Shown: positions 1-64,000 of the stretch, piece by piece
Layout of the letters: each line of letters opens with the position of its first letter
Numbering within the stretch: the stretch's first letter is position 1
Source: Sipunculus nudus
Taxonomy: Eukaryota; Annelida; Sipuncula; Golfingiida; Sipunculidae
Assembly: GCA_026874595.1 (NCBI GenBank)
Contig: CM049322.1
Span: forward strand, 41,472,840 to 41,536,839
Direction of reading: 5' to 3'
DNA: 64,000 nt
Program-made: the position numbers and the translations under genes
The notes under the pieces: generated by a model
What the model saw: only the letters and a program-made list of their open reading frames with translations
Databases searched by the model: none
What the model was told of the DNA's origin: nothing

Positions 1-23
1 TGTAGTCCTTTAAACAAGTTGGG

Positions 24-260
24 TAAAAATTGTCTCGAGGTAAAATACATAAACATAGATTTTTTTTGTGGTAAAGACTTCGTGAAATAAGTAGTATTTT
101 GTAAGCATCCGCATGTGCAATGTAAAAAGAATGTGTTTCCTTGTTCTGTGACAAATTTTGATCTTGGAGTTTAGACGAGTAGTTGCGGCCCTCCCACAAT
201 GCCAGACTGGAAAAGGTTCTTTTGGAGTAGAAGCGACCTCTGTCGGAGGGCCCTTTGAGT
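24..260 (+). repeat. Dispersed repeat family A, copy 1
   Basis: A segment with the ordered landmarks gaaataagtagtatttt, gcatccgcatgtgcaatgta, and a final ttggagtagaa matches diverged copies at 3904-4115, 7691-7902 and 49665-49905. No coding content; family identity unknown. Confidence 0.55.
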
Positions 261-1039
261 GGTGTAGGATTTGGTTTGCTCTGGTTGGCCCTAGCCATTA
301 TCCGAGGTGCCATGAAAATGTGTTAGATTTTTTGTTAACTTTTTAGCTTATCTCAACAAAATATGACAGTTTTTGTCAGGTATGTTTCTCTCTGTGCATG
401 GCAAGTCAAAGACAATATGTTTGTTTGAAACTAACCAGAGGGTCCATTTTGGCCAGAATTGTTTTGAATACACAATACACAAGCAGCAATATTAGATACA
501 TAAGTGCCTTATATTTGAATCCTCATAGATGCCCAGCATATAGCTCTTATTGACATGTTATTCTTTTTTTTAAATATGTGGTATTTACTGACAGAGAAAA
601 TTTTAATGTTCCATCGTTTTATAATTTTCTTCAGGAAGTAATATGTGTTGAGCTGATGGAAAGATATAACAGAGAAAAGAAATGTAAAAAAAAATTGTAC
701 GACAAACATGTACAAAAAAAAAAGGAAATTTTCAACCAGGTTTGACATAATCATGCTAATATTTTTTTACATTTAGATTCAATTTGATTATATGTAGAAA
801 ATGTTTGATTATGTTTAATATGAACATTATTTTCGAGGGGGATGTTGGTGATAAATATGGAAAAATAGGAAAATTTAGAGACACACCCCAAGGGAGAAAG
901 AAAGAAGAATAAAAAACCTCCATGTTAATGCTCCAATCTTGTGTAACTAGCACACTTCTAGAATATCAGAGTTTAAAATCAGCATTCAGTATTAAGTTGT
1001 GCAAAGAGAACTAACCTTCAGGCTTTTTATAGCCTTTTT
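261..1039. other. AT-rich non-coding stretch
   Basis: No gene, splice-compatible coding segment or structured repeat seen. Short A- and T-runs dominate. Confidence 0.5.
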
Positions 1040-1118
1040 ACACACACACACACACACCGACACCCACACACCGACACCCACACACCGACACACACACACA
1101 CACATGCGTGTGTGCGTG
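1040..1118. repeat. Imperfect (CA)n microsatellite with CCGACACC interruptions
   Basis: Alternating CA is interrupted three times by the same ccgacaccca-type variant, then mirrored by a short (TG) tract at the right end. Confidence 0.85.
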
Positions 1119-1954
1119 TGTAAATTCCAAACAAGAAAATCTGCCATTTTGATAATATCGTGTTCATTCAGGTAATAATTCGTGTATATTTCTCTTGCGG
1201 TATAACTACAAATGCGACATGCGACTCTCGGGTTTTGGTGTTTGACGTACCCTAATATGGGGAGACATAAATCCGTCAGTGTCCAATAGGAGCATGGACA
1301 GAGTCCAGGAGAGAAGCTATCTGAGGAGAGAGGTTAGTATCAAGGAGACTATTATCGAAAAAAATTTAGGTCTTAATGACCCTTTTTTTTACCACGCCCA
1401 ATCCCAAATTATAGTAAGATTGAACCTAGGACAGTGTTAGGACAGTAATGTCGGTCCGACGGTACGTAAATCGGGGATGTAGCCTGATATCAGGTTTTGA
1501 ATGTTCAGTGTGTTTAAACTTTCGTTCTCTCTCTGTTTAAAATATAACATGTTGGAGATCGTAAATGGTTTTCTGCTTCACAGTATATATTCGCTACAAG
1601 CTGTGTATACCCATGTTCAGTGATTCGTGATAAGAGTAATTAAGACATATAAAACTCATATGAATCATCTGTGAATCATACAACATTAAACTCTGTATTG
1701 GCTTTTCTCCTCTGGTCCGTAATATTTAAATGGCTCTTAGTGCCATGTCTGCCGTAAAATTACAAAATATACTGTTTCTCTCAGGCAATGCGACAAAGAA
1801 ATTGCTGTAAGGCGCAATCTGAGTGATGACGATCGCTGATGCATGTATCATCATGCCAAAAGGAATATGCATACCACGTCTTAGACACATGAACTGTGGA
1901 GATTCGCGAAAACCTCCCTCTTCCTGGCATCCACCTAGCACTTATCCGGCTTCT
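1119..1954. other. Non-coding stretch
   Basis: No gene or clear repeat recognised. Open frames on both strands at 1726-2053 are short and overlap the SINE that follows. Confidence 0.45.
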
Positions 1955-2165
1955 ATGTTCTGTGGCTCATGGGTAGAACACAGGACTCAAAGTTGGGAGA
2001 TCGTGAGTTCGAATTTCAGCCAAGGATTCTTTCACAAACGAGACTTGGTATGACCCAGCAATGGGGTCAATTACACACCACGATCAGGGCCCGCAGGTGA
2101 AGTAGTCATCGGAATGGTTAACACCAGGATATCAAAAAAAAAAAAAAAAAAAAGAAAAGAAAAGA
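1955..2165 (+). mobile_element. tRNA-derived SINE
   Basis: An A-box-like tggctcatgggtagaa (1963-1978) and a B-box-like gagttcgaatttc (2005-2017) have tRNA-like spacing. They are followed by a ~110-bp body and an A-rich tail (about twenty As, then gaaaagaaaag). This is the layout of a RNA polymerase III SINE. No target-site duplication was confirmed by eye. Confidence 0.65.
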
Positions 2166-2169
2166 GGAA

Positions 2170-2725
2170 GCGTGTGATACTGCCCTGTCAAGAAGTCCAA
2201 AACCGGAATGGAATTCTATAGATGTACATATGCTTAGTTAAGCTAGCATTCAAAATGCTAGCAGCAAAAATAAATAAATATTTAAATAAATAAATAAATG
2301 AATGCTAGGGACATCTACATAACTTTGTGACAAACTGCAATGAATTGGCATATTCCTTGGGATAGGGTTAGCACCCTCGTTTCAACGAGAAGCCTTTTAT
2401 TATTTTTAGAACAAATTGTGGAATAGTGGTAGGATATTACTGCATGTTTAGCAGGCATATTCATGGATCAGTCCCCGGCACCTCCTCCGGTGTTGTGGTG
2501 TACATATTTGAGATAACAATTCCTCTATGTGTTTTCTATATTATACATGCTAGGAATTAGGTCTACTTTGTGTAATTTTAGGGGTTATGGGCTCGATTTT
2601 AAATGTATATCGTCAAAATATCAGGAAAAATATACTACCCCATTGTGGCAGCAAGAGAACCTTTTTCAAGCATGTAAATTATTTAATGAATAATGCAAAA
2701 TATGCTTATTGAATTGTTACACACA

Positions 2726-2766
<41 letters not shown>

Positions 2767-3599
2767 TAGAATTTGAAAACCAAAGTGGAAATGGCCCTCC
2801 GTTTTGGTTATAGTTAATTACTAAATGCAGGATTGAAAAACTAATACTCTGACATAGCTGATATAATAAAAAAAACAGAAACTGTGTTGCATATGAAATA
2901 TTTACAGATGGACAGACAAGGAGACAGAAAGGACCCATTGGTCCCTTGTTTTTTCATATTAGACACGCGTAAGCTTCAATTTACTTTAGTTGCGTGCAGT
3001 CCATGAATTGTAGAGCGTTTACATTCAGTGGAAGTTTATTCCCTACAAAGAAAACTAGATATATGCAATCGCTCGATTGAAAGCGATGCCTCCTCCAGAC
3101 AATTCCACCCCCTCCCGCCTCTAACCCCCAATGTTTTAAACACTCTGTTCACGGTTAGCCGCAAATGAGCAGTAAAAGGGATTACTCAGATAGGCCATGT
3201 GGCCAGAAAATTAATTAAATCTATGTTCTGTGAATATATCTATTAATCCAATAAATTTATATGACAAGTGCAAAAAATGGATAAATTGCAGATAACAGAT
3301 GGGTACACATGCGATCTTACAATTGAGGTTTGGGTAAACAATAACCCATAAATCATGTATGAAAAAGAAAACCCTCAGATTGTTGGCATCCAAATTTTCC
3401 CGAATTCACAGTGTATGGTCGAAAAATCACGACCTAAGTAACAAACCTACAATTACATTTGGCCGTTTCCAGCAGAGAGAATTCTCTTAAGGTAAAACGG
3501 CTTTCCGAAAAAATATAGGCATGCGTTCAATAGCCATACAGTCGTTATTCGTGTACCTGTAATTAAGGTGTCTGTACCTGTATGGAAGAAATTCTAAGC
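2170..3599. other. AT-rich non-coding stretch with (CA)n
   Basis: Contains AAAT-type low complexity at 2266-2300 and a (CA)n/(AT)n microsatellite at 2719-2766. No gene seen. Confidence 0.5.
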
Positions 3600-6500
3600 C
3601 CAGTATTTTTTATCTTCTAGCGTCTTATATTAAAGACGGGACCTTATTTTGACCAGTTTATTTGCTCTAATAAATGTCAAAGCAGAAAAAATGTATATGA
3701 TATATAAAATCTCACTCACCGGATGCATTTGTCGTGTGTGTGCACTTCCTTAAAGTGAGTTGATGGAAGGTATAAAGATATATGTAATAATGTATTGGTA
3801 TCAGTCATATTCAAACTTCTTGTATTTTGTATTTACCCGACATATTTAGGTTATCCCTGATACACATTTCTATGTCGGACAAATTACACCAGCTGTAGAG
3901 ATATGAATGTAGTAAAGAAAGCAATGTAGTCCGTTAAAATTATTTTGGATAGGATTTGTTTCATGGCAATTTACGTGGCAATGGATCTTTCTGAGTTAAG
4001 GATTCATGAAATAAGTAATATTTTATGCATGCGCATGCGCATGCGCAAGGTAAACAGAAGTAGACCCGACCGTCCAATAATTCCTAAATTGAGGAGATTC
4101 GTTTTGAGTAGAAATATCAATAGGAAAAATATCTGAAATGCCTATGCGCAAATAAAAGACAGAAGACTAAAGGTAGCTGCAGTGAGGGACGTAGGACTCG
4201 AGTCCAGGCTCATGTTATCTTTTTAGGGACTTTGACCTGGACTCAAGCGTCCTTGACTCGGACTTGTAGTCGGACTCTTCTCTCAGGTAGGTACTCGAGA
4301 TAACGTGCCGAGTCAATCTCGAGTCCAATAGAAAAAAAACTGTCATTCATGATAAAAACAACAGCGAACTACCAACAGAATATTGCAATATAATAGTACA
4401 ATATATACCAATTTTCGCTCAGCATCTGGAGTGTAATTAATCATTATAGCATATGCATCTGTGTACTTTCTTAAAAATGTCCCTGATAATCTGAAATATT
4501 CATTTTAAATTGCCGTTTAAGGATGTTTGTACACTTGGACTCGAGTCTTAAATCCTTGAGTTGACTTGGACTCGAGTGGCTTGGACTGATATACTTGCGC
4601 TTGGACTCTAATGATGTGGACTCGGATGGTATGTAATTAAATTCCCTAAGCCCCCCCCCCGGATATATCATTTGGTCGTTGTTAAAAATGGCTTATTTGA
4701 CGATACAAGGCAGTAAACCACAGACGAAAATGAAATGATAAAATTCCTATCTAACCATGCTAATCTTCAACGTGAGTAGTCAGTGCACGCTCCTGTTGAC
4801 CCGCATTAGCATATGTACAGTTGTACAAAAGTTCCATTGTATGTTTAAGTTCATTCTTAATACAGGCAACTCATTCATACAAGAGGCCAGGGACCGTGCT
4901 TCTGAAATAATATTATCATGCATTGAAAGTAAAACGACTAGAGTGGGGTACAAGGAGACCTTGTTCCAAGTGCGCTCCCATTTCGCAATATTTCTTTTAC
5001 AAGTTTTGTAACAAACCAGGGCTATAGCCAGAGCCTACATACAGTATATACTGCATATTAAAGACAGTTATTCATATGCCTTTTCTATAGAATTTCTGTG
5101 ATTTCTAGCTTACTCTTTGTAAGCACCTTTTAAAGGTGCCCATTCAGCTACCTTTTAGAAAAAAAAGGACTTATGTGATTTCTGGCTTCTTTTATTTATA
5201 TATTAATGATCTAAGGGTAATATTGGTTGTGAAAAGTTCTTATAACGCCTTCGATAAAAAGTTGAGAACCTGAGTTAATGTCACACAATATGACAACTGT
5301 TATATGAATTGCAATATAGCTTCAATAGATCTTGCTGAACTTCTATTATTATTATACATGTTATATTGTTACGTTTCTTTAATTTTCAAAATGTAATTGT
5401 CAAGGTATATTGTTCATAATTATATTATATCAATAGTTTCCCGCTCAGCTGTACAGGCTAATCATTAAAGAACGTACTTGTATCCACTGCAGTGGTATAT
5501 AGTCGATCCCACACCATCCGAGTGTGAGTGCAAGTCACATGACAGGTTACTCGAGTCCGAGTCCTTCACGTTCGAGTTCAAGTCTTCTTTGAGTTCGAGT
5601 TATTCGTTACCCGAGTCTGAGTCTACTACAAAGTCCTGTTTCAAGAAATTGAAAATGGAAATTTGAGATTATCATATATATTCCTATATGCTGGCTTACA
5701 CATAGTTTTTATCTGAATGTTTAACTGCATTTAGTTCCTGTTGCAGAGCTAAAGCTTGGAAAATATAGTCTTTTTTTTTTAAATATCCTGTTAGTAGTTC
5801 GTCCATGTATATAGTATACCATATGACATTATACTATTATGTATGTGACAAACTTTATTAATTCTGGACTCGGGGTGGATCCGGTCCTTACCTCCTAGTT
5901 TAAGTCCGAGTCCAGGACCCTGAAGTCCAAGTCCCAATCCCTGAAAAGTTTACTAGAGTCCAGACTCGAGTCGAAGTCCGTTCTCGAGTCCTAGATCACT
6001 GATACACGGGAAACGTAGAACGATACAGCAAAACGTTATTAGCCTACGCATTGCCAATTAACCTGGGTTTATGTGCAGGCTATTTTTAGTTAACACATAC
6101 TTTGCGGTAACTACAAGATAAAACGTCATCCAATGAACTGGTTCATGATTTGTTTTCGTTTCATAATTTGTGTTTGATCTGCCATATGGGTCAAAACATC
6201 TTTTCACAGTAAATGAAAGTATAGCTCGAATGAATATAAAAGTGTCAAGTACAAGCGTCAAGCGATAACCATATAAACAAACCATACTAACATTTATGTG
6301 TGCAGCCGTTAGCCCTATTAGTTATAAAGTATTCCCGAGTGTTTGACGACTCTATCTAGCAACGTGACTATGCACTTAACATGTGCATGGTGTGGAATTC
6401 ATTTATTGGTACATGTAAGTCGAAGTCCTCAAGGCCCCTTGAGTATTCAACCAGTATTTTAATTATGGGTCACCTAAATATGGAAACCAAAGTTAGTAAA

Positions 6501-6674
6501 CATCTCTGTTAATTTCGGCAAATGTTATAAAGGCAGAGTAAGAAATCAAATTAGCAGTGGTAGTACCAATAGTGTTAGCATAGTTGGAGCAGCTGAAGTA
6601 GTAATGGAAGAAGTACTACTACACTTCGTAGTAGTAGTAGTTGTTGCAGTGACATTAGTTATATATATACATAC

Positions 6675-6708
<34 letters not shown>

Positions 6709-7386
6709 TATATAGTTTAGTGTATGTGCTAATGGCAGCCCTAGCTTAATGGTAAATACTATTAAAGACACATTGTCCGATAGATTAAATGGTGCTATAT
6801 TAATGAACAATCGTTAATGGTATAAGAGTGAATGATACAATACAGCGTTAGTTATCGAAAGAATAACGTTGAAGATTACTGCAGTGGCGATAAGAATGTA
6901 AATGAATTGACATTAGTAGCAGCAGTGACACATAGTAGTGCATTATTAGGGTAAAATAGTACATATGTTTATAATGGCAGCATTAACCATGCTACTTCCA
7001 CCATTACTCATTATTACATTTAAAATAGTAGGCTAGTTTGAATGGAAGGCGCAACGAGACCAAAAAATGTAGGAATAGCAGTAGCAGGGACAGAACAATG
7101 GAGGATCTAACCAAGGAAGAAACATAAGAAACCTTAAACTGGTCCTCAGGCCCTGAGACGAAAACAATTGGCTTGAAAATCTTGAAAAAAAGCTGCGGCT
7201 GAATAAAGGGGGTTGGGTTTTGTTCCCCACCCCTCGGCAAAGATGCCCTATACTGCCGAAACTAATAGTTGTCGGAAGCAAGCTGCGGTTGTTAAAACAT
7301 GCAAAAAGAATTTAGTAAGATGTGGAGTCTTGCTTTTGTGCTGGAAATATTCCAGAAACGAATGTTCACATATAGAAAGCTGCGCT
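3600..7386 (+). repeat. 3.79-kb tandem duplication, copy 1
   Basis: The 3787-bp segment is followed head-to-tail by a nearly identical copy at 7387-11168. By eye I find only three substitutions (near 3713, 3973 and 7195), one C less in a poly-C run near 4650, and four bases fewer in the (AT)n near 6690. It contains a family A repeat (3904-4115), a GAGTC-rich hAT-like element (4180-6001), a GTA/AT microsatellite (6597-6710) and no supportable gene. Confidence 0.95.
4180..6001. mobile_element. GAGTC-rich hAT-like non-autonomous element (possibly two nested)
   Basis: Outer ends begin CAGTGA and, on the opposite strand, CAGTGAT, each followed within a few bases by TAGGACTCGAG. This gives a ~20-bp imperfect terminal inverted repeat of hAT style. 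The ends are packed with GACTCGAGTCC-type palindromes. An internal CACTG/CAGTG junction at 5485-5494 suggests two adjacent elements (1310 and 512 bp). No transposase frame and no clear 8-bp target duplication. Confidence 0.5.
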
Positions 7387-10300
7387 CCAGTATTTTTTAT
7401 CTTCTAGCGTCTTATATTAAAGACGGGACCTTATTTTGACCAGTTTATTTGCTCTAATAAATGTCAAAGCAGAAAAAATGTATATGATATATACAATCTC
7501 ACTCACCGGATGCATTTGTCGTGTGTGTGCACTTCCTTAAAGTGAGTTGATGGAAGGTATAAAGATATATGTAATAATGTATTGGTATCAGTCATATTCA
7601 AACTTCTTGTATTTTGTATTTACCCGACATATTTAGGTTATCCCTGATACACATTTCTATGTCGGACAAATTACACCAGCTGTAGAGATATGAATGTAGT
7701 AAAGAAAGCAATGTAGTCCGTTAAAATTATTTTGGATAGGATTTGTTTCATGGCAATTTACGTGGAAATGGATCTTTCTGAGTTAAGGATTCATGAAATA
7801 AGTAATATTTTATGCATGCGCATGCGCATGCGCAAGGTAAACAGAAGTAGACCCGACCGTCCAATAATTCCTAAATTGAGGAGATTCGTTTTGAGTAGAA
7901 ATATCAATAGGAAAAATATCTGAAATGCCTATGCGCAAATAAAAGACAGAAGACTAAAGGTAGCTGCAGTGAGGGACGTAGGACTCGAGTCCAGGCTCAT
8001 GTTATCTTTTTAGGGACTTTGACCTGGACTCAAGCGTCCTTGACTCGGACTTGTAGTCGGACTCTTCTCTCAGGTAGGTACTCGAGATAACGTGCCGAGT
8101 CAATCTCGAGTCCAATAGAAAAAAAACTGTCATTCATGATAAAAACAACAGCGAACTACCAACAGAATATTGCAATATAATAGTACAATATATACCAATT
8201 TTCGCTCAGCATCTGGAGTGTAATTAATCATTATAGCATATGCATCTGTGTACTTTCTTAAAAATGTCCCTGATAATCTGAAATATTCATTTTAAATTGC
8301 CGTTTAAGGATGTTTGTACACTTGGACTCGAGTCTTAAATCCTTGAGTTGACTTGGACTCGAGTGGCTTGGACTGATATACTTGCGCTTGGACTCTAATG
8401 ATGTGGACTCGGATGGTATGTAATTAAATTCCCTAAGCCCCCCCCCGGATATATCATTTGGTCGTTGTTAAAAATGGCTTATTTGACGATACAAGGCAGT
8501 AAACCACAGACGAAAATGAAATGATAAAATTCCTATCTAACCATGCTAATCTTCAACGTGAGTAGTCAGTGCACGCTCCTGTTGACCCGCATTAGCATAT
8601 GTACAGTTGTACAAAAGTTCCATTGTATGTTTAAGTTCATTCTTAATACAGGCAACTCATTCATACAAGAGGCCAGGGACCGTGCTTCTGAAATAATATT
8701 ATCATGCATTGAAAGTAAAACGACTAGAGTGGGGTACAAGGAGACCTTGTTCCAAGTGCGCTCCCATTTCGCAATATTTCTTTTACAAGTTTTGTAACAA
8801 ACCAGGGCTATAGCCAGAGCCTACATACAGTATATACTGCATATTAAAGACAGTTATTCATATGCCTTTTCTATAGAATTTCTGTGATTTCTAGCTTACT
8901 CTTTGTAAGCACCTTTTAAAGGTGCCCATTCAGCTACCTTTTAGAAAAAAAAGGACTTATGTGATTTCTGGCTTCTTTTATTTATATATTAATGATCTAA
9001 GGGTAATATTGGTTGTGAAAAGTTCTTATAACGCCTTCGATAAAAAGTTGAGAACCTGAGTTAATGTCACACAATATGACAACTGTTATATGAATTGCAA
9101 TATAGCTTCAATAGATCTTGCTGAACTTCTATTATTATTATACATGTTATATTGTTACGTTTCTTTAATTTTCAAAATGTAATTGTCAAGGTATATTGTT
9201 CATAATTATATTATATCAATAGTTTCCCGCTCAGCTGTACAGGCTAATCATTAAAGAACGTACTTGTATCCACTGCAGTGGTATATAGTCGATCCCACAC
9301 CATCCGAGTGTGAGTGCAAGTCACATGACAGGTTACTCGAGTCCGAGTCCTTCACGTTCGAGTTCAAGTCTTCTTTGAGTTCGAGTTATTCGTTACCCGA
9401 GTCTGAGTCTACTACAAAGTCCTGTTTCAAGAAATTGAAAATGGAAATTTGAGATTATCATATATATTCCTATATGCTGGCTTACACATAGTTTTTATCT
9501 GAATGTTTAACTGCATTTAGTTCCTGTTGCAGAGCTAAAGCTTGGAAAATATAGTCTTTTTTTTTTAAATATCCTGTTAGTAGTTCGTCCATGTATATAG
9601 TATACCATATGACATTATACTATTATGTATGTGACAAACTTTATTAATTCTGGACTCGGGGTGGATCCGGTCCTTACCTCCTAGTTTAAGTCCGAGTCCA
9701 GGACCCTGAAGTCCAAGTCCCAATCCCTGAAAAGTTTACTAGAGTCCAGACTCGAGTCGAAGTCCGTTCTCGAGTCCTAGATCACTGATACACGGGAAAC
9801 GTAGAACGATACAGCAAAACGTTATTAGCCTACGCATTGCCAATTAACCTGGGTTTATGTGCAGGCTATTTTTAGTTAACACATACTTTGCGGTAACTAC
9901 AAGATAAAACGTCATCCAATGAACTGGTTCATGATTTGTTTTCGTTTCATAATTTGTGTTTGATCTGCCATATGGGTCAAAACATCTTTTCACAGTAAAT
10001 GAAAGTATAGCTCGAATGAATATAAAAGTGTCAAGTACAAGCGTCAAGCGATAACCATATAAACAAACCATACTAACATTTATGTGTGCAGCCGTTAGCC
10101 CTATTAGTTATAAAGTATTCCCGAGTGTTTGACGACTCTATCTAGCAACGTGACTATGCACTTAACATGTGCATGGTGTGGAATTCATTTATTGGTACAT
10201 GTAAGTCGAAGTCCTCAAGGCCCCTTGAGTATTCAACCAGTATTTTAATTATGGGTCACCTAAATATGGAAACCAAAGTTAGTAAACATCTCTGTTAATT

Positions 10301-11168
10301 TCGGCAAATGTTATAAAGGCAGAGTAAGAAATCAAATTAGCAGTGGTAGTACCAATAGTGTTAGCATAGTTGGAGCAGCTGAAGTAGTAATGGAAGAAGT
10401 ACTACTACACTTCGTAGTAGTAGTAGTTGTTGCAGTGACATTAGTTATATATATACATACATACATACATACATATATATATATATATATTATATAGTTT
10501 AGTGTATGTGCTAATGGCAGCCCTAGCTTAATGGTAAATACTATTAAAGACACATTGTCCGATAGATTAAATGGTGCTATATTAATGAACAATCGTTAAT
10601 GGTATAAGAGTGAATGATACAATACAGCGTTAGTTATCGAAAGAATAACGTTGAAGATTACTGCAGTGGCGATAAGAATGTAAATGAATTGACATTAGTA
10701 GCAGCAGTGACACATAGTAGTGCATTATTAGGGTAAAATAGTACATATGTTTATAATGGCAGCATTAACCATGCTACTTCCACCATTACTCATTATTACA
10801 TTTAAAATAGTAGGCTAGTTTGAATGGAAGGCGCAACGAGACCAAAAAATGTAGGAATAGCAGTAGCAGGGACAGAACAATGGAGGATCTAACCAAGGAA
10901 GAAACATAAGAAACCTTAAACTGGTCCTCAGGCCCTGAGACGAAAACAATTGGCTTGAAAATCTTGAAAAAAAGCTGCTGCTGAATAAAGGGGGTTGGGT
11001 TTTGTTCCCCACCCCTCGGCAAAGATGCCCTATACTGCCGAAACTAATAGTTGTCGGAAGCAAGCTGCGGTTGTTAAAACATGCAAAAAGAATTTAGTAA
11101 GATGTGGAGTCTTGCTTTTGTGCTGGAAATATTCCAGAAACGAATGTTCACATATAGAAAGCTGCGCT
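7387..11168 (+). repeat. 3.79-kb tandem duplication, copy 2
   Basis: This 3782-bp copy follows copy 1 directly. Both copies begin with ccagtatttttt and end with gctgcgct. The sequence to the left of copy 1 shares only ccagta-type microhomology with the junction. It contains the second copies of the family A repeat (7691-7902) and of the hAT-like element (7966-9787). Confidence 0.95.
7966..9787. mobile_element. Second copy of the GAGTC-rich hAT-like element
   Basis: This is the tandem-duplicated counterpart of the element at 4180-6001, with the same termini and the same internal CACTG/CAGTG junction. It arose by the segmental duplication and not by transposition. Confidence 0.5.
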
Positions 11169-11442
11169 ATTAAAGCAAAAGAGTACATAGATATAGCAGA
11201 TGTCAGACAACAATACCTTCAGGTGTAGACGACAATACCTTCTATTCTGTGATACAGTCGCCCTGAGCTGTGTATTGTTATTCTGTTCTTGCGTTATACG
11301 TGCACACAGACGGGACCCGCACACACTCAAGGCCTTGTATGTACACAGACCATCCACGCGTCACTGACGGTCTATAGGCAGCGCGTTCTGATTACCTTCA
11401 AAAAGCCCTTACCTGTATTTACCAATATTTACACTTTCACTC
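11169..11442. other. Non-coding flank of the tandem duplication
   Basis: Moderately GC-rich for the window. Open frames here are short and lack splice or homology support. Confidence 0.4.
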
Positions 11443-11541
11443 GGGACTGTGTATGTACACTTTTATCTTAAGTACATACACAGATAGTCCCTTCTATGTT
11501 TGATTCGGGATAGAAGCAGTTCTCCGAGCCCCAAATCAAAC
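11443..11541. other. Two adjacent hairpins
   Basis: Hairpin 1 (11443-11491): GGGACT plus TGTGTATGTAC pairs with GTACATACACA plus AGTCCC, with a three-base bulge and a ~12-base loop. Hairpin 2 (11498-11541): GTTTGATTCGGG pairs with CCCAAATCAAAC with one mismatch and a ~19-base loop. They are separated by six bases. Function unknown; could be an element terminus or a structured RNA. Confidence 0.55.
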
Positions 11542-11545
11542 AACG

Positions 11546-12460
11546 TGACTGATCGTCCTCTCACTTACGCTCCCGAGGCAGCGGAAATCTTGCGCTTCTA
11601 AAGAAGCAACTGATTTTCACGCTGCCAGCTTTGACCGTTTATGATATATTTAGACACCAGATGGCGGTTTGCTGTCCGCTGAAAAAAACGTGCGTTTGAT
11701 GTGACAAGCAGCCAATCAGATGCCAATAAACAAACACTCGACAGGCATCCTGGCTCCGCCCATAGCTGCGCTTCAAGCGCCGCTTGGTGAGAGTTAATGG
11801 TCAAATTTTAATTACTCCCTCTGTATTCTCGCATCATCGACCGATTCGATTATGACATTATGACTGTGTTAGCGTACCCATGTATCTGTTGTCTGCAGAA
11901 CTGAAACCAGCCAGCGAGGTGTGCACGCAGCCTTTGTTGTTACGTTTCGTTTGAATTACAACTCACTAGCCATGCATCCTAGGTGCCAAAAGCCCTAAGC
12001 ATACCATGTCTGGGGCAATTCTCTTTGAGCCTGTGGCCTGTTCAGATGGTAACCGGCTGTCACTCAAAACGAAATGAACATGATTGGCTCCTTGTATTCC
12101 TCGCTTGGCCGTGTCCTCAAGCACAAGGTCTCATTTGATTGGACAAAAATACAGTGCTCCCCTCTGGTGTAGCAATTCAGGATACGGGGTCATAACAAAC
12201 AGCGCTTAGGATATAGGGAGTATAGGCCTATAGTTTAAGCGCTGTGAAAAGAGCGTACCTCTCACTTTAAATGTCATTTTTGCATAAGGGAGCGGGGAAC
12301 CAGACGGGAAAGATAACTTGGCAATTACGGACCGATTTCGCATTATGAGAACTTTGGCCGATTGGATTTTAGTGCACCACTTCGAGAAATTGTCATAATG
12401 TCATTCTTACTTTGTTACCTGTACAGGAGTACCGTAAGGTTTATCAACACCTTTCTTCAC
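11546..12460. other. CCAAT-rich, relatively GC-rich intergenic stretch
   Basis: Holds CCAATCAG near 11703, ATTGG near 12084, 12138 and 12360, a CCGCCC near 11757, and two CTCF-like matches. It resembles a promoter or enhancer in composition, but no adjacent coding exon was recognised. Confidence 0.35.
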
Positions 12461-12464
12461 AATT

Positions 12465-12585
12465 TATCTATCTATCTGTCTATTTGTCTGTCTGTCTGTC
12501 TATCTACCTACCTATCTATCTACATACATATATTAAAAATATATACATATATTTACATATATATACGTATATACACATATATATG
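12465..12585. repeat. (TCTA)n/(TCTG)n and (TATA) low-complexity tract
   Basis: Tetranucleotide TCTA and TCTG repeats pass into ATAC/ATAT-rich sequence. Confidence 0.8.
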
Positions 12586-12804
12586 AATTCCAATCTCAAG
12601 TCAATGTTAACCTCACCCCTTTCATATACGCGTTATATACAATTATGATTTAACGCAAAAACAAGTATGGTCATTGTCCAGTTGGCCATTTTTTATGAGG
12701 ATTACACATATAAAGGTATATAAGATACACATATATGTACATGTGTGGCCTTGCGACAGGTACTTTTCGTTAGTATCGGACTACTGTCACATATACTGGA
12801 ATAG

Positions 12805-12805
12805 C

Positions 12806-12866
<61 letters not shown>

Positions 12867-13145
12867 TAGTAATAATAATAATAATCATAATCATAATGAA
12901 AATAATAAAATTAATAATGATAATGAAAATAATAATAATTATATTAGTAGTAGTAGTAGTAGTAGTAGTAAATATAATAAATAAATAAATATGAAAATAA
13001 TAATAATAAATTAAAAAAAAATAATAATAATAATACTTAAAATGATGATCATTGTAGAAAATAAATAAATAAATAATAATAGTAATAATAGGAATAATAA
13101 TAAAATAATAATAATTATTATAATAATAATTACAATAATAATTAT
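12805..13145. repeat. (AAT)n microsatellite and long AAT/AGT-rich tract
   Basis: About 21 perfect AAT units (12805-12867) are followed by degenerate AAT, a (TAG)n block near 12946-12970 and further AAT-rich sequence. Confidence 0.9.
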
Positions 13146-13574
13146 GAAAGGCGGTATAATATCCGTTTACTCTTAATCATCATTGGAAGCATCATTATAA
13201 TGTATTACATCACGGGGCGGCCATGTACTTCAAAATATACCTTTGTCAGCGACATCTAGTACCAGTATGCAAAACTAAAATGTATTTTAACTGGGATCAG
13301 CTGTGAGATCGTCACCTAATTTACCATCACAATCTTGTAATTATATATACATCTGTCTAATAACTGACAATTTTGTCTGCGAATGTAAACTTTACCCCAT
13401 GGCAATATATAAATATTCACGAGGAAATGTTCCATGAATATTCATGAACCGGACTATTGCATGCAACACTTTACTGGTATAGCATATATTAATATCATGA
13501 ATAACCCCAACGTTGATGTTCTGACCTTAAGTCCCTCTCCATCAGGGGCCTGAAAAATGTAAATATTACGCGTG

Positions 13575-13888
13575 TGGGGGGGGGAGGGGGGAGAGGGGAG
13601 TTGCAGGTTAGGAAGAATACATATATTCATGTACACATACACCCCCATCCTCCATATATATAATATAATATATAATATAAATATAATATATATATATATA
13701 TATTTCTGTGTTACTTCTTTGAAATATATTACAGTTAATACGTTTAATATATTTAAATTGGGTTTAATGTTAATTCCTCATAGAAATAACCCACTGGAAC
13801 ACAACGTTATCCTTGTTTTTGCGAAAAACCAATTTTGATGATAACGTATATTGTAAGTCTCTGTGTGCGTGGGGGGGGGGGGGGGGGG
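13575..13888 (+). repeat. Two G-tract loci
   Basis: 13575-13600 holds runs of 9, 5-6 and 4 Gs separated by single A or AGA. 13871-13888 is an uninterrupted run of 18 Gs. Between them lies AT-rich DNA with an (AT)n at 13650-13702. Both G loci could form quadruplexes. Confidence 0.7.
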
Positions 13889-13889
13889 C

Positions 13890-15890
13890 ACAGAGGATTG
13901 GAGAAACATTGAATTGAGATCTTGGAAGATTCGATATATATATAAATTAGTCTTCTATTTGGTACCGTATATTTTTCTTGGTCCCTATGCATCATATGCT
14001 CTTTTATAACTGTAATTATATTTATTACCCGTCACTTTGTTATTGTTAGCTCTACAGGTTTCCATACTACTTTGGGTGCCATTAGATCTAATGTGCATAA
14101 TCTAATGTCATGAATCATGTAACTTTGTAATTTTATATTGATTGCACCATATGTATTCCTTACATTTAGTATAAGTCATACAAACACAAAACATTGAATG
14201 GACATGTCACTGCATAATTTGTGGATTCAAATCAAACCATACTGTATATGACTGTGTATGTATGCCTATACTATTTATATACCCATTTAAAAAATACATA
14301 AATGAGCTCAGCCCTCAAAGGAAGTGCTTTGATTAGCTGTTGACTGTGCCAAAATATCTTACATAAATTTTGTAGTAGCTGATTAATTCATAATTTGTAG
14401 AAGACATGATCTAAATAACAGTCCATGGCAGGACCCGTGGACAAGCTTAACTCACTCCTTGGGACAATGACAAACCAAACCTGCGGAAACCACAGGAGAA
14501 AAAAAAATGTTGAAAAATACAAACTATCCTAATTATGTATATTTCTATAAGCTGCAAATGTATGCACTATATGTAAATGCATTTAAATGTGTATAGCTAC
14601 AGATGTGTGTATAAGCACATGTTTTTACATGTATGTATATAAGTTTAGTTTTTTTTGTGTATATGTGTGTCAACATATTTTACCCCCCCGGTACCTATAA
14701 TGTATGTATTAACATTAATGTAGATCAGTGTATGATATCTTACTATGAAGATACTCTTATAATAACGACAGCAACAACAATAATAATATAGGTGATATTT
14801 AACAGTGTATGCTGGTGCTACATACAATCATCGTATTGTAAAGAGCTAATACAATTGTATTGTATTGTACTGGTAACCCTGTGTTCAGAACCAACGCGAT
14901 TAACCTCAAGAGGGACATCTGGCGGTGGTTGATTGAATTAAAAACTTATATGCAGCCGGCAGGACAGCCATTGAGGCGATGTTAAGGTCCATTTCATTGA
15001 TTGTAAGTACACATTTATAATGCACAACCTACGCTAAGAAAGGCAATATTCCATAATGCAGCAGTTACTGTGTATATGTTTTATTTCGGCATTGAAATTT
15101 GCATTGTCTTTAATTATGTTTCAACCAATAAGGCAAAAAAAAAAAAAAATTAAATAAAAAAAATAAAATTAAAGGCATGGTTCTCAGGCATCAATTCATT
15201 ATTATTTTGATTTTCAATAGAAACTTACCAACTTTGAGCTCAAGCCGCTCGGAATTGTGTTTCAAGAAGATTATTGATAAAATTTCCTTTGTTTTGTAGT
15301 GCTTTTACTTGTTTAGAAAAAAAATCTCTTGTTATTATGCTTTTCTCTAATCATATGACATTTTTTATCGAAACATACATAAAAATGGTAAAAAAAAAGA
15401 AAATAAATAAATAAAACACCCGCCCGCGTTGATTTATGAAAAAAAATTCCCGAGAACCAAACCTTATTTTTTTGGCCTAAAGAAATGTTATCTGGACGTT
15501 TTGCTTCTTCTTTTACTGCTCACAAAATATGAGCGTCAACTACCGCTTGTTTGATTCAGAGTAACAGACTGCTTTCTGCCTTGATACAAACTCACGGTTG
15601 CCGACAGATGGTGCTGGAGATAGCCCGCTCAAAAAATAATTGACAGTATCCGGAATTATGGAGAAATCAGGAAAAGTTACCCCCCTTGGGAGAATCTTTA
15701 CATCATCCCAGACAGTTCAATAAAAAAAAAAAACGTGCATATCCGAGACGTGACTACTGAGGAGCTCTGGGACAAAATCCAGTGCGACCACTGTGTTTTA
15801 TAATACAGAATATCATTACAGTACGTATCTATATTTATCGATGATACTATGCGTATTTAATTTGCATTTTCTACCGGCATAGTGCTGAGA
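13890..15890. other. AT-rich non-coding stretch
   Basis: No gene or recognisable repeat beyond A-runs near 15135-15170 and 15720-15735. Confidence 0.5.
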
Positions 15891-15899
15891 TAAAAAAAT

Positions 15900-16235
15900 C
15901 TTTCTTTGTATGTATATTGTTCATATTATTATATTATATATATCTTATTATAGCACGAAATTGTTCTAGATGTAATCGTTGCTCTTACCGCTGTTAGTAC
16001 CGTCCCTTTTATTAATTTTATGATATTATCATTCCTTATTAATGATTTTACAGTCTCATTATGTCTTTTATATTTCGCATTGTACATTGTACTTTTATGT
16101 ATTTTTATTATCATGTTCCATTGTTTATAATATCTTGTATATCTTGGAAGAGGGCCCTGCTTATAACAGAATTCTTATTCTGGTACAGGCCACCCTTCAC
16201 AATATTATAATAAATAAATAAATAAATAAATATAT
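15900..16235 (+). mobile_element. Possible 3' end of a LINE-type element
   Basis: A T-rich non-coding body is followed by gaagagggccctgcttataa and a terminal (AAAT)n tail (16206-16235). This layout is common at LINE 3' ends. No reverse transcriptase remains. Identity is inference only. Confidence 0.35.
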
Positions 16236-16350
16236 TTCTCTAATTTGAGTTCCCTTTTTCACAGTTTGCTTGTTAAGCAGGTGAAGGTTAGAAGAGACCA
16301 AAATGTGGCACCAACTATCATCTACCGCTATGTTTGTCATAGCTTAATAT

Positions 16351-16480
16351 GCGCTCTCAGGAAAAAGGGTTCTTGTGGTTTCTACTAAGAACCCCCATAG
16401 TTTTGTCCGGAACCATGGTTCCAGAAGAACCATTTTCGTAGTGAAAAAGCTCGATCTGGCAATGAGAGGTTCTTGCCCTG
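16351..16480. mobile_element. GGTTCT-rich MITE-like fragment
   Basis: Repeated GGTTCT/AGAACC palindromes follow a ctctcaggaaaaagggttct start. The same style of sequence is present in intron 8 of the pseudoprotease gene (39209-39425). Confidence 0.45.
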
Positions 16481-18208
16481 ATCTAAAGTTTACAGATGGA
16501 GCCCGTGTTGTCAGTGGCGTCAATTTATGAGTGGTGATTTGTAGTCGTGTGAGGGAAGTCAGACCTTTATTTTATTAACCTTTCATTATCTGTGTGCCAC
16601 ATTTCAAATATATTACAATTCAGTATAAGTTTTTTTTTTTTTAAGAAAAAAAAGTGATGTTTTCAGTTAAATTTAACTCTAAACTACGCAGGTTTCGAGT
16701 TATAATCAATTCATAGTAATCTTAGACATCCAACCATAGTCTAATTATTAAAATCAGTATATAAATATTATTATCTGAATATTGGGGAGGGGGTTGTAAA
16801 TACATGGACTCCGGAGCATGCGCACTTTATTTGAATTATTTGGTCAACGGTTCAATGGTTGGGTGTTTTGGTCTGTGAAGTTATAAGAAGTGGAAATAAT
16901 ATGAGGTAAGACCTATGTTTATATATATTTAGATGTAATATTAAGAAGCAAGAAACTCCCGAACCACACTCTTTTTAAACCATGATAATGACTGCCTTTT
17001 GAATTTAATATGAGCAATATAAATTGTATTAATATTGTATATTATGTTAATATTATTATAGAATAACCCCCCCTCTTATTTCAAAGACACAATGGAATAG
17101 TGAAGACTTATCGGTAACTAATATAGTTCTACTTATCGGTGTCAAATATCTAGTTTTTCATATATTTATCATTAATTCAGCAGTTGTTATTACGGGTCTT
17201 TACTTTTCCTTATTATTTGATTACAGATTGATCTGATGAGAGTGATCAGTTGGGTCAATGACACTAGCGGCATCTGCTGGCGATGGATGATATTAACTCT
17301 CTTTATTTGATCGGACAAAGAAAGCCTGCATTAGACCTTGCTAATTCAACTAAAATTCAACTAATGTGAGGTTCATGCAGGAGCAGGGCTCCAATTTTCA
17401 TTCGCAGTGTTAGTTGGATAGGGGAGGAGACTTCAACCCCCTACCCCAACCTTCAAAAAATACATAGGCTCTTATAATGAGGAATAACATATTTAAGCAC
17501 CCCCAGACCTGGGAGCCAGCCGTTGACCTGTTAATCGGCTGGCTGGAAGAAAAAATGGCTGGCTAGCCGGCTGAGCCGGCTCAGGTCTAAGAACAATGAT
17601 GATGGCTGAGTGGACAACGTTGTGGCTGGCCAGCCGGCTGAGCCGTTAAGATGAAGCAAATATCTAATGGACAAAATGTTCTCTAAATCTAATGCAATTA
17701 TATTTATATGTACAAGAATTTGAAACAATCTTAAGGAATATTTTGACAAGGTTATTACCCTTTGGATAAATTGATTTTATTCAATATCACGCTGGGCGTG
17801 TACAAGGACAGTGAGTGGTTACGGGAAGGATGGGGTTCCCCCTCTGTGTTTTCAGATCTGACAACATAGCGTGTTTTGGTGATGCTGAGCGCTTATTTGA
17901 TCAGATGAAATTTGTTATGATTTTCCTCATTTCTTTTGACAGACGTTGGCTACACATGCATTATTTGATCTGAACTGATATAACGTTACATTGCTAAAAG
18001 CATCTTGAAAAATCGAAGGCTTCAATTCAGCTATTGAGATATATAGATATCATTGTTTGCATCCTCTAAGAAACTGTTTTCGTTCGCTCAGTTCAACCGG
18101 ATAATCGTTTTTTTCGTGTGCCGACCTTAAAGTGTCATGGCTTGACGTAGTGTGTGCTTCTTTTTTTTAACTGTATCATATGAGGTTATGTGAAAGGGCA
18201 GGAAATTT

Positions 18209-18210
<2 letters not shown>
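16481..18210. other. Non-coding stretch
   Basis: Contains a small repeat of ggctggctagccggctgag at 17510-17645, read twice. No gene seen. Confidence 0.45.
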
Positions 18211-18247
<37 letters not shown>

Positions 18248-18257
18248 TATATATAAC

Positions 18258-18314
<57 letters not shown>
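18211..18314. repeat. (AT)n microsatellite
   Basis: About 100 bp of alternating AT with a few interruptions. Confidence 0.95.
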
Positions 18315-18317
<3 letters not shown>

Positions 18318-19785
18318 TACAGAAAGTCATGCTTCACCCGCGAGTGTCTCTAACATTTGGTAATAATCTGTCACTTGAGGAGGGTACAAAATCGAACTCC
18401 TGCCCAAGAGTTTTTATAATAATTATGAAAATTTGATTACTTAAAACATATTGTGAATTCTTCTTGATGTAATGTGAACAGACCAACTCACTGCCACAAC
18501 CACGAAATCTCTAATTCCTTTTGGCCTAGCCTATGATCAACATGTTTTTTTCCTGCGCTGAACTTTCCAGGTCGCAATCCTGTACGTTTATGTCACGTGT
18601 CTTAATTGAAATATGAATTTTGTCATGCATTTTCGCAGGTGTCAGCCTCAATCACCCCCGTGACCTCTGTGACCCTTTAAATGTTCATGCAGCGATATGT
18701 TTGTCAGTGGTTGAAGCAGCCGGTTTCTGCAGCTGTTTGACACTGATTTGGTCTCGCGTTTTAAATTCAAATTGCTAACCAATCAGACTCGCTTAAAAGT
18801 TTAGGTTCTACTCAAGGATTTTATGACATTTATCCATATGTGTTTATGCGAATGACATTTGTAGCATGATTATAATATGAGGTAGTTATAAGCGGTCGCT
18901 GGCTGCAGACATCGTTTCATGGTTATACCTACACTGTCTTATATTGGCTGGAAACAATAATAACAAAATGCATGCATATTTTTTCCATACATATAACAGC
19001 TTATCCCTATGGTTTTAGTTCATTTAATCCTAAATTTTAACCGAGCTGTATATAATATTTTTTTAAATATTGCACATCGACCTCAGTAACTTTAAATGTT
19101 CAAGCATCAGTATCTGACTGAATAAACTTGGGAATGAACTGGATTCCTGCATTTTTTCTCTTTATTTTGAGCAACCAGGGTTAGAGAAACGCCCTTGATC
19201 AAACGGGGAATATGCCAGTTATCCGGTCTGAAAAAAGAGGCTTGCGGGAACCTTGTTAACTGTCTAACATAATGACATACAACTTCCATAAAATTAATCA
19301 TGCATTACCATTGCGAAGCCATGCAGCTCGGTGATATCTGCATGAGACGGGTTCGTGTTAACACAATACTGTAGTAACTATTTACAAGCTGATGTTTGCA
19401 AGCGATTTAAGGCGATTTTGAAGCAGTTTCAGAATAAAATAACAGGGAATAGTATCGCGCAGAAACCAACGAGAATTAAAATTTAAGTCTATATAAGGTG
19501 CATGTTTTTTTTATCTCCGGGTTTTAATGGCCGAGGACCAAAATGTCGTGTTACTGGGGGAATCCCGTCATAAATTTCAGTCATTTTGTTATTGTAAACA
19601 TTTCTTAAACACTGGAGTTTATATTTGAGCGACACTAAACATCGCGACACTTACACATTTTTTTAAATAATAACATTTTACTTATTGCAGTATTTAAGTT
19701 ACCCCAAAGGTACTTTTAATATTTTATAAATGAGTATTGGACAAACTTTGTATGTTAAATTGATAGAACTTCAACAAAGGAGCTT
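18315..19785. other. Non-coding stretch
   Basis: No gene seen. A CCAATCAG box occurs near 18779. Confidence 0.45.
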
Positions 19786-19890
19786 ATTGATTGGCTGACT
19801 GGCCACGGGTAGTGAAATGCCCTTCTGAGCCAGGGCTTTCAGGCGGCATACGGGGTTTACATCTATGACGTCAACTGGTTATATATGCTC
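19786..19890 (+). promoter_or_regulatory. Promoter-like cluster: inverted CCAAT, perfect CRE, TATA-like
   Basis: TTGATTGGCTG (19787-19797) is an inverted CCAAT box. TGACGTCA (19866-19873) is a perfect cAMP-response element. TTATATAT follows at 19879-19886. The order and spacing resemble an inducible core promoter reading to the right, with a start expected near 19910. No coding exon was recognised downstream, so the gene, if any, would begin with a non-coding exon. Confidence 0.35.
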
Positions 19891-20241
19891 AACTGGAAAC
19901 CGACAAACTCGCATCAAGCCTCTTGTATCAACAGTTTAAACTGAAATATACATACTTGAATTACACTCGTCCAACATTTGGGTCGCGGCGTGTGACTATA
20001 ACGTACAGAGTCCAGTGCTTCAAAATATAGCGCGAGGGCTGGTTGTCAAACCGCTAAAACACACTATTAATCACTGGGTATAACTTAAAGCTGCTACATA
20101 CACTTTAAATTTACTGTAACAACCCAAGGAAACGATTTTTCACATTGAGGTTTGAAAATGATTTAATAGCAATAACTAAATGCCATGACTAAATAACTAG
20201 AAGCCACACTGAAATTACCTGCCACAAGCTGGCGTCCGCCG

Positions 20242-20363
20242 AAGACCCTATAATTTATTGTAATAATTACAGTGAAAACTTGTCTAACGGACACCTCACT
20301 TAGGCGGACAACTGGCTATAACGGACAGGATAGTTAAGACCCTATAATTTATTGTAATAATTA
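20242..20363 (+). mobile_element. Tigger/pogo-like terminus between 28-bp direct repeats
   Basis: The 66 bp starting CAGTGAAAACTTGTCTAACG and containing repeated CGGACA motifs resemble the end of a Tigger/pogo-type element. It sits directly between two identical 28-bp direct repeats (20242-20269 and 20336-20363), each starting aagaccctataa. Confidence 0.55.
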
Positions 20364-20822
20364 GCATTAAACAGGTTCATTCTAATAGGTAGGAAACGTT
20401 CTTGTTTATGCAGAGGGTTTGGCATGTAAAAGTACAGAGTAAAATAACGTTATGGACATCGAATGGAAACATTTTTATCTTGAAAAAAAAAAATACTTAA
20501 CAGTTTTGTACTTAAGTAGATGGTACCATCCACGATTGAAATGACTCTAATGAATATATTATATGCATATACTGACCCCATGAATCATGTAAATATGTTG
20601 AAGTTTTGATTTTAAGCTTCATTATAAACATACAGGAGATTCCCAACCGCTATTTTTTGTCCTTCACTGACAAATGCATAAATGACACTTTTTGCCATCA
20701 ATTTAGAGTTTACGTAAGAAACGGAATAACTTCGGTTCCAGCAACGCGTATTACACAAGGTTAAATTTTTAATCCCCTGATGTTTGAATTGGTTGCCTGA
20801 ACTGTTATGCTGAAGGGTAGAT

Positions 20823-20824
<2 letters not shown>

Positions 20825-20876
<52 letters not shown>
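20825..20876. repeat. (AG)n microsatellite
   Basis: About 25 uninterrupted AG units. Confidence 0.95.
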
Positions 20877-20879
<3 letters not shown>

Positions 20880-20881
<2 letters not shown>

Positions 20882-21545
20882 TAGAAAGATAGGTAGACTC
20901 AATTTTCATAAAACTGTAATCAGCATATAAGATATGGGCATAGACAAATATTTAAAAAAATATACACACAAATAAAATGAAATCTATTTAAAATCAGTTC
21001 TAATATATAGCTATTATTTAACGCTTTTAATTCTGGAAAAATCAAGATATAATATTTTTTTATTCCGCTTAAAACGTTCATAATTATCCACACGTCTCAG
21101 ATGGACTGGTAATTTGTTCCATTTAACAGAGACTGCAAATCGTCATGATCTTCTACCAACAGTTTTTGGTTTTGGTTCATTGCACTCTCAGTGTAAGTAT
21201 GTTGTTTGAGTGCATATTATATCGTATATGTTTGCAAAGCACATGCGTCTTACTGATATAAATAGGAGCTAAACCATGGAAAGCTTTAATGGAAAGAGAT
21301 ACAATTTTGTATTCACATTTGTTGACTGGCAAACAGGTAAGCATCTTAAACAAAGGGAAATATGACATGTTGCGCAAGAAGCGAGCTGCAGTGTTTTGGA
21401 CCTTTCATATTTCTTTTATTTACAAAAAGGTTAATTAATGTACAGGGCCTTACAATAACCATTTTTTTCTGTACCACATCCGCATTAATCATTGTTTTCC
21501 CTCTGTCATCTGTTATATAATTCCTAATCTGGTAATAGTGAAATG
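20880..21545. other. Non-coding stretch
   Basis: No supportable gene; open frames are short and lack recognisable motifs. Confidence 0.4.
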
Positions 21546-21840
21546 CAGTGATGTAGTCGAGTCCACGCCATTCGAATCCGAGTGCAAATCCAATCTGGGC
21601 CACTCGAGTCCATGTCCAAGTCCTTGAGTTTAGAGTCCAAGTCTACCTTCTATGAGTCCGAGTTATTTGGAAATGACATGTCCATGTCCAATACAAATAT
21701 CCTGAAAAGGCAATTTAAATATCTAGGTATGGATATGGAAATAAACTTATCACCCCCATATTTAATTTTGGTTGCTCTCGAGTCCCTTTCACTAAATGAT
21801 CGGGTTTTGTCGTTCATTTTAAATTTGTTTCATAACATCC
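21546..21840 (+). mobile_element. GAGTC-rich hAT-like fragment
   Basis: Begins CAGTGATGTAGTCGAGTCC, an hAT-style terminus matching the family in the 3.79-kb duplication, and carries several CGAGTCC and AAGTCC motifs. The right limit is uncertain. Confidence 0.45.
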
Positions 21841-21929
21841 AGTGATGTGCATCCCTAACACAGTTTTCTATAAACAGTTACTTTTACTACAATGAGTTCT
21901 AATGGTCCTCATTGCACTTACAACGTTTC

Positions 21930-22130
21930 CCTACTGTAAGACAACTTGTGGCCTTGACGTACCACGTGACCAGGAATACCATTTCGCGCCACGGGTGACC
22001 AGACCACTGAGGTTGTCCTCAACATGTGATCCCCGGGCTTGTCACCGTTCATACCTGTCCGTACAATTTACATGTATAATGACAATATCATACAGGAAAT
22101 GTAGTTCATGTGAAAATGTTTAACAAGTTA
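21930..22130 (-). repeat. Diverged repeat pair, member 1
   Basis: On the minus strand this segment shares an ordered set of matches (cacatgt, tggt, cgtgg, gcgaaa, ggtattc) with 23520-23715. Both read partly open, but no conserved frame is convincing. Confidence 0.35.
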
Positions 22131-22556
22131 CAAAAATAATATTTGGTAATTGTCCTATCAATTAATCAATGAACAGTTCGACAGTTGAAAACAAAATAAA
22201 ACTTTTCTTAAAATTGACAATGTCAGTCATAATAAATGCTATGGTCACGTGGTCACAGACCTGTTGTTCCTTTAGCATGCTCACCTTTAGAGAATTTTGA
22301 AACAAAACTTGGCTAAATTTGTCATTCAGTCCGAAAGTATGTACATAAATTTGATATTTTTCACAAAAAAAAAAAAGAAATCCAACTGAACTAGTTCTAT
22401 CTCCCTCCATCATTATATAATGGCAAAAGTCGATTATTAGCATTGCACATACTTAATATCATTTTTAGAAATAACTTTTACTCTAATTGTATACGTTATG
22501 GAAGGCTTCCGACCATTGAGAGCTGTATATTTGTACGCGAATTATACTGCAGTTTC

Positions 22557-22670
22557 CAGTGCCGGGACATAATCTGTCCACACCATGCGAGTCCGGGTCA
22601 CATGACTCGGAGTCCAATCCTAGGTCCAAGTCATTTGGGACCCAAGTTGAAATCTTAGTCCGAGTGCAAT
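22557..22670 (+). mobile_element. Short GAGTC-rich hAT-like fragment
   Basis: Contains CAGTGCCGGG, then ccacaccatgcgagtc and cacatgactcggagtcc, in the same order as the element start at 5490. Probably a truncated copy. Confidence 0.4.
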
Positions 22671-22916
22671 ATAAATATATAAAATAAAAAAAATTAAAAT
22701 AGGATGTTTAGGATATCCTGTGGATTTTTAAACTGGTTTAATCATGCCCTTTACTTTAATGTTTAATTACCCAGCACGCAATGCATAGCTATAGCTATAT
22801 ATTGAATTAGTGAGACTTTATTTATCAAAAACTCAGCAATCTGCATGGAGACTTAGGGAATTCTTGTACATCTAGATGTAAATCACGTAGCTCCTGTTTT
22901 TTATCTGATGAGCTTC

Positions 22917-23210
22917 TTATGTAAAAACCACGTAGCCGTGTATATGAATGTCCAAAATTGTTGTTTCTAGATTTTTAAACTTGAGGAGTTTTGGATCCTT
23001 AGCATAGAGGATTCCATTAGTAATATATTGAAGAACCAACATCTGAGGTTCTCGATAAAAGTCGTGAAGCCTTTCGGCCACCGCTGGCTTCACCCCCACA
23101 TGATGGCGATCCCACAGAGAATGGGTACAAAATACGGCAATGAAAAAGAAATGTGAAAATAAATAGGGCATTGAAAGAAAAAAGATACAAATGAGACACA
23201 ATAGTGGCAC
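22917..23210 (-). CDS. Unrecognised minus-strand open frame, possible single exon
   Basis: A 97-codon frame starts with a hydrophobic leader (MPLLCLICIFFLSMPYLF) and continues with a more protein-like stretch including WDRHHVGVKPAVAERL and MLVLQYITNGILYAKDP. Composition in the second half is less AT-driven than most frames here. I recognise no family, no clear acceptor precedes the compositional change, and it could be chance or a retroelement scrap. Confidence 0.2.
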   Translation of the reverse strand: MPLLCLICIFFLSMPYLFSHFFFIAVFCTHSLWDRHHVGVKPAVAERLHDFYREPQMLVLQYITNGILYAKDPKLLKFKNLETTILDIHIHGYVVFT

Positions 23211-23519
23211 AACCGAGAATAAAGATTACACTTTACCAAGTACATTGTAAATTTTTAAACTATCAATAGTTGTGTAATTAGTGCTAGACTGGAAGGATGA
23301 TTCTTTCTGAATCCAGACAAACAATCGTGATTTTCAATGAAATATACTTTAAGTTTCTTCGTCACCTTTTAAAATAAGACTATTCTTTGGTATGTTAGGG
23401 TGTACAGTTATATGGATATGTAATTAGAGATAGGAATACAATTAACTCTTAGTGCATAGGAGCTATTTTTAAAACCGTGAATTCCGTAGGTCCTCTTTGC
23501 GCATGAACACATTCATTCA

Positions 23520-23715
23520 ATGTGCGACAACCTTTTGGCCCTGGCCTCCTGCAGTATTCACCATGCATCCAGAATACCGTTTCGAACCACGTTTGACTGC
23601 ACCATTAAAGCTCTCCTTCACATGTGAATCCCGGTTCGTCAGTCTTCAGGCCTGGCTGCATCATATATAATATCTATATAGTACAGCAAATGTTCATCGT
23701 GTGAACGCTTTTAAT
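23520..23715 (-). repeat. Diverged repeat pair, member 2
   Basis: Counterpart of 21930-22130 on the same strand, about 1.6 kb away. Similarity is visible but weak. Confidence 0.35.
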
Positions 23716-23759
23716 ATCTGTTAAAAAACAATAACATTTGGAAATAAACATTATTTAAT

Positions 23760-24072
23760 CAGTTTATCATTCAACTTGAGTAAATAGATGAAAAGTAAAG
23801 GAAACGCTTCTTTAAGTGGGAAAGGTCAGTTTTGCCATATGCTGAGCTTCCCTTCTCAGTAACAAAACGTTCCCCAGCTTGCTTTCCTCTAGATAATTCT
23901 AGAAACAAAATTTACATTCATTCAAATAATATGTACTTATTCTTTATGCCTTCTACACAAATAAACTGGATTGTTTCCGACTAAACTAAATACATCATAT
24001 AAAAGAAACAAGAATATTTTTAGAATTGCCTGTACATAATAACAATATTAATCTCTTCAATGACTGCACATG

Positions 24073-24138
<66 letters not shown>

Positions 24139-25070
24139 CGTTAAGTCCTGTTCTCACGTTTAAACAAGTCTTTGTTTATACTATGTGACAATATTTTTTC
24201 TTACCTGACTCGAGACTTACCTACATTATCATATGTCTCTCAATAAACTCAAATGAGTAGTCATTTCTTTCTTTAAACATCTCGGGTACCTAAATGTCTT
24301 CGATCATGAGCATAAATATGTGCCAACATTACAACACAGCAACTTAGTATAGTATGTGTACTATCAAAAAACGCATTCATTTCACCAAATACATTTGTTT
24401 ATAGAATCGCATTGTACGCTCTAAAATGCATAAATGTATAATATATCCTAAACGTTAAGTTCCGTAACAAAACGTAAACTGAGTCTATCATAATAAGAAC
24501 ACGCACGAGCACTTAACTTATGAATTCATTCCACAATAAGCGTAGTTTGTTGAGCCTTCGACCCTTCATTCAAGAATAGCATATTGTGAAATGGTAAATC
24601 GGTCCAAATAATCAAGTTCTTCAGATATTTGAGACACACGTTTATAATATATACGTTAATATTCCTTTACGTTTTCACACTTTAATTAACACAGGGATTC
24701 TACATATGTGTTTATTAAAGATCAAAGCTTTATTGAAATAACTCATACTACTCATCTCATACAAATGACAATCATGTGAGAGGCATGATGTCCATATGTA
24801 TTCTTGGAATAATGATAAAACCTACGTTTCCATCTTTAAGAAATCAAGAAAAGGACAGAACTAGAAGAAATGTTAAAAAAAATATTTATAAATTAAATAA
24901 AAGCGATGAGAGAACAGAGTGGACATACTCCGAAGTGTTGGACATTTATTTATAAACAGGTGACGGGGCTGCCAAACTGATGAGGCGGGAACTTCTGTGC
25001 ATTCACTTATTTTTTTTTGCCCATACTCCCAGGTTTATTTATGCATAAGTGACGGTTTATTTGTGAATAT
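23760..25070. other. AT-rich non-coding stretch with (AT)n
   Basis: Contains an (AT)n microsatellite at 24074-24135. No gene seen. Confidence 0.5.
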
Positions 25071-25299
25071 TCCTTGATGGCACTTCAGAATAAAGAGGAG
25101 CTGCTGGATGCACCTCAAACTCTAATAGATTCTTCCTTGGCCCATTCCAGAAATGCCCTGAAAAATTTCATGGTTCATGGGTTCGCGAGTTATTTTGTGA
25201 ACAATATCGTTGAAATATTAACTATGGTATGGACAAAGAGTAAAAGGGATAAAGGTTTTTAAGTAGCAAACAGTGTGAAACACAACAAGTATCTGTATT

Positions 25300-26200
25300 A
25301 AAGCTTGAATGAATCTGGATTTAATTAATAAACCTATTTCTGTTTTGAATACTACATGAAAACTAATTGCATGCAGTAAACCTAACGCCATCTCTTTTTG
25401 GTTTCGGAAGTAAAATACAATAACAGAGAGTATCAAAGGCCTTTAAAAATATGAAAAAATAGGAATTCGCAGACCTCTGTTATATGGCAGTCAGAAATGC
25501 ATTTTCCTTTGAATATTTCCTGATCGTGAAGGTGATCCGGGCCACCTCCAAAATTCAATCAGTTGTTCCTTGTATTTTTGCCCACCTATCCTGTCATTTC
25601 ATGAATATCCTTAAATAACGTTTGAGTAATGTTGCTAACAGACAAACAAACAGACACACAAACCAACGCCGACAAACAAATAACCCCCGCCCCTTGGCTG
25701 AGTTAATAAAGAACAACGCCGCAAAAAACATAGCCCCCTCTTGGTAAAGAGGTAATAATAATAATAAATAAAAAAAAAAGTTACATGGTCTATGTTATGA
25801 GGGAACTTCCCAATTTATCAACATGACCTAGACTAGTACCATAATTCATTCTAGATCCGCATTATTTTTAAAAAATAATTTTTCTGTTTGTTTTGCGTTG
25901 ATTTTTATCTCCAAAACTTAGTTATAACATGTAAGATTGAAAAGGGCATGCAACTGGAAAGAGACATACCGTCTTCTTTTGATAATAGAGTAAACTTTGC
26001 AGATATACGCTTCGTCGATCATCAGAAACATTAAATGTGCTCTGCACCGGGCTTGCTTCAGTCTCAACAAAACTGGTCTGCCGTTTCGGGTCATGGGCAT
26101 CTGAACATGAAAGGTTGTCATTCAACCAATGTAAACTTCTGCCCTCGGCTAGGCACATTTTCGGATTGGACCGAACCATCTTTTGACATATAGCAGGGAT
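25300..26200 (-). repeat. Local diverged duplication, member 1
   Basis: Landmarks tgaatctgg, ctgttttgaa, gccatct..tttggtttcgga, and later actggaaagaga with a Gln-Ser-Leu-type minus-strand reading recur in the same order at 26350-26840. The minus-strand frames in both copies are open over 60-100 codons but match nothing I know. Confidence 0.4.
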
Positions 26201-26349
26201 TGATAATTCACGATAAAAAAGGAAAACCAATTTTCATCAGTGATCTCTATCTGAAAAAAAAAAATATATATATGAAGATTTGTGTAAATTTCTGCACTTT
26301 GTATGTTTTTTTGTATAATGTTAACACAGAAATAGAAGTTTCAGTGTAG

Positions 26350-26840
26350 GTTTCAGTGTAGGTCTGAGTGAATCTGGTTATAATAAACACACATATATCT
26401 GTTTTAAAACAACATAGGAAGTAATCGCCTGTAGTCCCCCCTGATACCATCTTTCTTGGTTTCGGATGTGAAATTCTCATGACACATACTACAAAATTCG
26501 TTCTGCATATCTTTTTTATCCCTAGAACATTTGCACAATAAGCAAGTGTTAAAAGGTTCTTTATCTGGAAAGAGTTATAAAGTCTCCCATTAATAAAGGG
26601 GTAACTTTTGCAAGGTTAAGCTTTGTCTGCCACTTAAACATGCGACACAAGCTTGTGACCGCGGGTGACTGAGCCTCGATCTTGAGTTGCCATTAAAACA
26701 CCTTTTGAACCGCATCCCCCGGCTGGCCACTTTTCTGGTTCGACAGAACCAGAAATCGACCTTTAATATGACTAAGAGTTCATGTTGAACCGTGCTTTCC
26801 ACATATGCTTTCTCATAATAAATGCCTGAACGAGCAGACA
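26350..26840 (-). repeat. Local diverged duplication, member 2
   Basis: Shorter counterpart of 25300-26200: tgaatctgg, ctgttttaaa, accatctttcttggtttcgga, ctggaaagag. The internal spacing is about 330 bp shorter. Confidence 0.4.
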
Positions 26841-27100
26841 TGGAACTAATGTAATAAACATGCAGTATGGTTTGGTATTATTGATATCAGCTAAGGGTTA
26901 CACTACATTAGACCATTAATGGACCAGAAATCGACCTTTAATATGACTAAGAGTTCATGTTGAACCGTGCTTTCCGCATATGCTTTCTCATAATAAATGC
27001 CTGAACGAGCAGACATGGAACAAATGTAATAAACATGCAGTATGCACAGGTATTATTGATATCAGCTAAGGGTTACACTACATTAGACCATTAATGGACC
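26749..27100 (+). repeat. Recent 175-bp tandem duplication
   Basis: The segment starting ccagaaatcgacctttaata is repeated after exactly 175 bp (26749 and 26924) with only a few differences (for example cacata versus gcata, tggtttgg versus cacagg). It is non-coding. Confidence 0.9.
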
Positions 27101-27104
27101 AGGG

Positions 27105-28040
27105 GTGTTTTCGTTATGTGAATACTAGTGTTTGCTAAATGCCTAATTACCAAACTTTTTTTCGGCTTCATTATTAAACGTCTCTCTCAAAATATAAACA
27201 TTTTTCAAAAGTGAAACTGCACATTAGTAATGTTGAATATCATTGTGTCCCCCGGGTTTCGCATATTCCCATTTATATGTCTCAAACATTTTGACATTAT
27301 TAAGGAGCATTGTTTTCTAAGTGATACATATAGGTCCATGCCAATAGGCGTATGTGGAAAAAAATAGGTCATACGTATACTAATTAGGAGGCGGCGAATA
27401 TGTTTTATAACCCAGTTTTAGAGATTTATCCTATAATCATTGAAGCTAGGCTCATTTGAAAGCAGTTTCTGCTTTGCTTTTAAATTTACAATAAATTATA
27501 AAAACCAAGTTATTCAAAACAAAAAAAGGTAAGAAAGTAACTCGATTGTGTATCTGTAATAAATAAAAGAAAAAGAAAAATTAAGAAAAGTTTTTGTTTT
27601 AGTAGCGCTCATTTCAGGTACAGCTACTCATAAATGCATTGTAATTCCTTTTTACTGGGATAGACATTTAGAAAGTAGAACGATAAAACCACAGAAATAT
27701 GTAATAAATATAAATATGAAGTCAAAACAATAAAACACATTTAAGACATCGACGCTAAGCAATTGAAGAGAATATCAGACGAACTTAGACAAAAACATGA
27801 AAGAACTTTTCTCATAAAAATGTTGCTTTAAACCCAGAGATTGGATTCGCGTCACGAACATCATCAACATCGCTTGTAGCAGCTAATGTTAAAGCCCGAT
27901 CGCCAAAGCTCACCAGCCCTGATCCCATCATGAAGACTTATCTTGAAGATGATGAACTAAATAATAGAAAAAAGCATATACATATATCCGAAATTTTGAC
28001 ACATAATCTCTGTAACGTAAACAAAAAAGGCTAATTTATA
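27105..28040. other. AT-rich non-coding stretch
   Basis: No gene or structured repeat seen. Confidence 0.5.
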
Positions 28041-28044
28041 TAAA

Positions 28045-28275
28045 ATATAAACTTATTTTATTTTACATGGATTGTACCAATAATTATTATAACTTATCGC
28101 GGCACCCTCCATGGCTCGGATTTCGGCGTTCTGTAGACTGTATAGGTGGAGGAAACCAGAGAATCCGGAGAAAACCACCGGCCTTGGACGGGCAACTACA
28201 GCCCACTCTCATAGCCACGCCCGGGACCTAACCCAATTCGCCAGGGGAAAGAACCAAGCGTTTTACCCCTCGAAT
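28045..28275 (-). mobile_element. tRNA-derived SINE, minus strand
   Basis: Reverse complement of the SINE at 50455-50695 with about 80% visible identity, including the tail-side attttacatggattgtac, the ccatggctcgg block, the ggaggaaaccagag block and a degenerate B box. It is followed by an (AT)n at 28291-28326. Confidence 0.75.
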
Positions 28276-28289
28276 GTTCAGGCCCCAAA

Positions 28290-28329
<40 letters not shown>

Positions 28330-28584
28330 CCATAAAAGTACAATATCCATCATATGTGGGAAAATAGGAATAGTAGTACTATATATTCTTTATGTTATCA
28401 TTCGTGGAGGGATGTAATATTCGTAATATTAATGATGATTACTGGTATTATAATAAAACAGTAATATTAAAGGCAATAATGGCACTTTACATTTTATTAT
28501 TATTATTCAGCTGTGTGTTTTGCTATTAACGAATATATCTGACTTGAAAATGCGGAACAAAATTTCAGGTCACTGAACCCAGAA

Positions 28585-28955
28585 TAATATAAAATATACT
28601 TTATAAATCACTTGCAGGAGCATTAACTAGTGCCCCCACATAAATAAATGGGGTAACCTGCACATAATTATAAATAATGATATTATCTTCATAAATACTT
28701 TATAAAACCCTTGCAGGTATATTACACTATGCCTGCACATTAATAAAAGGGGGAAAAGGTAATAATCGTAACAAAAATACGTACACAATTATAAAATAGT
28801 GATCTTATTTTTTTAAATACCATACTTGATAAATTCCTAGCAGGTAAATAACATAGTGCCGGCACATTAATAAAAGGTAAGGCTGTAATGATCGATACAA
28901 TAAACATGAACATTATTATAAAATAGTGATATTGTTTTTATAAATACCATAAAAA
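28585..28955 (+). repeat. Three to four diverged ~120-bp tandem units
   Basis: Each unit carries ttataaa..c.ttgcagg, then a tagtgcc/tatgcctgcacat block, taataaa..gggg, and cacaattataaa.ta.tgat in order. AT-rich and non-coding. Confidence 0.6.
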
Positions 28956-28959
28956 TGAG

Positions 28960-29780
28960 TTTTGCAGTAACTCAACCTGCGTAATTATTTACTGTTTTCC
29001 CTTTACATATATCTATGAAATTAAAACCACTTATATTGTCTGATTTTTCTGAAGAATAACTGAAAAAAGTCGCCTTATTTATAAAACAAACAAGGTACGC
29101 TAAGAATAAAGCCATTTATGAATCCAGAGTCACCGTCATTCCGCCTTTTGTTCAAAATAGCTTCCGTGACGAAGGGGCCAACGTGTCCCGGCATACCGTG
29201 TGTGAAACAAGTACACATTTGTATAAAATTTTGTATGAGCCTTTAAGTATTAATGTGAAAATAGAAATACTATGTAACCAGAAACATGGACAAAAAAGGA
29301 AATATATGTTTTGTTTTATACCTCTGCCTATCGCTGGAGAGCACTTGGGTGATCATGGATTTTAGAAAGTATTTTACCTAAAGATATGATCTAAGCAGAT
29401 GTCCATTATTCGGCTTTTTGTTTTTGGTCGAGTGCAGAATCTATAATGAAAGTTTTAAATAAAGAAACTAGTATTTTCTCATATAAAGTGTTTTCACAAT
29501 CAACTGTACCGAAATTAGACGGCGCCAGCTGCAGAAATCATGTCTACATGACACTAATTACACAAATATTAGTATTAAGGTAATCCCCATATGAAAAATA
29601 GTTTGCCTTAAAGGATGATTTCAATTCTCTAAAGGATGTTTTCAATTATCTAAAGTCTACACTTATGTATGAAACACTTTCTATTAATTACCGTTGACTC
29701 AGAAACTGGACAAATTTGGGGCGGGGATCTTAGGGGCAACATCCTGTCCTTTCATAGACGCGTTGTTAATGGATTGAGAG
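28960..29780. other. Upstream region of the pseudoprotease gene
   Basis: No coding exon seen. It probably holds the distal promoter; no specific site other than the TATA box at 29791 is claimed. Confidence 0.4.
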
Positions 29781-29790
29781 AACTCGACCA

Positions 29791-29797
29791 TATAAAG
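29791..29797 (+). promoter_or_regulatory. TATA box of the pseudoprotease gene
   Basis: TATAAAG lies 118 bp upstream of the start codon. A transcription start about 30 bp downstream would give a 5' UTR near 85 nt. There is no competing ATG-rich leader between them beyond a few short frames. Confidence 0.6.
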
Positions 29798-29908
29798 GTC
29801 ATGTGCCCCTCACTCAGGTGCTTTCATGTGTGGCCATTACTCGCCTGATGGCCTTCAACCATATCGCACGCTAAATTGTCACTTCAGTCTAACCTCCGCG
29901 TGTGTAAG

Positions 29909-29978
29909 ATGAATATCAGAGCTGGTTTCGTTGCCCTGTTGATTTTATTTGTGAAGGAGTCAGAGGGACAGAAGAAAA
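29909..29978 (+). CDS. Exon 1: signal peptide
   Basis: The exon encodes 23 codons plus one base, MNIRAGFVALLILFV followed by KESEGQKK, a short basic n-region and a hydrophobic core with likely cleavage after SEG. The ATG has A at -3. The donor is gtgagt, phase 1. It lies 118 bp downstream of a TATA box. This start was chosen because the reading begins with a secretion signal and splices in phase to exon 2. Confidence 0.88.
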
Positions 29979-31463
29979 GTGAGTAAAAACCCAATATATA
30001 TATATGTGTGTGTGTGTGTGTATGTGTATAAATGTACGTGTGTACACTGCAAGATTAAAAGATGAAATGGTTTCTTTATAAACATGCCGATGTTACAGTG
30101 GAAACATGATATACAACGAAAACGGTTTGTAATGATAACCAGCAAATTGCTTAAATTATAATAATGCTCCATCATTTTTTTTAAATTTTGGATGTTCATT
30201 TAGTATACAAAGTGCAGGAAAAACGATATGTTACAGTTGGAAATATCTGGTAAATATCGCCCTTAGGCCGTGACATCTACTAGAAAACTAGAATGGTAAA
30301 AACGACTTAGCGGAGACAACATTTTATTATGAAAGCAGAGGTTATTTGTGATACAATAACTTAGTATTGCTAATAATCAGGCATTCAGGTGAAGCCATTT
30401 AATATTCCTAGGGAATAAGCATTTTGTGGATGCACACCGGTTTTTGTTTAATCTGAAACACGGTTATACATTGTTTTATACAATGTAACAAATATGAATA
30501 AAAATTAAACACTTTCTGATTCAACATACAATTTGGCAAATTCAAGGTACCGATTCGGCAAAGTAACGTCTTAGTTTATTGATTTGCAGTTTTGAAGATG
30601 TGAAGATGAAAATAGGTCAGCTTTTATGATGTTTTTGTTTTGTTATGATGTTTGTGTTTTGTTAAGATGTTTGTTTTTTATGATGTTTGTGTTTTTGTTA
30701 TGATGTTTGTGTTTTGTTATAAATATTTGTTTTTTTTATAATGTTTGTGATTTTGATATGATACTTACAATTTTATTATGATGTTTGCATGTTTCTTTTA
30801 ATAAGAAATATGCGGGGAAGCACCTCACAGCGACGAATGCCTTCTCCAGATTTGGGAGAAATCTGGATGTGATCCAAAAGGGACTCATGCGCCACCGAAC
30901 GGGGTATGTCGTTAACTCTTTTTAAAATGTGGCTATTTCGCAAACGAAATTGTTCAGAATATTAGTTCTGCTTTGTTCATTTTGTAGTGAACCCCATTTT
31001 ATCCATCGACAGGATTTTTTTTATCCTGTCAGAGTCACCCCGCTTGAAATTTGGATTATACTTCTCAGTTCGATGAAGCCTTATTCGCACATAAAACAGA
31101 GTCCTTGTAAACACAGCTCTCCCTTTCGTAACGTTCATACCTGGAAGGTGGGGAACCATTAGGTCTCGGGCATTTTCGAATTCGGCCCACACGAAATCGG
31201 ACCATTTCAGATCGGACCATTACGATCTCTGACCACGGGACCAACGATCTCGGACCACTTAATTTAGGGCTACTACGATCTCGGACTAGGGTTTCAGATC
31301 TATTCATGTGATGTTCTGCCTGCTGATACCGTTATGAAATGCTCGAAATTTTGTAAATAGTACCAGTGAGAATATTATACAAAGACGACCCACGCTTCCC
31401 TATAACTATATTTATAAAAAAATGAGGCATATTAGGTTGTTATATATCGACTGAGAAAACTCA

Positions 31464-31502
<39 letters not shown>

Positions 31503-31594
31503 GCTAAATGTCAAGCACTTTGAGCATCGAGAAAGAAACCTGTTCTACCTTAGCTGTATCGAGCACTAAGCTGCAAGCATTGAAACCTACTTAG

Positions 31595-31637
<43 letters not shown>

Positions 31638-31928
31638 AACATATATATGTATATATATGCACACACACATATATTCAATACAGATGTCCAAAAGGGTCAT
31701 ATGGTCGCCTTTCGCCTGTCTTTGGCAAATAATATTTCTATTTATGTCCCTTATTAAATTATAGATATATAATCCTAATAAACCTTTTCAATTATTTTAT
31801 TTCAATCATTCAAATTTTGCACGTATTGTTAAAACACATATTACTCAAACGAGTTCACTAACTATATAATGTTAGCAAATGACAGTTAAATATTAATTAG
31901 AATTAAGAAAATATGCAAAGGATAATGG

Positions 31929-31986
<58 letters not shown>

Positions 31987-34900
31987 CGAGAGAGAATGTG
32001 TGTGTGTGTTATGTTGGTAACAAGGTTTTTTTAATGTACAGACAATATGTCTCAACATGGTTTGTAGATAGCAGATATATATTTCATTATGATATCGTAA
32101 GTCCGAACGAGGTCTAAAGGAGTCCGTCATAGTTGTCCAAGGTGGTATGGAAAAGGGTCCAACATCATCGACTCTGGTGGTACGAATTTGTGTTGGCCGA
32201 GCTCGCAAAGGTCCCGGTTCTCCAGAAACCGGAAGGTGGACGTTGCTTACAGGTCTTGTCATTGTCGTCCAAAACTACAATCAGCAAATTCATGAAACAA
32301 CTTACGACAAATTGCTTTAGGTAATAAAACTAATAAAATAAGAAAGACGTAAAATAATGCAGGTTCTGAAGTCTAGTTAAACATATGCTTTCATTAAACC
32401 TCAACAAACTTTGCACTATTAACACTATTTATCTAAACTCAGCTGCTTCAAAGGTATTGACAAGAATACTGACATTATTGATTCACAGCCTGTTGACGTC
32501 TGGCGGATGATGGACAAAAAAGAACTAAGTGTTAGCATGAAGAAGTACAAGAAAAGAGCCATGAGCGGTTACGTCGATAAAGAAACCGGTACCGAATACG
32601 TGACCCTCTGTTACGGAAAAGAGGGAGGTGAGATGACTGTTTTATAGATGACACGAAAGAGATAAAAGGAGGATCTTTAAAACATGGTTTATTATTATAC
32701 ATCATGATCGTATCAGTTTATGGTAAACTATCGTGACACTATTGTATTTCCTTAGTATCGTGAGATGTAAAGATCAGTGGATTTCTGTTTTCTTTGAAGT
32801 AGGGTCTGCAGGATCCAGCTTCATCCTTTTGGTCCTACAGATAAATATACGAGCGTCCTGTTGGACACTTGCCCATCCAGTAGTTTGTATCCGAAAAAAG
32901 ATTTCAAGCATGATAGATGCATACTCCCGCATTCCTGGAAGAAGTGTAAAAAGTAAGGTTGTGGTGTAAGACACAGGCCTTTGTAAACTAGACGCATACA
33001 CCAGAAAGTTAAAAGGACATAACTTTACCAAAATTCAAGGAGGCGCTGTATACTTATCTAGTTGTCCGATTCATGTTAGCCATTGTGAATGAAGATTGCT
33101 CTACAATTACAGGCAACAGAGAAAAGACAGTAGAAAACAAGGCTCGCATTTAATATCGTTCTAATCACCTTTCTTTTAACAGTAAGACAAAATAATAAAA
33201 GCATCCTTCGAGCTCAAATGCAGTTTGAAGCTCTCTGTGTAGCTTTGTCTTCATAGCCACGATATATATTGGACCGTGGAGTCTGTAATACGCATGATTA
33301 TCGTGTTGGTGTACTAACTAAATAGTGTCATGAGTGAGGCAGAGCCGATTAACAGAGATAAGCCTGTTCGAGTCGGTCAGCTTTATTTTCGAATGTGAGC
33401 GCTTCATTGGCTACACATCGTTTAGTCGAGGGAGGATTTGGTGTTTTTTGGCCCTATCACTACACTTTGCCACTGTTGTTACACAGCTTCCTCGGTACTG
33501 TTACTTTTTTAGAATAATTTATCAAGTTTATGTTGATGTAACAAAGATTAAACTCTTCACAAGTATATTGGAAGTAAATAACCTAGTAGTACCCCCATTT
33601 TCACTAAAATACCCCATAATTTTAAGGGTTTACAAAGGGAGGTTTTACCTTAATTACGGGTAAAATGCAATTGATGTTTATTTTATGAACACATAGCATT
33701 TGATTAACCCTTTACTGTTTACAGGCCACTAAGGAGCACTAGGAAAGGGCAACTAGAATGCCGTGATATATATAGAATTTTTCAGGACAAAAATATTGCA
33801 TATAATTTTAAAGTTTCAATGATTTTCAATAATCTTCAGCAAACCCTCTTAGTGGAAACTGTTGAAAATTTGATAAAGATACAAAAAAGCTTGAAAAGAT
33901 ATTGCGGTTAGTGTAAATTTAAATAGTGTCAGTATTTGTCGGAAATCTTAAATGAATGTAAACAGGAAAGAGTTAAGGCATTAAAAGTGAAAAATTCCTT
34001 TGTATACTAGTATTCTTGTACATTTGAGGGGATTGCCAACGAGAAAATATTACGTATCACTGCGTTTAGCTGAAATATGATTAAAGTTCAATGTATAATC
34101 GAAAAGACATATCTAAATCGTTCAACATTTCAATACTTGATGGCGCTCAGAAGCAAGCGAGGTAGTTACGGTAAATAACAAAAATTGTGTTCGTTGTCGT
34201 GGCTGGAACCATCTGGTGATTACGCGAGGACTGCAACTCGTTTTGTATGAAGAGAAAGAAAGGTGTGTTTAAAATATTACCGTTTTGAATACTGTACTTT
34301 GTATTTTAAGGGAACTGCGGTCCAAAATCTGCGCCTGGTCCTCACACACTCAGTTGTCTTCAACAGATGTGGAAGGAAGCCAAATGTTTTGTAACAGGAA
34401 CAGGGTATCCCGTACTTGGGCCGGTAAGTATTGTTACATGCAGTTTTAACGAGCTAAAGATTCGATAAGATTCCAAGATAAAGTGATTGGTCGCTGGTAA
34501 ACTATTAGTAAAGCAATTAAAATTATCATGAAAATTGATGTCATGATTCTTATAATAGTGTCATAAGAGTGCTTGATGGTTGATGTTATGAACGGATTAA
34601 TACCGATAAACATAAGTTAATAATGAATGACACTTGTGAAACCCTTGTTTTGCAGACATATTCTTCTATGTCTGAAAAGAAGCCATAAGGTTCTTGGAAA
34701 CGATTTATTTGGATATCTAATCTCCGGATTATTTTAAATCCTAGATTGATTTTCATGCAATCACAAGCGATCCTCGAAAATATAATTTAACAGTCAGAAA
34801 TGATCTCAATTTGACTTAGAAAGCAAGATAACAATTCGTACACGAAATTTAGTGCATTTTTTGTACAACTTTTAAATGCAGAAGCATTTACAAATTAATT

Positions 34901-37900
34901 TTTGAAAAGGTAGTAAAGCAAGTGAGTAACCAAGTAACCAGCAAAACTAGTGCATTTGATCAAATGAGTGGACCATTTGAAAGAACACACAATAAACTTT
35001 GAACAATGAAGAAATTACCACTATTTGCTATTAATATAAACAAGATAGTTGGCATATAAACATAAAATGTATTCGTCACTGTGGAACCTTTGTTTTCGTA
35101 ACATGAGGGGGAAAAGGGTACCAATTCCTTTATGTAACTCTCATCACGTGCTACAGAATTCTAATAATATTCATATTTGATGGCGTGTTGTACATGTTTA
35201 CAATAAAAAAAAAGGGGCTTACGATTTCACGCTTCACTCCTTATTTTTCAGAAAGTTAAGTACTGGAACAGTATGCCGGTAGGTAAAGTACGCCGTGAAA
35301 TGAGGGCGATCAAAAAGAAAGCTTTGAACCAGAAAGTAGACAAAACAGGCGAACCCTTCGTCCAAATATGTTACGGTAAGTACCTTCCCTTTGAAACACC
35401 ACTCCTCTTCACTGATGTCCGGCAAGTAGCAGGCATATCTAATTTGTGCTGTTTGATAAATATTCAGTTTGCCTCTTTTGTGTGTTTTCCTTTACCAATA
35501 ATTCATTCGTTGCTTTGAATTGATTCGCTTCTGGAAACTTAACCTGGGATCCATTAGATCCACACGATACACACCGTGGGCATATATGTATCCATAAGCA
35601 GAGACATGTTTGATGTTGATTAACTCTCCCAAAATTTGTATGAAAGAAAATGAAGAAATGTATTTTGTTTATGATGATACTGATAGTCTATTCAAATAAC
35701 TACTGTAAATAATGTTTACTTTTACAAAATGATCCGTACGAAAATCAGAATATTGGACAGACGACAATTAGAGGAAATTCTTGTACATTACCGGCAGATA
35801 AGGTGAGAGATAAGATGAAATTTATTTTAAATCTGTGTACGGGTAACATACACATATATATATCAATATTTTGCTCTACGACATCTCCCCGACGATGAAT
35901 CCTTTTATTCAAGAATTTATTTTTTGGCGATAATTTGAAACCCATGCGAACGAAAAATCAATCACAGTTTGTACAACTTTAACGTCAAATGTATCATCTT
36001 ACATATCGAATTATTTGTTTGCTCATTATACCCTGTTCTGTTGTATACGTCTTAAATTTCAGGATGTGGCATCAGTAACCACATGGACGAATTCATATAT
36101 CTCGGAAGTGATGTAACGGATCCACAACGCTGGCCATGGGCGGTGAGTTGTTGAACTTTTCATGAAAATTTCTGATTTGCTTTGAGTTTTGCATCTTAAA
36201 ATGTTTCCTTCTCTGCAGCATATTGTAATACTACATAGTATTTTATTATTTATGTGGTCAGAGCGACGTGAAAAGATATGTTTGATAAGCTGGGTGAAAA
36301 GGTTGAAGGATTAAAAGTGCATGGAGTACCCATGATTGTAAAGAAATATGAATTTAAATTATTAAAAATTGGGTTAATTACAGTATTGTTTTCTTTCTAT
36401 GGATTAAAGGAATTAAAAGGATTGGATTTCACGAGTCTAGTTCATGTTTTGTTTTTTAAACAGAACCTTTACATTGATGTGATAAAAGGAAATTAAAAGA
36501 ATAAAATATACTTTTTTCTGTCTATTAATTTGTGTTTAGAATTTCTTAAAAATTTGATAATTTTATTTAATTTAGGAGCATATATTTTTAAATAAACACA
36601 TATAATAGACAGTACCAAAAAAAATATTGGTAATAACGCCGATCCAATCCGTCATAATCCCTATTTACAAATATAAAAGTATTTATTCAAAAGAATACAA
36701 ACTCAGTGATATTAAAACCCAGTATGTAATCATATTTTCATCATATCAATAAATTGATAAGGTTGTGATTTTATTGAATAATTTACAGGTATCAATTTAT
36801 TCTGACAACGGACTTGAATGCAACGGGGCTATACTAAGTCCTAAATGGGTCCTGACAGGGGCTGATTGCCTGTATAAGTAAGTAACAAAGTGGAACGCAC
36901 ACACACACACACATATAATAGTTGTGTGCAAATTCATAAATTATAGCGATTATACCGATATGATATTCCTAATCTTTCAGATATATTAGAAGGCTGAAAC
37001 AGCATTACAACTTTACCTTGTACTGCGAATAAATATAAACAGCCCCTACATTAGCTTGACCTTTCAGCGTGATTTACACGTTAGACTGAGTTATCTCGTT
37101 CATTATGTTAGGTATAATTCTATTGATCATACTTTACTATAAAATAGGTAATACATACTATAATCGATTAATAATCGATCATGGGTCTTTCTTTTACCTT
37201 GTTGAAGAGAAGTGAACTAACACACACATATATATACAGTGATTTAAGATTAGAGACCGAATCGACTTTTCCAGGAATTTGAAATGGGACTTTGATACGA
37301 CGGGTGTATGACTTGGACATTTACTCATATTCAGAGGTTTTGGTCTAATCCAGTTCTCGTCAAGTTTAAAATAAACATATATCACTTGGGTTCTCCCGGA
37401 AAGTAGCCTACCGACACATCATAAGCGCATCACTTTAAGGGGAATATTTTGAGAAAATAAAGTTTGGACCTCCTATGTTTTAAACTTTAAAGTCTTAAAT
37501 TTCTATACATGGGCGTGGCTAGGAAAGTTAACTGTAGGATTTTCTATATATTGCAGCATGTTGAGCAAATTCATAGCCTTTTGAATAGGTAAATACCAAG
37601 GGGTCTCAGACCAGAAGTTTATAAAGTATTAAAAAGCTATTAACATAAACTTAATGTTTAATATTACTCGATATACAGTGTTTCAATCCTTTAGGTATAT
37701 ATATATATATGCCAGTATTTTGTTATGAAACCATTTGCTTACTTCCGCACAAAACTAAAAAATTCTTGCACCAAGCGCGATCAGTGATGTAATATATAGA
37801 CCCAGTGCGCACGTCACCAAGCCCTCCACGATCGACTTTACATCAATTCTTTACAAGCTTCTCTCCGGTGTTTCTTCCTTTATGCCACCTCCTAATTTGG

Positions 37901-40900
37901 TAATTGTCAGTTTTGCGCAAGACTGGACTTCTGGAGGTGCAGTTTTGTTATGGTAATCAGACTCGCATGGACTGCATTTACCCACATGCTGAAAAATAAC
38001 GTATGAAATATATGTAAAATGGGAAGACAAAGTCCACGGGCGGGATGGGTTTGTTAGTAAATCTTCGTATTCTGCCAAGTGAAGTAATTGCTATTGATAA
38101 CGCACATGTGAAATGCAATTGTTTATGTACCTTAAAGGAAAATCTGAATCAAAGATTATAAATAGAAGTCACACGAATCTATTTCGAGTCATATTTTTTC
38201 GTCGTTTACGACAGACCGATTTATGTCGTTTAACGAAACACGGCACCTCCATCTTTCCAAAGTGCAGCAATGTAATTAAATATATAATTTCCTGTGATAT
38301 CTGATAATTCTGGTATTTTTATTTGTTACTTGTATAATTTGTATAATAAATACAAATGCAATGTGCCTTAACTTTAGTTCTTACTTAACGCTAATTAGAC
38401 AGTTCAGAGACCTCCAACGTCAGAGAATAGCTATAAGAGGACGACTGCTTTGAATGTACACACGCGCTAATATACACACGTATATATAATGTACATGTAT
38501 GATTATATTTATCAGTATATATATGTGTATATATATATATATTAATTTATCTAACTTGCTTTTTTTAACTGAAATCTCATGTAGAGGGTACTTAAGGTGA
38601 TATCCGCCCTATTTTTCTCTGAAATGCAATAAAATTCATCTGCAAGATGTGTATTGTGAGGTTCTTGCTACATTGCGAGGGAATAAACGTTGAAGGTTAA
38701 AGCCGTTAATTATAACAACATGGATAATGCATTCCTAAATTATCCTACCATGTTATTATTTGGGGATTTATTTTCCGTTCTCCGTTTTGCCACCAGATTT
38801 TCTAAGTAGAAATATTGTCGAGTTCAGCTGTCCTCGCATTCCTTCCGGGTTCTAACCGAAACCAAAAAGTTTTATTTCTCCCAGTTTTTTTTTGGGTGGC
38901 CATTTTGCGTTTACACAAAAACACAGGGGTCTCAGTTCGCGTGTCGAAATTACGGATATACCGCTTGTAAATATGTATTATCTTTTTTCTACTCCAGTGA
39001 CGAAGCTGGCGATCTCACCGTTCGTATGGGCGTGGTAGACATTTCTGGGGACGGTCCGGAACCAGTTCTGTCAGGGGTACAACGCATCATAACTCACGAA
39101 GACTATGAGTCCGTTGGGAGTCCTTTCAAGTAAGACATTTGTCATATAGTGAATATAGAGTGGTGAAGAGAAGGTATAAAGATATTGCGAGCTTATGTTT
39201 CATGACTGCACGCTAAGAAAAAAGGGTTCCAGCTGGAACCAAAAGGGGTTCTTTAGAGTGGACTGAGTGGGAAACCTTTCAAGGGTCTTTTTGAAATCTC
39301 CCGAGGGTTCTTTTATGGAACTTGTAAGGTTCCATCTAGAACCTATTCAGAGGTTCTGAGAGGAACCATTCCAGGTGATGGACTGAACAGAGAACCTTGA
39401 AAGGTTCTTGGGGTAACCCGACGTGTCAGGTTCTTTATAATCATACGTTTAGCATACATTAATCACACCTCATATATATATATATGTAGTAATTGGCTGT
39501 TTAAAATGGAATATGTATAGCAAACGGCTGTTACATATATGTTGAATTAACAGTTTTTATTACCATAATCTGCTTTGAATTTGTACCATGTTGACCCAAG
39601 TTTCAAGGGGTCATTTTTTATTTATCAATAATGATATGTTATAAATGCAGTCCAGGTATATGGGTGTTGTTGAGCCCTTGCCCTCTTGCACATAATGGTT
39701 AAAAGTTCAAATTGTTCGTCGGCTTAATGACGATTGACGATTAGTGTATTTGAGATCTGGTTGTGCGAGTCCACGATTGGTCACACTGTACCAGGCATTA
39801 TGGTCATTATACACTGTTTATAAACCATGTATATATACAGCCGCTTACTATATATGTTCCACTGACAAAGAAGGTCTAAGCTTCGAAAGCTCGTGAATGA
39901 AACACTAAGGCGTCCACACCTATAAACAATAATGTTTTCTGAATGTTCCCGAAATATAATTTACACGATAACCTTTAATTCACAGGAACCGTATTCAATT
40001 TACACAAAACATATTAAAAAGTAAGTTACATGAATTTTTTACAACGGTATATTAACAGAAAGAATACGTACTAGTCCTTATTCCCATGTTTACCTTATAA
40101 TATTCATTACCTTTCTTTCAAACTATTTGAGGCCTCCTTATACTAAGGTGGTTAACATAGACAAAAATTGCTTTTATTTTGCTTTGTGACCCACAATTAA
40201 ATGTGCAAAGGTAACACATGTTATGATTGAGAAATAACTAGCAATGTTAAATATTCACTCTTCCTTCTTTATTTGCATTCTTGCTTAACATAAAGATGTT
40301 TCGGGTTCCTGCAAAGAGAGAGAATGAATGGGTGACCTAAATATATCCTATACTTGGTAAAAATTAATCACTGCACATCAGGTTAATTTTAGAACGCCGT
40401 CAACGAATGAGTAATTAAGCGTGACCATGCCACGAGAGACTGTTTTGTCCTTATACGTTTTGAAAACCCCAATACTAAAGTTTCTAAAACTTAAATATAA
40501 TTTTTTTTGTTTGCATTTGAATACAATGATACACATGATTACGATCATTACACAATGTATACTGAATAAGTAATCATATCTTATTCTTTTAAATGTATTT
40601 GTGGAATTCCTCCTATTCAGATGAAGATACAGACATAACAATCTTAGAATTTTGCTTTGTGATACACACTTCCAAGAGGATTATTAACACTTGACACGTT
40701 TTAATTAAGGAATAACTCAGGTATAACCAACCAAATTAAATTCATCATTAAATTAAAATCCTTTCAAATGAAAACAAAATCTTTCTTCTTGTTCATTTGC
40801 ACTCTTGCTAGCCATGGAAATGTATCGGGTTACTGCAAAGAGAAATAACGGAGAGATGACATAAAAAGAAAATCATACTAAATCAATATAACACCAAATT

Positions 40901-42561
40901 ATTAGGAGAACACTTTCAGTTAATGTGTAATTTAGTATGACCAATCATTGACAGAGTTCGTGTTGTTCCTCAAGCCCATGTGATGAAAACCCCCAAGTGA
41001 ACAGTTTTCAAAACAATGCTCCAATATTTCGCATCAACTCGTTATACGGATAATAGGCTTGGCGATGTGTTTTTAGTCCTATATAAAAGAAAAATGATTT
41101 GAAGGACAAATTAAAGAAAGCACTTAGGATAGAGAAATACTGTAAACAATATATACAGGGTGTTATGAATGCATTTGATGTAAAGTCGTCTGGCTTGTTT
41201 AGTTTCAATCACTGAAGCCGCATTATAATTTTGTATAATTTGTTTGCTTGATGGATTTATGGATTCTTTTTACGAAAAAAGAGGACCTTCATGTGGTTTT
41301 TTTTAATAGAGGCACGGGGAGCCTCTTATTCTAAGAGTGCGAGTTAAAATGCTTTTGGGAGTTCAAGCAATTAATAATTTACAAACCTTGATATGCTTTA
41401 TTAAAACGTGTAGTTTCGTTTTCATTATTTTTTTTGTCATTTTAGGTATCTTTTTCTGTCATTGGTTTAATCTTCCCGTATTTACCTGATTTTAAAATAA
41501 AGGTTAAAGTCGCAACAAGTGAAACAGTTGAGATATAAATAAAATCTTAAATAAAAAGGTTAGCTTAAGTATAATTTGATGTAGCATTTCTTGCAAATAT
41601 CCCTGTATTAACTTAATGCAGAAAACGTTTTAAGTTCATAGTAGTACAAATAAATACAATATCATATTACTCTTAGTACAGATTCTTTATGATGATACAC
41701 GTCTTTATTAAATTTACAATCATTTTCAAATGACATAAGTAACCAGTAACATCGAATTGCTTTTCAGTCAGTTATTTACAAACTACATGACAGTACACTA
41801 AATCGTTCTTGCTTATTAATTAATATTTTTGATGCAAGAAAATAAAAGAAAATTTCATTTTTCAAAAGATAACATCTTATATAAATATGTTGTATATAGA
41901 ATTTCTGTTTACTGATTGATTAAGGGTCATTCATGACATGGCGTTGCTGGAGCTCACTGAAGAGGTTGAGCTGGGACAAACTATCAGACCAATATGTCTA
42001 CCAAGACCAGGTGGCAAATCATACAACAAGTGTCACGCGGCAGGCTGGGGAATAACAGAAACCGATGGTAAGACAAGCCATTGTTGTAAATGAAAATTTC
42101 TTTTGAATCAAATCAGCGAAAGATAAGAAAAATATTGAGTAAACGAATAAGAAGGAGGTGATATGTCAATCAAGAAAAGTATCTGACTAGGGGTTCAGAA
42201 ATTAGTATGAAAGTTCCCTGTACTGCTTTTATAAAATATTAAAGGCTCATTAGTTTAACCAGTTAATTTTTATGTTTTAGTCACAAACTAGCCTTGGGGT
42301 ACATAACAACAAATTTTTACCAGTATGAAAAAAATATGGCATGACCTCAAAGACATGCTTAATTGCTTTAAAGATCTATTTCACAACACGGTTTCTTTTC
42401 TATGATTGACAGGATATGGGAGCGACATCTTGCAGGAACTCAAGATACAACTCGTGGATGATGATGAGTGTGGGGAAAGAACTAGACTCAGTTGGATCTC
42501 GACAGGTGGCGTTCAGTGTGGCGAAGGGGAAAGTGGAGGTAGACTATGTCATGTAAGTCAA

Positions 42562-42619
<58 letters not shown>

Positions 42620-42986
42620 TTAAATAAGTTTGACATAATCTCAATTTGAGATTTAGGGAAAACGGTTGCAACTTGGGAACTTTTAATGTTAGATTTCTGG
42701 TACAGGTGGCATTTGACAAGCTTTCAGTCATTCAAGTGTAAGCTGCATCTATTCTAGCTACATCTTCTGTCAAACGCATATAAGCAAATTTAAAAATGCC
42801 ATCAAACGGGCAATATTTTAGTTGGTCAGGTCGAGGTTCCACTCTTAGTAGTACCGCTGTCACTGACTAGACTGCAAGTCTCGTCTTGTCTCGCAACTGC
42901 GGCAATCAAACGAGAAGAAGCAAAGTTTCACGGACATGATCACGTTTTATGCTAGGGAGGTCTGGTTTTCTGCATGTTGTGGCATA

Positions 42987-43032
<46 letters not shown>

Positions 43033-43346
43033 TTTACCTAATATATATTCGTCATATCACAACCTTTTGAACAGTAATGAGGGTGTTATTGTATCGTTTC
43101 CAGCAGTCTGCTGGCTAGGACTGGTGACTATGTGACGATTACATCTTGTTATAATATAAACTTTAATTTCAGAAAGATTCTGGGGCGCCGTTGGTTTGTA
43201 TACAAGGAAAGAACGACTACTATGTTGCCGTAGGCGTCGGCAGTTGGTGGCCGAAAAAGTGCGAATCATCCAGCTATCCGCATGGCTTTGCGCAGGTGGA
43301 CGAAAAAGTGCGTTGGATCCGAGAGAAATGTAATCAGTGTAACTAA
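29909..43346 (+). CDS. Secreted serine protease homologue (S1 pseudoprotease) with two N-terminal Cys/Trp modules, 11 exons
   Basis: Eleven exons (29909-29978, 30806-30903, 32489-32627, 34311-34423, 35252-35375, 36063-36142, 36789-36877, 38998-39129, 41925-42067, 42413-42552, 43173-43346) join in frame to 433 codons plus TAA; every intron is GT-AG. Residues 1-20 form a signal peptide. Residues 24-102 and 103-181 are two related modules, each with C-x4-W-x4-C, a second Trp and a closing CYG. From about residue 194 there is a trypsin fold: WPWAV, a Cys pair around residues 219 and 235, HDMALL with Asp102-equivalent D286, GWG, and KDSGAPLVC with Ser195-equivalent S379. The His57 position reads TGADC (D234). 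Position 193 is Lys (K377), 189 is Arg (R373), 216 is Trp (W402) and 226 is probably His. The activation site has no Arg or Lys (IYLGS). It is likely a secreted, proteolytically dead regulator or binding protein; the target is unknown. No polyA signal lies close by; the first clear AATAAA is at 45554. Confidence 0.9.
30628..30790 (+). repeat. ~20-bp T/G-rich minisatellite in intron 1
   Basis: Units of about 18-22 bp built around atgatgtttgtgttttgtt recur seven or eight times with decay, ending just upstream of the exon 2 acceptor. It supplies much of the T-rich tract before that acceptor. Confidence 0.65.
30806..30903 (+). CDS. Exon 2: first half of Cys/Trp module 1
   Basis: The acceptor is tttaataag and the donor gtatgt (phase 0). 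It encodes residues 24-56 with Cys26, Cys35, Trp40 and Cys45 in the pattern C-x4-W-x4-C, followed by a Pro/Gly-rich end (APPNG). The same pattern recurs in exon 4. The pyrimidine tract before the acceptor is short, but phase and homology support it. Confidence 0.85.
31160..31305 (+). repeat. Short imperfect repeat of a 'cgatctcggaccac' motif in intron 2
   Basis: Variants of atctcggaccac and aaatcggaccat recur about six times over ~145 bp. It is more GC-rich than the surrounding intron. No coding signal. Confidence 0.5.
31470..31983. repeat. Microsatellites in intron 2: (CA)n, (AT)n, (AG)n
   Basis: (CA)n at about 31470-31494, (AT)n at 31590-31635, and a ~54-bp (AG)n at 31930-31983. All lie inside intron 2. 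Confidence 0.9.
32489..32627 (+). CDS. Exon 3: second half of Cys/Trp module 1
   Basis: Encodes residues 57-102, entered in phase 0 and left in phase 1. It starts PVDVW, has a Lys/Met-rich middle (probably helical), and ends VTLCYG before KEG. It aligns with exon 5, which starts KVKYW and ends VQICYG. The donor is gtgaga. Confidence 0.88.
34311..34423 (+). CDS. Exon 4: first half of Cys/Trp module 2
   Basis: Encodes residues 103-140, entered in phase 1 and left in phase 0 at a gtaagt donor. It carries Cys105, Cys118, Trp123 and Cys128, matching exon 2 with about five extra residues near its start (SAPGP region). The upstream AG follows a T-rich run (gtattttaag). Confidence 0.88.
35252..35375 (+). 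CDS. Exon 5: second half of Cys/Trp module 2
   Basis: Encodes residues 141-181. It begins KVKYWNSM, has a strongly basic middle and closes with QICY plus the split Gly codon. Acceptor ttatttttcag and donor gtaagt are both strong. Exons 4 and 5 together are 237 nt, exactly the combined length of exons 2 and 3. Confidence 0.9.
36063..36142 (+). CDS. Exon 6: linker and N-terminus of the S1 domain
   Basis: Encodes residues 182-208, GCGISNHMDEF, then IYLGSDVTDPQRWPWA. Counting back from the WPW motif, the position of the usual activated N-terminus (IVGG) reads YLGS and the P1 position is Ile, so no trypsin-like activation cleavage is expected. Cys183 may be the light-chain cysteine that pairs with Cys122 of the S1 domain. 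Donor gtgagt, phase 0. Confidence 0.9.
36789..36877 (+). CDS. Exon 7: S1 segment with the catalytic His replaced by Asp
   Basis: Encodes residues 209-237: VSIYSDNGLECNGAIL, then SPKWVLTGADCLY. The Cys42-Cys58 pair is present (C219, C235), and the canonical TAAHC motif reads TGADC, so the catalytic His57 is Asp234. The codon is gat; the change is visible directly in the sequence at 36864-36866. Acceptor tttacag, donor gtaagt, phase 2. Confidence 0.93.
38998..39129 (+). CDS. Exon 8: S1 segment before the catalytic Asp
   Basis: Encodes residues 238-281, including LTVRMGVVDISG and QRIITHEDYE, which match the usual strand and loop between the His and Asp motifs of S1 proteases. The acceptor has a strong pyrimidine tract (tcttttttctactccag); the donor is gtaaga. 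Entry and exit are both phase 2. Confidence 0.9.
39209..39425 (+). mobile_element. GGTTCT-rich MITE-like element in intron 8
   Basis: Starts cacgctaagaaaaaagggtt and is packed with GGTTCT, AGAACC and GGAACC motifs able to fold on themselves. The start resembles the CAC..-A-run-GGTTCT ends of CACTA-type MITEs. Only one end is clear. Confidence 0.5.
39772..40399 (+). repeat. ~625-bp dispersed repeat family B, copy 1 (intron 8)
   Basis: Near-complete match to 53734-54355. Shared landmarks include cggtcacactgtacc-type start, gtctaagcttcgaaagctcg, caaaacatattaaaaag and a final gaacgccg. By eye ~93% identical. No coding content. It is followed by a diverged partial repeat of its own right half at about 40730-40990. 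Confidence 0.85.
41925..42067 (+). CDS. Exon 9: S1 segment with the catalytic Asp
   Basis: Encodes residues 282-329. HDMALLELTEEV holds Asp286, equivalent to catalytic Asp102. RPICLP holds the Cys122 equivalent, and KCHAAGWG the Cys136 equivalent and the GWG turn. It is preceded by the longest intron (2.8 kb), which is filled with repeats. Donor gtaaga, phase 1. Confidence 0.92.
42413..42552 (+). CDS. Exon 10: S1 segment leading to the catalytic Ser
   Basis: Encodes residues 330-376. DDDEC and VQC form the Cys168-Cys182 pair, followed by GEGESGGRLCH. Cys375 is the Cys191 equivalent; Arg373 occupies the S1-specificity position 189. The ESGG within it is not the catalytic motif, which follows in exon 11. 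Acceptor tgattgacag, donor gtaagt, phase 0. Confidence 0.9.
42565..43031. repeat. Microsatellites in intron 10: (AAT)n and (AT)n
   Basis: (AAT)n at about 42565-42608 followed by ATT, and (AT)n at 42985-43031. Both lie between exons 10 and 11. Confidence 0.9.
43173..43346 (+). CDS. Exon 11: catalytic Ser segment and C-terminus
   Basis: Encodes residues 377-433. KDSGAPLVC contains Asp194 and Ser195 equivalents but has Lys in place of Gly193. GSWW puts Trp at position 216. PHGFAQV stands where PGVYTRV is usual, giving His near position 226. The protein ends VRWIREKCNQCN. The last eight codons and the TAA are the first unit of a tandem repeat that continues in the 3' flank, so this C-terminal tail may be recently altered. 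Confidence 0.9.
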   Translation, partial: KDSGAPLVCIQGKNDYYVAVGVGSWWPKKCESSSYPHGFAQVDEKVRWIREKCNQCN

Positions 43347-43970
43347 ATTCGAAAGAACTGTATTATGTGTAACTAGGATTCGTAAGAAATGTAATCAGTG
43401 CAACTAAGATTATTAAAAAATGTAATATGTGCAACTAAGATTTACTAGCAAGGTAATCAGTGTAACTAAGATTTGTAAGAAATATAATCAGTGTTACTTA
43501 GATTTCTATGGATTATAATCATTATTGTAACTAAGATCTGCAAGTAAAGTTATCCGTGTAACTGGGATTTGTAAGAATTCTTATCAATGTAACCAAGATT
43601 TGTAACAATTGTAATCAGTGTGATTAAGGTTTTTAAGAAATGTAATCTGTGTAACCGAGATTTGTAAGGAATGTAATCAGTGTATCTAAGCAGTACAAAA
43701 AAAGGTAATTAATCAGTGTAACTAAGACTTTTAAAATATAAAATCAGATTAACTATGATTTCTACGAAAAATAATCAGTGTAACCAAGATTTACTGGAAA
43801 GGTAATCAGTATAACTAAGATTTACTAGGAAGGTAATCCGTGTAACTAAAATTTCTAAGGAATTTAATAAGTCCAACTAAGATTTATAAAAAAATTTAAT
43901 CAGTGTTACAAAGATGTTAAGGAACATAATCAGTGTAACTAAGAATTACAAAAAAAGACTTTTATCCAGC
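43322..43970 (+). repeat. ~31-bp minisatellite starting inside the last exon
   Basis: About 20 diverged units of the form gaaatgtaatcagtgtaact plus aagatttgtaa follow one another. The first unit is the coding end of the pseudoprotease (codons for EKCNQCN and the stop); later units are non-coding and carry substitutions and small indels. The 3' UTR of the gene therefore probably begins in, and may consist largely of, this array. Confidence 0.85.
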
Positions 43971-44125
43971 AATCCGGATAGGTAGGAGGCAATGTAAATT
44001 AATGCATACGGGCACATTTTGTTTTCCAAATAGGAGACTCCATGATTATATTTGTATTTACTCTTCCTATGAAAATCACACTGTGTTCACTGATGTTCAC
44101 CTGATTATTGTCCGCTGCCTCGCGG

Positions 44126-45430
44126 ATGCGGGGGACATTGATTTGGGTTTGTCTGTCTGTCTGTCTGTCTCTCTGTCCGTCCGTCAGGTTTCTTTTCCTT
44201 GCGATAACCTTGATATTATCCGATTTCATCAAATTTGGGTCAGTGATTGCTCTCATGCATACCTTGGTTGGGAAAAGTTTTGGAGTGTCTGGCTTCTGTC
44301 TGTCTGTTACTTTGTCAGTCTGTCAGGTTTTCGTTTCCGTGCAATAACTTTCCTAAATATTATCTGATTTCATCCAAATTTGGGTTAGTGATTGCTCTCA
44401 TGCATTCCTTGGTTGGGATTTGGAGTGTCTGTCTTCTGTCTGTCTGTCTGTCACTTTGTCTGTCGGTCTGTCTGGTTTTGTTTCCCTGCGATAACTTTCC
44501 TAAATATTATCCGATTTCATCCAAATTTGGACCAGTGTTTGCTCTCATACAAACCTTGGTTGGGATTGGTTTTGGAGTGTCTGGCTTCTGTCTGTCTGTC
44601 ACTTTGTCTGTAGGTCTGTCAGGTTTTCGTTTCCCTGCGATAACTTTCCTAAATTATATCCGATTTCATCCAAATTTGGATCAATGATTGCTCTGATGCA
44701 TACCTTGGTTGGGATTGGTTTTGGGGTGTCTAACTTCTGTCTCTGTGTCTGTCTTTCACTTTGTCTGTCTGTTTGTCAGGTTTTCGTTTCCGTGCAATAA
44801 CTTGCCTAAATATTATCCGATTTCATCCAAATTTTGATCAGTGATTGCTCTCATGCTTACCTTGGTTGGGATTTGTTTTGGAGTGTCTGGCTTCTGTCTG
44901 TCTGTCTGTCACTTTATCTGTTCATCCGTCAGGTTTTCATTTCCCTGCGATAACTTTCCTCAATATTATCTGATTTTAATCGGAATTTTGGTCAGACATT
45001 GCTCTCATGCATACCTTGGTTGGGATAGGTTTTGGAGTGTCTGGCTTCTGTCTGTCTGTCACTTTTTCTGTTCGTCTGTCAGGTTTTTGTTTCCCTGCTT
45101 AAACTTTCCTAAATGTTTTACGTTGTCATTCAAATTTTGGTCAGTGATTGCTCTTATACTTACCTTGGTTTGGATTTGTTTTGAGGTGTCTGGCTAATGT
45201 CTGTCTGTCTTTAACTTTGTCTGTCTGTCAGTTTGTCAGGTTTTCGTTTCTGTGAGATGACTTTCCTAAATATTATTCGATTTCATTCAAATTTTGGTCG
45301 GTGATTGCACTCATGCTTACCCTGGTTGGGATTTGTTGGAGTGTCTGGCTTCTGTCTGTCTGTCTGTCTCTCTGTCTGTCCTACCTTTATCAAGCATGAA
45401 AAACAACAAGATCCCAAAGCGGGGGACATT
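44126..45430 (+). repeat. 145-157-bp satellite with internal (CTGT)n
   Basis: Nine units. The ccttggttggg block recurs at 44262, 44407, 44554, 44703, 44860, 45014, 45163 and 45320. Each unit contains tggagtgtctggcttctgtc, a CTGT run, ttttcgtttccctgcgataa, and a tccaaatttgg..cagtgattgctct block. Both ends of the array carry gcgggggacatt. CTGT-run length explains most size variation. Short open frames are incidental. Confidence 0.9.
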
Positions 45431-45434
45431 AATT

Positions 45435-46300
45435 CCACAAATTTGCTTGTTGTATCAGATGTATTATTCACTATAAACGGTATGGAGTCTGGTATTTTTT
45501 TCTTTTAGGGTTAATCATTTAGTTTGAAATACATGTATACGTTGTATTCTCCAAATAAACAAATGGTTCATGTGTTATAAGTATTCGGTTTTATTGGTAC
45601 CACAAATATGACGTTTAATATTACTTATTCACTTATCCAGAACTTAACCCTCCGATAGCGATATTATGCTCGTTTCTCAATACATTGTCCAATAATCCCC
45701 TGAATTACAGAACATCTACATTTAACAACGACGATGTCAGAACCGCTTTCGTGCACATTTCTTTAGAATTTATTGGATATTTTGTCGAAACCTCCCTAGT
45801 TTATGTGTCATGATTTCATGGAGATCAAACGTGGAAAGCATAGAGTCTAAATCAAACATTTTGACAAAATTAGAAAACGTTTGAATTATCAGTTATCCCC
45901 GCCTAACACCAATCAACACTAGCTGTACGGTTTGTCATAATATCTGACAAACGTTTAAGTGATGGATTCGCTCCTTGAAATGAGACCTATTTCCTCTTTC
46001 TTTGAATTCATTCTCCGTAATAGTTTAAAAATTAGAAATCTGCAATCCAATGAATGTACCCATCTGTCATTTTTGCAGTCATGTATAGTATAGAAAATGT
46101 GTGAAATAATTCACCAAATATTACGACAGAAAGAATCAAAAGATTTAGAACTACAAATGCCTTCGTATTATCCACTTTATGGAAAGCAGAAGACATCAAT
46201 TTAATTAATTACATATTTTATTAAAAATATAAAATTTTTCTTTTTGTGTAAAAGTCTGAAATAAAGAACCGGAACTCTTCAATTAACATATCATTGGAGA
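45435..46300. other. Non-coding stretch downstream of the satellite
   Basis: AATAAA at 45554-45559 is the first clean polyA signal after the pseudoprotease stop, but it is 2.2 kb away. No gene seen. Confidence 0.4.
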
Positions 46301-47150
46301 TCAACTTAAAGACCTGTGTAATTTTTCAAGGGAAATCCATATTTTTTTCAGCATAGCTAACCATTTTGGCCAGTTGTATAGGTCACCATGACCTAATTTC
46401 AGGTTTCCATGGAGATTGCCAAGGAAGTTTTAGTAGGTAGCACGCAAAATGTAGGTCACCATGAAATAATTTCAGAATTGCCTGGAGATACCCGAAGAAT
46501 TCCCTGTATATAATATTGAAACATTCTAGGGATAGCAGGTACAATTTTTGCCCAACTGATTTTCCGGGTGTTAAAATTATGTACTTGGCTAGTAGTTCAC
46601 AGAATATAGGTCACTATGACATAATTTCAGGTTTCCAGGCAGATTTACCGAGACACTGCCTGAAGTAGATTCTTGGCCTAGCGTAAAGAATTTATGCCCC
46701 GTCTGACTGACTTGGTGCTCAAAATCAATTTTACAGTCGTATCGTACAAAATATAGGTCACCATCACCAAGTTTCCAAGAAAATTTTCGCAAGACCTCCC
46801 TGAATATACAGTTAGAAGTTTCCAACCATTGTGTTTGTGCCCTGTTAACGGACGACTGCTTCATCTGAAGGTCTAAAAAACAAGGAAAAATACAGGTGGC
46901 GCTACCAGGCTCCAGGAAATGATGAAACACTCGATGACCAATATGCATGAATGAATCATGGCTAAAAATACATTACTTATGCAGAGACTGGAGCTTTCGT
47001 ATCAATTTTTTTTTATTCTGGAGTTACTTTCAATATATGCCCTTTTAACGGACAGTTCGATAGACGGACGGACAGACAGACGGGCGACGGACAAAGAGTG
47101 ATCTCTATAGCTCAGATGACTTTCAGTCATATGAGATAAAAAATCTATTC
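46300..47150 (+). repeat. Dispersed repeat family C (ERE-like palindromes), array 1
   Basis: Internally repetitive: AGGTCACCATGACCT (46380-46394) and variants at 46453, 46608 and 46755 are each followed by aatttcagg and a ttgcc-gag-ct block. The later part matches 54830-55030, with gccctgttaacg, gcttc.tctgaaggtc and a tggcgc block. It ends in a GACGGACAGACAGAC-type tract. Confidence 0.75.
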
Positions 47151-47462
47151 AATGCATTCTTCACAACTTCCAGAGACACAAGTGCAAAATACTAAAATCA
47201 GCACAAACTATGCTGGTCTCATTTCTCGGCGTCAGAGATCAGCTGCGCGTTATGACTGTGGGTCACTTGTATTTTATTTATATTTTGTTTTAAGAGAAAC
47301 ACTGAACAGTGAATGTCATAACAGAACTGATGAACAACTTGCACGATTTCCTTCATAGCATTACTAACGAACTGAACGGCGTAATTGTGGTTTATACTTT
47401 GACTCTAAGAACACCTGCATATAGTTGTATATAAATGAACAAGAGTAAAAGACTGCGGTACG

Positions 47463-47480
47463 ATATATATATATATATAA

Positions 47481-47511
<31 letters not shown>
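47463..47511. repeat. (AT)n microsatellite
   Basis: Alternating AT with two interruptions, just before the 30-bp satellite. Confidence 0.9.
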
Positions 47512-47512
<1 letters not shown>

Positions 47513-47559
47513 CTGTCGATGAAAGAAATACCGATATATATTGACACTTGACACTGTAG

Positions 47560-49460
47560 AAAAGTCAAGTTGGTGGCATCTGCGAATCCGCTTGGCGACT
47601 TGGTGACGTCTGCAGTTTCCCTGTGTGACTTGATGACGTCTGCGGTTTAACTGTGTGACTTTATGACGTCTGCATTCCCACTGTGTAATTTGGTGACGTT
47701 TGCAGTTTCACTGTGTGACTTGGTGACGTCTGCAGGGTTACTGTGTGACTTGGTGACGTTTGAAGTTTAACTGTGTGACTTGGTGACGTCTGCAGTTTCA
47801 CTGTGTGACTTGGTGACGTCTGCATTCCCCCTGTGTGACTTGGTGACCTTTGCAGTTTCACTGTGTGACTTGGTGACGTCTGCGGTTTAACTGTGTGACT
47901 TGTTGACGTCTGCAGTTTCACTGTGTGACTTGGTGGCGTCTTCAGTTTCACTATGTGACTTGGTGACGTCTGCAGTTGCACTGTGTGACTTGATGACGTC
48001 TGCATTCCCACTGTGTGACTTGGTGATGTTTGTAGTTTCAATATGTGACTTGGTGACGTCTGCAGTTTCACTGTGTGACTTGGTGACGTCTGCATTCCCA
48101 TTGTGTGATTTGGTGACCTTTGCAGTTTCACTGTGTGACTTGGTGACGTCTGCGGTTTAACTGTGTGACTTGTTGACGTCTGCAGTTTTAATGTGTGTCT
48201 TGGTGACGTCTGCTGTTTCACTGTGTGACTTGGTGACGTCTGCAGTTTCACTGTGTGACTTGGTGACGTTTGAAGTTTCACTGTGTGACTTGGTGACGTC
48301 TGCAGTTTCACTGTGTGACTTGGTGACGTCTGCATTTCCACTGTGTGACTTGGTGACGTTTGCAGTTTCACTGTGTGACTTGGTGACGTTTGCAGTTTCA
48401 CTGTGTGACTTGGTGACATCTGCAGGGTTACTATGTGACTTGGTGACGTCTGCAGTTTCACTGTGTGACTTGGTGACGTCTGCATTTCCACTGTGTGACT
48501 TGGCGACCTTTGCAGTTTGCCTATGTGACTTGGTGACGTCTGCAGGGTTACTGTGTGACTTGGTGACGTTTGAAGTTTAACTGTGTGACTTGGTGACGTC
48601 TGCAGTTTCACTGTGTGACTTGGTGACGTCTGCATTCCCCCTGTGTGACTTGGTGACCTTTGCAGTTTCACTGTGTGACTTGGTGACGTCTGCGGTTTAA
48701 CTGTGTGACTTGTTGACGTCTGCAGTTTCACTGTGTGACTTGGTGGCGTCTTCAGTTTCACTATGTGACTTGGTGACGTCTGCAGTTACACTGTGTGACT
48801 TGATGACGTCTGCATTCCCACTGTGTGACTTGGTGATGTTTGTAGTTTCACTATGTGACTTGGTGACGTCTGCAGTTTCACTGTGTGACTTGGTGACGTC
48901 TGCATTCCCATTGTGTGATTTGGTGACCTTTGCAGTTTCACTGTGTGACTTGGTGACGTCTGCGGTTTAACTGTGTGACTTGTTGACGTCTGCAGTTTTA
49001 ATGTGTGTCTTGGTGACGTCTGCTGTTTCACTGTGTGACTTGGTGACGTCTGCAGTTTCACTGTGTGACTTGGTGACGTTTGAAGTTTCACTGTGTGACT
49101 TGGTGACGTCTGCAGTTCCACTGTGTGACTTGGTGACGTCTGCATTTCCACTGTGTGACTTGGTGACGTTTGCAGTTTCACTGTGTGACTTGGTGACGTT
49201 TGCAGTTTCACTGTGTGACTTGGTGACATCTGCAGGGTTACTATGTGACTTGGTGACGTCTGCAGTTTCACTGTGTGACTTGGTGACGTCTGCATTCCCA
49301 CTGTGTGACTTGGCGACCTTTGCAGTTTGCCTATGTGACTTGGTGACGTCTGCAGGGTTACTGTGTGATTTGGTGACGTCTGCAGTTTCCCTGTGTGACT
49401 TGGTGACGTCTGCAGTTTCACTGTGTGACTTGATGACGTCTGCAGGTTCAGTCGGTTACT
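47560..49460. repeat. 30-bp satellite with an 810-bp higher-order repeat
   Basis: About 63 units, consensus ctgtgtgacttggtgacgtc followed by tgcagtttca. Unit variants (ttgttgacg, gtggcgtcttcag, attccca, agggtta, agtttgc) recur in the same order after exactly 27 units (810 bp), so 47750-48560 and 48560-49370 are successive higher-order copies. Because 30 is divisible by three, frames stay open on both strands, with decapeptides SLCDLVTSAV on + and VKLQTSPSHT on -. No splice or start evidence makes it a gene. Confidence 0.95.
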
Positions 49461-49664
49461 TAGTGGCGAAGCAGGTTCACAAGGAGCAGGAGGTATGTAA
49501 CACAATATTGGCTTTATCTGCCCCTCATTGAAGGCCCACCATAATTCCTCTTTTTGCGCTACTTTTTTGTACCTCGAAATAAACTCGTAAATTATGACAC
49601 TTTCTCGCTGCTTTTGTATTTGGTAGTAAACGAAACTTCACAAATGAATTTGCTGGAGCTTTAA

Positions 49665-49905
49665 ATGTAGTGAAGAGGGCAATGCAGTCCCAGTAACAAA
49701 GATTGTTTCAAAGCAATTTAACATGGGATTCTTAGTGGTAGGACTTAACGGAATAAGAAATACTCTGCAAGCATCTGTATGTGGAATGTAAACAGGTGTT
49801 TCCTTGAAATGAAACAAATTTTTATTTTTAAATTTGACAGTTCAGACAAGTACGCCCCACAGTGCCCAAACAGTAGAGAATCGTTTCGAATAGAAACGTC
49901 CTATG
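49665..49905 (+). repeat. Dispersed repeat family A, copy 4
   Basis: gtagtgaagagggcaatgca, aataagaaatactctgcaag, ggaatgtaaacaggtg, ccccacagtgcccaa and ttcgaatagaaacgtcc align in order with 24-260 and 3904-4115. Clearly diverged. Confidence 0.55.
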
Positions 49906-50214
49906 GCGGAAGAATGTAGCATCATTTGTATCCAACCTCCTTCAAAGCCATCACAAGGGAACACACAGACAATATTTCGTGCCATATACTACTCCTGTGA
50001 GTTTGCTGCGGAAAACCGTAAGCATCAACAAAGCGTGTTAAGCCAAGACATTTCAACAACAATGCCAAGAAATGTCCTTGGACGGCTCGTCCAATTTTCT
50101 TGCCACTTAGTAAATAGTCCGTAACATTAATATCAGGTTATGGTTAAAGAAATCCAACAAAGTAAATAACTCAAAGTTAGCCTCACAGATAATTCAAAGT
50201 AAAATTTGCAAATA

Positions 50215-51505
50215 CAGTCAAGCCCGCTTATTGTCATATCGGTGGTGCATGCTTAAATCATGATAATAACCGGGATGTGCTATTATGCGGGCTTTAACAT
50301 CGATGTCCTTTTTGAGTCATAGAAAAGGCGTTAGGTATCAAATGATATAAAAAATCAATAAAAAGGAACCAGAAACGTTTATGAATATTTTTTTTATTGC
50401 AGAAATTAAGTTTATGCGCACATTCACCTTATTTCCTGTAAGTTTTGTGCCGCATGCCTCCTGGACAGCTGAGTGGTAAAACGCTTGGCTCTCTCCGCTG
50501 GCGACCCGGGTTCGATCCCCGGCGTGGCTATGAGAGTGGGTTGTAGTTGCCCGTCCAAGGCCGGTGGTTTTCTCCGGGTACTCCGGTTTCCTCCCCCCTG
50601 CAGACTACCGAACGCCATCAACCGAGCCATGGAGAGTGCCTCGATTAGTTATAATAACTATTTGTACAATCCATGTAAAATAAATAGGTTTATATTTTTA
50701 ACTGGCCATGGTCCGACTTGCCAACAGAAAGAGATGTATCGTCTGGGTCATTAGGTCAATTGTCTGGAAATATGCAGCACAGTGATAATTTTATGCGTAG
50801 ACAAACTATTTTACTTGATAATCCTTTCCCGACTATTTCGCCTTATTTTCCGGATGTCTTATTAGTGACTCAAACTTCCATGATCGTCTTTATGATAGAA
50901 CTGCTCGGGAAGCGGGCGTCGTCAAGCCATTGCCAACATTCTTAAGTTTTGCGGCGATGTAGGTTTTGGACCGGGTATCTCCTCCAGTGCTCACAAAACC
51001 TCAAGCATTTTGTGGACCTTTAAAAGGGATTTCCGGTCTTAACCAACGTTCACAGCGCGTGCTTCATGTCATCTCGGAGAAAAATGTCATCGAGGAGTTT
51101 ATTATGTTTATCAAGAGATAGCAAACATCGCCCATGTTAACGTAAGAAGAAAAACAATGATCTAGATGGTATCTAAAGACGTTAAATCGCTAAGTGACGG
51201 GGAGTGACCCGCATGCATCACTACACTTGCCTGCATCACACAGGTGGGAGATGTGATCATTTGATACGCCTTACCGATTACAGGCCCTTGGCTTCGTTGT
51301 GCGGCCTGTCGGCCATGTGATATTTACTGCGAACTGGTATCACTGCCAAGGGTTCCAGGTATGACAATAAACGGGATTATGACAATATTCCATGATATTA
51401 AACGGTCAGGTTTAACATTGTTTATTTAGGAAATGGTTTGGGTTTTTGGATTTATGTGACAATAAACGGGATTTTCTATTAACCGATATGACACAAAGTG
51501 AGCTG
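50215..51505 (+). mobile_element. Tigger-like element with imperfect inverted ends, carrying a SINE
   Basis: The left end is CAGTCAAGCCCGCTTATTGT then CATATCGG. The right end read on the minus strand is CAGCTCACTTTGTGTCATATCGG. Nearby internal motifs (ataataaccgggat, acaataaacgggat) mirror each other. A TA dinucleotide precedes the left end; the right flank lacks it. The SINE at 50455-50695 lies inside. No transposase frame survives. Confidence 0.45.
50455..50695 (+). mobile_element. tRNA-derived SINE
   Basis: A box gctgagtggtaaaacgc, B box gggttcgatccc (50508-50519), a body with tctccgggtactccggtttc, and an AT-rich tail with aaataaatagg. The tRNA-like head is much better preserved than in the copies at 1955 and 28045. 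The 50473-50754 open frame is incidental. Confidence 0.85.
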
Positions 51506-51509
51506 AAAT

Positions 51510-52351
51510 GTATATCGAAATGTTACATTTATGATAAATGCTTGTGGTATGGTGTCATCATCCAAAACCACTCCAGTCAGTTCGCTTCTGTTTTGTTTAA
51601 TTAAACAAACATGGCTAGAATGTAGAATCCACTGCTTGTATTCCGTTCTATTTGCTATAATTCATGCATTCCAAAGGGACACAATAGGTTAAATGTTAAA
51701 CATTCTGTATGTCATTTTCTGTATCACTGTTGGTAAAGTAACCTCTGATTACTGGCTTATCTCTAAAAATGAATGATGTGTGTGTGTGTGTGGGGGGGGG
51801 GGGGGGTACTGACCACAACAATGTATACCATTATTTGATCCATGCGTAGACGGTAACACTTTATTGATAACCGATGAACTGTACGCCTTCCTTTTTTGTG
51901 ATTTATGTGGGTATGTACAAGGCTACCATCGGACCCGTTTGATGTTCCATGCTAGGTCGCCAGTATGCCATGGAAATAATAAAGGTAAATGTAAGTAATA
52001 TGATAAAAGTAAATAAAGTATATAATACATGTATAACAAGGGACACTTTGGCTAGGTGTTGAACTCTGGAAGATTTTATTGTAGCGAGAATTATCTTATC
52101 TCGAGTAGCAGATATTCGACTTCCTCACAGAAATAAAGCTGTTTGCGTTGTGTGAGACACTGCATGGTGTCCACAAATCGAAGACAGATGGGTCATGTGT
52201 GTTTCCGTCATCTCAGAGAAATATATAGACATATGAAATGGATCGACTTGTTCTTTTTTTTGGGATTGTGCAGTTAAAAAAAACATGAAACAAAAAGATG
52301 TGACAACATTCTAATGAATTATTTGTTTTGGGTCAAATTGAAGATCCTGTG

Positions 52352-52411
<60 letters not shown>

Positions 52412-52522
52412 CGAACCTGAATACATAGAAAAGTCGGTCCACTGCCGATTGCAACCGACTTTTCTGTGTATTCATGTTCCATTTCTATAAACATTGAACC
52501 AGCATGGATATTCATACAAATT

Positions 52523-52580
<58 letters not shown>

Positions 52581-53730
52581 GTTTTACTTAAATTTCTTAA
52601 TTTGATAATTGTCAACAGGAACTGAGATTTTGCCGGGCTCCGAACAACTCCTCTGCCAATAACGTCAAACGAATCGCACTCAGCCCATACCAAAATTCGA
52701 AACATCAGACACATCTTCATAATAATAATAATAATAATTATTATTATTATTGTTATTATGAAATGTTTTATATAGCGCTCAACTAGTACATGATATTGTT
52801 TCCAATACATGTACTCTGTGGCGCTTTACAGCAGTAAAGAGTAATGCAGGTTATTAAGAGTATATGCAGTGGATTACATCATTTTATAATCATTCAATTC
52901 ATTACATTAATAATCAGTTAAATGGCTCGGTAAATAAATGTGTTTTAAGGGTCTTCCTGAATTTCTAAGTATTCTCAATCTGCAATTGTAAAGTATTTCA
53001 ATGTTTTTGGGAAAATACTACATTGTACTTGCAAAGGTCATAACTTTGGTCTTTGATACTAAGGAAACAGTACCATCTCTGTTTGATCTTAACGAATAAT
53101 TAGTTTTTCGTTTTACTTGCATCATAATTTGGAAGAATTCTGGTGCTTGTTTGTTTAAGCATTTATGTACTAGAGTGAAAACTTTTAAACAATATTCTAG
53201 ACTGAATAGGAAGCCAATGAAAGGCTTTCAGTACGTCATCACTACTAACTTACTTATTACAACTCATTCTTACTTACTCAATACTTTTTTGTTCTACTCA
53301 GTTCTGTATTCATTTCACTCTATCAATATCTACCTTGGATAAGACCACGAAGAGACCATTACAGAAGTCCAGGTGAGAAAGAACTAACCAATGCATTAAT
53401 TGCTTGCATGCCTGGAATGTTACTGAACTATGCAAAATTTTTAATATTTAAATGATATTATGCCTTCTGATACTTAAGGATAATAATATGTTTCTGCACA
53501 GTTAGATTTTTATCCAGAGTTACACCTAAGTATTTTATCTGACAGACACCTCTATCTCTTACTAAAGACTGGTGATGCCATCTGTAATCAATGTGGCATC
53601 AGTGGCTTTGGGTGAAAATCACTCATATCTCAGGAGTGGTTTAATGTACTGATCTATAATTTGGCATGTTCACTATTCTTGGATAGCTTTGTCGTAGACG
53701 AGACAGATGGCTCCACCTACCATTCCATTT
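51510..53730. other. Non-coding stretch with microsatellites
   Basis: Holds (TG)n followed by 14 Gs (51778-51806), (AT)n at 52360-52408, (TC)n-(TA)n at 52527-52580 and (AAT)n/(ATT)n at 52720-52758. The fragment 52760-53730 has the flavour of an old LINE or SINE but no recognisable domain. Confidence 0.5.
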
Positions 53731-53733
53731 TTG

Positions 53734-54355
53734 CACGATCGGTCACACTGTACCAGGCATTATGGTCATTATACACTGTTTATAAACCATATATATATAT
53801 ATACAGTCGCTTACTATATATGTTCCACTGACAAAGACGGTCTAAGCTTCGAAAGCTCGTGAATGAAACACTAAGGCGTCCACACCTATAAACAATAATG
53901 TTTTCTGAATGTTCCCGAAATATAATTCACACGAAAACCTTTAATTCACAGGAACCGTAGTCAATGTACACAAAACATATTAAAAAGTTAGTTACGTGTA
54001 TTTCTTACAACGGTAAATTAACGGAAATAATACGTACTAGTCCTTATTCCCTTGTTTACCTTATAATATTCATTACCCTTCTTTCAAACTGTTTGTGGCC
54101 TCCTTATAGTAAGGTGGTTAACATAGACAAAAATTCTTGTTTTTATTTTGCTTTGTGACCCACATTAAAAGTGCAAAGGTAACATATGTTATAATTGAGA
54201 AATACCCAGCAATGTTAAATATTCACTCTTCCTTTTTTATTTATATTCTTGCTTAACATAAAGATGTATCGGGTTCCTGCAAAGAGAGAGAATGAATGGG
54301 TGACCTAAATATATCCTATACTTAACCTGCACATCAGGTGAATTTTAGAACGCCG
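53734..54355 (+). repeat. ~625-bp dispersed repeat family B, copy 2
   Basis: Second copy of the segment at 39772-40399, same orientation. It differs by scattered substitutions, a longer internal (TA)n and a ~16-bp deletion near its right end. It abuts a family C array. Confidence 0.85.
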
Positions 54356-54359
54356 AGAC

Positions 54360-55570
54360 AGGGATGCCAAGACAGAAGATTCTAGGTCCAACAGTAAAAT
54401 TTTGACTTTCTAGGTGCTTAACATGTTGCTTGCAAGTGATAAAGGTCACCATGATTTAAATTAAAAATTGCCTGGAGATTGCTCAAGACTTCCCTGTATA
54501 TTACATTGAAACATGCTAGGGCTTGCAGATACAATTTGTGCCCAACTGATTTTCACGGTGCTTAAAGTATGCTCTTGGTCCATAGTTCACAGAATATATG
54601 ACCTAGTTTCAGGTTCCAATGCAGATTGACCGAGAACCTGCCTGAAGGAAGAAGATTCTAGGCCTAGCTTAAAGTATTTGTGCCCCGTCTGACTGACCGG
54701 GTGTTCAATGTCATGTTTTCAGCTTGTAGTTCATAAAACATAGGTCACCATGATCTAATTTTAAGTTTCCAAGAAGATTTGCCTAGGACATCCCTGAATA
54801 TACAGTTAGAAGTTTAGATTTGTGCCCTGTTAACGACGCACTGCTTCGTCTGAAGGTCCCAAAAATTAGAAAAAAATACAGATGGCGCCACCCGTCTTCA
54901 AAAGAAATTTTGAAACAATCGATGATTAATTTGAATGGAAAAAAATCATGGCAATCAATGCATTAGTTATTAAGATACTGCAACTTTTGTATCAAATGTT
55001 TAATTATTCTGGAGGTACTTTCAAGCCGCATAGCTCCAAGAATATAGGTCACAGAAACTTTCTTATAGGTTTTCAGCGAGGATTTTGTATGGATCTCCAT
55101 GGATATAGCGTTAAAAGATTACAGCCTAGCGGATACAATTTTTTCCCAAGCTGACTGACGGGGGCTCACAATCATGTTTTGAACCAGGGGTTAGCAAAAT
55201 ATTGGTCACCATGACCTAATATCAGGGTTCCAAGAAGATTAGCCGATGAACTCCCTAGATGTACGATATGTGCCCTGTTAACGAAAAAACTGCTTCATCT
55301 GTAGGTCTAAAAAATAGAGAAAAATTAAGTAAAATTTAAAAAAAATACAGTTGGCGCCAACAATCTTCATGAAATGATGAAACACTTAATGCTCAATATG
55401 CATAGAAAGAAACATGATATTCACTGGATTTGTTATTCAGATATTTGAGTTTTTTATCACATTTTTAATTATCCTAGGAGATACTTTTGAGCTCCCCGAA
55501 GCTTAGAGGATATAGATCATAGTGTCCTAATCTCAGGTTTCCAATGAAAATTTTATTGATCTAAATCAGA
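54360..55570 (+). repeat. Dispersed repeat family C (ERE-like palindromes), array 2
   Basis: Two or more successive units related to 46300-47040, with AGGTCACCATGA-type palindromes at 54443, 54742 and 55203, the gccctgttaacg blocks at 54825 and 55270, and tggcgcca blocks at 54884 and 55352. A diverged third start lies near 55510. Confidence 0.75.
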
Positions 55571-55714
55571 AATGTTCTTGTATCCCCCTTCATTCAGAAA
55601 AGCAGCCAGATCTTTGCTATAGGTTTGCAAGAACTGCCCGCGCAAAAGTAATTCCATTAATGCTTTAAATTAGGCTTCGATACGAGAAAGGTCTACAAAT
55701 AGTAAAAAAAAAAA

Positions 55715-56312
55715 AACAACCACTAAAACGTGACGCGGATTCTGAGATTGCGTCTTTCCGTACTGGACAATATGTTCAGAATTTTGTTCTATACCCATCC
55801 TCAGTCATTAGATAAAGTTTAAAAGCGCAACCTCTTATTTCTCGTAGTCTAATGCTTCTGCAGGCGGCATACGTAAATAGATCTCATGAGCTCATCCTTT
55901 TAACAAAGCACTGAAACTAATCGCCCACGTATCGCGCATCCAACCCTGACTGGTCGAGAAACGTTCGAATCTTTCTATATACGCATCAGGATCGCCTCTA
56001 CCGTACTCATATTCAGGGATTTTACAAGCGATGCCTGCATTAGACCTTCGTTATCACCGTCACATCCTCCACCATGTCTATTTTAAAAGCGTAAATGTAA
56101 AAGTACCTTTTCTTCTAGAACCCTTTTTAACTCGTGCTTACGTTGAGCTTCTTTTCCGCGTCTGGCGCGTTCTGCCATCGGTTCTTCGTGTTCTCGATCT
56201 TTTTTTTCTCCCTGTTCTCGCTTAGCTCGCTTTTGCTCGACACAGTCACTGAGCCTAGTATCTCTATAACCCAGTTCTTGACCTATCTATAAGATCTCTC
56301 TCAGACCCATGT
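55715..56312 (-). pseudogene. Broken gag of a Ty3/Gypsy-type LTR retrotransposon
   Basis: Reading leftwards from an ATG at 56312, the minus strand gives a charged, probably coiled-coil stretch (DCVEQKRAKREQGEKKDREH). After frame changes it gives a capsid-like stretch with DPDAYIERFERFSTSQ, WAISFSALLKG and, in a third frame, YLMTEDGYRTKF. This order is typical of gag from Gypsy-type elements of aquatic invertebrates. It is broken by at least three stop codons and two frameshifts. No protease, reverse transcriptase or LTR pair was found in the window. Confidence 0.8.
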
Positions 56313-56319
56313 TTGCTAC

Positions 56320-58335
56320 TATTATGAATCGTAACTGTCGCTGTGAAACGTAACGCATCTCCACTGTTTGCGGCACACACAAAAAAACCAAACTGTCAAC
56401 ACACGACTGTGAAACGCGAGTTTATACAAGACTCAAAATCTCCACGAGATTACATATCACCAACTCTCTTTTCACATGAACCTTTCATCTGAAAATAATA
56501 GTCCATGTGATAGATACAGTCGATAGCCGTAGCTCATCGGACTCGTACCCCAGCCGTAGCTGTATTTAATACCGCACAAAGAACAGTTAATTCTTTTCAC
56601 CTGAACAAGGTTATCACAAATACTTTAACAAGAGCAAAATATTCATTCGCGGCTCACTGCGACGGCAGATGAACGTGAATTAAAGAATAAGCACGATTTA
56701 ATATGGTTTGCAATGTCCCTCGTTTGTGGTCCCTGATTCAAGTTATGTAATGGTTATTTAAGTACAAGCATGAATTAATAAATCGAACGAATATCCTGGA
56801 ACGCTCTCATATTTCAAACATTCAATCATTTATAATTCTCATCGTGACCATTCACACACCTGTCCAATGGCGACAAATACAAATAGAAATTCGAGCGTGG
56901 ATATATTCTTTTCTCAGCTCAGACGTCTTAGGCGTGCCGTTATGAATCCCAAGCAGCCCTTACATCAAGGTGTTGCCGCTGAATGAACTTTAAATGAAAG
57001 TAAGTATATTAATTACGACGAAAACGTAAGGGGGTTGACGAACATGTTACAGATAAAACGTTAAGACTTTTCGCAGTCATACTTGTGAAGTTTAACGGAA
57101 TGTTTAACTATTTTACATTAGGCCTACAGACTGCAGTTAAGGAATCACAGAAATAGAGAAAATTACAGTAAAGACGGCAGTTACAGAAATACTGAGATTA
57201 TTAATATCAATGGAGATTCATTGGTTCAGAAAAAAGGAAAATTAAGAAATTATAAGTAAAAGTGCGTTTGCTTACTTAAACCGTCACCACCTGATTCCGA
57301 AACAGGACCCATTGCTTGCCACCTTCTTATGTACAAGCTTTCAGAATGAAATATCCAGGACGAAATATAGAAGGTAAAAAATATATAAAACAAAATCTAA
57401 TGAGGTCTTGTAGACCTGGAACTTCCATCTCCCCGGCTTATCTTGACTCGTCACTGCTACAAGAAATTAAAACTATTAAAACTTCGAAAGCTGAGGCGAA
57501 AGGTGAGGTGTTTTTTTTGCGGGAAAGACCTTTATAGGCGGTATGTCTGAGTGTGCGTCCAGGTGTCGTCATGCATCATGACCCCTTTGCTGTACTCAGA
57601 GCTCAAACATGAAAACCACTCTCAATAGACAGGATGTATTAATGACATCATCAGAGTCAATATAATCAGATGTAATTAGTGATACGGACCGTTACTATTG
57701 TGTTTATGAATAATTGACAGTAACGAAACCGAAACTGAGAGGGGTTATAACCTACACGAGTGTCAGGGTTTATTCCCTGGCACGATTTTTGTTTGGACAG
57801 GTAACAGTACACTGTTTTACGTTTTTAGTTAGTATATATAAAGGTAATATAGTTAGTATATTGATAAACCTAGTTCTCACTGAATACAGTATAAAATACC
57901 GTTTTATTAACCCAAAATCCACCTTCTACTCAGGCAAAGGGTCTCTACAAATATTTGTTTGTATTAACAATGTAAAATTAAAAAAGAATTATCATTACTG
58001 TTTTTCCCATATGTATTCAACATGCTTAAATAGATATGAGAAATATCGACTTGCCGTACCTCCATCGCATGTATACGCGCATGGGCTTTGTTTTGCTGGC
58101 AAAATGTGAGCCACTTACATCTCCTTTTTAATTGAAATTTTAAATAAAAAAATGAGATTATCACGTATTTTATGTTTGTTAACACATGCTTTCTACATAA
58201 ATGTTTAATTATATTTAACTCGTCTATATATACGTCTATGCATATACGTCTTCATATTATGCGATTGATTTTTTTTCCTGCAGGGCTGGAGATTGACTCA
58301 ATCGGCCTGATTTTCTGATACCTTTACCGCAGAGT
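56320..58335. other. Non-coding stretch beside the gag remnant
   Basis: If the gag remnant had a 5' LTR it would lie here, but no TG..CA-bounded repeat was seen twice. The 131-codon + frame at 57714-58109 is AT-driven and matches nothing. Confidence 0.4.
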
Positions 58336-58339
58336 CATT

Positions 58340-58410
58340 GTCCAGAAACCTCGAGTTCAAGTCCTAATCAAAGTCTCAACCCGGACTCGAGTCCTTCATG
58401 ACTGGTCAGG
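58340..58410. repeat. Small GAGTC-rich fragment
   Basis: CTCGAGTTCAAGTCC and GGACTCGAGTCC occur within 60 bp, as in the hAT-like family. Probably a remnant. Confidence 0.4.
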
Positions 58411-58414
58411 AGAG

Positions 58415-60532
58415 CTCCTGTAATAAGAAAGAGGAACCTATGGTGGACATTGCTGTCGACCCCTTTAAACCCTCCTCAGCAACCCTCGAATACCGGGAAG
58501 CCAAAAGCAGCATCCGGTACCGACCACCAGTCCTCGTTGGGGGCTGGGGGATTTCCAAAACGTTACTGGCAACCCGGAATCTTCTTTGATTCCGAAAAAA
58601 AAGAGCATGATTGAGCACCCCGACATTTGGTTTATAGTACTAGTTCAATTGATGTGTTTAAAGCTTTGAACTTGAGTTCCCCTACAGGAACCTTTAATTA
58701 CAAAAAAAAAAAAATTGGAACACTAGGTGATCCACTAAGGTTCACGTCGTTTCCTAAGTACAAATATTTAATGGAGAGTGGAGTTTCCTAAATTTTCCCC
58801 CCAAACAACTTAAATTTACATGCCACGTTATTTTTTTCATACCATGACCCCGAATGTGATGATTGTCGCTCTGCTTCACTGATAATTATTTGGCTCGCAT
58901 AAAATGATAAAGTGTAGGAAATTAGGATTACAATCTTCTTTATCTGATGATAAACAACAGCTTAAAAACTTGACACTCTTCACTGATAGGTTGCATCATT
59001 AATAGATGAGCAACTTCTCGCTGCGCATGCTTACTGTTTCCTAACGTGGCCTACATTAAGGTGTCATTATTGTCATAACCCCATATATCTAAATCAATCC
59101 ATAAGTTGTTTAAAGACTCAATAATGTTTCAGATTTTCCTCCAACTCTATACGAAAACCACTTACTTTTATAAAAGAAAGATGATGAGAATTCTTTGAAA
59201 AATTTAACGGCAACATTTCTCAATATCGGGATTGAACTAAAATATGCTTGTTTTCAGAAAAAAAACTCGCCGCCTTAGTGTGAGTCCACTGACATACGAG
59301 GATGAAAGGCAAATAAGGCAACTATAAAATCCATAAGAACAAGTATGCATTTAAATGATTAAATTTAGGAACATTTCCGGAAAGATTTATGTCCTTGCTT
59401 TGACTTGCCTAAAAAGGTGTATTTTATACGAAACTGTATGTTCAAAATTAATTGCATTACTGTTACTTTGCTGATTGAAGCGTGATAAACAGTAGGAGTT
59501 AATTCAGTTATACGCATACGTCTAACCTGGAGCTCGATCTCTCAAATTTGTATTGCGCATGTTGCCCTTTTATCCGATTGCGTCGGGACACTAGTGAAAT
59601 AACATAATCGGGGCTGGAGCAGCCCTGTACGGTTGCCTGTACAGGTCGTGTCTCGGACAGTACCTCAACCAGATACTAGATGTTTAATACGTCTCCCCTT
59701 TAACACCTGTGTCCAGTAATACTATTAATACATGTATATCTATGTCTTCTCATGTTTGAAGAAACGATCTTAGCGAAGTGAAAGAGAAAGTAGGGTGTTG
59801 TTTATAAAAATGTATTCTTCCAATTGGTTAAACTAATTCCTGTATACTATATATGGTATCTTTATCTTTCCAAGAATTAGTATAAGATCTTGGCGAAAGG
59901 GAAACGGAAAGACTTGGCGATGAGTATGTCCAATCATGTTTATTGGTGCGCGGCCACAGTTAACGGGGAGGAAGAGCTCATGCCTGCTAGTGGCTGTCAG
60001 TCCTGAGACATGCTGCTGGCCATCATGAGGGGCATCATGAGCTATTCTCAAAATGTGAACACGGAGACATGGAGGGCAGGAACTGGATAAATAACGGTAT
60101 TTTACATACATATATAGCATTGAACCATACACAGTGGTGAATTAAAATATTTTCTCTTTGTAATGAGAGCGTTTCGCCACCTTTATAATATTAGACCGAG
60201 TCCCTTTTTTTTTTTAGGATAGAAGCCTCATAAACAATGAGGAATAATCTTGGAGAACACAATGCTTGTTAAGGATACTGGGAAGTTGTCCCCAGCAGAG
60301 CAAATATCCATTTTAGAGGCATTCAACAAAGTGATAATATTCTTCGCGCTAAAGCGTGTGCGTTACCAAATTACTTCAATTGAAGTTTAGAATTAAAATG
60401 AATGCATTAATGAAACAATTGCAAAGGAACATATATTATTAATGAAGATATTTCACATGCAGATGAAACATACTTCGATTAATAATATACCCAAAGTAAT
60501 TGACAGACGTTCGGAACACACGATTGATGTAT

Positions 60533-60535
<3 letters not shown>
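58415..60535. other. Non-coding stretch
   Basis: No gene recognised. A 99-codon minus frame at 59833-60132 has mixed composition but no domain or splice support. Confidence 0.4.
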
Positions 60536-60537
<2 letters not shown>

Positions 60538-60592
<55 letters not shown>

Positions 60593-61016
60593 TTCACATA
60601 AACAACCAGTGTATTGAATTCACATCGAATGCCTTTTCTCGTATTTACAGGTTGATGCTAGCTGCTATGCATTCAAATGAAAATTCACAGCGGGCCCATC
60701 TAGTAACCAAAATGGGTAAACTACAATGAAGCATTTCCCATCTTAAGCCAGGCAATCCGGCGCTGTTCTCAAAGCAGCGAAGGCTGCTATATCACTCAGT
60801 ACGTTTACTTACAATTTAATTAATATTTTATGTTCCATGAATGAAAACAATATGAAAAAGTATATGTAATAACCTGACAAAAATAAGCTTATATAGAGAC
60901 AGGGTACATGTACCGTGCAAAATTTCGTTCATATTCAGACTTTTACTTCTAAATTGATACGTGTTCTTTCGATACATGGAAAGACTCCAAAGTTAAATAA
61001 CTGTCTATATATATAG

Positions 61017-61068
<52 letters not shown>

Positions 61069-61109
61069 CATTATTACTGTCTATATATATATATATTTAT
61101 ATATATTAC

Positions 61110-61144
<35 letters not shown>
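60538..61144. repeat. Three (AT)n microsatellites
   Basis: 60538-60589, 61018-61066 and 61080-61144 are nearly pure alternating AT. Confidence 0.95.
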
Positions 61145-61149
<5 letters not shown>

Positions 61150-62215
61150 TGAGCGGCTGATCTGGGGAAGGCGTATTCGGAACTAGTATAACATTCACAG
61201 TAAATCCAAGGTTTTCCTTGACGAACGGTCAGTGCCGGCACCAGGCGCGTCAAAATATCCGAAGCCTGTTAAAGAAAAGCTTGTTAAGGGCTTCAGGTAA
61301 AGATTCTACACAACCACAAGTTTGGCGTCATCTTCACCTCCGTAGAAATAACCTTTGTCACCAAATAAACGCTGTCACCACAGGCGATCTTTGAAGCCTG
61401 TGTAGATACCATCAGGATTTTGGAAACGCTTTTCTTATGGCGGTTAAAACGCAGGATGGCAAGACGTTCCTGTTTTCTTTGCCAAGCTTGTGCCATACCA
61501 TGTACAAAAAACACCTGTATGCTAAATATCTGTATATCCTGAAAGAAACAGAAAATAACCTGGGTCATTATGTATGTCCTAGCTCTCATATATTCTATGA
61601 CCTATTAATATTTAAATACATATACTTTCTCAGTATAGAAATATCTTGCAGTGTTGAGGTGTTACTTTATTATGCCGTCATGAAAATGTGTATAAAGCAT
61701 ATCTAATCCTTCTGTAACCTTCGTCCTGGCTCAGGGCGAGTCTTCATTGAAACATATTATATTTGTGTGTGACTCTAAATTTCAGACAGGTTTCTTACTC
61801 ATTTTCATGTTTGTCATCCCCAAATAGTCCATCCGCCTGGATCTATTCATATTTGGATGTTAATAAAACATATATATTAAGACAATTTGCCTCAAAACCC
61901 GGGTGCCCCGGGTACAGTTGTGTGAGCCCATACCATTTGCTATCACTTTGTAACTGTGACAACATCTGTTTTCCCGTTCCTTTGTCATGAGTTCAAAGTT
62001 CTGACAATGACACCTATAGAAAAAGAAAAGCGGCACTATTTTAATTATATGTTTAATTTGTACTAAATATCCGAATAAAGTAAAATAATGTGAATATCCC
62101 ATTAGACATAAAAATATAGCGCGCTAATATTTCTTTTCATATAATACCAAGGCAAAATAATTTCCTTTCATTTTATACTTGTATAGCTAAATAAAACTAA
62201 AATTTGAGCGTCATC
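61150..62215. other. Non-coding stretch
   Basis: A 98-codon minus frame at 61293-61589 is the longest, without recognisable features. No gene called. Confidence 0.4.
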
Positions 62216-62217
62216 TA

Positions 62218-62218
<1 letters not shown>

Positions 62219-62266
<48 letters not shown>
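62219..62266. repeat. (AT)n microsatellite
   Basis: Alternating AT, about 48 bp. Confidence 0.95.
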
Positions 62267-62269
<3 letters not shown>

Positions 62270-64000
62270 GTTTCATTTATATTATACACTATAGTGCTTT
62301 ATTTGTATTTTAACCACGTTTAATGTATTTCTGTTTCTTACTTTTCATAACGTAACTGCGTTTACGTTACCGCGTTTTCGCTTAATATTCTGTGATTGTA
62401 TGATGTACGTCATTTTAGTTTTATAAACTTCTTGATTCTTGTAGTTTATTGTGATTTATCCATGTATTACAGGGCCCTTCTGTAAAATCAAAAATTTGAT
62501 TAAAGGTACCCTTAAAGATGTTGTAATAAATAAAAAAATAAACCATAATAAATAAATAATGTTGTTCTAGAGTGTAAATGATTGCCATTTTTGATAGTCG
62601 TCCAACATACAGTGATTGCCGAAGAATGAATATTACTATGCAATTTAAAACCATTGATTTAATGCTAGATCTGGCTTCCATTTTTTTTTCGTTTTTGTTT
62701 TTGTCCTTTTTTTCCTTGATCAACGAGTAATATTAGATCTAACAACACATTTAAAGTTAGTAGAATTACAGCGTGTTACAAACAATATATGGTGTTGGAG
62801 TCTTATACGATTATATTTATCTTGGTTTAACTGTAACTGACTTGGTTATATATATATAAATTGTAAATTAATTATTATTATCGGTACTGCTTAGTACGTT
62901 ACCCAATCACTTACGTAAGCATTCGTTAGCAAACATATTTTCCTGAAACATGTGTTAAATGAGAGAGGCTTTATTAACAATAACCACGTTTTAAGAAACA
63001 CTCTCTTAGATGCAGATGCCATGTGTTGCATAGCATTTCTACTTGATAGATCGCAGAGCGATGGTAAATATTAGGTTGAGGAAAATGTCTTCTGATACAA
63101 GGATAACACGGGGAGAGTGAGGCTGATGATACTAGATTGTTATGTTTGCTGAGTAGATAATAATTTATTTACAGAAAAAAATAGAAATATGCTTGTGTGT
63201 GTGTGGGGGGGGGTCCCTATGGTGGTATAACCGTGTTTGTTTTCAGTTTTCTGGCCAATATTCCCACATTCATTCGTGCATAAGTGAATACGCATTTAAA
63301 ACATTCTTTGATGATATTCCTTAATCCGGATTATCTGCCGCGTACACCACAAAAATCATTTTGATTATTTAATGGTCAGTTTCTGAACTGATTCGAAAAT
63401 CTCATGAGCTTACCATGATTGCAATGAGTCAGTTATGTTGACGACGAAAAAAAAAATCAAGACAAACCTAAACACACACACGAATGAGGATAAAGACATA
63501 CCGTCCTGATTTATGCAGTAAGGCCTCTTTTAAGATATTAGAAAGAAAATATTTATTTGTAAACACAAATTAGTCGTTGTGCATTGGTGATCCTCAAATA
63601 CATGGAAAGGCCGCTTCAGTGCCGGGAAATACGGCATCTTCGTCGTTGACACAGTGGAAAATGTATCTCTGATCTAACTTTCTGGTGAAGTTTAGGAACG
63701 CATCACCTGAAATGCAAAGTAAATGCTCTAATATTGTCACTTAAACATTAAAAACTAATAATTCCCGCCTTCTCTGTCAAAGATGAAATATATAACACCG
63801 GATGTGAGGTGATCACTTGGATTTTTAGGATTTCTTGGAGATAAATATTTTCTAATGTCCTTGTTGCCAATTATTATTCCATGACGTGATTCATCTAGAA
63901 ATAAATGGCGGGCGAGGGATTGGTGGATGAACATTTGGCTCAAATAATGGATTTGTACTGTGTTTGAATGATTCCGCCCACATCTGTTAGATGTTTTGAG
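62270..64000. other. AT-rich non-coding stretch
   Basis: Holds a (TG)n followed by eight or nine Gs at 63192-63213. No gene seen to the window end. Confidence 0.5.

Follow-up and report, generated by a model that had tools for sequence, protein, structure and literature searches.

In the genome of Sipunculus nudus, two Cys/Trp modules encoded upstream of an S1 domain without its catalytic histidine are best read as representatives of a mobile extracellular module of class 1-1 that has no name and that was multiplied and shuffled into probably secreted proteins of several kinds. Both copies lie in the window, the whole stretch of 64,000 nucleotides that was analyzed.

Gene structure and the paired modules

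Direct reading of the window yielded a gene of 11 exons on the positive strand (29909-43346), whose 434-aa product consists of a leader, the two modules, and the S1 domain (Table 1). The exon ends were picked by eye and not by a gene predictor; the introns are GT-AG, and all exons are intact, with sound splice sites and no internal stop codons. Downstream of the gene, the window contains a diverged tandem repeat with GTCTGTCTGTC and TTTCCCTGCGATAACTTTCC (44100-45420, by eye) and a minisatellite with a unit of about 30 bases (ACTGTGTGACTTGGTGACGTCTGCAGTTTC, by eye), which is open in several frames on both strands (47560-49440).

Table 1. Exons of the window gene and gene regions fetched from elsewhere in the genome
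Feature	Position	Strand	Remarks
Exon 1, start codon and signal-peptide-like segment MNIRAGFVALLILFVKESEGQKK, phase-1 end	29909..29978	+	hydrophobic leader by eye
Exon 2, module 1 N-terminal part (C1, C2-x4-W-x4-C3), phase 1 to phase 0	30806..30903	+	
Exon 3, module 1 C-terminal part (Trp codon 5, CYG), phase 0 to phase 1	32489..32627	+	
Exon 4, module 2 N-terminal part, phase 1 to phase 0	34311..34423	+	
Exon 5, module 2 C-terminal part, phase 0 to phase 1	35252..35375	+	
Exon 6, S1 start with putative activation site EF/IYLG	36063..36142	+	
Exon 7, S1 His57 region, TGADC (Asp for His)	36789..36877	+	
Exon 8, S1	38998..39129	+	
Exon 9, S1 Asp102 region HDMALLEL (Asp kept)	41925..42067	+	
Exon 10, S1	42413..42552	+	
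Exon 11, S1 Ser195 region and stop codon	43173..43346	+	CHKDSGAPLVC spans the exon 10/11 junction; residue numbers by motif
Regions with modules and S1 exons	C17 near 22.1, 4.95, and 4.91 Mb; four at C6 9.1-9.2 Mb; C12 75.9 Mb; C6 35.67 Mb		
Regions L041 and L043, no S1 exon			three and four modules; 3-4 kb downstream read
Regions L044 and L045, no S1 exon			lectin
Region L046, no S1 exon	C10:51.50 Mb		no known partner
Region L047, no S1 exon			TSP1

As described in the initial annotation, both modules carry the motif C-x4-W-x4-C, have a tryptophan as codon 5 in the second exon, and close with CYG. They also have the proposed symmetrical build: exons 2 to 5 have AG and GT ends, the phases run 1-0-1-0-1, and the internal phase-0 intron interrupts both copies at a homologous place. 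Alignment of module 1 with module 2 gave a score of 128, compared with a mean of 25 (SD, 4.9; maximum, 53) in 2000 shuffles (z = 21). The modules are therefore homologous, as the claim of a duplication implied, but other genes share the duplication: a tree of the N-terminal halves pairs each module with its own counterparts on contig C17.

Two other features did not fare as well. The equal length of 79 codons is correct in that both exon pairs total 237 nt. However, this total is reached in different ways (98 + 139 versus 113 + 124 nt), module 1 being shorter before the internal intron and carrying a KEGG linker after CYG; thus, the agreement is coincidental. The basic middle can be recognized by eye in the second exons (KKYKKRA and RREMRAIKKKA), but module 1 as a whole has a net charge of 0 (12 K+R and 12 D+E), as opposed to +10 for module 2 (14 K+R and 4 D+E).

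The module family and its partner domains

We evaluated how common the module is in the animal's own genome (1.43 Gb in 153 contigs). Module 2 as the query matched at least 142 places at E<=10, and a hand-made consensus matched at least 131 places at E<=0.01. When merged at E<=0.01, the searches gave at least 133 exon-level places, a lower bound that counts exons rather than genes and some split modules twice. These places form 70 groups (20-kb gaps) on 10 large contigs, C2, C6, C8, C9, C10, C12, C13, C15, C16, and C17. Some rows contained stop codons and may represent pseudogenes or include an intron. For closer reading, we used 20 stretches of 10 kb (corresponding to 15 gene regions), five shorter stretches, and 20 short loci. 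The consensus, CG..GPHS..CL..LW..AGC...GTGSP......V.WWN...V..V..DM..YK..AD.G.....Y..LCYG, spans about 80 residues and has four conserved cysteines.

The phases of the window introns recur in many of these copies. The best acceptor at the module start was in phase 1 in 35 of 39 cases (two were in phase 2, one was in phase 0, and one had none), and the best donor at the module end was in phase 1 in 32 of 33. Where the module is split, the internal donor was in phase 0 in 14 of 15 cases (one had none) and the internal acceptor in all 16. One-third would be expected in each case; the phases come from a simple splice-site score, and the window copies contribute two to each count. Many copies on C6, C12, and C13 have no internal intron. 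Thus, with phase-1 introns at both borders in the window and in the fetched loci, the module is a symmetrical one of class 1-1, in which the internal split is optional.

In the tree of N-terminal halves, module 1 of the window groups with the first modules of the C17 relatives and module 2 with their second modules, the latter group lying near the split last modules of C6, C12, and C13 genes. The tree of C-terminal halves is less clear, with module 2 falling beside first modules; both trees come from short alignments, and support values were not considered. In nine of nine recent module pairs, dN/dS was below 1. Omega ranged from 0 to 0.63 on C6 (eight recent module pieces and one S1 exon) and C15 (one module and one lectin exon). 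Comparisons of the window module exons with relatives gave 0.17-0.66 (three comparisons), with one comparison being saturated. These are rough Nei-Gojobori counts on short exons, with high dS between the window and its relatives. The low values indicate that the module is under constraint, and an arms-race evolution of the module is unsupported by them.

Among 65 aligned module pieces, C3 was never missing (44 of 44), and neither was C4 (36 of 36). C1 and C2 occurred together in 41 of the 43 modules that could be judged (the remaining 22 pieces were C-terminal halves or cut); the two exceptions, at C12 38.1 Mb and C12 75.9 Mb, lack both, and in no case was just one of them present. The chance of such joint loss is about 0.001 (computed for 44 modules). 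In the N-half tree, the two exceptional copies are near neighbours, next to a C13 copy with both cysteines, and may therefore share a single event; in the C-half tree they are separated. The copy at 75.9 Mb has no convincing acceptor. Since C1 and C2 were lost jointly, disulfides C1-C2 and C3-C4 are the likely pairs. A fifth cysteine is found in the C10 copies and in one C17 copy.

The modules adjoin different partners. S1 exons follow them in 9 of the 15 fetched gene regions, with two modules in the C17 genes and three in the C6 and C12 genes, and some of these S1 domains look active; the other six regions contain no S1 exon (Table 1). On C15, 31 of 36 module matches are followed on their own strand by an F-type-lectin exon at a distance of no more than 10 kb, and 5 are not; random placement within the clusters gave a mean of 4.6 and a maximum of 12 in 2000 trials. 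Two joined lectin exons matched FBP32 (9.7e-8) and the eel lectin 1k12 (0.026) in the PDB, whereas in Pfam their match to F5/8 type C (0.0013) was below the curated cut-off. A genome search with a lectin half returned 38 rows, two of them overlapping, all on C15. On C8, three TSP1 repeats (1.4e-41) with phase 1-1 exon ends are located upstream of three modules. As is expected of a shuffled module, S1, F-type-lectin, and TSP1 domains are thus all found adjacent to it. Because the exons are adjacent on one strand, modules and partners probably belong to one transcript. The combination of the module with an S1 homologue, which had been thought possibly undescribed, is present in the window but turns out to be a common architecture of a family with other members beside F-type lectin or thrombospondin domains.

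Several regions have peculiarities of their own. C15 carries a large family of module and F-type-lectin genes at 58.35-59.43 Mb and 26.2-26.7 Mb. In L046, two modules are about 2 kb apart, the second being frame-broken, and the frames between them contain His/Pro/Thr-rich repeats, such as QDNHPAITETPPGQSPRHHENPTRT, which may or may not be coding; a search for known domains in this region found none.

The assembly also contains ten HtrA/DegP-like frames of equal length (525 aa) and score on contigs C61, C62, C64, C65, C66, C69, C72, C75, and C89. The piece from C64 is 59-60% identical to two Spirochaetota MAGs, the best two of 13 matches; hence, a spirochaete-like bacterium, perhaps as several strains, seems to be represented in the assembly.

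In Pfam, the two window modules and five further queries remained below the curated cut-off, and 17 alignment members gave three single-member matches (best E, 0.052). An NCBIfam match to a HAD-IB phosphatase (0.0045, two of the 17 members), the best PHROGs match (0.042), the best PDB profile match, to an insulin-mimetic peptide (0.18), and the only matches in a PADLOC search for a family covering the module were all judged to be chance. PDB sequence searches with the modules returned nothing convincing. The clip domain was sought by profile in the whole protein and in the modules, with only Trypsin and sub-threshold matches resulting. The consensus had no relative in viral_contigs or genome_contigs, a search that reaches close relatives only, and no earlier description of the module was found in those parts of open-licence PMC papers that were available to a word search, which a nameless module can escape. 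In the absence of a convincing match in Pfam, NCBIfam, PHROG, PADLOC, or PDB, the module can be called, within the scope of these libraries, a mobile extracellular module with no name. With at least 133 exon-level uses in one animal, it leaves a class of probably secreted proteases, pseudoproteases, and lectins hidden from annotation.

No named Pfam domain thus covers the modules, and copies with matching intron phases are present elsewhere in the genome, the two points on which the initial annotation had rested its case. Its observation of a shuffled module is confirmed, and its interpretation is partly supported.

The S1 domain and the possible roles of the modules

The S1 domain of the window matches Trypsin (PF00089) with an E value of 2.4e-38 over protein residues 197-426 and profile positions 4-220 of 220. 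Asp102 (HDMAL) and Ser195 (KDSGAP) are kept, whereas His57 is replaced by Asp (TGADC; residue numbers by motif), and Lys takes the place of the oxyanion-hole Gly193. The domain therefore lacks the full triad of an active S1 protease, and the term pseudoprotease, used in the initial annotation, is sound. Other module-bearing genes have either state: L035 (TAAHC, HDVAL, GDSGGPL) and L039 (TAAHC, NDVAL, GDSGGPL) look active, and L031 (TSSGC) and L034 (TSVYN and DGG) are dead. L034 (C17:4.965-4.975 Mb) comprises two copies about 7 kb apart, with a frame break in exon 9 of the second.

Ile16 and Asp194, the zymogen-activation pair of S1 proteases, are kept in the window domain. The residue before IYLG is Phe, as it is at the putative activation site of the C17 relatives L030 (ASF/IVGG) and L035 (DRF/IAGG); Val, Ile, or Lys is found there in the C6 and C12 genes. 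Trypsin-activated cascades usually have Arg or Lys at this position, and the scarcity of these residues counts against the cofactor reading set out below. We infer that the putative site before IYLG is still cut.

The most likely reading, and a moderately probable one, is that the modules make up the non-catalytic N-terminal part of a serine protease homologue (SPH) acting as a cofactor or scaffold. The protein would be secreted as a zymogen-like precursor, cut after the Phe that precedes IYLG, and would then work without proteolysis, its modules docking to partner proteins or surfaces as in insect clip-domain SPH cofactors. The setting may be a humoral network, possibly immune, that also includes active module-bearing proteases and lectins. 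A doubtful extension of this reading makes the module an undescribed, lineage-expanded adaptor domain through which active proteases, dead cofactors, F-type lectins, and TSP1 proteins would assemble, an arrangement that would have evolved independently of its counterparts, the clip cascade of arthropods and the lectin-complement pathway of vertebrates. If S1 proteases of this lineage use the module as their non-catalytic regulatory domain, it would give direct access to extracellular protease cascades in animals other than arthropods and vertebrates.

The lectin exons on C15 and the TSP1 repeats on C8 also suit a tentative alternative, in which the modules recognize ligands (glycans or microbes) and the dead S1 domain serves just to carry them or to provide a second binding surface, the protein resembling a pattern-recognition molecule or opsonin rather than a cascade cofactor. 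The large tandem expansions of the module, of a kind common among recognition genes, are consistent with it; however, selection in the nine recent pairs is purifying and not positive, and three-module genes with an intact-looking triad, such as L039, point to a regulatory role. That the modules are a diverged copy of a named small disulphide domain missed by sequence profiles is unlikely; short cysteine-rich domains do erode quickly, but the best scores in Pfam, NCBIfam, PHROGs, and the PDB profiles argue against it.

We regard as quite unlikely that the modules are a propeptide-like inhibitor or a targeting segment of digestive or gamete proteases with no immune role, the window copy being a decaying duplicate. 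Their position upstream of S1 in the 9 of 15 fetched regions with S1 exons fits this explanation, and a reproductive setting is possible because, according to PMC5712786, oyster F-type lectins are also sperm bindins. Decay, however, is hard to reconcile with 11 intact, stop-free exons and with the omega values of the window module exons, and the loss of His57 is common to L031 and L034.

Comparison with known systems

Arthropod clip-domain SPHs (e.g., Drosophila cSPH35 and cSPH242) resemble the window protein in having a leader peptide, a small disulphide module N-terminal to a dead S1 domain, and, within one genome, relatives whose triad looks intact. Like them, the window protein has an S1 domain minus one catalytic residue. 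The clip domain has six cysteines; the modules described here have four, show no Pfam clip match, and number two to four per gene region. The clip domain being absent and the cysteines being different, the window protein is not a member of this group. In addition, the window module is found beside lectins and TSP1 elsewhere in the genome. PMC10540698 describes Drosophila clip-domain SPHs as forming a cofactor for prophenoloxidase activation and insect cofactor SPHs as having Gly in place of Ser195, whereas the window protein has lost His57 and has Phe before its putative activation site.

The other likenesses concern single parts of the architecture. The S1 domain matches the Trypsin family well but departs from it at His57 and Gly193. 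The C15 module regions resemble bivalve F-type lectins (oyster bindin and relatives) in having exons that match FBP32 and eel agglutinin, but no lectin domain is encoded by the window gene, and the module goes unmentioned in the passages of PMC5712786 that were consulted.

Mobile extracellular modules of class 1-1 include those of the EGF, TSP1, and CCP kind. The window module differs from these in having no named family and in the extra phase-0 intron that splits some of its copies, but it shares with them phase-1 borders, tandem multiplication, and the company of several partner domains.
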